A stretch of DNA of 48,062 nt, from contig NZ_BBPM01000014.1 in assembly GCF_000787775.1 (NCBI RefSeq), forward strand, positions 1 to 48,062, written 5' to 3'. This document shows positions 1 through 48,062 of this stretch, piece by piece; positions within the stretch are counted from its first letter, which is position 1, and each line of letters starts with the position of its first letter. The notes beneath the pieces were generated by a model. It was not told where the DNA came from and made no database searches. It saw nothing but the letters and a program-made list of their open reading frames with translations. This DNA comes from Streptacidiphilus carbonis. GTDB taxonomy: Bacteria > Actinomycetota > Actinomycetes > Streptomycetales > Streptomycetaceae. The position numbers and the translations under genes are program-made.

Positions 1-227
1 GCAGCCAACTGCCGCAACAGGCCCAGGGTCTCATCGGTCACCAGATGCTTGGAGTAGTCCAGGTACAGATCCCCCACCCGCAACGCATACCGCTCCCCAC
101 GCCCCGCATCAGCAGCGAACAACTCCCGCAGATGCACCTCACCCAACTGCGAACGGTGCTTCCCCAACTCCGCCCACTCCGGCGAACGATCCAGCGGCAG
201 CCGCTCGGAACGGGTTCCCTCGGACAT
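1..227 (-). CDS. pgi: Glucose-6-phosphate isomerase, N-terminal part (runs off the window)
   Basis: Only the first 75 codons are inside the window. The ATG is at 227 on the minus strand. The translation contains LFAADAGRGERYALRVGDLY followed by LDYSKHLVTDETL, the hallmark N-terminal segment of bacterial phosphoglucose isomerase, which interconverts glucose-6-phosphate and fructose-6-phosphate in the cytoplasm. It lies 44 bp downstream of the class II aldolase gene on the same strand, so it could be read from the same transcript. Codon use differs from the rest of the window: many GAT, CAT, CGT, GCT and TTG codons, about 16 of 75 third positions A or T, whereas neighbouring genes are almost wholly G/C at that position. 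The identity is secure; the catalytic part is not visible. Confidence 0.93.
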   Translation of the reverse strand, partial: MSEGTRSERLPLDRSPEWAELGKHRSQLGEVHLRELFAADAGRGERYALRVGDLYLDYSKHLVTDETLGLLRQLA

Positions 228-271
228 CGCATTGACTCCATTTCCTGCTGATGTTCGGTACGCGTCCGAGC

Positions 272-946
272 CTATCCCGCGTGCCTGTCATCGGCCCGCC
301 GCTTGGAGCCGTACCCGGTTCGCAGCGCCGCCTCGATCACGTCCCGCTGCTGGTCCGGGGTCAGCGGCCGGGGGGTGCCCGCGGCGGAGGCGCGCAGGTA
401 GAGCTCGGCGGCCCATTCGAGCAGCAGGGCGTGCTGGACGGCTTCCTCCAGGGTGCGCCCGGTGGTCACCGCGCCGTGGTTGGCCAGGATGACGGCCTGT
501 CGGCCGGTCAGGGCGCCTGAGACGGAGCGGGCCAGCCCCTCGGAGCCGAACACCGCGAACGGGACCACCGGGACCGCGCCGCCGAGCAGCAGCTGCTGGT
601 AGTGCAGGCAGGGCAGCTCGTCCGTGAGCACCGAGACCGCCGTGGCGGCGGGAGAGTGGGTGTGCACCACCGCCCCCACGCCCGGGTCCTGATAGGCGTA
701 CAGGTGCAGGGCCGTTTCCGAGCTTGGCGCGATCCGGCCCTCGGCGAGCCTGCCGCCGCCGTCCACCAGGACCACGTCGTCCGCAGACGCCCGGCCGAAG
801 ACCACGCCGGTCCCGGTGACGGCGAACCGCTCGCCCGCACGGACGCTGACGTTGCCCGCCGTGCCCACCACCAGCCCCCGCTGGTCGAGGTCGCGGCAGA
901 CGTCGGCGACGACCGCCCGGAGCTGCAGATCGGTCTCGGCTTGCAC
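272..946 (-). CDS. Class II aldolase/adducin family protein (fuculose-phosphate aldolase-like)
   Basis: A 224-residue protein of normal length for FucA-type class II aldolases, which split sugar phosphates into DHAP and an aldehyde using a zinc ion. The likely metal and catalytic residues are present: Glu77 in PSSETALH, His95 and His97 in VVHTHSPAAT, and His157 in ILANHGAV. The GTG start at 946 has a GAGGGG ribosome site about 7 bases upstream. It follows the PfkB kinase gene by 49 bp on the same strand, so a kinase/aldolase pair acting one after the other on a sugar is a natural reading. The actual sugar is unknown. A 3-oxo-tetronate-4-phosphate decarboxylase or ribulose-phosphate epimerase-like role cannot be excluded. 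Confidence 0.88.
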   Translation of the reverse strand: MQAETDLQLRAVVADVCRDLDQRGLVVGTAGNVSVRAGERFAVTGTGVVFGRASADDVVLVDGGGRLAEGRIAPSSETALHLYAYQDPGVGAVVHTHSPAATAVSVLTDELPCLHYQQLLLGGAVPVVPFAVFGSEGLARSVSGALTGRQAVILANHGAVTTGRTLEEAVQHALLLEWAAELYLRASAAGTPRPLTPDQQRDVIEAALRTGYGSKRRADDRHAG

Positions 947-995
947 GGTCGTTCCCCTCAGCAGTGGATTCAGCGGAGTCTGTGGGCCAGTGGAA

Positions 996-1931
996 TCAGT
1001 GGAGCCGCTCCGCCGTGGCGGCGAAGGCGGCGACGCTGTCCAGGTCGTAGACGCCGTAGTCGGAGCCCAGCCCGGCGACCACCTGGGCGGCGGTGGCCGC
1101 GCCGAGCACGGCCGCCTGCCGGAGGTCGTGACCCAGGGTCAGCCCTCGGATCATCCCCGCGGAGAAGGCGTCACCGCATCCGGAGGTGTCCACGACGTCG
1201 GCCTTGAAGACCGGGATCAGGTGCAGTTCACCGGCGGCGGTCGCCAGCGCCGTCGGCGCGGCCCCGTCGGTGACGGCGGCGCAGCCGGCGCCCAGCTCGC
1301 ACAGCCGCTTCGCGGCCTCGGCGGTGTCGGCCGCACCGGTCCAGCCGCGGGCCTGCTCGCTGTTGGGCAGGACGAAGTCGGCGTGCGGCAGCACCGGCTC
1401 GATCATCGGGAAGAAGTCGGGCAGCCCGGGGGCGAGGAAGTCGACCGAGGTCCGTACGCCGTGCTCGCGGGCGAAGGCGAGGATGCGGACGCCGTCCTCG
1501 CCGTACAGCTCGGGCGCGCCGAGGTGCAGGTGGTCGCAGGACGCGATGGCGTCCCAGGGCACGTCCTGTGCGGCCAGTCCGTTGGCGCCGATGTGGTGGA
1601 AGGCCGGACGCGACCCGTCGGGCCGGATCGGCAGCACGCTGGCCGAGGTCGCCAGCCCGGTGCGGCGCAGGTGGCGGGTGTCCACGCCGTCGCGCTGGAG
1701 CAGGGTGACCAGCAGGTCGCCCACGGGGTCGGAGCCGACCGCCCCGACGCTCAGCACCTCGGCGCCGAGCTTGGCGAGGACCAGCGCGGTGCCTCCGGCG
1801 GTGCCGGCCGCGGAGACCGCGATCCGGTCGACCAGCACGCCGTCCTGTCCGTCCGGGATCTGCTCGACGGGGTGGACCAGGGTGTCCAGCACATGCGCCC
1901 CGAGGGCTATGACTGTCGGTCGGCGGCTCAT
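996..1931 (-). CDS. PfkB-family carbohydrate kinase
   Basis: A 311-residue ribokinase-fold kinase. The N-terminal glycine-rich segment (SAAGTAGGTALVLAKLGAEV, about residues 40-60) and the C-terminal PfkB signature DTSGCGDAFSAG (248-259, catalytic Asp254, anion-hole GCGD) are both intact, so it should phosphorylate a sugar or nucleoside with ATP. The ATG at 1931 is preceded by GGAAGGA at good spacing. It is the first gene of a minus-strand run with the aldolase and possibly pgi. The substrate cannot be read from sequence. The 155 bp upstream hold sequence elements shared with the amine oxidase promoter region, suggesting control by the adjacent TetR protein. Confidence 0.9.
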   Translation of the reverse strand: MSRRPTVIALGAHVLDTLVHPVEQIPDGQDGVLVDRIAVSAAGTAGGTALVLAKLGAEVLSVGAVGSDPVGDLLVTLLQRDGVDTRHLRRTGLATSASVLPIRPDGSRPAFHHIGANGLAAQDVPWDAIASCDHLHLGAPELYGEDGVRILAFAREHGVRTSVDFLAPGLPDFFPMIEPVLPHADFVLPNSEQARGWTGAADTAEAAKRLCELGAGCAAVTDGAAPTALATAAGELHLIPVFKADVVDTSGCGDAFSAGMIRGLTLGHDLRQAAVLGAATAAQVVAGLGSDYGVYDLDSVAAFAATAERLH

Positions 1932-1977
1932 TCCGACGTCCTTCCTGTCATCGTCGCTCCACGTCGAGCGGCGGGGC

Positions 1978-2070
1978 CTCAGATAACCAGTAGCCGCACG
2001 TTAGTGCAACTATCTCGCCGAAGATCTGCACAGCTCTTGCGATCGCCTGCGTCTCTTGGACATTTGTGCA
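1978..2070 (-). promoter_or_regulatory. Upstream region of the kinase/aldolase operon with two elements shared with the amine oxidase promoter
   Basis: Read on the minus strand, this stretch holds GCACAAATGTCCAA (about 2056-2069) and GAGATAGTTGCAC (about 2004-2016). Very similar sequences, GCACAGATGTCCAA and GAGATAGTGGCAC, lie overlapping each other on the plus strand at 4611-4633, upstream of the amine oxidase. A possible promoter is TTGCAC, 17 bases, TTATCT. The flanking TetR gene is the obvious candidate binder. This is inference from two-copy similarity only. Confidence 0.4.
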
Positions 2071-2086
2071 GCCGACAGGGCCCGGG

Positions 2087-2710
2087 TCAGACCTGCTTCG
2101 GTGCCCCGACCTCCGCGCTCTCCAGCGCGACATAGCCGATGGCCAGTGCGCGCAGAGCCCGGTGCAGCGAGCTGAGCTGTTCGGGGGACGGCACGGCGAC
2201 GCGGTGCAGGGCGAAGCCGTCGATCAGCGCCACCAGCGCGACCGCGGCGCTGCTGTCGGTGATCCCGCGCAGCCTCAGCGCACCCGCGGCCACGGCCTTG
2301 GTGGCGTCGATGATCTCCGCCACCTGCCGCTGCAGCTCGGGTCGGCGGGAGGCGAACAGATACATCTCGAACTGGGCCACTGTGTGCTGGTCCGGGGCGG
2401 TGCGCAGGTGTTCGATGAACTGGTCGACGATCCGGTCGGCCGGGGCGTCGGAGGCGCTGACGATCTCGTTGAGGCCGTTCAGCCGCTCCAGCTCCTGGTC
2501 CATCGCGGACCTGACGGCCTCCGCGATCAGATGGTCCAGGCTGTCGAAGAAGTACGTCGCCGACGAAGCCGGGACCCCCGCCGCGGCCGCCACCGAACGG
2601 TGGGTGACGCCCCCGATGCCCTGCTCGGAGATCACCTTGACGGCGCCGTCGAGCAGCAGCTGCCGCCGGACCCTGCCGCGTTCCCGTACCGCCCTGTTCG
2701 CGCCTGCCAT
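2087..2710 (-). CDS. TetR-family transcriptional regulator
   Basis: A 207-residue protein with an N-terminal TetR-type helix-turn-helix at about residues 12-60. The segment VTHRSVAAAAGVPASSATYF is a typical recognition helix ending in the Tyr-Phe turn. The rest is the helical ligand-binding half. The start ATG at 2710 has GAGAGGA upstream. It lies 43 bp downstream of the SRPBCC gene, so amine oxidase, SRPBCC and this gene may form one operon with the repressor last. The pfkB operon begins 155 bp further on. Similar short elements occur in the upstream regions of both operons, so it may control both. The ligand is unknown. Confidence 0.9.
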   Translation of the reverse strand: MAGANRAVRERGRVRRQLLLDGAVKVISEQGIGGVTHRSVAAAAGVPASSATYFFDSLDHLIAEAVRSAMDQELERLNGLNEIVSASDAPADRIVDQFIEHLRTAPDQHTVAQFEMYLFASRRPELQRQVAEIIDATKAVAAGALRLRGITDSSAAVALVALIDGFALHRVAVPSPEQLSSLHRALRALAIGYVALESAEVGAPKQV

Positions 2711-2753
2711 GGGGCCGATCCTCTCACCCCGCCCCGGGCCGTCCCGGGGCGGC

Positions 2754-3173
2754 TCACAGGGACAGCGCGCCGTCCGCCACCCGCCGGACCACGGCGGGCA
2801 GCTCGTCGGCCAGTCCGCGGCCCAGCAGCAGCCCGTAGCAGCCGGCCAGCGGTCCGTTCAGCTCGACGCCGTGCGTCAGCGCCAGCCCGGCGGGGGTCTC
2901 CCGCAGCGCGTGGGTGATCGACAGCCGGGCCAGCGGGAGCCGGATCTCCAGGTCCATCCGCTGGTGCACCCGCACATCGGTGAAACGGAACCGCTGCGCG
3001 GGCGAGCCGTTGTTCTTGACCCTCCCGGTCGTCCCGGTCGCCACAGGGGCGTCGAAGGAGACCCACTGGACCGCCGGGTCGTCCGCCGGCCAGTACTCCG
3101 GGGTGGTCCAGCGCGCCCACAACTGCTCCGCCGTGGCCGTGGTCACCAGGGTGCAGTGCCTGCTCCAGGTCAT
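2754..3173 (-). CDS. SRPBCC (START-like/polyketide cyclase fold) protein
   Basis: A 139-residue protein with the usual pattern of the SRPBCC superfamily: an N-terminal TTATAEQLWARWTTPEYWP segment, alternating hydrophobic strands and a C-terminal amphipathic helix. Such proteins bind hydrophobic ligands, and some are cyclases or aromatases. The start codon overlaps the stop of the amine oxidase gene by 4 bases (ATGA), so translation is probably coupled and the two proteins are probably needed together. No catalytic residues are diagnostic, and the ligand cannot be stated. Confidence 0.75.
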   Translation of the reverse strand: MTWSRHCTLVTTATAEQLWARWTTPEYWPADDPAVQWVSFDAPVATGTTGRVKNNGSPAQRFRFTDVRVHQRMDLEIRLPLARLSITHALRETPAGLALTHGVELNGPLAGCYGLLLGRGLADELPAVVRRVADGALSL

Positions 3174-4579
3174 GCGGACGCTCCCAGGGCCGCGGTGCCG
3201 GCGGCGGGGGCGCCGGTGGCCGCCAGGCCCCGGAGCACTTCACGGGCGGCGCGCTCGCCCGCGCGCACCGCGCCGTCCATGAAGCCGCTCCACCGGTCCG
3301 CGGTCTCCGTCCCGGCCCAGTGGACCGGGCCCACGCTGCGGGTGAGGAACGGTGCGTAGGGGGCCACGCAGCCGGGCCCTGGCGCGGCGGTCGGGCCGCC
3401 GCCCAGCCAGTTCTCGGTGGCCCAGCGCTGGTCGGTGTAGCCGATGGGCTCCAGGGCCTGGGGGCCGAAGAGGTCGGCGAACGAGGACAGTGCCCGCGCC
3501 CGGCGTTCGGCAGGCGGCAGGTCGTCCCACTGCCGGGCGTAGTCGCCGCCGACGAATCCGAGCAGCACTCCACGGGAGGAGTCCGGCGGGCCGGCGTCGA
3601 AGGTGATGAACGCCGGGCCCGTGTCCGACAGCCCCTGACCGCTCAGACCGGAACTCCGCCAGAACGGCTCGGCGTAGACCGCGTAGGCCTTGGACAGCAC
3701 CCCGGGGGTCCAACGCTGCGCCAGCATCCGGTAGCCGTGCGGGAGTTCGGGGGTGAACGCGATCCGGTCGCGCAGCGCGGGCGGGACCGCCACCACCAGC
3801 CGTGCGGCCTGGTACGTCCCCTGTCCCGTGCGCACCCGAACCCCGCGACCGGACTCCCCGCCGGACCGTTCCACCGCGGTCACCGGTTCGCCGGTGCGGA
3901 CCCGGTCGCCCAGCTCGGCCGCCATCCGCAGCGCGATCTCCTGGGAGCCCTGGACGAAGTGCTCCTCCTGGGCGCCGCCCTCGGTGTCCAGCATCGGGTC
4001 CATGCCGCCGCACATCCGGATGTAGTGCAGCACATGCAGCAGCGACACCTCGGCGGGCTCGCAGCCCCAGGTGGTCCTGGACACGATCGCCATCAGCGCC
4101 TGGGCCGCGGCTGTGGCGTGCCTCTCCCGCAGCCAGGAGCCCAGCGTCTGCGCGTCGAGTGCGGCGGCCTGCGGGGCGTCCCAGGGACGGCCTGCGGGGA
4201 TCCGCCGGGAGAGCCGCTCCAAGGCCGTCTGCAGCCGGGCCACGTCCAGCAGGTTGCCGACGCCCACCGGCGGGATGGTGCCCCGGTAGCGACTGGTCCG
4301 GCCGTGCCGGCGGATCGCGTTGTCGCCCGTCCCGTAGGTCGGGTAGCGGTCCACGCCGAGTTCGTCCGCCAGCGCGATGATCCGGTCCTGTCCCGGGCCG
4401 ACGAAGGTGCCGCCAAGGTCGACATGGGCGCCGGCGACGCTCGCCGAACAGACCCGGCCGCCGACCCGGGGGGCGGCCTCCAGCACCAGCACGGACAGAC
4501 CGCGCTGGCACAGCGTCCGCGCCGCGGCCAGCCCGGACAGCCCGGCCCCGACCACGATCGCGTCATACGGACTGCTCAT
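3170..4579 (-). CDS. Flavin-dependent amine oxidase (FAD, NAD(P)-binding Rossmann)
   Basis: A 469-residue flavin monoamine oxidase, the normal family length. The N-terminus carries the FAD dinucleotide fold AIVVGAGLSGLAAARTL followed by LVLEAAPRVGGRV. The C-terminus carries the closing FAD motif HWAGTETADRWSGFMDGAVR. Members oxidise primary amines such as putrescine or tyramine to aldehydes, releasing ammonia and hydrogen peroxide. There is no signal peptide, so it is cytoplasmic. It leads a likely operon with the overlapping SRPBCC gene and a TetR gene. The substrate is not readable; the family also includes biosynthetic amino-acid oxidases. Confidence 0.88.
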   Translation of the reverse strand: MSSPYDAIVVGAGLSGLAAARTLCQRGLSVLVLEAAPRVGGRVCSASVAGAHVDLGGTFVGPGQDRIIALADELGVDRYPTYGTGDNAIRRHGRTSRYRGTIPPVGVGNLLDVARLQTALERLSRRIPAGRPWDAPQAAALDAQTLGSWLRERHATAAAQALMAIVSRTTWGCEPAEVSLLHVLHYIRMCGGMDPMLDTEGGAQEEHFVQGSQEIALRMAAELGDRVRTGEPVTAVERSGGESGRGVRVRTGQGTYQAARLVVAVPPALRDRIAFTPELPHGYRMLAQRWTPGVLSKAYAVYAEPFWRSSGLSGQGLSDTGPAFITFDAGPPDSSRGVLLGFVGGDYARQWDDLPPAERRARALSSFADLFGPQALEPIGYTDQRWATENWLGGGPTAAPGPGCVAPYAPFLTRSVGPVHWAGTETADRWSGFMDGAVRAGERAAREVLRGLAATGAPAAGTAALGASA

Positions 4580-4610
4580 CGTGCACCCTCACCTTCGCCG
4601 TGCGACTGCC

Positions 4611-4638
4611 GAGATAGTGGCACAGATGTCCAATGAGA
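4611..4638. promoter_or_regulatory. Candidate operator upstream of the amine oxidase operon
   Basis: The plus strand reads GAGATAGTGGCAC directly overlapping GCACAGATGTCCAA. Each half recurs with one mismatch upstream of the pfkB kinase gene about 2.6 kb away, on the other side of the TetR gene. The site lies 32-60 bases upstream of the amine oxidase ATG, a sensible place for an operator. Confidence 0.4.
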
Positions 4639-4732
4639 TCCAGGGAGAGCGAGCGAAAGGAGGGTGGTCTGGCTGTTTTCTTGCACAGTAGTTCTGGATC
4701 ACCGTCAGGCCGGCAGTGAACGCAGAGCCTCG

Positions 4733-4757
4733 TAGGGGCGCGGGGAACTGCGCGCCA
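4733..4757. repeat. Streptomyces-type intergenic GC motif (GGGGCGCGGGGAACTGCGCG)
   Basis: This short motif is one I recognise as recurring between genes in Streptomyces genomes. A related copy occurs at 24079-24089 and 24124-24134, where it is doubled into an inverted repeat. Here it is single and lies between the amine oxidase start and the end of the histidine kinase gene. The rest of 4580-4805 shows no gene. Confidence 0.5.
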
Positions 4758-4805
4758 ACCCATGCACATCCCCGCAGGTCAGGTCATGCCCAGCCGCTGC
4801 CCGGA

Positions 4806-6020
4806 CTAGCTCCCGCGCCCCTCCTCGCCCTGCCCGACGATCGGCAGGCTCAGCCGCACCGCGAACCCGCCGTCCGAAGTACCGCCACAGGAAAAGGTGC
4901 CTCCCAGCAGCGTGGCGCGCTCCCGCAGGCCGATCAGGCCGTGGCCGCCGCGCGGCAGGTCGGACAGGTCGGTGCCGTCCCTGACCAGGGCCGGCGGGCC
5001 GTTCACCACCGACACCAGCAGCCGTTCCGCGGCCTGGCCGTCGCCGCCCGGGGCCACGCAGCTCAGCTCCACCTCGGTGAACGCGCCGGGGGCGTGCTTG
5101 CGCACATTGGTCAGCGCCTCCTGCACCGTCCGGTAGGCCGCGCGTTCCACCGGCTCCGGCAGTGCGGGCGGGGCCGGCACCGGCAGTCGCAGCTCCGCGT
5201 CCACCTCGGAGTCGGCGACCAGCCGGGCCAGGTCGGACAGCCGGGGCTGCGGCGCCAGCTCGGTGGGCCCGGCGCCGGCGGCCCGCAGCACCAGGATCAT
5301 GCTGCGCAACTCCTCCAGGGTGGCCACCGCCAGCCCGCGCAGGGTGCCCGCGGTGGCCCGGACCTCCGGGTCGTGCGCGGTGACCTGCAGCGCACCGGCC
5401 TGCACCGCGATCAGCCCGGCCTGGTGCGAGACCACGTCGTGCATCTCCCTGGCGATCCTGGCGCGCTCCCGGGCCAGCACCGTCTCGGCGTGCAGCTCCC
5501 GCTCCTGGTCGCGCAGGGTCGCCAGCTCGGCGACCCGGTCGGACAGCGCCTCCCTGGTCCGCGCCAGCAGGCCCAGCGCCGCCGGTCCGGCCGCCAGCAT
5601 CACCGCGTAGATCAGGTCCTGGGTGTGGTCGCTGAACGTCTCCACGACGAACTGGTGCAGCGGCCAGGGCACGAACAGACCCAGGCCGACCAGGCCGGCG
5701 CCGAGGTAGACCTCCCAGTGCGGGCGGCGGGTGCGGGCCACGCTGTAGAGCGCCGCCATGGCCGCCACCACCGCGGTGCCCGCGTAGAGCCCGGGCAGGA
5801 TCACCAGCAGCACCAGGCGCGGGTAGCGGCGCCAGAACAGCAGCGAGGCGGCTGCCACGATGGAGGCGGTGAAGGTCCAGTCGCGCGGCGGCGGGAAGTT
5901 CAGCAGCGCGTCGGCGGTCGCCGCGCCGACCAGGCAGAGCGTCACCACGGCGAGCCGCACCCGCCGCGGCAGTCGGCGCCAGAGCGCGGGGACGGCGCCC
6001 AACGGGTTCCGGTTGCTCAT
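4806..6020 (-). CDS. Sensor histidine kinase (NarL/DesK type)
   Basis: A 404-residue membrane sensor kinase. The N-terminal ~145 residues contain several hydrophobic segments typical of the unannotated sensor part of actinobacterial kinases. The dimerisation/phosphoacceptor helix follows (RIAREMHDVVSHQAGLIAVQ, phosphorylated His in MHDV), then a HATPase_c domain with TVQEALTNVRKHAPG as N box and GGHGLIGLRERATLLGG as G box. The ATG at 6020 overlaps the stop of the response regulator gene (ATGA at 6017-6020), so the kinase is translated after and coupled to its regulator. The same frame stays open far upstream, through the regulator and helicase region, without being coding. The signal is unknown. 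Confidence 0.9.
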   Translation of the reverse strand: MSNRNPLGAVPALWRRLPRRVRLAVVTLCLVGAATADALLNFPPPRDWTFTASIVAAASLLFWRRYPRLVLLVILPGLYAGTAVVAAMAALYSVARTRRPHWEVYLGAGLVGLGLFVPWPLHQFVVETFSDHTQDLIYAVMLAAGPAALGLLARTREALSDRVAELATLRDQERELHAETVLARERARIAREMHDVVSHQAGLIAVQAGALQVTAHDPEVRATAGTLRGLAVATLEELRSMILVLRAAGAGPTELAPQPRLSDLARLVADSEVDAELRLPVPAPPALPEPVERAAYRTVQEALTNVRKHAPGAFTEVELSCVAPGGDGQAAERLLVSVVNGPPALVRDGTDLSDLPRGGHGLIGLRERATLLGGTFSCGGTSDGGFAVRLSLPIVGQGEEGRGS

Positions 6021-6676
6021 TCGAGCAGTCCGGCCCGCTCGGCCAGGACCGCCGCCTGGATCCGGTTGGCCACGCCGAGCTTGGTGAGGACCGCGCTGAC
6101 GTAGTCCTTCACCGTCGCCGCACCCAGATGCATTCGCGCGCCTATCTCGATGTTGGACAGCCCCTGGCCGAGGAAGCCGAGAACCTGCAGCTCCCGTTCG
6201 CTCAGGTTGCCGATGATCTCGGCCCCGCGCGCGGCGCCGCGCCGTTCGGCCGCACGCAGCCGCCGCAGCAGCGGCGCGGACAGGCAGCCGGCCCCGGTGG
6301 CCACCGCCCGGACCGAGCGGGCCAGCACGTCCGGCTCGGTGTCCTTGAGCAGGAAGCCGCCGGCGCCCAGCCGCAGCGCCTGGTCGAGGTACTCGTCGGT
6401 GTCGAAGGTGGTGAGCATGGCGACCTCCGGCGGGTCCGGCAGCGCCCGCAGCCGGCGCAGCAGCGTCAGCCCGTCCACGTCGGGCATCCGGATGTCCAGC
6501 AGCACCACGTCCGGGACCAGCTCCCGGACCGTGTTCAGCGCGTCGGTCCCCGAGCAGGTGGCCACCACCTCGATGTCCGGGGCACTGCCCAGGATCATGG
6601 CGAGGCCGGAGCGGATCAGCGCCTCGTCGTCGACGATGGCGATCCGCAGAGGGCTGCTGACTGGCTGAGGGGGCAA
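6017..6676 (-). CDS. LuxR/NarL-family response regulator
   Basis: A receiver domain starts at RIAIVDDEALIRSGLAMIL, with phosphoacceptor Asp in VVLLDIRMPDVDG and conserved Lys in FLLKDTEPD. The C-terminal LuxR-type helix-turn-helix contains LSERELQVLGFLGQGLSNIE. The open frame extends to 7042, but the family needs only about 219 residues. I place the start at a TTG at 6676 (MPPQPVSSPLRIAIVDD); a CTG at 6649 is the other possibility, and no ATG or GTG is nearby. The ribosome site is weak. The gene precedes and overlaps its cognate kinase, so the pair forms an operon. Confidence 0.85.
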   Translation of the reverse strand: MPPQPVSSPLRIAIVDDEALIRSGLAMILGSAPDIEVVATCSGTDALNTVRELVPDVVLLDIRMPDVDGLTLLRRLRALPDPPEVAMLTTFDTDEYLDQALRLGAGGFLLKDTEPDVLARSVRAVATGAGCLSAPLLRRLRAAERRGAARGAEIIGNLSERELQVLGFLGQGLSNIEIGARMHLGAATVKDYVSAVLTKLGVANRIQAAVLAERAGLLE

Positions 6677-6933
6677 GGGAACCTGTCTTGTGGGCTCTGT
6701 CGAGGGCTTCGGCTCGGGACTGCGGCTGAGGGCTCCGGCAACGCGTTGACCAGGGAACTCCGCGTGACCGTACCCCAGGCTCCGGCGCTGGGCGAATCCG
6801 CGGCGCCCCCAGCCGTGCTCCGGGCCGCCCCCGCCGGGACCCCCGTTCGGAGGGCGGATAACCCCTGGTCGGGGGTGGTTCACAGGTTCGGGTACGACCA
6901 GGATGAGCCCTTGGCGCCGGCAACGGCGCGTCG

Positions 6934-6960
6934 GCGGGCACCACGGGGGGGTGCCCGCCT
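6934..6960 (+). terminator. Orphan hairpin with 10-bp perfect stem
   Basis: GGCGGGCACC pairs perfectly with GGTGCCCGCC around a 7-base loop. On the plus strand it is followed directly by TTT, as in a rho-independent terminator. No plus-strand protein gene ends here. It may end a small plus-strand RNA or act as a second stop for minus-strand transcription from the helicase. Confidence 0.5.
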
Positions 6961-7044
6961 TTGGCCGGGCCGCGCGGAGGCGGCGCGAGCCGGGCCGGGT
7001 GGCGGTGGACCGGGCGGGGAGCCCACCGCGGACCACGGACACGC

Positions 7045-7086
7045 CGAAGGGCCCCGAACCGGTTGGCGCCGGCTCGGGGCCCTTCG
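7045..7086 (-). terminator. Intrinsic terminator of the DEAD-box helicase gene
   Basis: A 13-bp perfect stem, CGAAGGGCCCCGA (7045-7057) against TCGGGGCCCTTCG (7074-7086), with a 16-base loop. It lies 52 bases after the TGA at 7138-7140. This supports 7138 as the natural end of the helicase gene. Confidence 0.8.
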
Positions 7087-7137
7087 CTGTGTCTCGGCGC
7101 CGTGACCCGGCTCCGAGTCGGCTCCGGGTCGGCTGCC

Positions 7138-8657
7138 TCAGGCCGCGCGGGTGGGCCGCTGGCCCTGTCCGGAGGGACGGCGGGACGGCGGCCGCCGCCG
7201 CTGCCGCCCCCGCTTCGGCCGGAGCCGCCGCGGGCGCCGCGCTGGCCCTGGGCCGGGACGGCCGGGGCGGGCGCGGCGATGACCACCGGCACGCCGCTGG
7301 GCTTGCGGGCGCCGGTGATCCGGCTCAGCTCGGCGTCGCCGGCCCGGACCCGGTCGTTGTTGGGGGTGATCCCGGCGTCGGCCATCAGCCGCGCCATCTC
7401 CCGGCGCTGGTTGGACAGCACCAGGGTGACCACGGTGCCGGACTCCCCCGCGCGGGCGGTGCGGCCGCCGCGGTGCAGGTAGTCCTTGTGGTCGGTCGGC
7501 GGGTCGACGTTCACCACCAGGTCCAGGTTGTCCACGTGGATGCCGCGGGCGGCGACATTGGTGGCGACCAGGGCGGTGATGTGGCCGTCCTTGAACTGCT
7601 CCAGCACCCGGTTGCGCTGCGGCTGGGACTTGCCGCCGTGCAGCGAGGCCGCGCGGACGCCGTTGGCGAGCAGCTCCTTGGCCAGCTTGTCGGTGGCGTG
7701 CTTGGTGTCCATGAACATGATCACCCGGCCCTCGCGGGCCGCGATCTCCACGGTCACGGCGCGCTTGTCGGCGTCGGCGACATAGAGCACATGGTGCTCC
7801 ATGGTGGTGACGGCGCCGGCCGAGGGATCCACCGAATGGGTGACCGGGTCGGTGAGGAAGCGGCGGACCAGGCGGTCCACGTTGCGGTCCAGGGTGGCCG
7901 AGAACAGCATCGTCTGGCCGTCCGGGCGGACCTGCTCCAGCAGATTGGTGACCTGCGGCAGGAAGCCCATGTCGGCCATCTGGTCGGCCTCGTCCAGGAC
8001 GCTGATGGCCACCCGGTCCAACCGGGCGTCGCCGCGGTCGATCAGGTCCTTCAGCCGGCCCGGGGTGGCGATCAGCACCTCGACGCCGCGGCGCAGCGAA
8101 CCGGCCTGGCGGCCGATGGACATGCCGCCGACCACCGTGGTCAGCCGCAGGTTCACGGCGGTGGCGTAGGGGGTGAGCGCGTCGGCGACCTGCTGCGCCA
8201 GCTCGCGGGTCGGCACCAGCACCAGGGCCAGCGGCGACTTGGGCTCGGCACGGCGGCCGGCGGTACGGGCCAGCAGGGCCAGGCCGAAGGCCAGGGTCTT
8301 GCCGGAGCCGGTGCGGCCGCGGCCGAGGACGTCGCGTCCGGCCAGGGCGTTGGGCAGGGTCGCGGCCTGGATCGGGAACGGCTCGATGACGCCCTCGCGG
8401 GTCAGCGTCGACAGCAGGCCACTGGGCATGTCCAGCTCGCTGAAGGCCGCGACCGGCGGAAGCGCCGGGGTGGTGCTCACGGGCATCTCGAACTCGCCCT
8501 GCGGTGCCGTGTTCTGACGGCGGCGCGGGGCGCCCTGCTGCGGACGGCCGCGGAACTGGCCGCCGCCGCCACCGCCGCTGCGGGTGCCCGCCCCGGTGGG
8601 GCGGCCGAAGCGGGTGGCGGGACGCGGATCGTTGGAACGGCTGGTGCGATGGTTCAC
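7138..8657 (-). CDS. DEAD-box ATP-dependent RNA helicase, apparent frameshift near the 3' end
   Basis: An RNA helicase of about 506 residues. Clear motifs in order: Q-motif region EPFPIQAATLPNALAG, Walker A GRTGSGKT, PTRELAQQVA, TPGRLKDL, DEAD-type box VLDEADQMADMGF, SAT in MLFSATLDR, then the second domain with VATNVAARGIHV and HRGGRTARAGESG. A Gly/Arg/Ser-rich tail follows, typical of RNA-binding C-termini. The GTG start at 8657 (VNHRTSRSND) has GAGGAAGG upstream; an N-terminal Gly/Arg-rich stretch precedes the helicase core. The main frame does not stop: it runs on through the terminator into the kinase frame, 1321 codons in all. A shift of one base near 7185-7205 gives the ending RPSGQGQRPTRAA and a TGA at 7138, just before the terminator. 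The shift may be a real 1-base deletion or a sequencing error in a GC run. Confidence 0.88.
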
Positions 8658-8742
8658 AGAGAACCTTCCTCGTAGCGGCACGCTTCGAGGAGAGCTCCGC
8701 ATGCGCTGGGCGCGGAGGATCGCAAGAACGAGCCAGGGGGCG

Positions 8743-8758
8743 GCGGAGAGTTCTCCGC
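8743..8758. repeat. Short perfect palindrome upstream of the helicase
   Basis: GCGGAGA and TCTCCGC are separated by GT, about 86-101 bases upstream of the helicase start codon. It may be an operator or a leader hairpin. The function is unknown. Confidence 0.35.
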
Positions 8759-8784
8759 AGGGGCGTGACATGGATCACACGCAA

Positions 8785-8824
8785 AACTCTGCAGGCCCAG
8801 CGAGAACGCCGGGCCTACAGAGTT
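8785..8824 (-). terminator. Terminator of the initiator tRNA gene
   Basis: A 14-bp stem with one mismatch (8785-8798 against 8811-8824). On the minus strand it ends in AGTTTTGCG, so it has a T run. It begins 5 bases after the 3' end of the tRNA, so it should end the tRNA transcript before the helicase gene. Confidence 0.8.
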
Positions 8825-8828
8825 CAAG

Positions 8829-8902
8829 TAGCGGGGACAGGATTTGAACCTGCGACCTCTGGGTTATGAGCCCAGCGAGCTACCGAGCTGCTCCACCCCG
8901 CG
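8829..8902 (-). tRNA. Initiator tRNA-fMet (CAT anticodon)
   Basis: The 74-nt minus-strand sequence folds as a tRNA. The acceptor arm is CGCGGGG/CCCCGC, the anticodon loop is CTCATAA with anticodon CAT, and the T arm contains GGTTCAAATCC. Two initiator hallmarks are visible: three consecutive G:C pairs at the base of the anticodon stem (GGG...CCC) and no Watson-Crick pair at the end of the acceptor (C1 opposite U72). CCA is not encoded; CTT follows A73. A terminator hairpin follows directly. Confidence 0.96.
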
Positions 8903-8969
8903 TCGGTACCTCAACTGTACCAGAGGGGAACGATCAGCTCGGAGCGGGTTCTCCGGGGTCAGCCCGCCG

Positions 8970-9821
8970 TCAGCCCGCCGCAGTCGCGGGGAGCAGCGGC
9001 AGCGGGGCGACCACGTCGCTCAGCGGGGTGTCCGGGGCCGCGCCCCGGGGGTCGCCGAAGAAGACCTGACGGAACGGGCCGAGCGGGACGGACGGTTCCG
9101 GCTGCCCGTTCATCCAGGCCTCCAGGGTCTCCCCGGCCCTCATCCCGTCGGCGGGCGTCAGCTCGCTGCGGGTGAGCCGGACGTAGGCCTCGCGGTGCGC
9201 CGGGTCCTGGCGGATCGTCAGGTCGGGGAAGCGGGCCGCCATCGCCTCGGCGGCCTCGTCCGGGATCGGACGGCACCACTCGATCGGACCGTCCGAGTCC
9301 TGGTCGACCTCGCCGTGGTAGATGAAGAAGGGCGCGCCCTCCATTCCGCTGAGTGAGGGGACGGTGCCGTCGCCGAGGCGCAGCACCATCCCGGTGGTGA
9401 ACTCGTTGACCTCGGCGCCGGTGACATGGCGCAGCGAGCAGATCATGGTGCGGGCCGGCATCTCGCGTACCGCGACGGGCAGCATGGTGGTTCCCTCCGA
9501 GAGCGTGTCGACCAGGAAGCGGACCACGTCGCGGCGCTGCCGCTGCTCGGCCTCGACCTCGTCCCAGTAGGCCGCGACGGCCTTGGCCGCCTCGCCGCGG
9601 GGCAGGTCGCACACCTCGCGGATGCGCGCCAGCGGCATCCCGACCCGGCGCAGCCGGGCCACCAGCCGAGCCCGGACCAACTGGTCCTGGCTGTACCGGC
9701 GGTAGCCGGACACCGGGTCGGTGTGCGCGGGGACCAGCAGGTGCAGCTCGTCGTAGAGGCGCAGCGCCTTGGGCGACAGCCGGGCCGCCCTGGCGAAGGC
9801 GCCGATGGTCCAGAGCTCCAC
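8970..9821 (-). CDS. MerR-family regulator with GyrI-like effector-binding domain
   Basis: A 283-residue protein. The N-terminal MerR winged helix is clear: WTIGAFARAARLSPKALRLY, then GYRRYSQDQLVRARLVARLR, followed by the dimerisation helix. The C-terminal half, from about residue 115 (TMLPVAVREMPARTMICSLR), resembles the GyrI/AraC effector-binding fold used for multidrug or small-molecule sensing. The GTG at 9821 is chosen because GGAGG lies 5 bases upstream and the HTH starts at once; the open frame itself extends to 9941. Its promoter has the 19-bp spacer expected for MerR regulation (9872-9902). No other clear target gene is adjacent. Confidence 0.88.
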   Translation of the reverse strand: MELWTIGAFARAARLSPKALRLYDELHLLVPAHTDPVSGYRRYSQDQLVRARLVARLRRVGMPLARIREVCDLPRGEAAKAVAAYWDEVEAEQRQRRDVVRFLVDTLSEGTTMLPVAVREMPARTMICSLRHVTGAEVNEFTTGMVLRLGDGTVPSLSGMEGAPFFIYHGEVDQDSDGPIEWCRPIPDEAAEAMAARFPDLTIRQDPAHREAYVRLTRSELTPADGMRAGETLEAWMNGQPEPSVPLGPFRQVFFGDPRGAAPDTPLSDVVAPLPLLPATAAG

Positions 9822-9871
9822 TCCGGCCTCCGTCCGCTTCCTCGTCCCGGGCGTTCTGCCCGGTGACCACG

Positions 9872-9902
9872 ATGCTGGGCCTTCCCCTTGGGACAAGGTC
9901 AA
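9872..9902 (-). promoter_or_regulatory. MerR-type promoter with 19-bp spacer
   Basis: On the minus strand, TTGACC (-35) and CAGCAT (-10) are separated by exactly 19 bases. The spacer contains an imperfect dyad beginning CCTTGTCCC and ending GGGGAAGG. Over-long 19-bp spacers with an internal dyad are the signature of promoters twisted into activity by MerR proteins, so autoregulation of the gene starting at 9821 is likely. Confidence 0.7.
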
Positions 9903-9921
9903 CCGGCACCGGGGGAGGCCG

Positions 9922-11166
9922 TCAGGACAGCATCGTCGCACCGAGGAAGTCGCTCCGGTCCCGGACTCCGGGCAGCGCGAAGAAGTAGCCGCCGCCGGTG
10001 GGCCGGACGTAGTCGACCAGCGGCTCGTCGGCCAGTCTGGCCTGGACCGCCTCGAACTGGCGGACCACGTCCTGCTGGTAGCTGCAGAACAGCAGGCCGA
10101 CGTCCAGGTTGCCGTTGCCGTCCAGGCCGCGGTCGTAGTTGTAGCCGCGGCGCAGGATCTGCTGGGCGGCGGTGGCCCTGGTCCTGGGGTTGGCCAGGCG
10201 GATGTGCGCGGTCATCGGGACGGCGATGCCCTGGGGGTCCGCGGCGTAGTCCGGGATGTCGGTCTCCCGGTTGCCGTCGAGCGGGGCACCGGTGTCCCGG
10301 CGGCGGCCGATCATGGTCTCCTGCTCGTGCAGCGAGACCCGGTCCCAGAACTCCACCAGCATCCGGATGATCCGCACCACCTGGTAGCTGCCGCCCTGGG
10401 TCCAGGCGGGCTCGCCGCCGGCGCCGCCCCTGGTCCAGATCAGCCCGTCGGCCACCGCTTCGTCGGCCGCGTCCGGGTTGGCGATGCCGTCCTTGAAGCC
10501 GAGCTGGTTGCGCTGGGCCCCGGTCGGGCGGGGCGCCGCGTGGAAGCCGTCCGCCTTCCAGTTGAGCTGCATCCCGGAGCGGGTGTGCTTGGCGAGGTCG
10601 CGCAGGGCGTGCATCACGGTGTCCCGCGAGTCGGCACAGAGCTGGATCGACAGGTCGCCATGGAGCTCTGTCGACCCGGCCAGATGGTCGTTGGGGAACA
10701 CCGGCATCGGCTTCAGCCTGGCCGGCCCGCGGCCCGCCAGGCCGTAGCGGGCGTCGAAGAGCGAGGAGCCCACGCCGACCGTGACGGTCAGGCCGTCGGA
10801 CGGGACGGTCGGACCCAGGGTCGCGCTGTCGGCAGGCACCGAGGCGACACTCACATCGGGCGGGGCGCCGCCGGCGGTGAGGAAGCGGATCCGCTCGGTG
10901 ATCGTCCGGAACAGCTCCCGCAGCGCGGCCCGGTCGGGGGCGGTCGCATTGAAGGAGGCGAAGGTCACCGCGGCCTGCGGCGGGGTGGTGATGCCGGCCT
11001 GGTGCGGCCCCTCGAAGGGGATCCGCCGTCCCGCGGGGTTCCCGCCCCCGTCGGAGGAGGCCGCCGCGGCCCGCTCGACGCCCAGTGCGCCGACCCCGAC
11101 GGCGGTGCCCAGCGCGGCCCCGCGCAGAAAGGAGCGGCGGCGCAGCGGTTCGGCCGTGGGGCTCAT
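9922..11166 (-). CDS. efeB: EfeB-type Dyp peroxidase, Tat-exported (deferrochelatase)
   Basis: A 414-residue dye-decolorising peroxidase of the EfeB class, which binds haem outside the membrane and works with EfeO in iron acquisition. The N-terminus has a twin-arginine signal (RRRSFLRGAALG, residues 9-20) and a hydrophobic stretch. The GxxDG motif is GFKDG, with catalytic Asp226. The proximal haem ligand is probably His321 in TAHIRLANPRTR. The ATG at 11166 overlaps the efeO stop by 4 bases (ATGA), so translation is coupled. The open frame upstream of the ATG is a shadow inside efeO. Folded haem protein and Tat export agree. Confidence 0.95.
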   Translation of the reverse strand: MSPTAEPLRRRSFLRGAALGTAVGVGALGVERAAAASSDGGGNPAGRRIPFEGPHQAGITTPPQAAVTFASFNATAPDRAALRELFRTITERIRFLTAGGAPPDVSVASVPADSATLGPTVPSDGLTVTVGVGSSLFDARYGLAGRGPARLKPMPVFPNDHLAGSTELHGDLSIQLCADSRDTVMHALRDLAKHTRSGMQLNWKADGFHAAPRPTGAQRNQLGFKDGIANPDAADEAVADGLIWTRGGAGGEPAWTQGGSYQVVRIIRMLVEFWDRVSLHEQETMIGRRRDTGAPLDGNRETDIPDYAADPQGIAVPMTAHIRLANPRTRATAAQQILRRGYNYDRGLDGNGNLDVGLLFCSYQQDVVRQFEAVQARLADEPLVDYVRPTGGGYFFALPGVRDRSDFLGATMLS

Positions 11167-12353
11167 GCGGAGGGCCTTCCCTGGAGCAGGTCGGGGACGG
11201 TGGACAGTTGCTCCAGCACCCCGCCCAGGGCACTGTCCAGCTGCTGACGCCGCGTCAGCGGCAGTGCGGTGGGGGCGGTCCAGCCGCCGTCGGGGGTGCG
11301 GCAGGCGGAGAGGCCGGCGTCCAGCACGGACAGTTCGGCGTCCACCGCGGGCAGCAGCGCCGGGGCCCGCGGGGTGATCAGCGCGGTGAGGGTGCCCAGC
11401 ACCGCCCTGGTCCCCTGGATGTTGGCCTGCAGGGTCGCCAGGGCGGTGCCGCTGCCGTAGTCGGCGGCGCCGCTGAGCTGGAACTGCAGCGCGTTCTCCA
11501 GGATCTCGTGGCTGCGCAGCGGCAGGTCGCCGGGGTCGGTGTCGGCGCTGGGGAAGTCCGCGACCATGTCCTGCACGTCCTTGACCAGCCCGCTGCCGAG
11601 CGGCTTCAGCACGGCGGCGCCCTGGCCGTGCCACAGGCCGTACTCGATCCGGTGGAAGCCGGTCCAGGACGGGTCCGCGGTGCCCCCGGACAGGCCGTCG
11701 GCGGTGCCGTCGATGGCGCGGTCGAAGTCGCCGAAGGAGTTGTAGGCGGCACCGAGGCGCTCGTAGTCCAGGTGCGCGGGCAGCCAGTCGGCGCGGGCCC
11801 GGGCCAGGTCGCCGGCGGCCAGGTCGCCGGCCAGCCTGCGGCTGTCGGTGAGCAGCCCGGGCAGCGCGGCGGTGACGTAGCCGCGGTAGGCGGCCACGGG
11901 GGCGCCCAGGTCCAGGTCGGGCAGCGGCCGGACACCGGCCACCGCGCCGGCGCCGTTGAGGGTGCCGGTGAGGGTACGGATCGACGAGGTCAGCACCGTG
12001 CCGTCGGTGAACACGCAGCGCAGTGCGTAGCTGCCGCCGTCCAGGGTGGTGGTCAGGGTCCGGTCCACCCCGGGCAGCAGCGACAGCACCTCGGCGTAGA
12101 CCTCGCCGTTGCCGGGGGCGATCAGATAGACCTCGGCCGGGTCGCGGGCGGTGTCGCTGAGGCGCAGCAGCAGGTGCCCGGCCGGGGAAGTGGCCGAGCC
12201 CGCGCCCCACCCCGCGCCGCAGTCGCGCTCACTGACGGTGATCACGGGTGCGGCGGGGCCGTCCGGGGCGTCGCCGACGGCGACGCCGAGCAGGGCGACC
12301 ACGGTCGCGGCGGTCAGTGCGGCCGCCGCGGCGCGGAGCGGGGGTCTGCGCAT
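11163..12353 (-). CDS. efeO: EfeO iron-uptake lipoprotein-like/imelysin (peptidase M75) protein
   Basis: A 396-residue secreted protein. The N-terminal hydrophobic signal (about residues 8-26) is followed by a cupredoxin-like region containing YLIAPGNGEVYAEV, and then a C-terminal imelysin domain. The imelysin HxxE motif is HRIE (His234-Glu237), and His194 and Glu198 in HLDYE may be further ligands. EfeO is the periplasmic/extracellular iron-binding partner of the EfeUOB ferrous iron system. It sits 17 bp after the phosphoesterase gene and overlaps efeB. No efeU permease gene is adjacent, which is unusual for a Streptomyces efe cluster. Confidence 0.92.
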   Translation of the reverse strand: MRRPPLRAAAAALTAATVVALLGVAVGDAPDGPAAPVITVSERDCGAGWGAGSATSPAGHLLLRLSDTARDPAEVYLIAPGNGEVYAEVLSLLPGVDRTLTTTLDGGSYALRCVFTDGTVLTSSIRTLTGTLNGAGAVAGVRPLPDLDLGAPVAAYRGYVTAALPGLLTDSRRLAGDLAAGDLARARADWLPAHLDYERLGAAYNSFGDFDRAIDGTADGLSGGTADPSWTGFHRIEYGLWHGQGAAVLKPLGSGLVKDVQDMVADFPSADTDPGDLPLRSHEILENALQFQLSGAADYGSGTALATLQANIQGTRAVLGTLTALITPRAPALLPAVDAELSVLDAGLSACRTPDGGWTAPTALPLTRRQQLDSALGGVLEQLSTVPDLLQGRPSA

Positions 12354-12370
12354 GATCAGGCTGCGGTCTC

Positions 12371-13267
12371 TCAGTTCCAGATGTCGGTGATCGCGGTGGC
12401 GGTGGCGCTGTTGCCGACCGCGGTCAGGCCGTACATCTGCTCCAGGGTGGCCAGCACGTTGTAGTGGTTGACCGTCTCGTCGTAGGTCCCGGCCTTGACC
12501 GACTGGCCGACGACGATGGTGGGGATCTGGTTGCTCTCGGAGTAGTCGTCCTCGTCCCAGGTGACGATCAGCAGGCTGTTGTTGGCCTTGGCCCAGGTCG
12601 CGTAGGCGGACATCTTGCTGTTCAGCCAGGTGTCGGCGGCGGCGATGGTGCCGTCGTGCATGTCGTCGTTGAGGTTGGGGATCACGAACGACAGCGTCGG
12701 CAGGCTCGCGTAGCCGGAGGCCGTGGTGGGGAAGGAGGTGAACGGCAGCGAGTCGGCGGCGGGGACGTTGCTGAAGTTGACCCAGGGCGAGTGCTTCCGG
12801 GCGTACTTGCCGGAGGTGCAGGTGGTGGAGCCGACGGAGGGCAGGCCCTCGGAGTAGCCCTTGAAGGTGTCGCCCTTGGCGAGCAGTTCGGAGCCGAGGT
12901 TGGCCGTGCTGCCCTCGCTGACCGGGCAGGCGTCGCTGCTCAGGCCGAAGGTGCTGCCGGCGAACAGCGCCATGTAGTTGGGCTCGCTGGGGTGGGTCAC
13001 CCCGTACGAGGAGGTGAGCAGCGCGCCCTGGCCGGCCAGCGAGTTGATGTACGGGGCGCTGCTGTTGCCGATGATGTCGGAGTAGGAGTGGTTCTCCTCC
13101 ATCACCACCACGACATGGGCGGGAGTGGGCACGGTGGCGGCGGCGGCCTTGGCGGCGACCGGTGTGGCGGCGGGCGTGGCGTGGGTCTGGACGGCTGCCA
13201 CGCCGAGGGCGACGGCAGCGGCGGTCGCGGCGGCGATCGGGGCGAACCTACGGGACCTCAGACGCAT
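12371..13267 (-). CDS. Secreted phosphoesterase family protein (acid phosphatase/phospholipase C-like)
   Basis: A 298-residue secreted protein starting at ATG 13267, with a signal peptide (MRLRSRRFAPIAAATAAAVA...). The mature part shows the alkaline-phosphatase-superfamily Phosphoesterase pattern: HVVVVMEENHSYSDIIGN near the start, then THPSEPNYMALFAG, IPNLNDDMHDG and LLIVTWDEDDYSE. Such enzymes hydrolyse phosphomonoesters or phospholipids outside the cell. It is the first gene of a run with efeO (17-bp gap) and efeB. The promoter at 13388-13416 appears to serve all three. The open frame extends further upstream, but that part lacks a signal peptide logic and overlaps the promoter. Confidence 0.88.
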   Translation of the reverse strand: MRLRSRRFAPIAAATAAAVALGVAAVQTHATPAATPVAAKAAAATVPTPAHVVVVMEENHSYSDIIGNSSAPYINSLAGQGALLTSSYGVTHPSEPNYMALFAGSTFGLSSDACPVSEGSTANLGSELLAKGDTFKGYSEGLPSVGSTTCTSGKYARKHSPWVNFSNVPAADSLPFTSFPTTASGYASLPTLSFVIPNLNDDMHDGTIAAADTWLNSKMSAYATWAKANNSLLIVTWDEDDYSESNQIPTIVVGQSVKAGTYDETVNHYNVLATLEQMYGLTAVGNSATATAITDIWN

Positions 13268-13387
13268 GACTGGCTCCACGGTGAAGGGCGGGAACTGCGG
13301 GCATGGCGCTGCTTCGCAGGTCAGCGTAGGAGTGCGGAGTGGCCTGCAGCGGTACGGTCCAGTCGCACACGGTGAACTGTGCATGTC

Positions 13388-13416
13388 ATTCTGGTGGTAC
13401 ACGTATCACTCGTCAA
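13388..13416 (-). promoter_or_regulatory. Sigma-70 type promoter for phosphoesterase-efeO-efeB
   Basis: On the minus strand TTGACG (13411-13416), 17-base spacer, CAGAAT (13388-13393). This predicts a leader of about 113 bases before the ATG at 13267. I found no clear iron box. Confidence 0.55.
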
Positions 13417-13504
13417 CCGGCCCCGGGGGCGCGAGCCACCACCATGACGGGAGTCGTCCGCGGCGGCCTCCACCCGGTCTCCAGGCGCGGTGCCGGTGCT
13501 GCTG

Positions 13505-14113
13505 TCAGCGGGGCGTCCGCAGGCCTTCGAAGCGGGTGTGCAGCTCCGGCCCGGCGGCACCGTGGGCGGTATAGCGGACGACCGTGCCGTCATGCTGACG
13601 GATCGTCACCCGGCAGCCGCCGGCCGGGTCCAGCTGCTCGTACCAGACGCCGTTGAGCTGGGCCGGGGAGAGCCAACCCGGACGGCTCCCGTCCGGTCGG
13701 GCTCCCTGGGGGCGGATGAACACCCGGACCAGGAGTCGCCGGAAGCCGGGGATCAGCAGGAACGGCAGCGCGATCAGGCCGATGACCAGCATCGGGACCA
13801 GTAGCAGGCCGCCGATCCAGTTCTCCGGGTAGGTGAACATCGAAGCGATCGCGGCGTAGAGCAGCGCCGCGAGCGCGGTCCAGCCGCAGGCCGCGGTCAG
13901 CGCGTAGGGGACGTGCATTTTGGCGACGGTCAGCCAGGTGAGGCCGAGGCCGGCGAAGAAGACCACCATCGCGATAGCGATCGCGCCGTCGTCGAGCCAG
14001 CGCTCCCGGAACGCGGCGCCCCGGCGCCGGGGCCGGGCCCGGAACCACTCGCCGTCGAACTCCATGGTCACCGGCCCGCCGGGCTCTGCCCGGACCCCCT
14101 GTATCTCGCGCAT
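13505..14113 (-). CDS. Hypothetical membrane protein, three predicted helices
   Basis: I do not recognise a named family. From the ATG at 14113 the product is 202 residues; an ATG at 14065 (MEFDGEWFRARP) would give 186, and neither has a good ribosome site. A cytoplasmic arginine-rich stretch (FRARPRRRGAAFRERW) precedes three hydrophobic helices: AIAIAMVVFFAGLGLTW, YALTAACGWTALAALLYAA and GGLLLVPMLVIGLIALPFL. A soluble tail of about 65 residues follows. It stands alone, ahead of the phosphoesterase promoter on the same strand. The consistent hydrophobic design and strong G/C third positions support real coding. Confidence 0.7.
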   Translation of the reverse strand: MREIQGVRAEPGGPVTMEFDGEWFRARPRRRGAAFRERWLDDGAIAIAMVVFFAGLGLTWLTVAKMHVPYALTAACGWTALAALLYAAIASMFTYPENWIGGLLLVPMLVIGLIALPFLLIPGFRRLLVRVFIRPQGARPDGSRPGWLSPAQLNGVWYEQLDPAGGCRVTIRQHDGTVVRYTAHGAAGPELHTRFEGLRTPR

Positions 14114-14486
14114 GGACGGTGAGCATATCGGCTGTCCGAGCAGGGACGCGGTGCGGCCGGAGGCCATGGCTGCCTCCGGCCGCACCGCTCCCCCCGCCCT
14201 CGCCCTTCCCCCGCGCGAGGGACGATTCAGCCGGTCGCCGGCTGGAGCGCCCCGTGACGCTCCAGGCTGTGCGACGACGCCGGCCGGGCCGGTCGCCGGC
14301 CGGTCCGGCGCACCGCCGTGGGAGAGAAACTACGCGCGTCATGGCCTCGGCCGCGTCCCACCCGGGTAGGAAGCCCGGCTACAACCGGAGGATGCGCCTT
14401 CCCCCGGCCGTCTCCAACCAGCGCGGTAGCGGCGGCGCGCCCGGGGGTGGACGCCGCCGGTCGCGCCGGGGCCGTATGGTTCGCCC

Positions 14487-15749
14487 ATGTCGGCGCTGTC
14501 TCGCCTCCACGCCCCGCGACGGGTCCTGCCACGGGTGCCGCCGCTGGCGCTGGACGGCGCGGTGGCCTTCGCGCAGATCGCGGTCGGACTGCAGCTCGGC
14601 CTCCACCCGCAGTCGCCCTGGCAGCCGCTGGACGCCGGCGGCATCGCGCTGACCTGCCTGATCGGGCTGGTCACCGTCGCCCGCAGATTCGCTCCGCTGC
14701 TGGTCGTGCTGGTCTGCTGCGCGCTGTGGACGCTCTATGTGGCGATCGGCTTCTGGCCGGTGGTGAACAGCCTGACCCCCATGGTCGCCCTCTACACGCT
14801 CGCCTCACTGCGGCCGCGGCGCCAGGCCGCCCTGGGCGCCGTGCTGATGGCCGCGGTCTGGGTCTACGCGGGCCTGCGCACCCCGGGGTCGCAGATGACC
14901 GGGGTCCTCATCCAGGCGCTGGCCTTCCCCGCGGTGCTGTGGCGCTTCGGCGACGCGGCTCGGCAGTTGAGCCTGCGCAACCAGCAGCTTGCGCTGGCCG
15001 CCGAGCAGTTGTGCGACGAACACGAGCAGCGTTCCCGGCTGGCCCTGTCCGACGAGCGCACCCGGATCGCCCGGGAGCTGCACGACGTGGTCGCCCACCA
15101 CATGGCGGTGGTCTCGGTCCAGGCCGGCCTGGCCCGCTACGTCCTGGACAGCGACCGGGACACCGCGGCGCAGGCGCTGGACACGGTGCTGGAGACGGCC
15201 AGCGAGGCGCTGGAGGAGCTGCGGCACGTGCTGGCGCTGCTGCGCACCCGGCCCTCCCCGGAGCGGCCCGAGATCCCGGACGGCCTCCCGGGCACGGAGG
15301 GACCGGACGGGCCGGCACCGTACTCCCCCGCCGCCGGACTGGCCCAACTCCCGGATCTCACCGGCCGGGTGACCTCCGCCGGGGTCCCCGTCCGGCTGGA
15401 CGTCAGCGGCCCGGTCCGACTACTGGCGCCCGGTCCCGACCTGTGCGCCTACCGGGTGGCCCAGGAGAGCCTGACCAACACCCTCAAGCACGCCCCCGGC
15501 GCCAGGGCGACGGTCGCGCTGCACTACGGCAGCTCCGAACTGACCCTTCGGATCTCCAACGACCGCTGCCCGCCCGGCTACCCGGCCCCGCTCAGCGCCA
15601 GCGGCAGCAGTGCCGGCCTGCTGGGAATGCGTGAGCGCGCCGAGCTGTACGGTGGGCAACTCCGGGCCGGGGAAAGCCCGTTGGGCGGCTTCGAGGTGAT
15701 CCTCACACTCCCGCTCCCTGGTGCTCGGCCCGCCCGTCACCAACAATGA
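14487..15749 (+). CDS. Sensor histidine kinase (second two-component pair)
   Basis: A 420-residue kinase. The membrane part (about residues 20-140) has about five hydrophobic segments. A coiled stretch (RQLSLRNQQLALAAEQLCDE) leads into the HisKA_3 helix RTRIARELHDVVAHHMAVVS, with phosphoacceptor His in ELHDV, and then the ATP-binding domain with VAQESLTNTLKHAPG and AGLLGMRERAELYGG. The ATG at 14487 has no ribosome site, but TATGGT lies 6 bases upstream, so the mRNA may be leaderless. The regulator gene follows after 33 bases that form half of a strong hairpin. Confidence 0.92.
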   Translation: MSALSRLHAPRRVLPRVPPLALDGAVAFAQIAVGLQLGLHPQSPWQPLDAGGIALTCLIGLVTVARRFAPLLVVLVCCALWTLYVAIGFWPVVNSLTPMVALYTLASLRPRRQAALGAVLMAAVWVYAGLRTPGSQMTGVLIQALAFPAVLWRFGDAARQLSLRNQQLALAAEQLCDEHEQRSRLALSDERTRIARELHDVVAHHMAVVSVQAGLARYVLDSDRDTAAQALDTVLETASEALEELRHVLALLRTRPSPERPEIPDGLPGTEGPDGPAPYSPAAGLAQLPDLTGRVTSAGVPVRLDVSGPVRLLAPGPDLCAYRVAQESLTNTLKHAPGARATVALHYGSSELTLRISNDRCPPGYPAPLSASGSSAGLLGMRERAELYGGQLRAGESPLGGFEVILTLPLPGARPARHQQ

Positions 15750-15766
15750 CTGCACGGGCCGAGCAC
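15721..15766 (+). promoter_or_regulatory. Intercistronic hairpin between kinase and regulator genes
   Basis: GTGCTCGGCCCG (15721-15732) and CGGGCCGAGCAC (15755-15766) form a perfect 12-bp stem. The 22-base loop contains the kinase stop codon (15747-15749). The regulator ribosome site AGGGAG follows the stem directly. It could tune regulator translation or be a leaky terminator; there is no T run. Confidence 0.55.
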
Positions 15767-15782
15767 AGGGAGACGAGACCGC

Positions 15783-16517
15783 GTGACGAGCGTGCTGGTC
15801 GTCGACGACCAAGTGCTGATCCGCGCGGGCCTGTCCGCCCTGATCGCCGCCGCACCCGGGCTGGAGGTCGTCGGCCAGGCGGCCGACGGGCACGAGGCGC
15901 TGGCCCTGAACGAGCACTGCCGCCCGGACGTGGTCCTGATGGACGTGCGGATGCCGGGGCTGGACGGCGTCGCCGCCACCCGCCGACTGCTCGCCGCGGA
16001 CTCGCCGCACCGGCCCAAGGTGCTCATCCTCACCACCTTCGACCTGGACGAGTACGTCTACGCCGCACTCAGCGCCGGGGCCAGCGGGTTCCTGCTCAAG
16101 GACACCCCGCCGACCCGGCTGCTCGCCGCCATCGGCACCGCCGCACACGGCGACATCCTGCTCGCCCCCAGCGTCACCCGCCGACTGGTGGAGGCGTTCG
16201 CGCCCCGCGCCGCGGCAGCCGGCCGGTCCGGCGGACCCAAGCCCGCCACCGCCCTGGACTCGCTGACGGGGCGGGAGAACGAGGTGCTGCGGCTGGTGGC
16301 GCGCGGTCTGGGCAATCCGGAGATCGCCAAAACCCTGCACGTCAGCGAGGCGACGGTGAAGACCCACCTCAACCGCACCATGAGCAAGCTGAGCCTGGCC
16401 AGCCGGGCCCAGGCCGTGGTGCTGGCCTACGAGGCCGGTCTGGTGACACCGGGTCAGCCCGCCCCCGAGGGCCCGGCGGGTCCGGCACCGGGGACCCGCC
16501 CGGACGCGGCGCGGTAG
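15783..16517 (+). CDS. LuxR/NarL-family response regulator (second pair)
   Basis: A 244-residue regulator starting at GTG 15783 (VTSVLVVDDQVLIRAGLSAL), with AGGGAG upstream. The receiver domain has phosphoacceptor Asp in VVLMDVRMPGLDG and Lys in FLLKDTPPTR. The LuxR HTH is at about residues 160-220 (LTGRENEVLRLVARGLGNPE, then HVSEATVKTHLNRTMSKL). It is transcribed with the upstream kinase. Its last 64 bases overlap the 3' end of the convergent allophanate hydrolase gene, so antisense effects between the two are possible. Confidence 0.93.
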   Translation: MTSVLVVDDQVLIRAGLSALIAAAPGLEVVGQAADGHEALALNEHCRPDVVLMDVRMPGLDGVAATRRLLAADSPHRPKVLILTTFDLDEYVYAALSAGASGFLLKDTPPTRLLAAIGTAAHGDILLAPSVTRRLVEAFAPRAAAAGRSGGPKPATALDSLTGRENEVLRLVARGLGNPEIAKTLHVSEATVKTHLNRTMSKLSLASRAQAVVLAYEAGLVTPGQPAPEGPAGPAPGTRPDAAR

Positions 16518-18151
16518 GCCCGCCAGCCGCCGTGGGCGGTGATGTCGGGGGCACCCGCCAGTGCGACGCCCTCGCACAGGAACCCGGTCACCGCGCTGCC
16601 GTCGGCCAGCCGCACCCGGCCCAGGGCCATCGGCTCGGGCAGGGCCGCCAGCAGTCGTCCCAATCCCTCCGCGGGCAGTTCCCAGACCTCCGCCTGAATG
16701 GCGGCGCCGCCCTCGGCGACCCGGACCAGCCCCGGTTTGGACGGGCTGGTGGCCAGGGCGTGCAGCCGGTACTCCGGCGCCGTGGTGGTGGACTCCACCA
16801 GTCGGGCTCCCAGATCCAGCAGTTGGCCGTTCAACGGCTCGCCGCTGAGATGCGCGCCGACCACCGCCAGCCGGACCGGGGCGGGGCCGGTCAACAGCCC
16901 GGCGACGGAGCCGAGCCGGTCCTCGGTGTGCGGGCGGCCGATCAGCATCACCCCGAACGGCAGCCCGGCTCCTACCGTTCCGGCCGGAACGGCCAGCGCG
17001 CACAGGCCGAACAGATTGGTGGAGTTGGTGAAGCGCCCCATCCGTGAGTTCACCCCCACCGGATCGGCGGCGACCTCGTCCAGGGTGGGATGGCCAGGCG
17101 TGGTGGGCAGCAACAGGGCGTCGGCGTCACCCAGTTCGGCGAGCGCGGCGGCCCGCAGCCGGGCCAGCCGCTCCTGGTCGACGAAGAGCCGATGGGCCGG
17201 GATGTCGCGGGCGGCGGTGACAATGGCCGCGACCACCGGGTCCAGGTACTCCTTCCCCGCGTGCGACTCGACGAACGCCCCGACGGCGGTGTAGCGCTCG
17301 GCCACGAAGGCGCCCTGGTAGAGCAGTTCCGCCGCACAGCTGAAGGGTGTCAGGTCCAGCGGCAGCAGCTCGGCCCCGGCGTCGGCCAGGCGCCGCACCG
17401 CGGCTGCCCAGACGATGTCCCAGCCGGGGTCGAGCTCGCCCAGCTGGTCGGGGTCCGGCACCGCGATCCGCCAGGGGCCCGCTCTGCGGGCGGGCGGCTC
17501 CGGTGGGCCGTCCACCAGCAGCGCATGCGCGAGCTCGGCCTCGGCGACGGTACGGGCGAAGACGCTGACGCAGTCCAGGCTCCGGCAGGCGGGGACGACC
17601 CCGCTGGTCGGCACGGCCCCGTAGGTCGGCTTGAGGCCGACGACGCCGTTGAGCGCGGCCGGGACCCGGCCGCTGCCCGCCGTGTCCGTGCCCAGCGCCA
17701 GGTCTGCGATGCCCAGTGCGACGGCGACGGCGGATCCGGAGCTGGAGCCGCCGGAGACGCGGGTGGGGTCCACGGCGTTGCGCACCGCGCCGTACGGGCT
17801 GCGGGTGCCGACCAGACCGGTGGCGAACTGGTCGAGGTTGGTCGTGCCCAGCACGATCGCGCCGGTGGCACGCAGCCGGGCCACAGCGCCGGCGTCCTGC
17901 TCGGGACGGTAGGCGTAGCCGGGGCAGCCGGCGGTGGTCGGCAGTCCGGCGACGTCGATGTTGCCCTTGACCGCCAGCGCGGTCCCGGCCAGCGGCAGCC
18001 GCTCGCCCGCGGCGGCCCGTGCGTCCAGTGCGCGGGCCTCGGCCTCGACGTCCGGCTGCGGCCGCAGGTCGATCCAGATCTCCGGCCGGTCCGTCTCGGC
18101 GATGCGGCGGTAGGCGGCGCGGACGCGGGCGAGTGCGGGTCCCTCGGTCAT
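16454..18151 (-). CDS. atzF: Allophanate hydrolase
   Basis: A 565-residue amidase-signature enzyme with the extra C-terminal domain of allophanate hydrolases (from about residue 450). The Ser-cisSer-Lys triad is visible: Lys62 in LAVKGNID, the cis-Ser in GGSSSGS (136-137) and nucleophile Ser160 in GTDTAGSGR. It splits allophanate (carboxyurea) to two ammonia and two CO2, the last step of urea-carboxylase or guanidine-carboxylase pathways. The ATG at 18151 overlaps the carboxylase stop by 4 bases (ATGA). It is the last gene of the four-gene catabolic operon and converges with a response regulator gene, overlapping it by 64 bases. The length and domain order are normal. Confidence 0.95.
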   Translation of the reverse strand: MTEGPALARVRAAYRRIAETDRPEIWIDLRPQPDVEAEARALDARAAAGERLPLAGTALAVKGNIDVAGLPTTAGCPGYAYRPEQDAGAVARLRATGAIVLGTTNLDQFATGLVGTRSPYGAVRNAVDPTRVSGGSSSGSAVAVALGIADLALGTDTAGSGRVPAALNGVVGLKPTYGAVPTSGVVPACRSLDCVSVFARTVAEAELAHALLVDGPPEPPARRAGPWRIAVPDPDQLGELDPGWDIVWAAAVRRLADAGAELLPLDLTPFSCAAELLYQGAFVAERYTAVGAFVESHAGKEYLDPVVAAIVTAARDIPAHRLFVDQERLARLRAAALAELGDADALLLPTTPGHPTLDEVAADPVGVNSRMGRFTNSTNLFGLCALAVPAGTVGAGLPFGVMLIGRPHTEDRLGSVAGLLTGPAPVRLAVVGAHLSGEPLNGQLLDLGARLVESTTTAPEYRLHALATSPSKPGLVRVAEGGAAIQAEVWELPAEGLGRLLAALPEPMALGRVRLADGSAVTGFLCEGVALAGAPDITAHGGWRAYRAASGRVPGAGPAGPSGAG

Positions 18152-21100
18152 GCGGCGTCTCCGATCGTGGCCGTGACGGTCTCCCCGGCGTCCGCCGCAG
18201 CTGCGGCGGCGAGCAGCAGCAGCGGCGCACCGGCCTCCACCTGGTCGCCGGCGCGCACCAGCAGCCTTTCCACCAGCCCGTCCTGAGGTGCCGTCAGGAC
18301 CGACTCCATCTTCATGGCCTCCACCGCCATCAGCCGCTGCCCCTTGCGGACCAGTTGTCCCGGCTCCACGTCGACCTTCCACACACAGGCCGTGAACTGG
18401 GCCTCGATCAACTGCCCGCCCTCGGGCACGCTGATCTCCTCCGCGGGCGGCACGAACACCTGGGCCTGCTCGGCCCGGTCGAACTCGCCTGCCAGCTCCC
18501 AGGCCCGGCGCTCCGCACCGAAGGCGGCGCCCTGGCGCTCGCGGAAGGCCGCGATATCGGCGGCGTTGGACTCCAGGAAGCGGAGGTGGTCGGCCAGGGC
18601 GAACTCGCCGTCCTCCATGGTGACCGCGAGCCGTCCGGCCGCCATGTCGGCCCGCATCTCCAGTAGTTCGTCGGCCTCCACCGGGAACCACCTGATCCGG
18701 TCGAAGAAGCGCAGCAGCCAGGGCTTGCCGGCCTCGAAGGGCCCGCGCTGCTGCCAGCCCGACCACACCTGCACGGTGCGGCCGACGAACTGGTAGCCGC
18801 CCGGGCCCTCCATCCCGTAGACGCACAGGTAGGCGCCGCCGATGCCGACGGAGTTCTCCGCGGTCCAGGTCCTGGCCGGGTTGTACTTGGTGGTGACCAG
18901 CCGGTGCCTGGGGTCCAGCGGGGTGGCCACCGGCGCGCCCAGGTAGACGTCGCCCAGGCCGAGGACCAGGTACTCGGCGTCGAAGACGGTGCGGTACACG
19001 TCCTCGACCGAGTCCAGTCCGTTGACCCGGCGGATGAACTCGATGTTCCACGGGCACCAGGGCGCGTCGTCGCGCACCCCGGCCGTGTAGCGGGCGATGG
19101 CCTCCCGGGTGGCCGGGTCGTCCCAGGACAGGGGCAGGTGGACGGTGCGGGAGGGGACCCGCAGCTCGCGGGTGGGCGGCAGCCGCCGTTCCGCCTGCTG
19201 GACCAGCGGCAGCAGTTCGGCCAGCGGCAGTACGGCCGGGTCGGTGTGGATCTGCAGCGAGCGGATGCCCGGGGTGAGGTCGACCACGCCGGGCAGGTCC
19301 AGCGCGGCCAGCGCCTCGGCCAGGGCGTGCACCCGCATCCGCAGCGCCAGGTCGAGCTGCATCGGGCCGTACTCCACCAGCAGGTTGTCGTCGCCGCTGC
19401 GCCGGTAGCCGACGGCGGGCCGGTCCTCGCCCGCCGGGGTGCGGGCCAGGATGCCGCCGTCCACGATCGGGGGCCGGTCCCGGCCGTCGGTGGTGACCGG
19501 GCGGAACGAGACGGTGTCCCCCGGGCGCAGCTGCCCCAGCTTCCAGCGGTCCCGGGTGAGCACGGTGGCCGGACAGACGAAGCCGCCGAGTGACGGACCG
19601 TCAGGACCGAGCAGCACCGGCATGTCGCCGGTGTAGTCGACCGCGCCGACCGAGTAGGGCGTGTCATGGATGTTGGAGGGGTGCAGCCCGGCCTCGCCGC
19701 CGTCGCGGCGGGCCCAGGCCGGCTTGGGGCCGACCAGGCGGACGCCGGTGCGGGCGCTGTTGAAGTGCACGGTCCACTTCGCCGCGTAGAACTCGGCGAT
19801 GTCCTGCTCGGTGAAGAACTCCGGTGCGGCATGCGGCCCTTCGACGGCATCCAGGACCCAGTCGCGGGTGAGCACCGGCCGTTCGCCGGGCGGCACCGCC
19901 CGGGTCGCGGCAGCGGCCGGGACGGCGGTCGCCGTCGGGCGGCTGTGCAGGACGTCGCCGACCCGCAGGGTCCGGCCGCCGTGGCCGCCGAAGCGGCCCA
20001 GGGTGAAGGTGGCCGCGCTGCCGAGGAAGTCCGGCACCTCCAGGCCGCCGGCGACCAGCAGATAGCTGCGCAGTCCGGTCTGCTCCGGTGCGCCGATCGC
20101 CAGTTCGGCGCCGGCCGGAACCGTCAGCGTCTCCCACTGCGGCGCCGGGCGTCCGTCCACGGTGACCTCGACGGCTGCCCCGGTGACGCACACCGTGGTA
20201 GCTGCGCTGAAGCGGAGCACCGGTCCTTCCAGGGTGCACTCCAGCCCGGCCGCCCCCTCCGGATTCCCCAGCGCCCGGTTGCCCAGCCGGAAGGACCGGT
20301 CGTCCATCGGCCCGCACGGCGGCACGCCGACATCCCAGTAGCCGGTCCGACCCGGCCAGTCCTGGACCGTGGTGAGGGTGCCCGCGCGGACCACGTCGAT
20401 CCTGGGCAGCGGGTCGCCGAGGCCGGCCAGGGTGGCGGTGGTGTGCACGGCCTCCCGGACGGCGGGCGCGGCGGTGGCGGCGCGGAGCAGGCCCAGATTG
20501 GTCTCGATGCCGTCGACCCGGCTGGCGGCCAGCGCGGCGTCCAGGCGGTCCAGGGCGTCGGCGCGGTCCGCGCCATGGGCGATGACCTTGGCCAGCATCG
20601 GGTCGTAGCTGGTGCCGACCTCGGTGCCGGTTTCCACCCAGGTGTCCACCCTGACGTCCTCGGGGAAGGAGACGCGGGTGAGCAGGCCGGCGCTGGGGCG
20701 GTGGTCCCGGTGCGGGTCCTCGGCGTAGACGCGGGCCTCGACGGCATGGCCGCGCGGCGGGCCGACGGGCCGGACCACGTCGCGGTCCCCCTGGGCCAGC
20801 CGGAGCATCCACTCGACCAGGTCCACGCCGTGGACCGCCTCGGTGACCGGATGCTCCACCTGGAGCCGGGTGTTGACCTCCAGGAAGGACGCCTCCTGAC
20901 GGACCGCGTCATAGACGTACTCGACCGTCCCGGCGGAGCGGTAGTCGAGCGAGGCGCAGAGGGCGGCGGCCGATTCGGCCAGCCGGGACCGGACCGTGTC
21001 CGGCAGGCCGGGGGCCGGTGCCTCCTCCAGCACCTTCTGGTTGCGGCGCTGCAGCGAGCAGTCCCGGTCGCCGAGGGTGACCACCCGCCCGGCGCCGTCG

Positions 21101-21753
21101 CCGAACACCTGCACCTCGACATGTCGGGCCTGTTCCACCAGCCGTTCCAGGAAGAGCCCCGCTCCGGCGAAGCCGGCCGCGGCGACGCGCCGGACGCTGT
21201 CCCAGGCCTCGGCGAGCTGCTCGGGGCCGTGGCAGGCCCGCATCCCGATGCCGCCGCCACCGGCGGTCGCCTTGAGCATCACCGGGTAGCCGAGCGCGTC
21301 GGCGGCGGCCGCAGCTGACGCCAGGTCAGGGAGCAGGCCGGTACCGGGGAGCAGCGGCACCCCGGCGGCCTCGGCGGCGGCCCGGGCGGTGTGCTTGGCC
21401 CCGAACACCTCCAACTGCTCGGGGGTCGGGCCGACGAAGACGAGTCCGGCGTCCTCGATGTCGCGCGCGAACCGCGCGTCCTCGGAGAGGAAGCCGTAGC
21501 CGGGGTGGACCGCCCCGGCGCCGCTCTCCAGGGCGGCCTTCAGGACCAGGTCGGCGCGCAGATAGCTGTCCTTGGCCGGCGCCGGGCCCAGACGCACGGC
21601 GTGGTCCGCCAGCCGGACGTGCGGGGCACCGCGGTCCGGGTCGGAGAAGACCGCGACGGTGCGCAGGCCCAGGCGGCGTGCGGTACGGATGACCCGGACC
21701 GCGATCTCCCCCCGGTTGGCCACCAGCAGGGTGTCAAAGGCACTGGAGGGCAT
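18148..21753 (-). CDS. uca: Biotin-dependent urea/guanidine carboxylase
   Basis: A 1201-residue multidomain enzyme. The biotin carboxylase half is at about 1-450 (LLVANRGEIAVRVIRTARRL; ATP-grasp KATAGGGGIGMR; EVNTRLQVEHPVTE). The carboxyltransferase half has KipA-like (about 460-750, VVRAGTLTTVQDWPGRTGYW) and KipI-like (about 800-1080, RRSGDDNLLVEYG; NSVGIGGAYLCVYGMEGPGG) parts. The BCCP domain ends the protein, with biotinyl Lys1148 in VEAMKMES. It makes allophanate from urea or carboxyguanidine from guanidine, with ATP and bicarbonate. The flanking DUF1989 pair favours guanidine, because those proteins deiminate carboxyguanidine. The substrate-selecting residue was not aligned here. It starts 1 base after the second DUF1989 gene. 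Confidence 0.95.
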   Translation of the reverse strand: MPSSAFDTLLVANRGEIAVRVIRTARRLGLRTVAVFSDPDRGAPHVRLADHAVRLGPAPAKDSYLRADLVLKAALESGAGAVHPGYGFLSEDARFARDIEDAGLVFVGPTPEQLEVFGAKHTARAAAEAAGVPLLPGTGLLPDLASAAAAADALGYPVMLKATAGGGGIGMRACHGPEQLAEAWDSVRRVAAAGFAGAGLFLERLVEQARHVEVQVFGDGAGRVVTLGDRDCSLQRRNQKVLEEAPAPGLPDTVRSRLAESAAALCASLDYRSAGTVEYVYDAVRQEASFLEVNTRLQVEHPVTEAVHGVDLVEWMLRLAQGDRDVVRPVGPPRGHAVEARVYAEDPHRDHRPSAGLLTRVSFPEDVRVDTWVETGTEVGTSYDPMLAKVIAHGADRADALDRLDAALAASRVDGIETNLGLLRAATAAPAVREAVHTTATLAGLGDPLPRIDVVRAGTLTTVQDWPGRTGYWDVGVPPCGPMDDRSFRLGNRALGNPEGAAGLECTLEGPVLRFSAATTVCVTGAAVEVTVDGRPAPQWETLTVPAGAELAIGAPEQTGLRSYLLVAGGLEVPDFLGSAATFTLGRFGGHGGRTLRVGDVLHSRPTATAVPAAAATRAVPPGERPVLTRDWVLDAVEGPHAAPEFFTEQDIAEFYAAKWTVHFNSARTGVRLVGPKPAWARRDGGEAGLHPSNIHDTPYSVGAVDYTGDMPVLLGPDGPSLGGFVCPATVLTRDRWKLGQLRPGDTVSFRPVTTDGRDRPPIVDGGILARTPAGEDRPAVGYRRSGDDNLLVEYGPMQLDLALRMRVHALAEALAALDLPGVVDLTPGIRSLQIHTDPAVLPLAELLPLVQQAERRLPPTRELRVPSRTVHLPLSWDDPATREAIARYTAGVRDDAPWCPWNIEFIRRVNGLDSVEDVYRTVFDAEYLVLGLGDVYLGAPVATPLDPRHRLVTTKYNPARTWTAENSVGIGGAYLCVYGMEGPGGYQFVGRTVQVWSGWQQRGPFEAGKPWLLRFFDRIRWFPVEADELLEMRADMAAGRLAVTMEDGEFALADHLRFLESNAADIAAFRERQGAAFGAERRAWELAGEFDRAEQAQVFVPPAEEISVPEGGQLIEAQFTACVWKVDVEPGQLVRKGQRLMAVEAMKMESVLTAPQDGLVERLLVRAGDQVEAGAPLLLLAAAAAADAGETVTATIGDAA

Positions 21754-21754
21754 C

Positions 21755-22384
21755 TCAGTTGACTCCGTCGTGGATCGTCGTCAGGACCGGGGTGGGGTCG
21801 AAGCCGTTGCAGGGGTTGTTCACCTGCGGGCAGTTGGACACCAGCACCAGCACGTCGGTCTCCGCGCGCAGGGTCAGCGAGAGCCCGGGTGCGGAGAGCC
21901 CGTCCACGATGCCGAGGGTGCCGTCCGGCTCCACCGGGACGTTCATGTACCAGTTGACGTTGCCGACCAGGTCGCGCTTGCCCAGGCCCCAGCGGGCCCC
22001 CTCGGCCAGGAAGTTGTCCACACAGGCGTGCTGGGTCCAGGTGTGGTGGCCGTAGCGCAGGGTGTTGGACTCCCGGCTGCAGGCACCGCCGATGGTGTCG
22101 TGCCGGCCGACCTGGTCGGCGGTCACGGTCATCAGCGGGGTGTGCTCGTTGGAGAGCAGCACACTGCCGGTGCTGAGGAAGATCGATCCCTGGGCCTGCA
22201 GGGTGTCGGCGGCGCTGTAGCGGACCGAGGTGTCGTGCCGGTCGTACACCAGGAAGTCCACCGCCTGGTTGCCGGCCAGATCGGTCACGGTGAGCGACTG
22301 CCCGGCGTTCAGCGCGGCGGACCACGCGGCACGGGCCGGAACGGTGGTGGAGCGTGCACCGGTGGTGCTGGATGCGGTCGTCAT
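21755..22384 (-). CDS. cgdB: DUF1989 protein, urea carboxylase-associated protein 2 (carboxyguanidine deiminase subunit)
   Basis: A 209-residue DUF1989 protein of the urea carboxylase-associated family 2. The core contains NQAVDFLVYDRHDTSVRYSA, SNEHTPLMTVTADQVGRHDT and a Cys-rich end, SNCPQVNNPCNGFDPTPV. Cys and His residues here (GGACSRE, HACVDNF) are possible zinc ligands. In characterised guanidine-degrading clusters this protein and its partner form the carboxyguanidine deiminase CgdAB, which converts carboxyguanidine to allophanate and ammonia. It starts 1 base after the end of its partner and ends 1 base before the carboxylase, so the operon is very compact. The a/b subunit letters are my inference from order and length. 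Confidence 0.85.
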   Translation of the reverse strand: MTTASSTTGARSTTVPARAAWSAALNAGQSLTVTDLAGNQAVDFLVYDRHDTSVRYSAADTLQAQGSIFLSTGSVLLSNEHTPLMTVTADQVGRHDTIGGACSRESNTLRYGHHTWTQHACVDNFLAEGARWGLGKRDLVGNVNWYMNVPVEPDGTLGIVDGLSAPGLSLTLRAETDVLVLVSNCPQVNNPCNGFDPTPVLTTIHDGVN

Positions 22385-22385
22385 C

Positions 22386-23189
22386 TCACAGCCCCCGTGC
22401 GGCGCAGAATTCGGCGGTGTTCAGATAGGCCCGGTGCCCCTCGGGCGTCGCCTCCCAGAGCGGGTCGCCGGGGCCGGTGGGCCGACCTCGCCAGGCGGTG
22501 ACCTCCAGCGGGCCGCAGTGGTAGTCGGGGCGCGGGTCCAGCGGGTGCGGGACGTTGGCGATCAGCACGGTGAGCGGCTGCTCCGCGCGCAGCGTCACCG
22601 CCGTGCCGGGACCGGCCGAGCCGGTGTACTCCAGGGAGCCGTCCGTGGCCACCCTGACGCCCTGGAACAGCGAGAGCGAGGGGGCCAGGTCGCGCCGGTC
22701 CAGACCGTTCTTGGCGGCGGCGAGCAGCAGCAGTTCGCGCCCGGCGGGGGAGGCCGACTGGGGGGTGCCGTCGCCGTAGCGGGCGGTGTTGCGGGCCAGG
22801 GTGGAGGTCCCGCACAGCGCGTCGTGGCGGCCCGAGCCGTCCTCGGTGACGGTCGCCAGCACCCGGCCCTGGTCCGAGAGGAGCAGGCTGCCGGCTCCCA
22901 CGTAGGCGTTCCACTGGACCTTGGTGGTATCGGCCACGTTCAGCCGTTCCCAGGGCCGGTCGGCGACGTGGAGGAGCAGATGGGCGCAGGCGTCGCCGCT
23001 CGGGTCGGCCAGCCGCAGCGAGCTGCCCCGGGCCAGCACCTTGTGGGTGTAGTTGCCGCCGGGCACGGTCTCGGCCCAGACCAGGTCCCCGGCCGCGACT
23101 CCGGGCGGCGCCGCGGGCCGGTCCACGGGAGCGGCCTGGGCCCGGGCGTGGTCCCTGGCCCCGTAGGTGGTGTCGGTTGCCGAACGCAC
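22386..23189 (-). CDS. cgdA: DUF1989 protein, urea carboxylase-associated protein 1 (carboxyguanidine deiminase subunit)
   Basis: A 267-residue DUF1989 protein, the longer of the pair and the first gene of the operon. Recognisable segments are GDLVWAETVPGGNYTHKVLA, LRLADPSGDACAHLLLH and GSGRHDALCGTSTLARN. The His-Cys pair in HDALCG and Cys in PDYHCGPLEV may bind metal. The GTG at 23189 has GGAGG 6 bases upstream. The TetR-type palindrome at 23222-23247 lies 33-58 bases before the start codon, so repressor binding would block the promoter. Together with the second DUF1989 protein it probably deiminates carboxyguanidine. If the carboxylase is urea-specific, its role would be unclear. Confidence 0.85.
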   Translation of the reverse strand: MRSATDTTYGARDHARAQAAPVDRPAAPPGVAAGDLVWAETVPGGNYTHKVLARGSSLRLADPSGDACAHLLLHVADRPWERLNVADTTKVQWNAYVGAGSLLLSDQGRVLATVTEDGSGRHDALCGTSTLARNTARYGDGTPQSASPAGRELLLLAAAKNGLDRRDLAPSLSLFQGVRVATDGSLEYTGSAGPGTAVTLRAEQPLTVLIANVPHPLDPRPDYHCGPLEVTAWRGRPTGPGDPLWEATPEGHRAYLNTAEFCAARGL

Positions 23190-23221
23190 GGTCAGCCTCC
23201 TGGAGTGGACGAGGAGTTCGC

Positions 23222-23247
23222 GAGTTTCTGTCGCTTGACAGAAATTA
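23222..23247. promoter_or_regulatory. TetR-type operator between cgdA and tetR (site 1)
   Basis: Core arms TTTCTGTC (23225-23232) and GACAGAAA (23237-23244) are perfect inverted repeats around GCTT. The right arm extends to GACAGAAATTA. The site sits 33 bases from the cgdA start and 78 bases from the tetR start. A perfect -35 hexamer TTGACA (23235-23240, toward tetR) lies inside it. A near-identical site precedes the permease gene at 25941-25966. Confidence 0.8.
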
Positions 23248-23325
23248 GACGGACCGCGCTTCCGGGCGATTGCCCGGACGTTTCCCCTTGGTTACGCACC
23301 CCTGGCCGTGTGCGAGGATCGCTCC

Positions 23326-24036
23326 ATGCCCACCACCGCCCGTGCCTCAGGACCAGGTCGGGGACGAGTCGGTCGGCCCCGGGCGCAGGGGCCGGCCGCC
23401 GACGGCCTGGCCCCCCGGGACGGCGTGCTCGCCGCGGCCGCCGAACTGTTCACCCGGCACGGCTACGCCGCCACCACCACCCGTGCCATCGCCGAACGGG
23501 CCGGGTTGCGGCAGGCGTCGATGTACCACTACTTCGCCGGCAAGGAGGACATCCTCGCGGCGCTGCTGGAGGGCACCGTCCAGCCCTCGCTGGACCTCGC
23601 CCTGGTGCTCGCGGCCAGGACCGAGCCCGGCCCCGAGGCCCGGCTGTGGGCACTCTGCCGCGCCGACGTCGCACTGCTCTGCGGCGGGCCGCACAACCTG
23701 GGGGCGCTCTACCTGCTGCCCGAGGTGGCCGCGGAGCGGTTCACAGCCTTCCACCGGGTGCGGGCGGAGCTGAAGGCCGCCTACCGCGGGCTGCTCGCCG
23801 CGGGGGCGGCGGGGGCCGCCCTCAGCGGGGCCGAGCTGGAGTTGCGGGGGGACCTGCTCTTCGGGCTGATCGAGGGTGTCATCCTGATCCGCCGCGAGGC
23901 TCCCTCCGGGCCTGCGGACGCACTGGCCTCGGCCGCGGCGGATGCGGCGCTGCGGGTGTCCGGGGCCTCGGAGGCCGTCGTCTCCGAGGCCGCGGTGCAG
24001 GGGGCTCACGTCCTTGAGGCCCTGCAACTGGCCTGA
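23326..24036 (+). CDS. TetR-family regulator of the urea/guanidine cluster
   Basis: A 236-residue protein from ATG 23326 (GAGGA 8 bases upstream); the frame is open for six more codons. A basic, disordered N-terminus is followed by the TetR HTH at about residues 35-80 (RHGYAATTTRAIAERAGLRQ, then ASMYHYFAGKEDILAALL). The C-terminal half is helical. It is divergent to the catabolic operon and shares with it a 136-bp promoter region holding operator site 1. The permease gene, which has site 2, lies just beyond it. The simplest model is a repressor released by the nitrogen compound or an intermediate. The ligand is not known. Confidence 0.9.
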   Translation: MPTTARASGPGRGRVGRPRAQGPAADGLAPRDGVLAAAAELFTRHGYAATTTRAIAERAGLRQASMYHYFAGKEDILAALLEGTVQPSLDLALVLAARTEPGPEARLWALCRADVALLCGGPHNLGALYLLPEVAAERFTAFHRVRAELKAAYRGLLAAGAAGAALSGAELELRGDLLFGLIEGVILIRREAPSGPADALASAAADAALRVSGASEAVVSEAAVQGAHVLEALQLA

Positions 24037-24078
24037 CTGTCTCTCAAGTGCGGACCGTGCCTGGTTGGATGTGCAGTT

Positions 24079-24134
24079 CCCCGCGCCCCCATGGGGCTGC
24101 AACTGGCTCAGTTGCACACGTCAGGGGCGCGGGG
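24079..24134. terminator. Bidirectional terminator, nested inverted repeats
   Basis: The outer stem CCCCGCGCCCC (24079-24089) pairs with GGGGCGCGGGG (24124-24134). An inner hairpin, GCAACTG-GCT-CAGTTGC (24099-24115), is perfect. It lies between the convergent tetR (ends 24036) and permease (ends 24152) genes. The outer arms match the intergenic GC motif also seen at 4733-4757. Confidence 0.7.
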
Positions 24135-24151
24135 CTGTGCTTGACAATCCC

Positions 24152-25693
24152 TCAGTCGCGCCCGCGCCGGGTGGTCCGGTGGGCGACGACGCCCAGCAGC
24201 ACGGCCCCGGCCAGGAACAGCAGGGTGAAGTACTGCAGGTACCAGTGCCCGCCCTGCGGGTCGTAGACCGCCGGCCTCGGCCAGGCCAGGTTGACCGCCA
24301 TCGCCACCCCGTACACCACTGCCAGGACGTTGACCGGAAGGCCCCAACGGCCCAGCGAGAACACCGGGCGCCCGGTCTCGTCCGTTCCGTCCTGGCCGCC
24401 CAGCGGCACCCCGCGCAGGCGTCGCAGCAGCATCGGCCCGGTGACCATCGCGTACGCGGCGTAGACCAGCACGATGCAGGTGGTCCCCAGGGCCAGGTAG
24501 ACCGACGGCGAGACCAGGCTCATCGCCATCGCGGCGGCCGCGAGCACCCCGACGACCACGGCCGGAGCCTTGGGGGTGCCGGTGCGCGTCCCGACCGCGG
24601 CAAGTCGCCGCGAGGCCGGCAGCGCGCCGTCCCTGGCCATCGAGAAGACCATCCGCGCGCCGGCCGTCTGGATCGCCAGGGTCGCCACACAGACCGCCAC
24701 CGCGACGTCCGCGAGCAGGGCCCGGCCCAGGCCGCTGCCGAGCCGGCTGGTCAGCACATAGGAGAGCCCCGCGCCGGAGAGGTGGCCGTCGGTCAGGCTG
24801 GGCGCCGCCAGCACCCCGCCCAGCAGGATCAGTCCACCGCCGACGCCGGCCGCGGCCACCGCCCCCAGGATGGTGCGCGGCGCGGTGCGCCTCGGCGAAC
24901 GGGTCTCCTCGGACATCTCCCCGGCGCTGTCGAAGCCCACCAGCACATAGGCCGCGCTGAACGAGGCGATCAGGAACACGCCCAGATAGCCCCCGGAGAC
25001 CGGGCCGGTGTGCAGGGTGACCCCCGGTCCCCGCTCGGTGTGGGTGAGCAGCAGCACCGCCATCAGCGCGATGCCGACCAGCTCGCAGGTCACCCCGACG
25101 CTGTTGACCACCGACATCACCCGGATGTCGACGATGTTGACCACCGTGGTCAGCACCAGCAGCACCAGGCCCAGCAGCACCGCGTTCTGCGCGCCGGTCC
25201 GTGTGGTCGGCGAGGGGTCGCCGCCGACCAGCTGGAAGCCGGACCAGATGGCCGGCAGCACCACCTGCAGCGCCAGCGCCGCGGCGGAGACGACCACGAT
25301 CTGGCCGATGACCATCAGCCATCCGGCGAACCACCCGAAGGTGGGCGTGCTCAGTCTGGTCGCCCACTGGTAGACCGCACCGGAGATCGGGTACCGGGCC
25401 GCCAGTTCGGCGAAGCAGGCGGCGACCGCGAGCTGGCCGACCAGGACCAGCGGCCAGGTCCAGACGAAGGCGGCACCGCCGAAGGAGAAGCCGAAGGCGA
25501 AGAACTGGAACACCGTGGTGAGCACCGAGATGAAGGAGAACCCGGCGGCGAAGGAGGCGTAGCGGCCGAGCCTGCGGTGCAGCTCCTGCCGGTAGCCGAA
25601 GGCGGCGAGGACGACGGCGTCGCCGCCTTCCGCCTCGACGCCGGGGTCGATGACCTGGATCGGGATGGTGCCGCTGAGAACTGGTTCGGGCAT
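24152..25693 (-). CDS. APC-superfamily permease linked to urea/guanidine carboxylase cluster
   Basis: A 513-residue amino acid/polyamine/organocation transporter with about 12 hydrophobic helices. Family features include FSFISVLTTVFQFFAFGFSF in helix 1, FAELAARYPISGAVYQWATR, and SAAYVLVGFDSAGEMSEETR. APC permeases of this subgroup are regularly found with urea carboxylase and DUF1989 genes, so uptake of urea, guanidine or a related nitrogen compound is likely. The ATG at 25693 has AGGGA nearby. Its promoter region carries operator site 2 (25941-25966), matching the one before cgdA, which puts it in the same regulon although it is a separate transcription unit. It converges with tetR. Confidence 0.88.
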   Translation of the reverse strand: MPEPVLSGTIPIQVIDPGVEAEGGDAVVLAAFGYRQELHRRLGRYASFAAGFSFISVLTTVFQFFAFGFSFGGAAFVWTWPLVLVGQLAVAACFAELAARYPISGAVYQWATRLSTPTFGWFAGWLMVIGQIVVVSAAALALQVVLPAIWSGFQLVGGDPSPTTRTGAQNAVLLGLVLLVLTTVVNIVDIRVMSVVNSVGVTCELVGIALMAVLLLTHTERGPGVTLHTGPVSGGYLGVFLIASFSAAYVLVGFDSAGEMSEETRSPRRTAPRTILGAVAAAGVGGGLILLGGVLAAPSLTDGHLSGAGLSYVLTSRLGSGLGRALLADVAVAVCVATLAIQTAGARMVFSMARDGALPASRRLAAVGTRTGTPKAPAVVVGVLAAAAMAMSLVSPSVYLALGTTCIVLVYAAYAMVTGPMLLRRLRGVPLGGQDGTDETGRPVFSLGRWGLPVNVLAVVYGVAMAVNLAWPRPAVYDPQGGHWYLQYFTLLFLAGAVLLGVVAHRTTRRGRD

Positions 25694-25940
25694 GGCTGTC
25701 CCTGTCGCTTCCGTGAGTGACTGGGACGCGGCGGCGGACGCCGACGCGCCGCGACAGGCGGCACAGCCCGATGGCGGCGGGCGGGTTGATTGGCAGTCAG
25801 AGAACCGGCCGGTTGTTGCGGGGGCGCTAACGGCGCGTTACGAACACCGAAATCCCGGCCGGCCGTCGATCCGACGCGCGGCCGGGCATGCCCTTACGGC
25901 GCCGACACCGGCGCGACACGGCGCGGAAACCTGCCGTCCC

Positions 25941-25966
25941 TAATTTCTGTCACGCGACAGGTATTA
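25941..25966. promoter_or_regulatory. TetR-type operator upstream of the permease (site 2)
   Basis: Left arm TAATTTCTGTC (25941-25951), spacer ACGC, right arm GACAGGTATTA (25956-25966); 9 of 11 arm positions are complementary. It matches site 1 (23222-23247) in arm sequence, 4-base spacing and overall length. It is the strongest sign that permease and catabolic operon share one regulator. Confidence 0.75.
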
Positions 25967-25972
25967 CCCAGC

Positions 25973-25998
25973 GGACCCCCGGTGGCGGCCGGGGGTCC
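25973..25998 (-). terminator. Terminator of the alditol oxidase gene
   Basis: GGACCCCCGG (25973-25982) and CCGGGGGTCC (25989-25998) form a perfect 10-bp stem with a 6-base loop, 26 bases after the aldO stop codon. It separates aldO transcription from the permease promoter. Confidence 0.7.
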
Positions 25999-26023
25999 GG
26001 CCTCTGATGCACCGTCACTTCGC

Positions 26024-27310
26024 CTACGCCGCTCCCCCGGCGTACAGGCTCCGGGTGAAGGCGTTGCGGAACTTGCCGCCCGGGTCCTGGCGGTCCATCA
26101 ACTCGCGGAAGCCGTAGGCGTGTTCGTACAGGTCGGCGGCCTGCCCCGGGGTCGCGGTGAACAGCTTGCCCCAGTGCGGGCGGGCGCCCAGCGGGGTGAG
26201 CGCCGCCTCCACCGCGGCCAGCACCGGGGCGACGGCCTCCGCGTCCTGGTGCCAGGTGAAGTGGAGCGCGACACTGTCGCGGCCGTAGGCGGGGCTGAGC
26301 CAGAGCTCGTCGGCGGCCACCGTGCGGATCTCGGAGATCTGCAGCACCGGGGCGATCCGGTGGCCCAGCTCCCGCAGCGCGGCGAAGGCGGCCTGCGCGG
26401 CGGCGCGCGGGAGCAGGAACTCGGACTGCAGCTCCTCCCCCGCGCTCGGGGTGAAGTCCGGACGGAAGTGCGGCAGCCGCTCGTGCCACGGGCCGGGGAC
26501 ACCGAGCTGCTCGGTGCAGTGGGTGGCCGGGACGCCGGGGACGGGGTGCAGCGGCCGGTCGGCCGGGGCCGCGCCGAACCAGTCCAGCCGGGGCGTCCCG
26601 CCGGCGTCGGTGCGGTGCTTGAGCCAGATCTGGGCCTCGGCGCCGAACCAGTCGGTGAAGACGCTCACGCTGTAGGCGGCGCCCAGCAGGGCCGCCATCT
26701 CGTCGGCGTCGCCGGTGGCCAGGGACGCCAACGGCAGCCCGGTGAGCACGTACTGGGCGACCTGGTAGGCCGGCTCCACGTCCAGGGTCACCGCCGAGAC
26801 CACCCCGAGCGCGCCCAGGTGCACCACCGAGCCGGCGAAGCCGGCACTGTCGCGGTCCAGCGCGACCATGTCCCCGTCCGGTCCGACCAGCTCCAGCCCG
26901 GCCACCGACGAGGCCAGCCCGGGGTTGCCCACGCCGGAACCGTGGGTGCCGGTGGCGACCGCGCCGGCCACCGAGATGTGCGGCAGCGAGGCCAGGTTCG
27001 CCAGCGCCAGCCCCTCGGCCTGCAGCAGCGCGGCGACCTGCGCATGGCGCATCCCCGCCGCCACGGTGACGGTCGACCGCGCGCGGTCGACCTCGAAGCG
27101 CGGCGGCAGCTCAGCGAGCGAGACCAGGGTTCCGTCGGTGTCGGCGATGCGGTTGAAGGAGTGCCCGGTGCCCAGCACCCGCACGGCGGCGCCCTCGGCG
27201 ACCGTGCGGCGCAGCTCGTCGACCGTGCCGGGACGGGCGATGCGTGCCGCCCCGAAGGTGACGTTGCCGGCCCAGTTCCTGCGACCGGCCTCGGTGGTAG
27301 TGCCCGACAT
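26024..27310 (-). CDS. aldO: Alditol oxidase (FAD-linked)
   Basis: A 428-residue FAD enzyme very close to S. coelicolor AldO, which oxidises xylitol, sorbitol and other alditols at C1 and makes hydrogen peroxide. The FAD-binding PCMH domain has VRVLGTGHSFNRIAD, where His50 matches the residue carrying covalent FAD in AldO, and SLPHISVAGAVATGTHGSG. The C-terminal active-site segments EIRTVAADELWLSPAYGRDS and RPHWGKLFTA match those that bind the substrate in AldO. The N-terminus (NWAGNVTF) is also conserved. The ATG at 27310 has GAGGAG upstream. It is cytoplasmic, with no signal peptide, and seems to be a single-gene unit with its own terminator. Confidence 0.93.
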   Translation of the reverse strand: MSGTTTEAGRRNWAGNVTFGAARIARPGTVDELRRTVAEGAAVRVLGTGHSFNRIADTDGTLVSLAELPPRFEVDRARSTVTVAAGMRHAQVAALLQAEGLALANLASLPHISVAGAVATGTHGSGVGNPGLASSVAGLELVGPDGDMVALDRDSAGFAGSVVHLGALGVVSAVTLDVEPAYQVAQYVLTGLPLASLATGDADEMAALLGAAYSVSVFTDWFGAEAQIWLKHRTDAGGTPRLDWFGAAPADRPLHPVPGVPATHCTEQLGVPGPWHERLPHFRPDFTPSAGEELQSEFLLPRAAAQAAFAALRELGHRIAPVLQISEIRTVAADELWLSPAYGRDSVALHFTWHQDAEAVAPVLAAVEAALTPLGARPHWGKLFTATPGQAADLYEHAYGFRELMDRQDPGGKFRNAFTRSLYAGGAA

Positions 27311-27443
27311 TCCCGCTCCTCGACTCGCGCCCGCCCCGTGTTAGCGATCACAACCCTAGTACCGGCCGCGATCAGCGCTTCGGCCGGAGGCGGAGCGGCC
27401 CGGGACGCGGGGCGGTGCCGAGCGGGCTCCGCGGCCGCCCGGC

Positions 27444-28103
27444 CTACCGCACCAGCTGCCGTACCGCCTGCTCCACCAGGGCGTTCCCGGCGATGAGCTC
27501 CAGAGTGAGCCCGGCCGTCTCGGGGGCGTCCAGCAGCGCCGCGATGACCGCGGCGACGTCCGCGCGCGGGACGCTGCCGCGGCCGGTGCTCGGGGCGAGC
27601 AGCACCTGCCCGGTGGCCGGCCGGTCGGTGAGCGCGCCGGGGCGCAGCACGGTCCAGTCCAGGCCCTTGCGGGCCGAGATGTCGGCGTCGGCCGCACCCT
27701 TGGCGCGCAGGTAGGCGGCGAACACCGGGTCGGTGCCGGGCGCGGGCTCGCGGTCCGCGCCCATCGAGGAGACCACGACGAAACGGCGCACCCCGGCCGC
27801 TTCGGCGGCGTCCGCGAACAGTACGGCGGCGGCGCGGTCCACCGTGTCCTTGCGGTCGCTCCCGCTGCCGGGACCGGCCCCGGCGGCGAAGACCGCGGCG
27901 TCGGCCCCGGCGAGCACCGCCGCGACCTCCTCGACCGTGGCCGACTCCAGGTCGCGCACGACCGGCTCGGCACCGGCCGCGCGCAGGTCGTCCGCCTGGG
28001 CGGGATTGCGGATCAGGCCGACCGGGGCGTGGCCCCGGTCGGCGAGCAGGCGTTCCAGGTGCAGAGCGATCTGGCCGTGTCCTCCGGCGATGACAGTGCG
28101 CAT
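27444..28103 (-). CDS. NAD(P)-binding SDR-type protein (NmrA/SDR_a5 like)
   Basis: A 219-residue atypical short-chain dehydrogenase. The N-terminal Rossmann motif is VIAGGHGQIALHLERLL (GxxGxIG type). Further blocks are DAAVFAAGAGPGS, RRFVVVSSMGAD and LDWTVLRPGALTD, typical of the NAD(P)H-binding flavin-reductase/sugar-epimerase-like group. It lacks the usual Tyr-x-x-x-Lys pair, having AYLRAKGAAD at about that place, so a YxxxK-like motif may be partly kept. The substrate is unknown. It lies on the same strand as aldO with a 133-bp gap and is probably separate. Confidence 0.82.
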   Translation of the reverse strand: MRTVIAGGHGQIALHLERLLADRGHAPVGLIRNPAQADDLRAAGAEPVVRDLESATVEEVAAVLAGADAAVFAAGAGPGSGSDRKDTVDRAAAVLFADAAEAAGVRRFVVVSSMGADREPAPGTDPVFAAYLRAKGAADADISARKGLDWTVLRPGALTDRPATGQVLLAPSTGRGSVPRADVAAVIAALLDAPETAGLTLELIAGNALVEQAVRQLVR

Positions 28104-28157
28104 GGGTCCGACCCTATGGCCTGTCCGGAGTTCTGGCGCGGAGGCCCGAGGCCGCCC

Positions 28158-28808
28158 TCAGCCCACCCGCAGCCCGAGCGCGGTGGCCAGCACGGCCGCC
28201 TGCGGCAGGTCGATCCTGGCGCCGCGCAGCTCCACGGTGAGCGGGTCCAGCGAGGAGAGGTCGCTGCCGCGCAGGTCCGCACCGGTGAGCCTGGCGCCGC
28301 GCAGCATCGCGCCGGACAGGTCCGTGCCGGTGAGCACGGCCTTCTCCAGCCGCGCGGCGGTGAGGTCGACCTCGCGCATCCGGACGTCCTCGACGGTCGC
28401 CTGCCGCAGGTCGGCGCCGGGCAGCCCGACATAGGACCAGTCCCCGCCGGAGACCTGGAACAGGTTGAAGGTGCAGCGCTGGAACACGCTGCCGACCAGC
28501 TTGCAGTCGGTGAACCGGGTGTCGAAGAAGGTGCAGTTGCGGAAGGCGCAGTTGGTGAAGGCCGCGCCGGAGTGCCGGGAGGCGTTGAACCGCACCCCGG
28601 CGAAGGTGCACTCGTCGAAGACGGTCCCGCTGCTGACGACCTCGGTCCAGTCGGTGTCCAGGAAGCTGAAGCGGGTGTAGCGGTCGGCGGCGGTCAGCTC
28701 GCGGGCGTACCAGTCCTCGTCGCGCACCACCAGCTCGGGATCGGGGATCGGGGGCCGGTGCGGGACGGGATCGTTGTCAGCGCGCGGTCGGTTCGCCATG
28801 GCGCTCAT
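28158..28808 (-). CDS. Pentapeptide-repeat protein
   Basis: A 216-residue protein whose central part (about residues 60-195) is built of A(D/N)LxX-like five-residue repeats: FDECTFAGVRFNASRHSGAA, FTNCAFRNCTFFDTRFTDCK, then LSGAMLRGARLTGADLRGSD. Such repeats fold as a right-handed quadrilateral beta helix. Some members mimic DNA and protect gyrase, but most have no known function. The N-terminal ~45 residues lie outside the helix. It precedes the SDR gene by 54 bp on the same strand. No activity can be assigned. Confidence 0.88.
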   Translation of the reverse strand: MSAMANRPRADNDPVPHRPPIPDPELVVRDEDWYARELTAADRYTRFSFLDTDWTEVVSSGTVFDECTFAGVRFNASRHSGAAFTNCAFRNCTFFDTRFTDCKLVGSVFQRCTFNLFQVSGGDWSYVGLPGADLRQATVEDVRMREVDLTAARLEKAVLTGTDLSGAMLRGARLTGADLRGSDLSSLDPLTVELRGARIDLPQAAVLATALGLRVG

Positions 28809-28841
28809 TCAACACCGGGGGTCCGACAACGGCCCGCGAAC

Positions 28842-28887
28842 GCGGTTCCGGGACGGTTCGGGGCGGTTCCGGGACGCGGTTCCGGGC
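28842..28887. repeat. Three copies of a 12-13 bp repeat
   Basis: GCGGTTCCGGGAC occurs at 28842-28854 and 28863-28875, and a truncated third copy ends at 28887. It fills the gap between the end of the GlxA-type regulator and the start of the pentapeptide gene. It is probably slipped-strand expansion in GC-rich DNA. Confidence 0.6.
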
Positions 28888-28889
28888 GC

Positions 28890-29840
28890 TCAGCACTGGG
28901 TGAAGGTCCGGCGGTAGTCCATCGGGGTCACCCCGACCGCGCGGCGGAAGTGGTGCCGCAGCAGCGCCGCGCTGCCGAAGCCGCAGACCCGGGCGATCTC
29001 GTCGATGCCCCAGCCGGTCTCCTCCAGCAGCCGGCGGGCGTGCGCCACCCGCTGGACGGCCAGCCAGCGCTGCGGGGTGGTGCCGGTCTCGGCGGCGAAG
29101 CGGCGGGCCAGGGTGCGGGTGGACAGCTGGGCCCGGCGGGCCAGCGACGCGACCGTGTGCTCGGTGTCCAAGGTCTCCAGCATCCAGCTGAGCAGCGGCT
29201 CCAGGCTGTCGGCCGCGCACTCGGGGATCGGGGCGGCGACGTACTGGCGCTGGCCGCCGTCCCGCTGCGGGGGCACCACCATCCGGCGGGCGATGGCGGT
29301 GGCCGCTGCGGTGCCGAGCTCGCGGCGGACCAGGTGCAGGCAGGCGTCGATGCCGGCCGCGGTGCCGGCGCTGGTGATGATGTCGCCCTCGTCCACGAAC
29401 AGCACGTCGGGGTCGAGCTTGGCCTCGGGGAAGCGGTCCGCGAGCGCGTCGGCGTGCCGCCAGTGGGTGGTGCAGCTGCGGCCGTCCAGCAGCCCGGCCG
29501 CTCCCAGGATGAACGCGCCGCTGCACACCGACAGCAGGGTGGCGCCCCGGGCATGGGCGGCCACGATCGCCTCCAGCACCGCCGGCGGGTACTCGTCCCG
29601 GATGAAGGCCGCCGGGACCGCGACCAGGTCCGCCTCCCGCAGTGCCTCCAGGCCGTACTCGGGGACGATCTGCGCGCCGATGCTCAGCCGCACCGGTCGC
29701 CCGGCCCGCTCGCCGCAGACCCGGAAGTCGAACGGGGGGACGCCGTCCTCGGTGCGGTCGATGCCGAACACCTCGCAGACCACGCCGAATTCGAAAGGCG
29801 CGGAGTCGTCGATCAGCATCACAGCGACGGTCTTCAGCAT
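28890..29840 (-). CDS. GlxA/AdpA-type transcriptional regulator (DJ-1/PfpI plus AraC HTH)
   Basis: A 316-residue protein. The N-terminal DJ-1/PfpI domain (about 1-180, VAVMLIDDSAPFEFGVVCEV; LLSVCSGAFILGAAGLL, with the nucleophile-elbow Cys in SVCSGAF) is followed by two AraC-type helix-turn-helices (from about 210; VASLARRAQLSTRTLARRF and IDEIARVCGFGSAALLRHHF). This is the layout of AdpA and other GlxA regulators. The ATG at 29840 is chosen because TATGCT lies 6 bases before it, suggesting a leaderless transcript. Three TGGCAGGA half-sites cover its promoter, so self-control is likely. It is divergent to a small membrane protein gene. Confidence 0.88.
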   Translation of the reverse strand: MLKTVAVMLIDDSAPFEFGVVCEVFGIDRTEDGVPPFDFRVCGERAGRPVRLSIGAQIVPEYGLEALREADLVAVPAAFIRDEYPPAVLEAIVAAHARGATLLSVCSGAFILGAAGLLDGRSCTTHWRHADALADRFPEAKLDPDVLFVDEGDIITSAGTAAGIDACLHLVRRELGTAAATAIARRMVVPPQRDGGQRQYVAAPIPECAADSLEPLLSWMLETLDTEHTVASLARRAQLSTRTLARRFAAETGTTPQRWLAVQRVAHARRLLEETGWGIDEIARVCGFGSAALLRHHFRRAVGVTPMDYRRTFTQC

Positions 29841-29854
29841 CCCGTCAGCATAGC

Positions 29855-29901
29855 TGGCAGGATTTTGTCGGTACAGGTCTCTCCTGCCACTTATGGCAGG
29901 A
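29855..29901. promoter_or_regulatory. Triple TGGCAGGA half-site in a divergent promoter
   Basis: TGGCAGGA lies at 29855-29862 and 29894-29901 on the plus strand, and inverted (TCCTGCCA) at 29882-29889. TGGCAGGATT fits 9 of 10 positions of the known AdpA consensus (TGGCSNGWWY). The sites lie between the GlxA-type regulator and the small gene at 29927, so that regulator is the likely binder. Confidence 0.6.
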
Positions 29902-29926
29902 ATCCGATGAGAGAACAATTACTGCC

Positions 29927-30115
29927 ATGACCACAGCAGCCGTAGCCCTCGTCCTCATCGCCCTCCTCGCCTACGCCCTCGAACGCAACCACCGCCGCCA
30001 GCAGGGCCCGTTCACACCCTTCACCGGAAGCCGGGTCGGCCCCGTCGACCGGGACGCCCAGCGGGTCGCGGACGAACTCGCCCACCGGCACCCCGACGCC
30101 CGGACCCGCCGCTGA
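29927..30115 (+). CDS. Small single-helix membrane protein
   Basis: A 62-residue protein from ATG 29927: MTTAAVALVLIALLAYALER forms one membrane helix, followed by a basic and polar tail of about 40 residues (NHRRQQGPFTPFTGS..., ending HRHPDARTRR). It is divergent to the GlxA-type regulator, and the shared region carries that regulator's candidate sites, so it may be a target. I recognise similar small proteins beside such regulators in Streptomyces, but no function is known. The clean hydrophobic/basic design and the codon pattern support coding. Confidence 0.65.
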   Translation: MTTAAVALVLIALLAYALERNHRRQQGPFTPFTGSRVGPVDRDAQRVADELAHRHPDARTRR

Positions 30116-30439
30116 ACGCCGTCGCCACAAGGCGGGCTGACGCTACGTCAACCCGCCCGACGGTGCGGCCGGGCGGCCGGGACGAAGCGGAAGCCGACGT
30201 ACCACGACACAATCCAGGGAAGATCACGGGCAGTTGTCCGATTTGCCGCCTGCGCACCGTAGCCAGGCGAACGCGCATCCGATACCTTTCCTGGCAGCAG
30301 TCGTGGTTCCGAAGTCTCATGTGCCCACGGTCAAGCACCGTGGGCGCTGTGCTGTGCACCAGTCGGAGGACCAGGGCGATCACCTCACCCCTGAGGGCGG
30401 GCACCAGGCACGCCCCTTACTCCTGACAAAGGGAGCAGC
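30116..30439. other. Region between small membrane gene and cold-shock gene
   Basis: No gene is visible in 324 bases. The last third probably forms the leader of the cold-shock gene, with the hairpin at 30323-30345. Confidence 0.55.
30323..30345 (+). promoter_or_regulatory. Hairpin in the presumed leader of the cold-shock gene
   Basis: GCCCACGGT and ACCGTGGGC form a perfect 9-bp stem around CAAGC, about 95 bases before the cold-shock ATG. Leaders of csp genes are often structured and temperature-responsive, so this is a candidate control element. Confidence 0.45.
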
Positions 30440-30646
30440 ATGGCCACCGGCACTGTGAAGTGGTTCAACTCGGAGAAGGGCTTCGGCTTCATCGCCCAGG
30501 ACGGCGGCGGCGCCGACGTGTTCGCCCACTACTCCAACATCAACGCGACCGGCTACCGGGAGCTCCTCGAGGGCCAGGCCGTGGAGTTCGAGATCGCGCA
30601 GGGCCAGAAGGGCCCGCAGGCGGAGAACATCCGCGTCATCGCCTGA
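30440..30646 (+). CDS. Cold-shock protein, CspA family
   Basis: A 68-residue protein, full length for the family. It binds single-stranded RNA and DNA in the cytoplasm as an RNA chaperone. RNP1 is KGFGFI, RNP2 is VFAHYS, and the start [20 protein letters not shown] is typical of actinobacterial SC/CspA proteins. A strong ribosome site (AAAGGGAG) precedes the ATG. It is monocistronic, with a structured leader and a terminator at 30684-30718. Confidence 0.97.
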
Positions 30647-30683
30647 CAGCGGCCGACGACCGCCGACGCGGGCCGACGCCACC

Positions 30684-30718
30684 GTGCCCCGTACCGGATC
30701 CGCTCCGGCACGGGGCAC
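30684..30718 (+). terminator. Terminator of the cold-shock gene
   Basis: GTGCCCCGT (30684-30692) pairs perfectly with ACGGGGCAC (30710-30718). Inner CCGG bases extend the stem. It lies 38 bases after the csp stop codon. Confidence 0.75.
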
Positions 30719-30752
30719 AATCATGTCATCAGCCCAACTTCTCAGGCTGAAC

Positions 30753-30782
30753 TTGTCAGTCTTCCTGATGACAACGTAGTCT
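30753..30782 (+). promoter_or_regulatory. Promoter and likely operator of the MarR gene
   Basis: -35 TTGTCA (30753-30758), 18-base spacer, TAGTCT (30777-30782), then the ATG 6 bases on, so the transcript may be leaderless. TTGTCA and TGACAA (30769-30774) form an inverted repeat within the promoter, a sensible site for MarR autorepression. Confidence 0.5.
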
Positions 30783-30788
30783 CAGGGT

Positions 30789-31226
30789 ATGGACACCGAC
30801 CGCGAGGAACTCGCCGTGACCGTGTCCGAGCTGCACCAGCTGCTCGGACAGCTGATGCGGCGGATGCGTGCCGCGCACGAGGGCGCGGCCCTGACCCTCT
30901 CCCAGACCGCCGTCCTCTACCGGCTGGTCCACGAGGGCCCGCACACCCCGGCCGCGCTGGCCCGCGCCGAGCGGGTCCGGCCGCAGTCGATGGGCGCGAC
31001 CCTGGCCGCGCTGGAGGAGCAGGGCCTGGTCAGCCGGGGCGCGCACCCGACCGACGGCCGTCAGGTGGTCATGGCGCCCACCGAGTCCGGGTCCCGGCTG
31101 CTCGATGAGATCAGGTCCGCCAAGGAGGGCTGGCTGCTCGACGCGGTGGCCACCCGGCTGGACCCGGACGAGCAGCGGACCCTGATCGCCTCGATCGCGC
31201 TGCTGCGCCGCCTCGTCGAGTCCTGA
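30789..31226 (+). CDS. MarR-family transcriptional regulator
   Basis: A 145-residue winged-helix protein of normal MarR length. A dimerisation helix (ELHQLLGQLMRRMRAAHEGA) is followed by the DNA-binding core (LSQTAVLYRLVHEGPHTPAA, RAERVRPQSMGATLAALEEQ) and a wing containing AHPTDGRQVVMAPTESGSR. The C-terminal helices complete the dimer. It is 74 bp upstream of the isochorismatase-fold gene on the same strand, so the two are likely co-regulated. The ligand is unknown. Confidence 0.92.
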   Translation: MDTDREELAVTVSELHQLLGQLMRRMRAAHEGAALTLSQTAVLYRLVHEGPHTPAALARAERVRPQSMGATLAALEEQGLVSRGAHPTDGRQVVMAPTESGSRLLDEIRSAKEGWLLDAVATRLDPDEQRTLIASIALLRRLVES

Positions 31227-31300
31227 ACGCCCCGCGTTCCCCCGTTCCGCCGATCGACCGAACCGCCGATCAACCGATCCCCCCGAACCACGGAGCACCC

Positions 31301-31888
31301 ATGCCCGCCACCACGCTCGACCCCCGTACCGCCCTGGTCGTCATCGACCTCCAGCGCGGCATCGCCGCACTGCCCACCAAGCCGCACTCCGCCGCCGACA
31401 CCGTCGCCCGGTCCGCCGAGCTGGCCGCGGCCTTCCGCAAGCGCGGCCTGCCCGTCGTGCTGGTCAACGTCGACTTCTCCGCCGACGGCGGCGACGTCCC
31501 GCCCGGCCGCACCGAGGCCAAGGCCGGCGGCGGCGCCCGGCCCGACGACTTCGCCGAGCTGGTCGACGAGATGGACGTGCAGCCGACCGACCTGCTGGTC
31601 ACCAAGCGCAACTGGGGCGCCTTCCACGGCACCGGCCTGGACGTGCAGCTGCGCCGCCGCGGCGTCACCGGCATCGTCCTGACCGGCATCGCCACCAGCA
31701 TCGGCGTGGAGTCCACCGCCCGCGCCGCGCACGAGCACGGCTACAACGTCACCATCGTCTCCGACGCCACCTCGGACATGGACGCCGACGCGCACGCCAA
31801 CAGCTTCGACAAGATCTTCCCCCGTCTGGGCGAGACCGCCGCCACCGCCGAGGTGCTCGCGCTGCTGGACGCCACCGCCGCCGAGTAG
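31301..31888 (+). CDS. Isochorismatase-fold protein lacking the nucleophile Cys
   Basis: A 195-residue isochorismatase-like hydrolase. Asp16 (VVIDLQRGI) and Lys102 (VTKRNWGAFHGT) of the catalytic site are present. The position that is Cys in nicotinamidase-type hydrolases is Gly135 in ATSIGVESTARAA. A Gly there is found in true isochorismatases, which cleave a vinyl ether without a Cys nucleophile, so this is unlikely to be an amidase. The substrate could be an isochorismate-like enol ether or another compound. It follows a MarR gene and may be its target. Confidence 0.88.
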   Translation: MPATTLDPRTALVVIDLQRGIAALPTKPHSAADTVARSAELAAAFRKRGLPVVLVNVDFSADGGDVPPGRTEAKAGGGARPDDFAELVDEMDVQPTDLLVTKRNWGAFHGTGLDVQLRRRGVTGIVLTGIATSIGVESTARAAHEHGYNVTIVSDATSDMDADAHANSFDKIFPRLGETAATAEVLALLDATAAE

Positions 31889-31942
31889 GGCCCACAAGGC
31901 CTCACGAGGGCACTGGGGCCGTTCTCCCCGGAATCGCAGTAC

Positions 31943-32014
31943 AACTGACGCGCCGTCGATATCACCGGATCGGCCTGCTGGGCCCTACCATCCGGCCATG
32001 ACGGCGCGTCAGTT
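31943..32014 (+). promoter_or_regulatory. Large nested hairpin upstream of the APC permease
   Basis: A perfect 15-bp inverted repeat (31943-31957 against 32000-32014) encloses a second stem, CCGGAT/ATCCGG (31965-31970 and 31990-31995), and a third, GGCC/GGCC (31972-31975 and 31981-31984). It ends 57 bases before the permease ATG. There is no T run after it, so it may be a structured leader as well as a transcription barrier after the preceding gene. Confidence 0.65.
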
Positions 32015-32071
32015 CCAGTTCCGCCGTCTCGCAGCCAGTGGCCACGACCGCGAGAGGCAGGGGACCTGCAG

Positions 32072-33664
32072 ATGAGCACACCCGTACCCACACCCCCGAC
32101 CAGCGAGACCTTCCAGGCCACCGGCTCGGGCGCCGGGGAGAAGGGCCTCAAGGGCAACGCCCTCGGACTGTTCTCCTCCGTCGCGATCGGCCTCGCCTCC
32201 ACCGCCCCCGCCTACAGTCTGGCCGCGACCCTGGGGCTGATCGTGGCCGGGGTCGGGCTGCAGGCTCCGATCATCACCATCCTGGCCTTCATCCCGATGC
32301 TGCTGATCGCCTACGCCTACAAGGAGCTCAACGAGGTCGACCCGGACTGCGGCACCACCTTCGTCTGGGCCGCCCGCGCCTTCGGGCCGCGTACCGGCTG
32401 GATGGGCGGCTGGGGCATCGTCATCGCCGACGTCATCGTGATGGCGAACCTGGCGCAGATCGCCGGCTCCTACGGGTTCCAGCTCTTCGGCTTCGCCGGC
32501 CTGGCCGGGAGCACGCTGTGGACCACGGTCGCCGGGGTGGTGTGGATCATGGTGATGACCGCGATCTGCTACGTCGGCATCGAGGTCTCGGCCGCCCTGC
32601 AGCGCTGGCTGCTCTGCGTGGAGGTGGCCATGCTGGTGCTGTTCTCGGTGACCGCGCTGGTCAAGGTCTACTCCAGCGGCGCGCCCAGCGGCTCGATCCG
32701 CATCGCCGCGTCCTGGTTCAACCCCTTCGACGTGCCCTCGGCGAGCGCGCTGACCGCGGGCATCCTCTCCGCCGTCTTCATCTACTGGGGCTGGGACACC
32801 GCCGTCTCCGTGAACGAGGAGACCGCGGACAAGCACCGCACCCCCGGCCGGGCCGCGGTGCTCTCCACCGTGCTGCTGCTGATCATCTACGCCCTGGTGT
32901 CCACCTCGGCGCAGGCCTTCGCCGGGGTCGGCGACAAGGGCATCGGGCTGGGCAACCCGGACAACGCCGGGGACGTGCTGTCGGGGCTCGGCGACGCGGT
33001 CTTCGGCGGCAAGGGGTTCGGCTGGTTCCTGGCCAAGCTGCTCATCTTCATGGTGCTGACCTCCTCGGCGGCCTCCACCCAGACCACCATCCTGCCGACC
33101 GCCAGGACCACCTTCTCGATGGCGGCGCACAAGGCGATCCCGGCCAGGTTCGGCCGGGTGCACCGCCGCTTCCTCACCCCGACCTGGTCCACCGTGGCGA
33201 TGGGCCTGGCGTCCATCGCGTTCTACGTGCTGCTGGTGAAGATCAGCACCAATGTGCTGACCGACTCGATCTCCTCGGTAGGCCTCGGCATCGCCTTCTA
33301 CTACGGCCTCACCGGCTTCGCCTGCGTCTGGTACTTCCGCAAGGTGCTCACCCGCAGCGCCAGGGACCTCTGGTTCAAGGGCATCCTGCCGGGCCTGGGC
33401 GCGCTGATGCTGCTGTTCTTCTTCTGCTACGCCGCCTTCGACGTCTACGCGGCGCCGGACTACGGCTACACCTCGGTCCATCTGCCCGGACTCGGGCAGG
33501 TCGGCGGCGTGACCGTGATCGGGGTCGGCGCGCTGCTGCTGGGCGTGGTGCTGATGCTGATCCAGTGGGCGGTCCAGGGCAGCTGGTTCCGCGACCCCGA
33601 CGTGCCCGTGAGCGCGGCCTCACGGGACGAGACGCCGCCGAACGCGGTGGCTCTGGACAAGTGA
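32072..33664 (+). CDS. APC-family amino acid permease
   Basis: A 530-residue transporter with about 12 membrane helices. The N-terminal segment GNALGLFSSVAIGLASTAPA and YSLAATLGLIVAGVGLQAP is typical of actinobacterial APC permeases. The acidic motif KELNEVDPDCGTTFVWAARA after helix 2 and SVNEETADKHRTPGRAAVLS in the middle are also characteristic. The substrate is probably an amino acid or amine. The ATG at 32072 has GAGAGGCAGGGG upstream. The gene stands alone, behind the nested hairpin at 31943-32014. It differs from the permease at 24152-25693 and shares no operator with it. Confidence 0.9.
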   Translation: MSTPVPTPPTSETFQATGSGAGEKGLKGNALGLFSSVAIGLASTAPAYSLAATLGLIVAGVGLQAPIITILAFIPMLLIAYAYKELNEVDPDCGTTFVWAARAFGPRTGWMGGWGIVIADVIVMANLAQIAGSYGFQLFGFAGLAGSTLWTTVAGVVWIMVMTAICYVGIEVSAALQRWLLCVEVAMLVLFSVTALVKVYSSGAPSGSIRIAASWFNPFDVPSASALTAGILSAVFIYWGWDTAVSVNEETADKHRTPGRAAVLSTVLLLIIYALVSTSAQAFAGVGDKGIGLGNPDNAGDVLSGLGDAVFGGKGFGWFLAKLLIFMVLTSSAASTQTTILPTARTTFSMAAHKAIPARFGRVHRRFLTPTWSTVAMGLASIAFYVLLVKISTNVLTDSISSVGLGIAFYYGLTGFACVWYFRKVLTRSARDLWFKGILPGLGALMLLFFFCYAAFDVYAAPDYGYTSVHLPGLGQVGGVTVIGVGALLLGVVLMLIQWAVQGSWFRDPDVPVSAASRDETPPNAVALDK

Positions 33665-33738
33665 GGGCGAGGTGTGCACCGACTGAGAACTACGTGAGGA
33701 GCGCCACAACGGGCCCTGCCGTCCCAACATCCTACGTA

Positions 33739-33754
33739 TGCTTCACAGGAAGCA
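33739..33754. repeat. Short inverted repeat upstream of the SpoIIE phosphatase
   Basis: TGCTTC-ACAG-GAAGCA lies in an unusually A/T-rich stretch about 100 bases before the phosphatase gene. It may be an operator for that gene. Confidence 0.4.
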
Positions 33755-33851
33755 CATAAATTGGTGCATACCGCCATAGCCCGTCACACCTTTGCCCGTG
33801 ATCGAGTCTGCCCCTGATCGAGCCCCGACCCCAGCGGAGAGTCACCCCGGC

Positions 33852-35615
33852 ATGGAGTCCCAGCCCCAGCAGGCGCCCCAGCAGCGGGCAACCGTCGAAC
33901 CCGACCCGACCATCGAACAGCCGAGGCTCGCCGTGGCCGCCCGCGCCGCCCGCGCGGGCGCCTACGAGTGGGACCTGGCCACCGGCGACATCCTCTGGGA
34001 CGACGCGGTCTGCCGGATGGTCGGCACCGCCCCCGAGGCGTTCGACGGCCGAGCCGAGGCGCTCTTCGGCGCGCTGCACCCAGACGACGCCACCCGGCTG
34101 GCCGCCGCCACCGCCGAGGTGATCGAACGCGGCGGCACCTACCGCAACCGCTACGAGGTGGTGCACGCCGACGGCAGCGTCCGGCAGTTGGAGGAGCGCG
34201 GGGAGGTGCTGCTCGGCGCGGACGGGCGTCCCGACCGGGTCACCGGGCTGCTGCTGGACCGCACCGACGAGAGCGCGGACCCGGGCCGGCCGCTCGCTCC
34301 CACCCCGGTGGTCCGGCCGCGCGCCCCCTGGTTCCGCAGCGCCCTGCCCTGGCGCGGCGGTCCCGACGCCGCCGGTCCCGCCGACTCCTTCATGCTCACC
34401 CTCACCCGCGCCCTGTCCAAGGCGGCCAGCGTCGCCGAGGTGACCCGGGTGATGACCGACATCGCCCGTCCCGCGCTGAACGCCGAGCACCTGCTGATCG
34501 AGGCGGACGCGCAGGACCCGCAGCACCCCTGCTCCGTCGTCGGCGGCGCGGCGACCGAGGCGATGCGGCGCGCGGTCCGGGACGACCACCCGATCTTCCT
34601 GGAGGGCGCGGCCGTCCCCGTCGACGACGGCGGCCCCGCCGTGGTCCGCTCCTGGGCCGTGCTCCCGCTGACCGGCGCCGACGACGGCCGCGGCGCCTGC
34701 CTCTTCGACTTCGCCGGGACCAGGCACTTCGACGACGGGCAGCGCACCCTGTTCACCGCCGTCGCCGGCATCCTCGCCCACGCGCTGGCCCGGGCCCGGC
34801 TCTACGACCGCGAGCACCAGTGGGCGGCCGAGCTCCAGCGCGCCATGCTGCCCCGCCGGGTCCCGGCCGTCCCGGGCCACGGCACCGCCGTGCGCTACCT
34901 CCCCGGCACCACCGGGATGGCGGTCGGCGGCGACTGGTACGACGTGCTGGACCTCCCGGACGGCCGGGTCGGCCTGGTGGTCGGCGACGTCCAGGGCCAC
35001 AGCGTCGAGGCCTCCGCGGTGATGGGCCAGCTGCGGATCGCGCTGCGCGCCTACGCCGCCGAGGGCCACTCCCCCGGCACCGTGCTGGCCCGCACCGGCC
35101 GGCTGCTGGCCGACCTGGACACCGACCTCTTCGCCACCTGCTGCTACCTCTCCCTCGACCCGGCCACCGGCGAGGTCGAGGCCGCCAGGGCCGGCCACCC
35201 GCTCCCGGTCCGGATCCAGGACGGACCCGGCCCGGACGGCGGCCCCGCCACCGCCGTCGAGCTGGACCTGCCCGGCGGCCCCCCGCTCGGCGTCGACCCG
35301 CAGGCGCACTACCCGGAGACGGCCACCGTGCTGGCGCAGGCCGAGACCCTGCTGCTCTACACCGACGGCCTGATCGAATGCCGCGGCGAGTCCATCGACA
35401 CCTCGCTGGAGCGGCTGCTCGCCACCGTCACCGACTGGACCCGCGACGCGGCCCGCGACTCGGCTCGCGACGGCACGGGCCCAGCCGACGGGCCTTCCGG
35501 CCCCGACCGGCTGGAACTCCTCGCCGACCACCTGGTCCGCCCCTGCCAGGCACAGAGCCCGCGGGCGGACGATGTCGCCGTCTTCCTGCTGCAGCGACGT
35601 TCCCAGGGGTGGTGA
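33852..35615 (+). CDS. PAS-GAF-SpoIIE family PP2C-type phosphatase
   Basis: A 587-residue signalling protein from ATG 33852; GTG 33798 in the same frame is an alternative. A PAS-like domain lies at about 30-130 (GAYEWDLATGDILWDDAVCR; GRPDRVTGLLLDRTDE), a GAF-like region at about 165-315, then the SpoIIE/PP2C phosphatase domain, from about 325 to the end. Metal-binding Asp residues are in GGDWYDVLDLPDGRVGLVVG and DVQGHSVEAS; later blocks are EVEAARAGHPLPV and LLYTDGLIECRG. Such proteins dephosphorylate anti-sigma antagonists in Streptomyces stress and development pathways. No kinase domain is fused and no partner genes are adjacent. Confidence 0.92.
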   Translation: MESQPQQAPQQRATVEPDPTIEQPRLAVAARAARAGAYEWDLATGDILWDDAVCRMVGTAPEAFDGRAEALFGALHPDDATRLAAATAEVIERGGTYRNRYEVVHADGSVRQLEERGEVLLGADGRPDRVTGLLLDRTDESADPGRPLAPTPVVRPRAPWFRSALPWRGGPDAAGPADSFMLTLTRALSKAASVAEVTRVMTDIARPALNAEHLLIEADAQDPQHPCSVVGGAATEAMRRAVRDDHPIFLEGAAVPVDDGGPAVVRSWAVLPLTGADDGRGACLFDFAGTRHFDDGQRTLFTAVAGILAHALARARLYDREHQWAAELQRAMLPRRVPAVPGHGTAVRYLPGTTGMAVGGDWYDVLDLPDGRVGLVVGDVQGHSVEASAVMGQLRIALRAYAAEGHSPGTVLARTGRLLADLDTDLFATCCYLSLDPATGEVEAARAGHPLPVRIQDGPGPDGGPATAVELDLPGGPPLGVDPQAHYPETATVLAQAETLLLYTDGLIECRGESIDTSLERLLATVTDWTRDAARDSARDGTGPADGPSGPDRLELLADHLVRPCQAQSPRADDVAVFLLQRRSQGW

Positions 35616-35800
35616 CCTCACCTTCATCGGGACCGGACGTTCATAAGGGCGAGATCCGGGAAGACAGTCGGGGCAGCACCTGAAGGAGACAGCCGCCCGG
35701 CCCCGGCCCCGAGGGAGTGAGAGCACCCATGCGTCCCGACGCACCGCGCAACCACCCGAACCCGGACCGGCGTGGCCAACCATGCCGGGGCAAGGACGAC

Positions 35801-36838
35801 ATGACGACGCGTGAGCGGAGCGGGCCGGGTCGAACCGGGAAAGGCACCAGGAGCGGCATCGGTGTCTCCCTCCTGGCCGGGGTGGTGCTGGTCGGCGCGG
35901 CGGCCTGCACCAGCAAGTCGCCGCAGGCGAACTCCCCGGGCCCGGCGGGCACCGGCAGGAGCGGGGCCGCGAGCGGCAGTTCGTCCGCGAGTGCGAGCCC
36001 GAGCGCCGGCCCGTCGCCCTCCGGGCCGCCCATGCTGCTGGACTCGATCACCCCGGCCCCCGGCGCCTCCGTCGGGGTGGCCATGCCGATCTCGATCGTC
36101 TTCACCAAGCCGGTGGCGGCGTCCGCCCGCAAAGCGATCGAGCAGCACCTGAGCGTCACCACGTCCACGCCGGTCACCGGCGCCTGGCACTGGTTCGGCG
36201 GCCAGCGGGTCGACTGGCGGCCGCAGGGCTTCTGGAAGTCCGGCACCCAGGTCACCGTGAAGGCCGACTTCGCCGGCGTCCAGGACGGCAACGGCGACGT
36301 CGGCACCCACGCCTACTCGCACAGCTTCGCCATCGGCGCCGACGTCGAGACCACCATCTCGGTGACCGGCCACTCGATGCAGGTCAAGAACGGCGGCAAG
36401 GTGGTCCGCAACCTTTCCATCGACGCCGGCAACCCCAAGTTCCCGACCTGGGACGGCACCATGGCCGTGATCGACAAGTCCAGGACCGTCCACATGACCT
36501 CGTGCAGCGCCGGCATCACCTGCGACAAGAGCAGCCCGGACTTCTACGACGAGAGCCTGCCCTGGGACGTCCACCTGACCTTCTCCGGCACCTACGTCCA
36601 CTTCTCCGGGGCCGACCCCAACCCCGGCCACGGCTTCGGCTCCCACGGCTGCGTCCACCTCTCCCTCGCGGACGCCACCTGGTTCTACACCTACTCCAAG
36701 CAGGGCGACCCGGTCACCATAACCGGCTCCCCCCGGGGCAAGGCCGACGCCGACAACGGCTACGCCGCCTACAACCTCACCTGGCTCCAGTGGCTCGCCA
36801 TCAGCGCCACCGGCGCCCAGACCACCAAGCCGGCCTGA
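35801..36838 (+). CDS. L,D-transpeptidase lipoprotein with Ig-like domain
   Basis: A 345-residue exported protein. The hydrophobic signal ends in a lipobox-like LVGAAAC, so the Cys is probably lipidated, then a Ser/Pro/Gly-rich linker, an Ig-like domain (about 85-180, SITPAPGASVGVAMPISIVF) and a YkuD catalytic domain. The active site HGFGSHGCVHLS gives the catalytic Cys and His. It forms 3-3 crosslinks in peptidoglycan. I prefer ATG 35801 (AAGGA close upstream); ATG 35729 would add 24 residues. A GC-rich stem at about 36847-36874 may be its terminator. Confidence 0.92.
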   Translation: MTTRERSGPGRTGKGTRSGIGVSLLAGVVLVGAAACTSKSPQANSPGPAGTGRSGAASGSSSASASPSAGPSPSGPPMLLDSITPAPGASVGVAMPISIVFTKPVAASARKAIEQHLSVTTSTPVTGAWHWFGGQRVDWRPQGFWKSGTQVTVKADFAGVQDGNGDVGTHAYSHSFAIGADVETTISVTGHSMQVKNGGKVVRNLSIDAGNPKFPTWDGTMAVIDKSRTVHMTSCSAGITCDKSSPDFYDESLPWDVHLTFSGTYVHFSGADPNPGHGFGSHGCVHLSLADATWFYTYSKQGDPVTITGSPRGKADADNGYAAYNLTWLQWLAISATGAQTTKPA

Positions 36839-36846
36839 CCCGGCCC

Positions 36847-36874
36847 GGCGGGCCCTGGCGCCCGGGCCCCCGCC
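36847..36874 (+). terminator. Possible terminator of the L,D-transpeptidase gene
   Basis: GGCGGGCCC pairs with GGGCCCCCGCC with a two-base bulge, 9 bases after the stop codon. There is no T run, so this is tentative. Confidence 0.4.
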
Positions 36875-37096
36875 GCTGGTTGGATCATCGGCATCGCTGA
36901 CGAGTCCCGCTCGACAGAGCCGTAACGCCCCGCCGAGGCGTTCACACCCGTCCGGACTCCGCACCAGGACGCGGCGCGTACGCAGTTCGCCCTCCCGGTT
37001 CCCGTATCCGCCCCTGCGCCCCGAATGGATGCGGTGTAGCCTCGCGCGCGGGCCGGTGCGGGGGCGCTCGGGTCCGTCGAGGAGAGGGGTGTCGTC

Positions 37097-37945
37097 GTGG
37101 GAGAACAAGGGGTGCTGCTGCCCACCGGGGTGCAGCGGACCGCGGTCGGAGTGGCCCGGGTGCGGGCTGCGGAGAGCAGGCGGGAGGACCGGCTGTTCGC
37201 GGATCCGTACGCCAAGGCGTTCGTGCGGGCCGCGACCGGGTCGCGGTCGCAGGCCGAGTACGCCGCGCCGCGGGAGCGCAGCGCGGGCGGGGCCGCGCTG
37301 GCCGCGCGGATCGTGCTGCGGACCCGGTTCTTCGACGACTACCTGCTGCGGGCGGCCGAGGCCGGCTGCCGCCAGGTGGTGCTGCTGGCCGCCGGGTTGG
37401 ACACCCGGGCGTTCCGGCTGGCCTGACCCGAGGGCACCCGGGTGTTCGAGCTGGACCTGGCGCCGGTGGTGGCCTTCAAGGAGCGGGTGCTGAACGAGGA
37501 GGGCGCCGTGCCCTCCTGCGAGCGCGCCGTGCTGGCCGCCGACCTGCGCGAGGACTGGGGCGCGGCGCTCCGCGAAGCCGGCTTCGACCCGGCGGCCCGG
37601 ACCGCCTGGCTGGTCGAGGGACTGCTGATCTACCTGGAGACCGAGCAGGCCGACACCCTGCTGTCGGCCCTGACCGGGCTTTCCGCGCCCGGCAGCCGGC
37701 TCTCGCTGTCCGAGGGCCACGCACCGGGACGGATGATCGCGGAGAACGGTGCGGACCAGCGCTTCCAGGCCCTGACCGAGCTCTGGAGGGGCGGCCTCGG
37801 CGAGCCCGCGACCGACTGGCTGACCCGCCACGGCTGGCAGGTCACCGTCCACGGCAAGGACGAACTGGAGCAGGCGTACGGCCGCCCCGGACTGGACATC
37901 GGCGCCCAGGGATTCCTGGTCGCCGAACGCGGGGGTCTCGACTAG
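37097..37945 (+). pseudogene. Class I SAM-dependent methyltransferase (LCMT/TIGR00027-like) with in-frame TGA
   Basis: From GTG 37097 (GGAGAGG upstream) the frame encodes about 282 residues, normal for this actinobacterial methyltransferase group. The N-terminal part has GVARVRAAESRREDRLFADP and VLLAAGLDTRAFRLA; the latter is the SAM-binding motif. A TGA stop (37424-37426) then interrupts the frame. The same frame resumes with PEGTRVFELDLAPVVAFKER and ends normally at 37945, with WLVEGLLIYLETEQADTLLS intact. Family members have Trp (TGG) at the stop position, so a single G-to-A change explains it. Either a nonsense mutation or a base-call error is possible. No other lesion is visible. Confidence 0.85.
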
Positions 37946-37955
37946 CGTTCGGCGG

Positions 37956-38557
37956 ATGATCCTTTCTCATGACGTCGCCGGGGCCGGACCGACCGTACTG
38001 CTGCTGCACTCCGCCGTGTGCGACACTCCGCCGTGGGCGACCGGCGGATGTGGGAGCCGCAGTGGCGGCCCCTGGCCGAGGCCGGCTACCGGGTGGTCCG
38101 CTGCGACTTCCGGGGCTTCGGCGACACGCCGGCGCCAGACCGCCGCTACAGCGACGCCGAGGACGTCGCCGAACTGCTGGGCGCCCTCGGCGCCGGTCCG
38201 GCGGTGCTGATCGGCTCCTCGTACGGCGGGGGCGTCGCGCTGGAGACGGCCGCGCGATGGCCGGAGCTGGTCGGCGCCCTGGCCCTGCTGTGCTCAGGCA
38301 GCCCCGGGCACACCCCCGGCGCCGCCCTGCGGTCGCTCGGCGAGCAGGAGGACGCACTGCTCGCGGCCGGGGACGTGGCCGGCGCCGTCGAGCTGATGGT
38401 CCGGACCTGGCTCGGCCCCGAGGCCGACGAGCCGGCCCGGGAGCAGCTGCGCCGGATGCAGCAGCGCGCCTTCGAGGTGCAGCTGGCGGCCGACGCGGAG
38501 GAGTTCTGGCAGACCGAGTTCCTGGACGGGCTTCGTCCCGCTGCCGCTCCGGGCTGA
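37956..38557 (+). pseudogene. Alpha/beta hydrolase, frameshifted by a 17-bp duplication and truncated
   Basis: The start frame reads MILSHDVAGAGPTVLLLHSA (then VCD) and is then lost. A second frame carries on with DRRMWEPQWRPLAEAGYRVV, RCDFRGFGDTPAPD and the nucleophile elbow LIGSSYGGGVALE. The break is an exact tandem repeat of 17 bp (38007-38023, 38024-38040, one mismatch). Removing one copy restores a continuous LLLHSAVCDRRMWE. The gene then stops at 38557 after about 195 residues, before the region that should hold the catalytic Asp and His, so roughly the last 70-80 residues are missing too. It starts 10 bases after the broken methyltransferase gene. It is very probably non-functional. 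Confidence 0.88.
38007..38040. repeat. 17-bp tandem duplication
   Basis: Two adjacent copies of CACTCCGCCGTGTGCGA; the second has G instead of T at position 13. It lies inside the alpha/beta hydrolase gene and shifts its frame. Confidence 0.95.
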
Positions 38558-38717
38558 TCAGTCCGCCGCGGCTTCAGCCGGGTCCGGCGACACGGTCGCT
38601 GACGAGCTGACAGGTCGTGTCCGCTGCCTCACGATGAGTCCGTACTCGATCACAGGTCGAGCCGGCGAGCTCCTGGCTCGGCACCGTCAACGATCGCATC
38701 GTCTTCAGGGAGTCACC

Positions 38718-39521
38718 ATGGCCTCCACCATCTCCAAGGACGGCACCGTCATCGGCTACGAGCGGACCGGCAGCGGGCCGGCCGTGATCCTGGTCGACGG
38801 CGCCCTCTGCTACCGCGGGTCCGGGCCCGCCCGTCCGCTCGCCGACGCGTTGGCCGGCCACTTCACCGTCTACACCTACGACCGGCGCGGCCGGGGCGAG
38901 AGCGGCAACACCCTCCCCTACGCCGTCGAGCGGGAGGTCGAGGACCTGGCCGCCGTGCTGGAGGCGGCCGGCGGCACCGCCCACGTGTACGGGATCTCCT
39001 CGGGAGCAGCGCTGGCGCTGGAGGCCGCGCAGGTCCTGCCCGGCTTCGTCACGCTCGCCCTCTACGAGTTCCCGCTGGCCGTGGACAGCAACGGCCCGGT
39101 GCGTCCGGACGACTACATCCGGACCATGGACGCCCTGGTCGCGACGGGCCGGCGGGGCAAGGTGCTGAAGATGTTCATGCGTACCGTCGGCGTGCCGTCA
39201 CCCGTCCTGATGGTGATGCAACTGCTGCCGGTGTGGTCGAAGTTGAAGGCGGTGGCGCACACCCTCCCGTACGACATGCGGGTGCTCGGCGACACCGGCT
39301 CCGGCCGTCCGCTGTCGAAGGACCGCTGGACTTCGGCGACGCTGCCGACACTGGTCATGGACGGCGGCAAGAGTCCGCAGTCGATGCGGGACGGCATGCA
39401 CCAACTCGCCGACGTGCTGCCGGACACCGACTACCGGACCCTGCCGGGACAGACGCACATGCTCAAGCCGGGCGCGGTCGCACCGGTGCTGACCGAGTTC
39501 TTCCAGTCGCACCAGCGCTGA
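38718..39521 (+). CDS. Alpha/beta hydrolase
   Basis: A 267-residue alpha/beta-fold hydrolase, intact. The oxyanion region is ILVDGALCYR, and FTVYTYDRRGRGES is the typical strand-4 block. The nucleophile elbow is YGISSGAALALEAA (nucleophile Ser in GISSG). An acid may lie in LVMDGGKSPQS, and the His is in LPGQTHMLKP. The substrate is unknown; many similar proteins are esterases or are linked to TetR regulators. The ATG at 38718 has GGGAG upstream. It follows the broken hydrolase by 160 bp but is not closely similar to it, and ends at a strong shared terminator. Confidence 0.9.
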   Translation: MASTISKDGTVIGYERTGSGPAVILVDGALCYRGSGPARPLADALAGHFTVYTYDRRGRGESGNTLPYAVEREVEDLAAVLEAAGGTAHVYGISSGAALALEAAQVLPGFVTLALYEFPLAVDSNGPVRPDDYIRTMDALVATGRRGKVLKMFMRTVGVPSPVLMVMQLLPVWSKLKAVAHTLPYDMRVLGDTGSGRPLSKDRWTSATLPTLVMDGGKSPQSMRDGMHQLADVLPDTDYRTLPGQTHMLKPGAVAPVLTEFFQSHQR

Positions 39522-39540
39522 CCGGCAAGGACGATGTGAA

Positions 39541-39579
39541 GGGGCCCACCGGCCGGCCGCGGATCGGCCGGTGGACCCC
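39541..39579. terminator. Bidirectional terminator between hydrolase and MFS genes
   Basis: A 15-bp stem with one mismatch (39541-39555 against 39565-39579) and a 9-base loop, midway between two converging genes (stops at 39521 and 39603). Confidence 0.85.
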
Positions 39580-39602
39580 TGCGGTTGCTTCTTGATGGTC
39601 CG

Positions 39603-41450
39603 TCAGCTGTCGCCGGCGGCGCTGGTGCGCACCGGGTCGACCACGTCCTCCACGTCGTCCGCGGAGACCGGCTCGTCGCCCACCGGCGAGGGCCGTTCGT
39701 GCTCCACCGTGGCTCCGGGCTTGACGGCCTTGACGGGCTTGACGCCGCCGGTGATCGCCGAAGCCGCCGCCGCGACCAGGCAGGCCGCCAGGGCGAACCA
39801 GAACGCCACGCTCAGGCCGTCCTGGAACGGGCCGGTGACCAGGTGCGGGAAGAAGCTGCGGCCGGTGAGGTAGCCCGCCTTGTCCGCGGGGATCTGGTTC
39901 AGCACCGGACCCAGCAGCTGCTGCATCGGGTTGTAGCCCAGGAAGGCGGCGAACAGCACGGCCAGCGGCGGCAGTTGCGAGATCGACTGGGCGGACGAGG
40001 CGGGAACGCCCTGCGCGGTCAGTCCGCTGTACATCGCGGACGGCAGGTTCTGCGACAGGCCGATCACGATCAGGCTGAAGAAGATGCCGATCGACAGCAC
40101 CATCGCGGCGTTCTGGAAGGTCGCCGTCATCCCCGCGCCCACGCCGCGCTGGCGCCCCGGGATCGCGTTCATGATCTGCGCCCGGTTGGGAGAGGCGAAA
40201 AGCCCGGCCCCGAGACCGTTGAGCACCAGGATCGCGGCGAAGGCCCAGTACGGGAAGTTCACCGGGAGCACCATCAGCAGCCCGAAGCTCAGCGCGTTGA
40301 GCAGCGCCCCGGCGACGGTGAACATCCGCGAGCCGAAGCGGTCGGAGAGGATGCCGGAGATCGGCGCGGCGACCAGCAGACCCACCGTCATGGGGATCAT
40401 GTAGATGCCGGCCCAGAGCGGGGTGTCCTGGAAGCTGTAGCCGTGCAGCGGGAGCCAGATGCCCTGGAGCCAGATGATCAGGATGAACTGCAGGCCGCCC
40501 CGTCCCAGCGCGGTCAGCAGGCTGGCCAGGTTGCCTGCGGTGAAGGCCCGGATCTTGAACAGCGACAACCGGAACAGCGGGTCCTCGACCCGGGTCTCGA
40601 TCCAGACGAAGAACAGCATCACGATCAGGCCGCCGACCAGCGCGCTGATCACCCAGGGGTTGCCCCAGCCGGTGGTGCTGCCGCCGTAGGGCTGGATCCC
40701 GTAGGTGATGCCGACCAGGATCGAGATCAGCCCGACGGCGAAGGTGAGGTTGCCCCACCAGTCGATGGTGGCGGGTTGGCGGGTGCCGGTGTCCTTGAGC
40801 TTGAGATAGGCCCAGACGGTGCCGAAGACCCCGACCGGGACCGACACCAGGAAGATCCAGCGCCAGCCGACCGGGCCGAGCACACCGCCGAGGATCAGGC
40901 CGATGAAGCCGCCGGCGATACCGGCGATGACGTTGATTCCCAGCGCGGTGCCGCGCTGGTTGACCGGGAACGCGTCGGTGATGATCGCGGTGGAGTTGGC
41001 GAAGATCAGCGCGCCGCCGATGCCCTGGACGATGCGCCAGCCGATCAGCCACAGCGCCGCCTGGCTGCCACTGCCCCAGGTGAGGGAGAGCAGGATGGAG
41101 CAGACGGTGAACAGCAGGAAGCCCGCGTTGTACATGCGGACCCGGCCGAACATGTCGCCCAGGCGCCCGAAGGAGACCACCAGCACCGCGGTGACCACCA
41201 TGAAGCCCATCATCATCCAGAGCAGGTAACTGGTGTTGTGGGGGTCCAGGGGGTTCAGCCTGATGCCGTCGAAGATATTGGGCAGGGCGATCAGCACGAT
41301 CGACTGGTTGATCATCACCATCAGCATGCCGAGGGTGGTGTTGGACAGTGCGATCCACTTGTAGTGCGGGCCGTGCGGACTTGAGTGGCCCTGCGGTCCG
41401 TCCGCTGCCGGGGAGGCGGCGGACCGGGAGGGCGATGAATCGCCGACCAT
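39603..41450 (-). CDS. MFS drug-efflux transporter (DHA2/EmrB-QacA type)
   Basis: A 615-residue protein with about 14 membrane helices, the DHA2 layout. It starts HYKWIALSNTTLGMLMVMIN, then QSIVLIALPNIFDGI, the typical helix 1 of this group. The family motif A is GRLGDMFGRVRMYN, and motif C-like glycine-rich helix 5 is IAGIAGGFIGLILGGVLGPV. A Pro/Asp/Glu-rich cytoplasmic tail of about 60 residues ends the protein. It should use the proton gradient to expel drugs or secondary metabolites. The short inverted repeat at 41471-41487 just before the gene may bind a regulator, but no regulator gene is adjacent. Confidence 0.92.
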   Translation of the reverse strand: MVGDSSPSRSAASPAADGPQGHSSPHGPHYKWIALSNTTLGMLMVMINQSIVLIALPNIFDGIRLNPLDPHNTSYLLWMMMGFMVVTAVLVVSFGRLGDMFGRVRMYNAGFLLFTVCSILLSLTWGSGSQAALWLIGWRIVQGIGGALIFANSTAIITDAFPVNQRGTALGINVIAGIAGGFIGLILGGVLGPVGWRWIFLVSVPVGVFGTVWAYLKLKDTGTRQPATIDWWGNLTFAVGLISILVGITYGIQPYGGSTTGWGNPWVISALVGGLIVMLFFVWIETRVEDPLFRLSLFKIRAFTAGNLASLLTALGRGGLQFILIIWLQGIWLPLHGYSFQDTPLWAGIYMIPMTVGLLVAAPISGILSDRFGSRMFTVAGALLNALSFGLLMVLPVNFPYWAFAAILVLNGLGAGLFASPNRAQIMNAIPGRQRGVGAGMTATFQNAAMVLSIGIFFSLIVIGLSQNLPSAMYSGLTAQGVPASSAQSISQLPPLAVLFAAFLGYNPMQQLLGPVLNQIPADKAGYLTGRSFFPHLVTGPFQDGLSVAFWFALAACLVAAAASAITGGVKPVKAVKPGATVEHERPSPVGDEPVSADDVEDVVDPVRTSAAGDS

Positions 41451-41470
41451 GTGGGGAACTCCATTTCAGT

Positions 41471-41487
41471 GGTTGCTACCTACAACC
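41471..41487. promoter_or_regulatory. Inverted repeat upstream of the MFS gene
   Basis: GGTTG-N7-CAACC lies 21-37 bases before the MFS start codon. Its position suggests a repressor site over the promoter. The remaining stretch to 41729 has no gene, only short CCGAACCGCC repeats near 41685-41715. Confidence 0.45.
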
Positions 41488-41729
41488 TTCCCAGGCAGGG
41501 TATCGATTGTCACCTGATCGGATCAGCGCACCCCCCCGGAGTCGTAGTGAGCGGGGACGGCAGCCGCTCCGGCGCACGCCGGAAGTTTTCTCGGATTCCC
41601 TCCCCGGGGATGTAGAGAACCGCACCCCGGCTCCGACCCATGGATGAAAGCGTCGAGAGGGCGCACCGCCCGAACGACGCCCGATCCACCCGAACCGCCC
41701 GAACCGCCCGATCCATCAGGGAGAACGCC

Positions 41730-42137
41730 ATGAAGTACATGCTGCTGATGCAGTTCAGCCAGGTCTCCGCCGATTTCCCGCCGCTGAACACGTGGTCCCA
41801 GGACGAGGTCGCCGCCCACATCACGTTCATGCGGGACGCCGACACGGAGATCGCCGCCCGCGGCAAGCTGATCGACGCACAGGGCCTCGCCTCCCCGGAC
41901 CAGGCCCGGATCGTCCGGGCCGGTGCGGACGGGGGCCCGGCGGTCATCACCGACGGTCCCTACCCGGAGACCAAGGAGTTCCTGGCCGGCTACTGGATCG
42001 TCGACTGCCCCACCCCCGAGGCCGCCTACGACCTCGCCGCCTACCTCTCCACCGCCCCGGGCCCGGGCGGCCGCCCGCTGAACATGCCCATCCACGTCCA
42101 GCCGGTGATGGACGCGCCCCCGATCAACGAGGGCTGA
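41730..42137 (+). CDS. YCII-related (DGPF-type) protein
   Basis: A 135-residue ferredoxin-like-fold protein with the typical start MKYMLLMQFSQV and the family block DGPYPETKEFLAGYWIVDCP, about residues 75-94. In actinobacteria such proteins often sit near ECF sigma factors; none is visible here. The biochemical role is unknown. The ATG at 41730 has CAGGGAG upstream. The frame is open a little further 5', but that part is repetitive CCGAACCGCC sequence. Confidence 0.9.
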   Translation: MKYMLLMQFSQVSADFPPLNTWSQDEVAAHITFMRDADTEIAARGKLIDAQGLASPDQARIVRAGADGGPAVITDGPYPETKEFLAGYWIVDCPTPEAAYDLAAYLSTAPGPGGRPLNMPIHVQPVMDAPPINEG

Positions 42138-42208
42138 GCGCAGCCGAGGCACCCTGCACCCGCCCCCGGGACGGCATGGATGCCGCGGGGGCGGGCAGGG
42201 GCCCTGAC

Positions 42209-43155
42209 ATGGCTGGACTGGCTGAGTACAAGGACATCGGCTTGGGTCTGCTGGGCGTCCCGACCAGCGCGGGCTCGCACAACCCGGGCCAGGAGAAGGC
42301 GCCGGCGGCCTGGCGCCGGGCAGGCCTGTCCAAGGAACTGGCCGCCCACGGCGTCACCGTGGAGGACTACGGCGACCTGCCGGTACAACGGCACCGCCCG
42401 AGCCCCCCGGTCGGCGGCGTCCGCGACCTGGAACGGGTGGCCCGGACCGCCGCCGCACGGCCACGGAGGTCACGGCGATCGTACGGGCCGGACGGCTGCC
42501 CCTGGTCCTCGGCGGCGACTGCACCGTCACCCTGGGCGTGGTCGCCGGGCTGGCGGCACAGGGGAGCACCCCCGGCCTCGTGTACGTCGACGGCGACGCG
42601 GACCTGGGCACCCCGGACACCACCGACTCCGGTGTGCTGGACACCATGGGCATGACCCATCTGCTCGGCGACGGCGTCCCCGCCCTCGCCCGCCTCGGCC
42701 CCCGGCACCCGCTGCTCCCGGCCGACCACATCGCGCTACTCGGCTTCGACCCCGCCGAGCCCAGCACGGAGCACTGGGGCCGCCTGGCCTCCCACCGCCT
42801 CCACGCCACACCGGTGGCCGCCGTCCGCAGCGACCCCGAAGCCGCGGCAGCGGCTGCGCTCGCCCACCTCGGGGCCCGCACGGACTCCGTCCTGGTCCAC
42901 TTCGACGTGGACGTCCTGGACACCGGCGCCTTCCCGCTCGCGAACTTCCCCCACTTCAACGGCCTGACGGTCGATCAGGCCGAGGCCGTACTGGCCCGCC
43001 TCTGCGCCAGCCCGGCATTCGCGGGCCTGGTGGTGACGGAGGCCAACCCGGACCACGACCCGGAGGGGGGACTGATGGAGGCACTGGTCCGCATGCTCGG
43101 ACGGGTGCTCGGACCGGCGCTGGGACCGGCGCTGGGGGACGGCGGAACGGCGTAG
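42209..43155 (+). pseudogene. Arginase/ureohydrolase-family protein with a 1-base frameshift
   Basis: The N-terminal frame from ATG 42209 reads GLGLLGVPTSAGSHNPGQEK, then GDLPVQRHRPSPPVGGVRDL, which is typical of actinobacterial arginase-fold proteins. After RTAAA, near 42456-42462, the sequence continues in another frame with ATEVTAIVRAGRLPLVLGGD, then VYVDGDADLGTPDTTDSGVL and VHFDVDVLDTGAFPLANF. One missing base explains it; with it the protein would be about 315 residues. Metal motifs are GGDC, DGDAD and DVDVLD, so the usual His of GGDH and DAHAD is absent and true arginase activity is doubtful even if repaired. A 12-bp repeat (GGACCGGCGCTG) extends the C-terminus. Confidence 0.85.
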
Positions 43156-43201
43156 TCCGCGCCGGGGTCCGCCGCGCCGACGTCCGACGTCCGGCTCGAC
43201 C

Positions 43202-44293
43202 TCAGCTCGTCGCCGGTTGGCGGTCCTTCGGGGTGGTCGGCGTGAGGATGACCGAGGGGGTTCGGCGGGAGCCGGACCAGGCCGCGGGGACGGCGTCGAT
43301 GTCGTAGGCGAGGCGGTAGGCGAGGTTCTCGTAGTTGACCCGCCAGCCCTTGAAGTGCGGCCAGGCCTCCTCCGGGGTGCGCTCCATCGGGAAGCCCAGA
43401 CGGCGCATCCGGTCCACACCGTCGAGGAAGGATCCGTAGTCCAGGTCGATCGGGTCGTCGGGCATCGGATCCGAACTGTAGGGGATGCCCCGGACGTCGG
43501 CGAGGTCGCGCATGCAGACGTAGCCGGCCCGCAGCGCCATCCGGGCCGGGGTCTGCGGCTGCCGGGAGGGGTTGAAGGCCAGGTTGAGGGCGGCCGCGTC
43601 GAGGACGGAGAGCAGCGAGACCATCCAGTTGCGGGTGGCCCGGGCCGAGCGGAACTGGATCAGCACCGGATAGGTGGTGTGGCTCTCGTTGACCTGTGCG
43701 GCCCAGCGCTCCCAGTTGCTGAACAGCTCGTCGAGCGAGTCCAGCAGCCCGGCCTGGGCGTAGCGGGCCAGGATCTCCGGGCCCCAGGGCGGGCTGCCGG
43801 AGCGCGACTGGAGCAGCGTCACCTCCGCCTCCCGGGCCGCGTAGGCGCTGTAGAGCGCGGGGAGGTAGCCGATCTGCAGGGCGATGGCGATGGGCCCGGT
43901 GGCCGCGGCGCAGAAGTCGACGGCGGTGAGCGCACTGCTGTGGCTGCTGAAGAAGCCCAACGTGAACAGCGACGACCCGGCCTCGTCCAGCGCGGCCTTG
44001 GCACCGAGGTCGCTGACGGCGGCTTCGAGCAGGGCGTAGCCGACCAGGAACGAGCACAGCCACAGCATCAGCGTGACCAGCAGCGACAGCGGTGCGACCG
44101 GCGCCAGCACCCGGTCCTTGCGCTCCACGCTGGGGCAGCGGTCGGCCACCAGCTGGAACGGGACGAACAGCGCCGCCAGCACCAGCCGGGTGAAGCCGGA
44201 ACTGGAGGGGCGCGGCATCACCAGGGTCCGTACCACCGACGAGAACACACCGAGGACGACGAGGACGCCTAGCACTCCGAGCAGGGGCCGCAC
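43202..44293 (-). CDS. Membrane protein resembling a two-helix ion channel
   Basis: A 363-residue protein. I start it at GTG 44293, because GGAGGGAGG precedes it; an ATG at 44320 would put the ribosome site inside the gene. Three or four hydrophobic helices lie in the first ~170 residues (LLGVLGVLVVLGVFSSVV; LSLLVTLMLWLCSFLVGYAL; TGPIAIALQIGYLPALYSAY). Between helices, AGSSLFTLGFFSS resembles a potassium-channel pore loop, but with TLGFF rather than TVGYG. The soluble C-terminal ~190 residues have no recognised domain. It belongs to an uncharacterised actinobacterial family; ion conduction is my inference. Confidence 0.75.
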   Translation of the reverse strand: MRPLLGVLGVLVVLGVFSSVVRTLVMPRPSSSGFTRLVLAALFVPFQLVADRCPSVERKDRVLAPVAPLSLLVTLMLWLCSFLVGYALLEAAVSDLGAKAALDEAGSSLFTLGFFSSHSSALTAVDFCAAATGPIAIALQIGYLPALYSAYAAREAEVTLLQSRSGSPPWGPEILARYAQAGLLDSLDELFSNWERWAAQVNESHTTYPVLIQFRSARATRNWMVSLLSVLDAAALNLAFNPSRQPQTPARMALRAGYVCMRDLADVRGIPYSSDPMPDDPIDLDYGSFLDGVDRMRRLGFPMERTPEEAWPHFKGWRVNYENLAYRLAYDIDAVPAAWSGSRRTPSVILTPTTPKDRQPATS

Positions 44294-44387
44294 CTGGATT
44301 TCCCTCCCTCCGCGCCGCACCTGTCGGCACCGAAGGTCACCCTACGCGGCCCCTGCGGCCGCCGCGCTCCGATGGCTCGGACCCGGG

Positions 44388-45689
<1,302 letters not shown>

Positions 45690-45714
45690 TCAGTGGGTCG
45701 CGGTGGGGAGAGCG

Positions 45715-48062
45715 TCAGCCGCGTCTGTGGCGGTATCTGTGTCTGCGCTGGTGCGCGGTCCGCCCCGGCCCCTGGCCGGAGATCGAGCTGAACAGTTCGA
45801 GGGTCTCGGGTTCGTAGCCGAGGCAGCCCAACGCGTCGTTGACCTGGGCGAGCCGGGTGATGGTGGCCGCGACATGGTCGCGCAGCCCGGAGGTGGCGTA
45901 GAGGCGGATGAGGCCGCGGTGCAGGATCTCGGCCTCGGGAACCGCCGCCAGGCCGCTGTGCAGGGCTGTCTCGCAGCCGGTGAGATCGCCGACAGCGAGG
46001 CGGCGTTTGGCCAGTTCGTGGGAGGTGTCGATGATCGCCGAGACCATGTCCTGGCGGTAGGGCTCGGCCCAGGGGTAGAGCTGGTGCGAGCCGTCGAAGG
46101 GGCCGCCGCGCACCAGGTCCAGCGCGCGCCGCAGGGCAGCGTCCTCGGCCGGACCGCGGGCGTTCATGCCATGCCGGTAGAGGTCCTGGAAGTCGGTCCA
46201 GTCGCAGGTCACGGCGGGGTGCAGCCGCCTGGCGGCCGGGTCGAGGTAGGGGGCGCCACCGGGAGCGGCCCCCATCCAGTCGCGCAGCCGCGACAGCGCG
46301 GCGGTACGGACCTGCTGGGCCCTGCGGCCGACCGCGGCCGGGCGCTGGGCGGCATACGGGACCGGGTGGATCACCGCGTCCACCAGTCTCGGGTCGGGGT
46401 CCGGATGGGCCGCCAACAGGGCGGCGAGAGCCGTGAGTTGACTGGTGAGCGCCGGTTCGGCGAAGCCGGTGGCGCCGATCAGCCGCACCGGCCCCAGCAG
46501 CAGCACGCGCGGGGCCGGCGCCAGCGGCCAGCCGTCCTCGCCGAGCGGCGGCGGACCCGTGAGCGGCGGTTCGGCGTGCGGCGGCGGTTCGCCGGGGTGC
46601 TGCCGTTGCCGCCGGATCTCCGCGTCCGCCGCCCGGTGCGCCCTCAGACCGGTGCTCAGCGCCGGGACCAGCCCGCTTCGGGGGCGGGCACCGCCGGGCA
46701 GGTCCGGGTCGAGCAGCGGCACGGAGGTGGCCGAGGCGGGAGCGCCGCCGCCGGTGGCCCGGGAGCGGGTGGCCAGCACCGGGATGACGAACGGGTCGTC
46801 CGGGTCGGGTGCGGCCTCCGGGTCGTGGCCGGTCCAGTCCGGCGGCGGTTCGTCGGCCGGGAGCAGACTGGTGGCCAGCAGGCTCAGCGCCGCCGTGTAC
46901 TCGTCCGCCGTCAGCCGTTGCAGCTCGACGGCGAAGGGCAGTCCGCCGGGCGACTGGTGGTGGCCGGGACGTGCGTCGACACGCAGGCCGGGACCGGCCG
47001 TCGCCGGGGTGACCGCGGCGACGCAGCGGTGCTCGGCTCCGGACAGCGCCCAGGTCAGCTGCGAGAATTGACTGCCCGTCAATTCACGATCGGTGCAGAG
47101 CAGAGTGGGAGCCCAGACGTCCGTCGCCACGCCCTGGGAGCGGGCCGCGCGGGGATGCGGGACCTGGCACCCGGTCAGCGAGCCTTCCATTGCGGTTCGG
47201 TGTGCGATCAGCTCGGCGACGGCCTGGTCGGTACTGTCGCAGCGGGACATCCGGTCGTTGCCGAAGGCCTCGTCGGCCCCGGCCGGTCCCGGACCGCCGA
47301 CGGCGAGCAGCCGCATCCGGTCCGCGAGCGGGCTCGCCGCGAGCTCCGCCGCCAGGGCGCGGGAGACCGCGGCGACCTCCTCGCGGGTGCCGTCCAGGTG
47401 CAGCTGCCGCACCTGCTCCAGATCCACCAGGACGTGCGCCCCGTCGATGGTGCGGCCGAGGGTGACCAGCGCCGGGTAGGGGGCCGGGACGTCGCGGGCC
47501 TGCTCGGGGGCGATCAGCTCGGCCTCGTCCGCGTGGCAGCGCCAGACGCTGCCGTCCGGGGAGGCCGCCGCGAAGGGGGTGAGGGGCGCGGCGGGGGCTG
47601 CCAGGTGCAGGTCGACGGTGCCGCCGGGACGCAGGGCGACGGCGGTCAGCGGCGGCAGTTCCGCGCCGGTCTCCAGGCAGGTCATACCGAGGGTGCGCAG
47701 GGTGCGGTCGAGCAGGTCAAGGCCGGTCGGGTCGGCCATGGCCCGGAGGAACGCCTCGTACTGCTGCTCCTCGACGCCGGGCATGGGGATGCGCCGGCGC
47801 GGAGGCCTGCGGCGCTGCTGGCGGACCCGGTTGCGGACCAGCAGCCCGACGAGGGCGGCGGCGAGAAGCGCGGCGGCCCCGAGGGCCGGGAGCCGGAGCG
47901 GGTCCGCTGCCGGGTGCGGGGGCGGCGGCGCCGCGCGATCCGGGGCGGACGGGGCGGCGGGGGACGCCTGCGGTGCTGCGTTCTCCTCGGGCAGGGAGCG
48001 GTGCGGGGCCACTGTCGGGGCAGGTGTCGCGGCGGGGGGGGAGTGGGGGGGGAGTCCCGGGG
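45715..48062 (-). CDS. BTAD-domain (SARP-like) membrane-anchored protein, 5' end outside the window
   Basis: The frame stays open to the window edge, so the N-terminus is missing; the first visible GTG (48012) lies inside a Pro/Ala-rich linker. After it a single membrane helix (LPALGAAALLAAALVGLLV) is followed by a basic stretch and a long cytoplasmic part. Near the C-terminus, a winged-helix-like segment (FAEPALTSQLTALAALLAAH) leads into a bacterial transcriptional activator domain (about the last 170 residues: RGGPFDGSHQLYPWAEPYRQ, DMVSAIIDTSHELAKRRLAV). Related Streptomyces proteins have N-terminal helices and a LysM domain. It lies 73 bp upstream of the Rpf-LysM-M23 gene, so a wall-linked regulatory role is possible. 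Confidence 0.85.
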   Translation of the reverse strand, partial: PGLPPHSPPAATPAPTVAPHRSLPEENAAPQASPAAPSAPDRAAPPPPHPAADPLRLPALGAAALLAAALVGLLVRNRVRQQRRRPPRRRIPMPGVEEQQYEAFLRAMADPTGLDLLDRTLRTLGMTCLETGAELPPLTAVALRPGGTVDLHLAAPAAPLTPFAAASPDGSVWRCHADEAELIAPEQARDVPAPYPALVTLGRTIDGAHVLVDLEQVRQLHLDGTREEVAAVSRALAAELAASPLADRMRLLAVGGPGPAGADEAFGNDRMSRCDSTDQAVAELIAHRTAMEGSLTGCQVPHPRAARSQGVATDVWAPTLLCTDRELTGSQFSQLTWALSGAEHRCVAAVTPATAGPGLRVDARPGHHQSPGGLPFAVELQRLTADEYTAALSLLATSLLPADEPPPDWTGHDPEAAPDPDDPFVIPVLATRSRATGGGAPASATSVPLLDPDLPGGARPRSGLVPALSTGLRAHRAADAEIRRQRQHPGEPPPHAEPPLTGPPPLGEDGWPLAPAPRVLLLGPVRLIGATGFAEPALTSQLTALAALLAAHPDPDPRLVDAVIHPVPYAAQRPAAVGRRAQQVRTAALSRLRDWMGAAPGGAPYLDPAARRLHPAVTCDWTDFQDLYRHGMNARGPAEDAALRRALDLVRGGPFDGSHQLYPWAEPYRQDMVSAIIDTSHELAKRRLAVGDLTGCETALHSGLAAVPEAEILHRGLIRLYATSGLRDHVAATITRLAQVNDALGCLGYEPETLELFSSISGQGPGRTAHQRRHRYRHRRG

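Follow-up and report, generated by a model that had tools for sequence, protein, structure and literature searches.

A predicted guanidine-scavenging regulon under the TetR-family repressor AmtR in Streptacidiphilus carbonis

We propose that a gene cluster of Streptacidiphilus carbonis forms a guanidine-scavenging regulon repressed by AmtR, and do so with a high confidence that covers the regulon and its repressor, not the ligand. The cluster lies in the window, by which we mean the whole stretch of 48,062 nucleotides of contig NZ_BBPM01000014.1 that was analysed. In the proposed pathway, an APC-family permease would import guanidine, a biotin-dependent carboxylase would turn it into carboxyguanidine, the deiminase CgdAB would convert carboxyguanidine to allophanate, and allophanate hydrolase would yield ammonia and CO2. 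The divergently encoded AmtR would bind a palindrome present in each of the two leaders and so repress the cgdA operon as well as the permease gene; under nitrogen limitation GlnR would probably activate the cgdA promoter from a box that immediately precedes the AmtR site. Gene content, the active-site aspartate of the carboxylase, the identity and conservation of AmtR and its operator, and the absence of a known riboswitch are all legible in the DNA itself. The new part is the guanidine reading of a regulon hitherto labelled 'urea'.

Gene content and the substrate of the carboxylase

The reverse strand carries, in order of transcription, the genes for the carboxyguanidine deiminase subunits CgdA (UAAP1, DUF1989; 22386–23189; TIGR03425, 305.9 bits) and CgdB (UAAP2, DUF1989; 21755–22384; TIGR03424, 313.5 bits), a predicted guanidine carboxylase of 1201 residues with BC, CT and BCCP domains (18148–21753; TIGR02712, 1790.7 bits) and an AtzF-type allophanate hydrolase of 565 residues (16454–18151; TIGR02713, 677.2 bits, with PF21986 AH_C). 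All four TIGR matches exceeded their curated cut-offs in the profile search of the window. The initial annotation had described these genes as tightly packed, and they are: single bases separate cgdA from cgdB and cgdB from the carboxylase gene, while the allophanate hydrolase gene overlaps the carboxylase stop by four bases (ATGA). It had also named a divergent TetR gene and an APC permease as completing the set, and open reading frame positions, strands and family matches agree. The TetR-family gene, amtR (23326–24036, forward strand; TetR_N, PF00440), lies in an open reading frame of 23308–24036 that opens at GTG 23308; ATG 23326, which follows a stretch resembling a ribosome-binding site, is the likelier start. 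The permease (24152–25693, reverse strand), a probable guanidine importer, best matches TIGR03428, 'permease, urea carboxylase system', at 653.3 bits, below the family cut-off of 740.45. Relatives 61% and 55% identical to it lie immediately 3' of Guanidine-I riboswitches at two other loci, L055 and L056.

By its annotation, and by the name that the AmtR literature gives it, this would be a urea-degrading operon. Family names (TIGR02712 urea carboxylase, UAAP1/2) and the published naming of AmtR targets favour that view, which we nevertheless consider very unlikely. Aligned to the urea amidolyase of K. lactis (5i8i), the window carboxylase places Asp706 at position 1330, the substrate-selecting residue, where 5i8i has Asn, and Asp935 at position 1584. 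Guanidine carboxylases are recognised by Asp at both positions (PMC11410670), and the window enzyme has both. Neighbouring CgdA and CgdB are a further criterion, and here both are encoded beside the carboxylase, with profile matches above cut-off. Two urease alpha genes, also above cut-off, lie elsewhere in the genome. The two aspartates, cgdAB and the urease genes together support guanidine over urea as the probable substrate, as the initial annotation had supposed.

A comparison with other carboxylases points the same way. Six actinobacterial carboxylases without adjacent cgdAB carry Asn706, the urea type, and AmtR was not found beside five of them within the roughly 8 kb read on most sides; for the sixth (G037) the flanks read were 1.5 kb only. 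TetR-type helix-turn-helix matches of 36–44 bits lie near three of those five. Nor does urea release the AmtR of M. smegmatis (PMC4222082). We rejected the urea pathway on the contrast between Asp706 here and Asn706 in carboxylases without cgdAB. Some findings run against this contrast: a weaker DUF1989 gene occurs elsewhere in three of the six Asn-type genomes (G037, G209 and G223), and in G223 a G+C-rich site with one mismatch to the operator stands right before the start of the Asn-type carboxylase gene (L148).

AmtR, its operators and published counterparts

The divergent TetR protein is, by sequence comparison, AmtR. Its top PDB matches are 5e57 ('Transcription regulator AmtR', 6.5e-40), 5dy1 and 5dxz (both 6.3e-35), 5dy0, 5mqq and 6gy3, the next match falling to 6e-11. 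Three of the six are labelled AmtR, and the three labelled only 'TetR family' we take to be AmtR of C. glutamicum; the closest solved relative, 5e57, is presumably the AmtR of M. smegmatis (msmeg_4300). No other gene of the genome matched AmtR at E<=1e-18.

A matching palindrome before both transcription units, noted initially, was recovered as two predicted AmtR operators, one between cgdA and amtR (TTTCTGTC-N4-GACAGAAA, 23225–23244, with perfect arms of eight bases) and one in the permease leader (AATTTCTGTC-N4-GACAGGTATT, 25942–25965). The palindrome agrees with the published AmtR consensus, TAtCTGTCa-n2-cGACAGATAT (PMC8864220). Its core, CTGTC-N4-GACAG, is not rare in itself, because the 8.46-Mb genome contains seven sites, compared with 17 matches to the reversed control pattern. 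When up to one mismatch is allowed, the extended operator is confined to the cgdA and permease leaders of this genome. All 14 genomes compared keep the palindrome in both leaders, and 28 of their 29 extended operators (at most one mismatch) sit at one or the other; this set omits G706, an AmtR-positive genome of the same family that has a different subtype of AmtR and of operator. A chance palindrome was rejected on the restriction of the extended form to two leaders and its conservation in all 14 genomes, but the bare core is rarer than the reversed control.

The initial proposal of TetR control through a common palindrome thus finds support in sequence, but its description as a little-described control mode does not hold, because the repressor is AmtR with a published operator, and the arrangement has appeared in print for S. 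avermitilis as well as M. smegmatis. Chen et al. (2013, Microbiology 159:2571) reportedly described an AmtRsav regulon in S. avermitilis of sav6697, sav6698, sav6701 and sav6709, termed urea carboxylase. That system shares with the window a divergent amtR, a urf pair, a carboxylase, an amidase and a separate permease (PMC4222082), as well as the operator core (PMC8864220); its permease gene lies elsewhere, whereas that of the window adjoins amtR. Work of 2013 and 2016 assigned M. smegmatis AmtR a urea carboxylase or urea-metabolism regulon. This is a small regulon of the same genes (msmeg_2184–2189), also under GlnR, and AmtR was shown to bind the operator and repress (PMC4222082). In M. smegmatis, unlike here, amtR lies apart from its targets, and the carboxylases of mycobacterial relatives differ in having no joined biotin-carboxylase and carrier domains. 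C. glutamicum AmtR belongs to the same family and has a related operator, CTAT-N6-ATAG (PMC8864220), but regulates at least 35 genes, is released with GlnK and differs in acidic residues of the effector domain. One actinobacterial cluster (L081) has an operator reading exactly CTATC-N4-GATAG.

Distribution across actinobacteria and the absence of a riboswitch

The pairing of AmtR with the guanidine genes extends well beyond this genome. An AmtR match is present in 37 of 45 cgdB-bearing actinobacterial genomes, and all 37 clusters of these AmtR-positive genomes have Asp706. The operator pattern fixed beforehand, CTGTC-N4-GACAG, lies in the leader of 34 of the 37 with up to one mismatch and of 25 exactly. 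Widened to CTRTC-N4-GAYAG after L081 had been inspected, it is found with up to one mismatch in 36 of 37, where shuffles give an expectation of 2.57, and in none of the other eight genomes; exact matches number 33 of 37. At the level of the class, AmtR occurs in 21 of 27 cgdB-positive and 3 of 219 cgdB-negative genomes (the latter G143, G049 and G104). In the carboxylase tree 36 of the 37 Asp/AmtR rows form one clade; these associations therefore amount to roughly one evolutionary event, and Fisher values computed on them are not independent evidence. Asp706 and the AmtR box are each present in 80 of 80 named mycobacterial and related loci, which were picked by similarity and counted without a shuffle control. 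Locus L090 (G512) has Asp706, a weak TetR match (38%) and no box; its TetR protein, without Asn130, Gly132 and Glu139, is probably not AmtR proper.

The initial annotation saw no riboswitch before either unit, and Rfam scans bear this out. At gathering score the only match in the whole window is a tRNA, and a permissive scan of 23180–26030 returned two miRNA families far under their gathering scores and nothing relevant. Under the stricter filters used for scans of more than 40 genomes, this genome has no Guanidine-I or Guanidine-III match, and none of the 37 AmtR-positive clusters has a Guanidine-I riboswitch at cut-off; sub-cut-off Guanidine-I matches lie away from the cluster in G695, G741 and G200. 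Control by some RNA element that has escaped recognition, whether a riboswitch or another kind, with incidental palindromes, strikes us as extremely improbable. Between its GlnR box and its AmtR site the cgdA leader contains a G+C-rich hairpin that would suit such an element, but the folding of this leader is no better than that of its shuffles (z -0.85) and the palindrome is kept in both leaders of all 14 genomes. With this folding score and with both Rfam scans empty of riboswitches, the candidate was rejected.

Guanidine-I riboswitches do appear where AmtR is missing, in the cgdA or permease leader of three of the eight AmtR-less genomes; the match in G022 stands exactly at the cut-off (63.0 bits) and is absent from the local scan listing. 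Riboswitch-controlled operons share cgdA, cgdB and the carboxylase with the window, and some also the allophanate hydrolase (L054, L056) or a related permease (L055, L056). They differ in having an RNA sensor where the window has an AmtR box, and a carboxylase of distant lineage in which position 706 is Met and no joined BC domain was found. Clear guanidine control is therefore not always accompanied by Asp706.

Nitrogen control and the ligand of AmtR

Absent from the initial annotation is a predicted GlnR box, GTAAC-N6-GAAAC (GTAACCAAGGGGAAAC, 23295–23280, on the cgdA strand), which matches the consensus gTnAc-n6-GaAAc (PMC10704036). A pattern chosen after a looser preliminary look, GTNAC-N6-GMAAC, occurs in the leaders of 17 of the 37 AmtR-positive clusters (0.24 expected). 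The box fits the published dual control by GlnR and AmtR.

Release of AmtR by guanidine or a pathway intermediate is perhaps about as probable as ligand-free action. The stronger proposal, that outside Corynebacterium AmtR is a repressor responding to guanidine or carboxyguanidine and the first known protein transcription factor to sense guanidine, is tentative, and we put its chances just short of even. It is plausible that such sensing would use the conserved acidic and aromatic effector-domain residues D120, Y135, E139, F148, Y159 and E189. At positions 120, 139 and 189, the AmtRs of guanidine clusters and that of M. smegmatis share Asp, Glu and Glu, whereas the GlnK-dependent C. glutamicum AmtR has Glu, Ile and Met, a difference that hints at a ligand site. 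Paralogues with identical effector-domain residues adjoin an oligopeptide-type ABC transporter in L144; AmtR targets are therefore not always guanidine genes, and the acidic residues by themselves do not point to guanidine. It is also plausible that in many of the same cells a Guanidine-III riboswitch switches export while AmtR switches guanidine feeding.

AmtR may instead respond to no small molecule and both promoters to nitrogen status only, with GlnR activating and competing, as has been proposed for M. smegmatis, and guanidine unsensed; we hold this to be possible but on balance doubtful. The GlnR box in the cgdA leader is in keeping with it, the M. smegmatis targets lose nitrogen control in a glnR mutant (PMC4222082), and GlnR–AmtR competition and an antisense RNA on amtR have been stated in print (PMC10704036, PMC4617892). 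Moreover, urea and amino acids at 0.5–5 mM left M. smegmatis AmtR binding unchanged (data not shown there; PMC4222082). However, that paper does not name guanidine as a tested effector, sister pathways carry a guanidine-sensing riboswitch, and the pattern of D120, E139 and E189 hints at a ligand site. Guanidine sensing by AmtR would, if true, explain the failure of urea to release the M. smegmatis protein.

In a literature search that left most subscription papers outside its coverage, we found no paper linking AmtR with guanidine. A 2025 review (PMC12186494) gives riboswitches as the sole known guanidine receptors besides transporters and metabolising enzymes, and adds that guanidine-binding transcription factors may yet turn up. 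For AmtR, a structure has been solved and the operator is known, and the published effector search, which was unsuccessful, mentions no compounds other than urea and amino acids. Reading its regulon as one for guanidine instead of urea would put right how this cluster is annotated in many actinobacteria, and the cluster turns AmtR into a candidate for the protein guanidine sensor that is still missing.

A probable guanidine carboxylase beside an AmtR gene

The gene order and spacing described in the initial annotation are borne out in the window, where family searches identify allophanate hydrolase, a urea/guanidine carboxylase of full length, UAAP2 and UAAP1, together with a TetR-family protein and an APC-type permease; UAAP2 and UAAP1 are the CgdB and CgdA subunits of carboxyguanidine deiminase, as had been claimed for the DUF1989 pair. 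A gene pair at 14487-16517 (+) encodes a histidine kinase together with a response regulator of the LuxR type, and the last of these genes has a tail-to-tail overlap with allophanate hydrolase. Elsewhere, at 42200-42450 (+), the N-terminal part of an arginase-family frame (PF00491, just over the cut-off) apparently loses its similarity downstream in frame, and seems to be a broken gene or a sequencing slip.

On alignment, the carboxylase carries Asp706 at the place of Asn1330 in K. lactis urea amidolyase and Asp935 at K. lactis position 1584. A recent study (PMC11410670) gives Asp1584 with Asp1330 as the criterion separating guanidine from urea carboxylases, and the review PMC12186494 describes the difference as Asp versus Asn. 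By this published criterion the proposed comparison of substrate-selecting residues places the enzyme with the guanidine type. Two urease alpha genes over the cut-off lie on other contigs of the same genome, and a urea carboxylase would therefore be redundant.

In a PDB search the closest solved relative of the TetR-family protein is 5e57 (6.5e-40), named AmtR and presumably from M. smegmatis, followed by five further AmtR entries, with all other TetR proteins far behind; we take 5dxz, 5dy0 and 5dy1 to be C. glutamicum proteins. A 2016 M. smegmatis paper reportedly gives the AmtR site as CTGTC-N4-GACAG. The palindrome said to be common to both leaders is present at 23225-23244 and 25942-25965, reads as an AmtR operator, and agrees with the consensus TAtCTGTCa-n2-cGACAGATAT published for S. 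avermitilis and others (PMC8864220). The same gene set with a divergent amtR is described in ten actinobacteria including S. avermitilis in PMC4222082, which also reports, for M. smegmatis, AmtR binding by gel shift, stronger target expression in an amtR mutant, a regulon of very few genes under GlnR control, and binding unaffected by urea and amino acids. Rather than a little-described control mode, as initially supposed, the system is thus already in print and the window holds another member.

Repressor boxes and riboswitches in related clusters

No riboswitch was found in the window, and the initial annotation had seen none before either transcription unit: Rfam at gathering score finds only a tRNA, a permissive scan of both leaders gave no relevant match, and folding revealed no unusual RNA structure in the cgdA leader. 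Three overlapping draws, with cgdB over the family cut-off in 27 of 246, 42 of 394 and 14 of 396 genomes, yielded 45 distinct cgdB-bearing genomes. AmtR (E<=1e-18) is found in 37, Guanidine-I at cut-off in 3, Guanidine-III at cut-off in 23 (near the cluster in none) and urease alpha over cut-off in 34. Carboxylase residue and boxes were read in the window and 44 fetched regions (L-numbers); all-family Rfam scans covered 26 of the 44 (L031-L056), and the remaining 18 were scanned for Guanidine-I and -III only.

Asp occupies the specificity position in 37/37 AmtR-positive clusters, 36 of which carry the AmtR box. The eight AmtR-negative clusters have no such box (0/8), and their cgdAB-linked carboxylases have Met in four (L050, L054, L055, L056) and Ile in two (L091, L092); the other two (L049, L052) have cgdA, cgdB and allophanate hydrolase, with carboxylase, AmtR and box all absent from the fetched region. 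The Asp rule is not complete, because three of the four Met-type carboxylases sit under Guanidine-I riboswitches. TIGR02712 matches at E<=1e-200 occur in 28 of 246 genomes of the window's class, and Asn was found in all six of these carboxylases without adjoining cgdA or cgdB. One genome, G031, holds both kinds: an Asp carboxylase beside AmtR and box, and an Asn carboxylase without these.

Among the 45 genomes, Guanidine-I reaches the cut-off only in G015, G085 and G022, all lacking AmtR. It lies in the cgdA leader of L054 and the permease leader of L055 and L056, and the same two promoter kinds therefore bear either RNA sensors or AmtR boxes. A second Guanidine-I in G015 precedes a creatininase-family gene (L093 3837-3943). 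A quick-method carboxylase tree groups 36 of the 37 Asp/AmtR rows into a single clade (SH-aLRT 86) next to the Asn clade, with the rows that carry riboswitches in a distant lineage. Since those 36 rows are one clade, Fisher values overstate the association of AmtR, Asp and box. Sequence supports the proposed TetR control without a riboswitch; on the question of replacement, these are two lineages with different control, rather than a demonstrated riboswitch-to-repressor swap.

Guanidine-III reached the cut-off at 24 sites, and downstream genes were read for 17. A small multidrug-resistance-type frame (SugE/Gdx kind) follows in 15/17, within 40 bases in 14 and after 326 bases in L110; Pfam agreed in all six frames run and the other nine were judged by eye. 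As 16 of the 17 genomes are AmtR-positive, many such cells already have an RNA guanidine sensor for export. The window's own genome gave no Guanidine-III match. The other two of the 17, near-cut-off Guanidine-III matches in L107 (1016-1087) and L108 (1068-1140), precede a small membrane protein, not an SMR exporter; that of L107 belongs to the CBU_0592 family.

Mycobacteria and their relatives supplied 80 named loci, the best 80 of 582 (Mycolicibacterium, Rhodococcus, Gordonia, Williamsia, Tsukamurella, Nocardia and others; M. smegmatis is not among them). In all 80 the enzyme carries Asp706 with Asp935, and a leader contains an AmtR box (widened pattern, <=1 mismatch; exact in 76); 62 have amtR inside the locus. 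Because they were picked by similarity to an AmtR-controlled enzyme, conservation is confirmed, not exclusivity. In mycobacteria and relatives (L033, L036, L038, L045-L048, L076, L078, L079, L081, L087, L182-L261) the carboxylase match is confined to the carboxyltransferase portion. Searches within about 5 kb found a biotin-carboxylase domain in none of the 80 named loci, and the enzyme may borrow biotin carboxylase and carrier coded elsewhere.

Regulon, probable nitrogen control and possible ligand

AmtR is present in 21/27 cgdB-positive versus 3/219 cgdB-negative genomes of the class. Of these three, the first is transcribed divergently from a gene for glutamine synthetase, the second is separated from an oligopeptide-type ABC transporter by a stretch with two boxes, and the third has no box. 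The extended operator was sought in 14 genomes, of which 11 belong to the window's family and 3 to family f17, with G706 left out; it occurs with <=1 mismatch at 29 places: 14 cgdA leaders, 14 permease leaders (direct in 9 genomes, inferred in 5 from permeases cut at locus ends) and one other. L144, L151, L152 and L153 each have a second AmtR, accompanied by two copies of the operator spaced about 95 bases; the one in L144 is encoded divergently from an operon that Pfam identifies as an ABC transporter of Opp/Dpp type.

A predicted GlnR box, GTAAC-N6-GAAAC, lies at 23295-23280 on the cgdA strand, upstream of the AmtR site. In 17/37 AmtR-positive clusters a cgdA or permease leader contains GTNAC-N6-GMAAC, versus 0.24 expected, and in 0/8 AmtR-negative ones. 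These putative boxes fit the dependence on GlnR published for M. smegmatis.

Among 33 AmtRs (34 coded within fetched regions, L090 left out), D120, Y135, F148, R152, Y159 and E189 are kept in all and E139 in 32. All seven are present in M. smegmatis AmtR; in C. glutamicum AmtR the first six are Glu, Tyr, Tyr, Arg, Phe and Met, with Ile at E139. Among the 120 database relatives of the window AmtR that were listed, 44 were chosen, and these show no variation at the same residues (numbering six lower). Such conservation in the effector domain is compatible with a possible small cationic ligand. What is new here is a reading: that AmtR outside Corynebacterium guards guanidine assimilation. The search for its effector should target guanidine and its carboxylated product.
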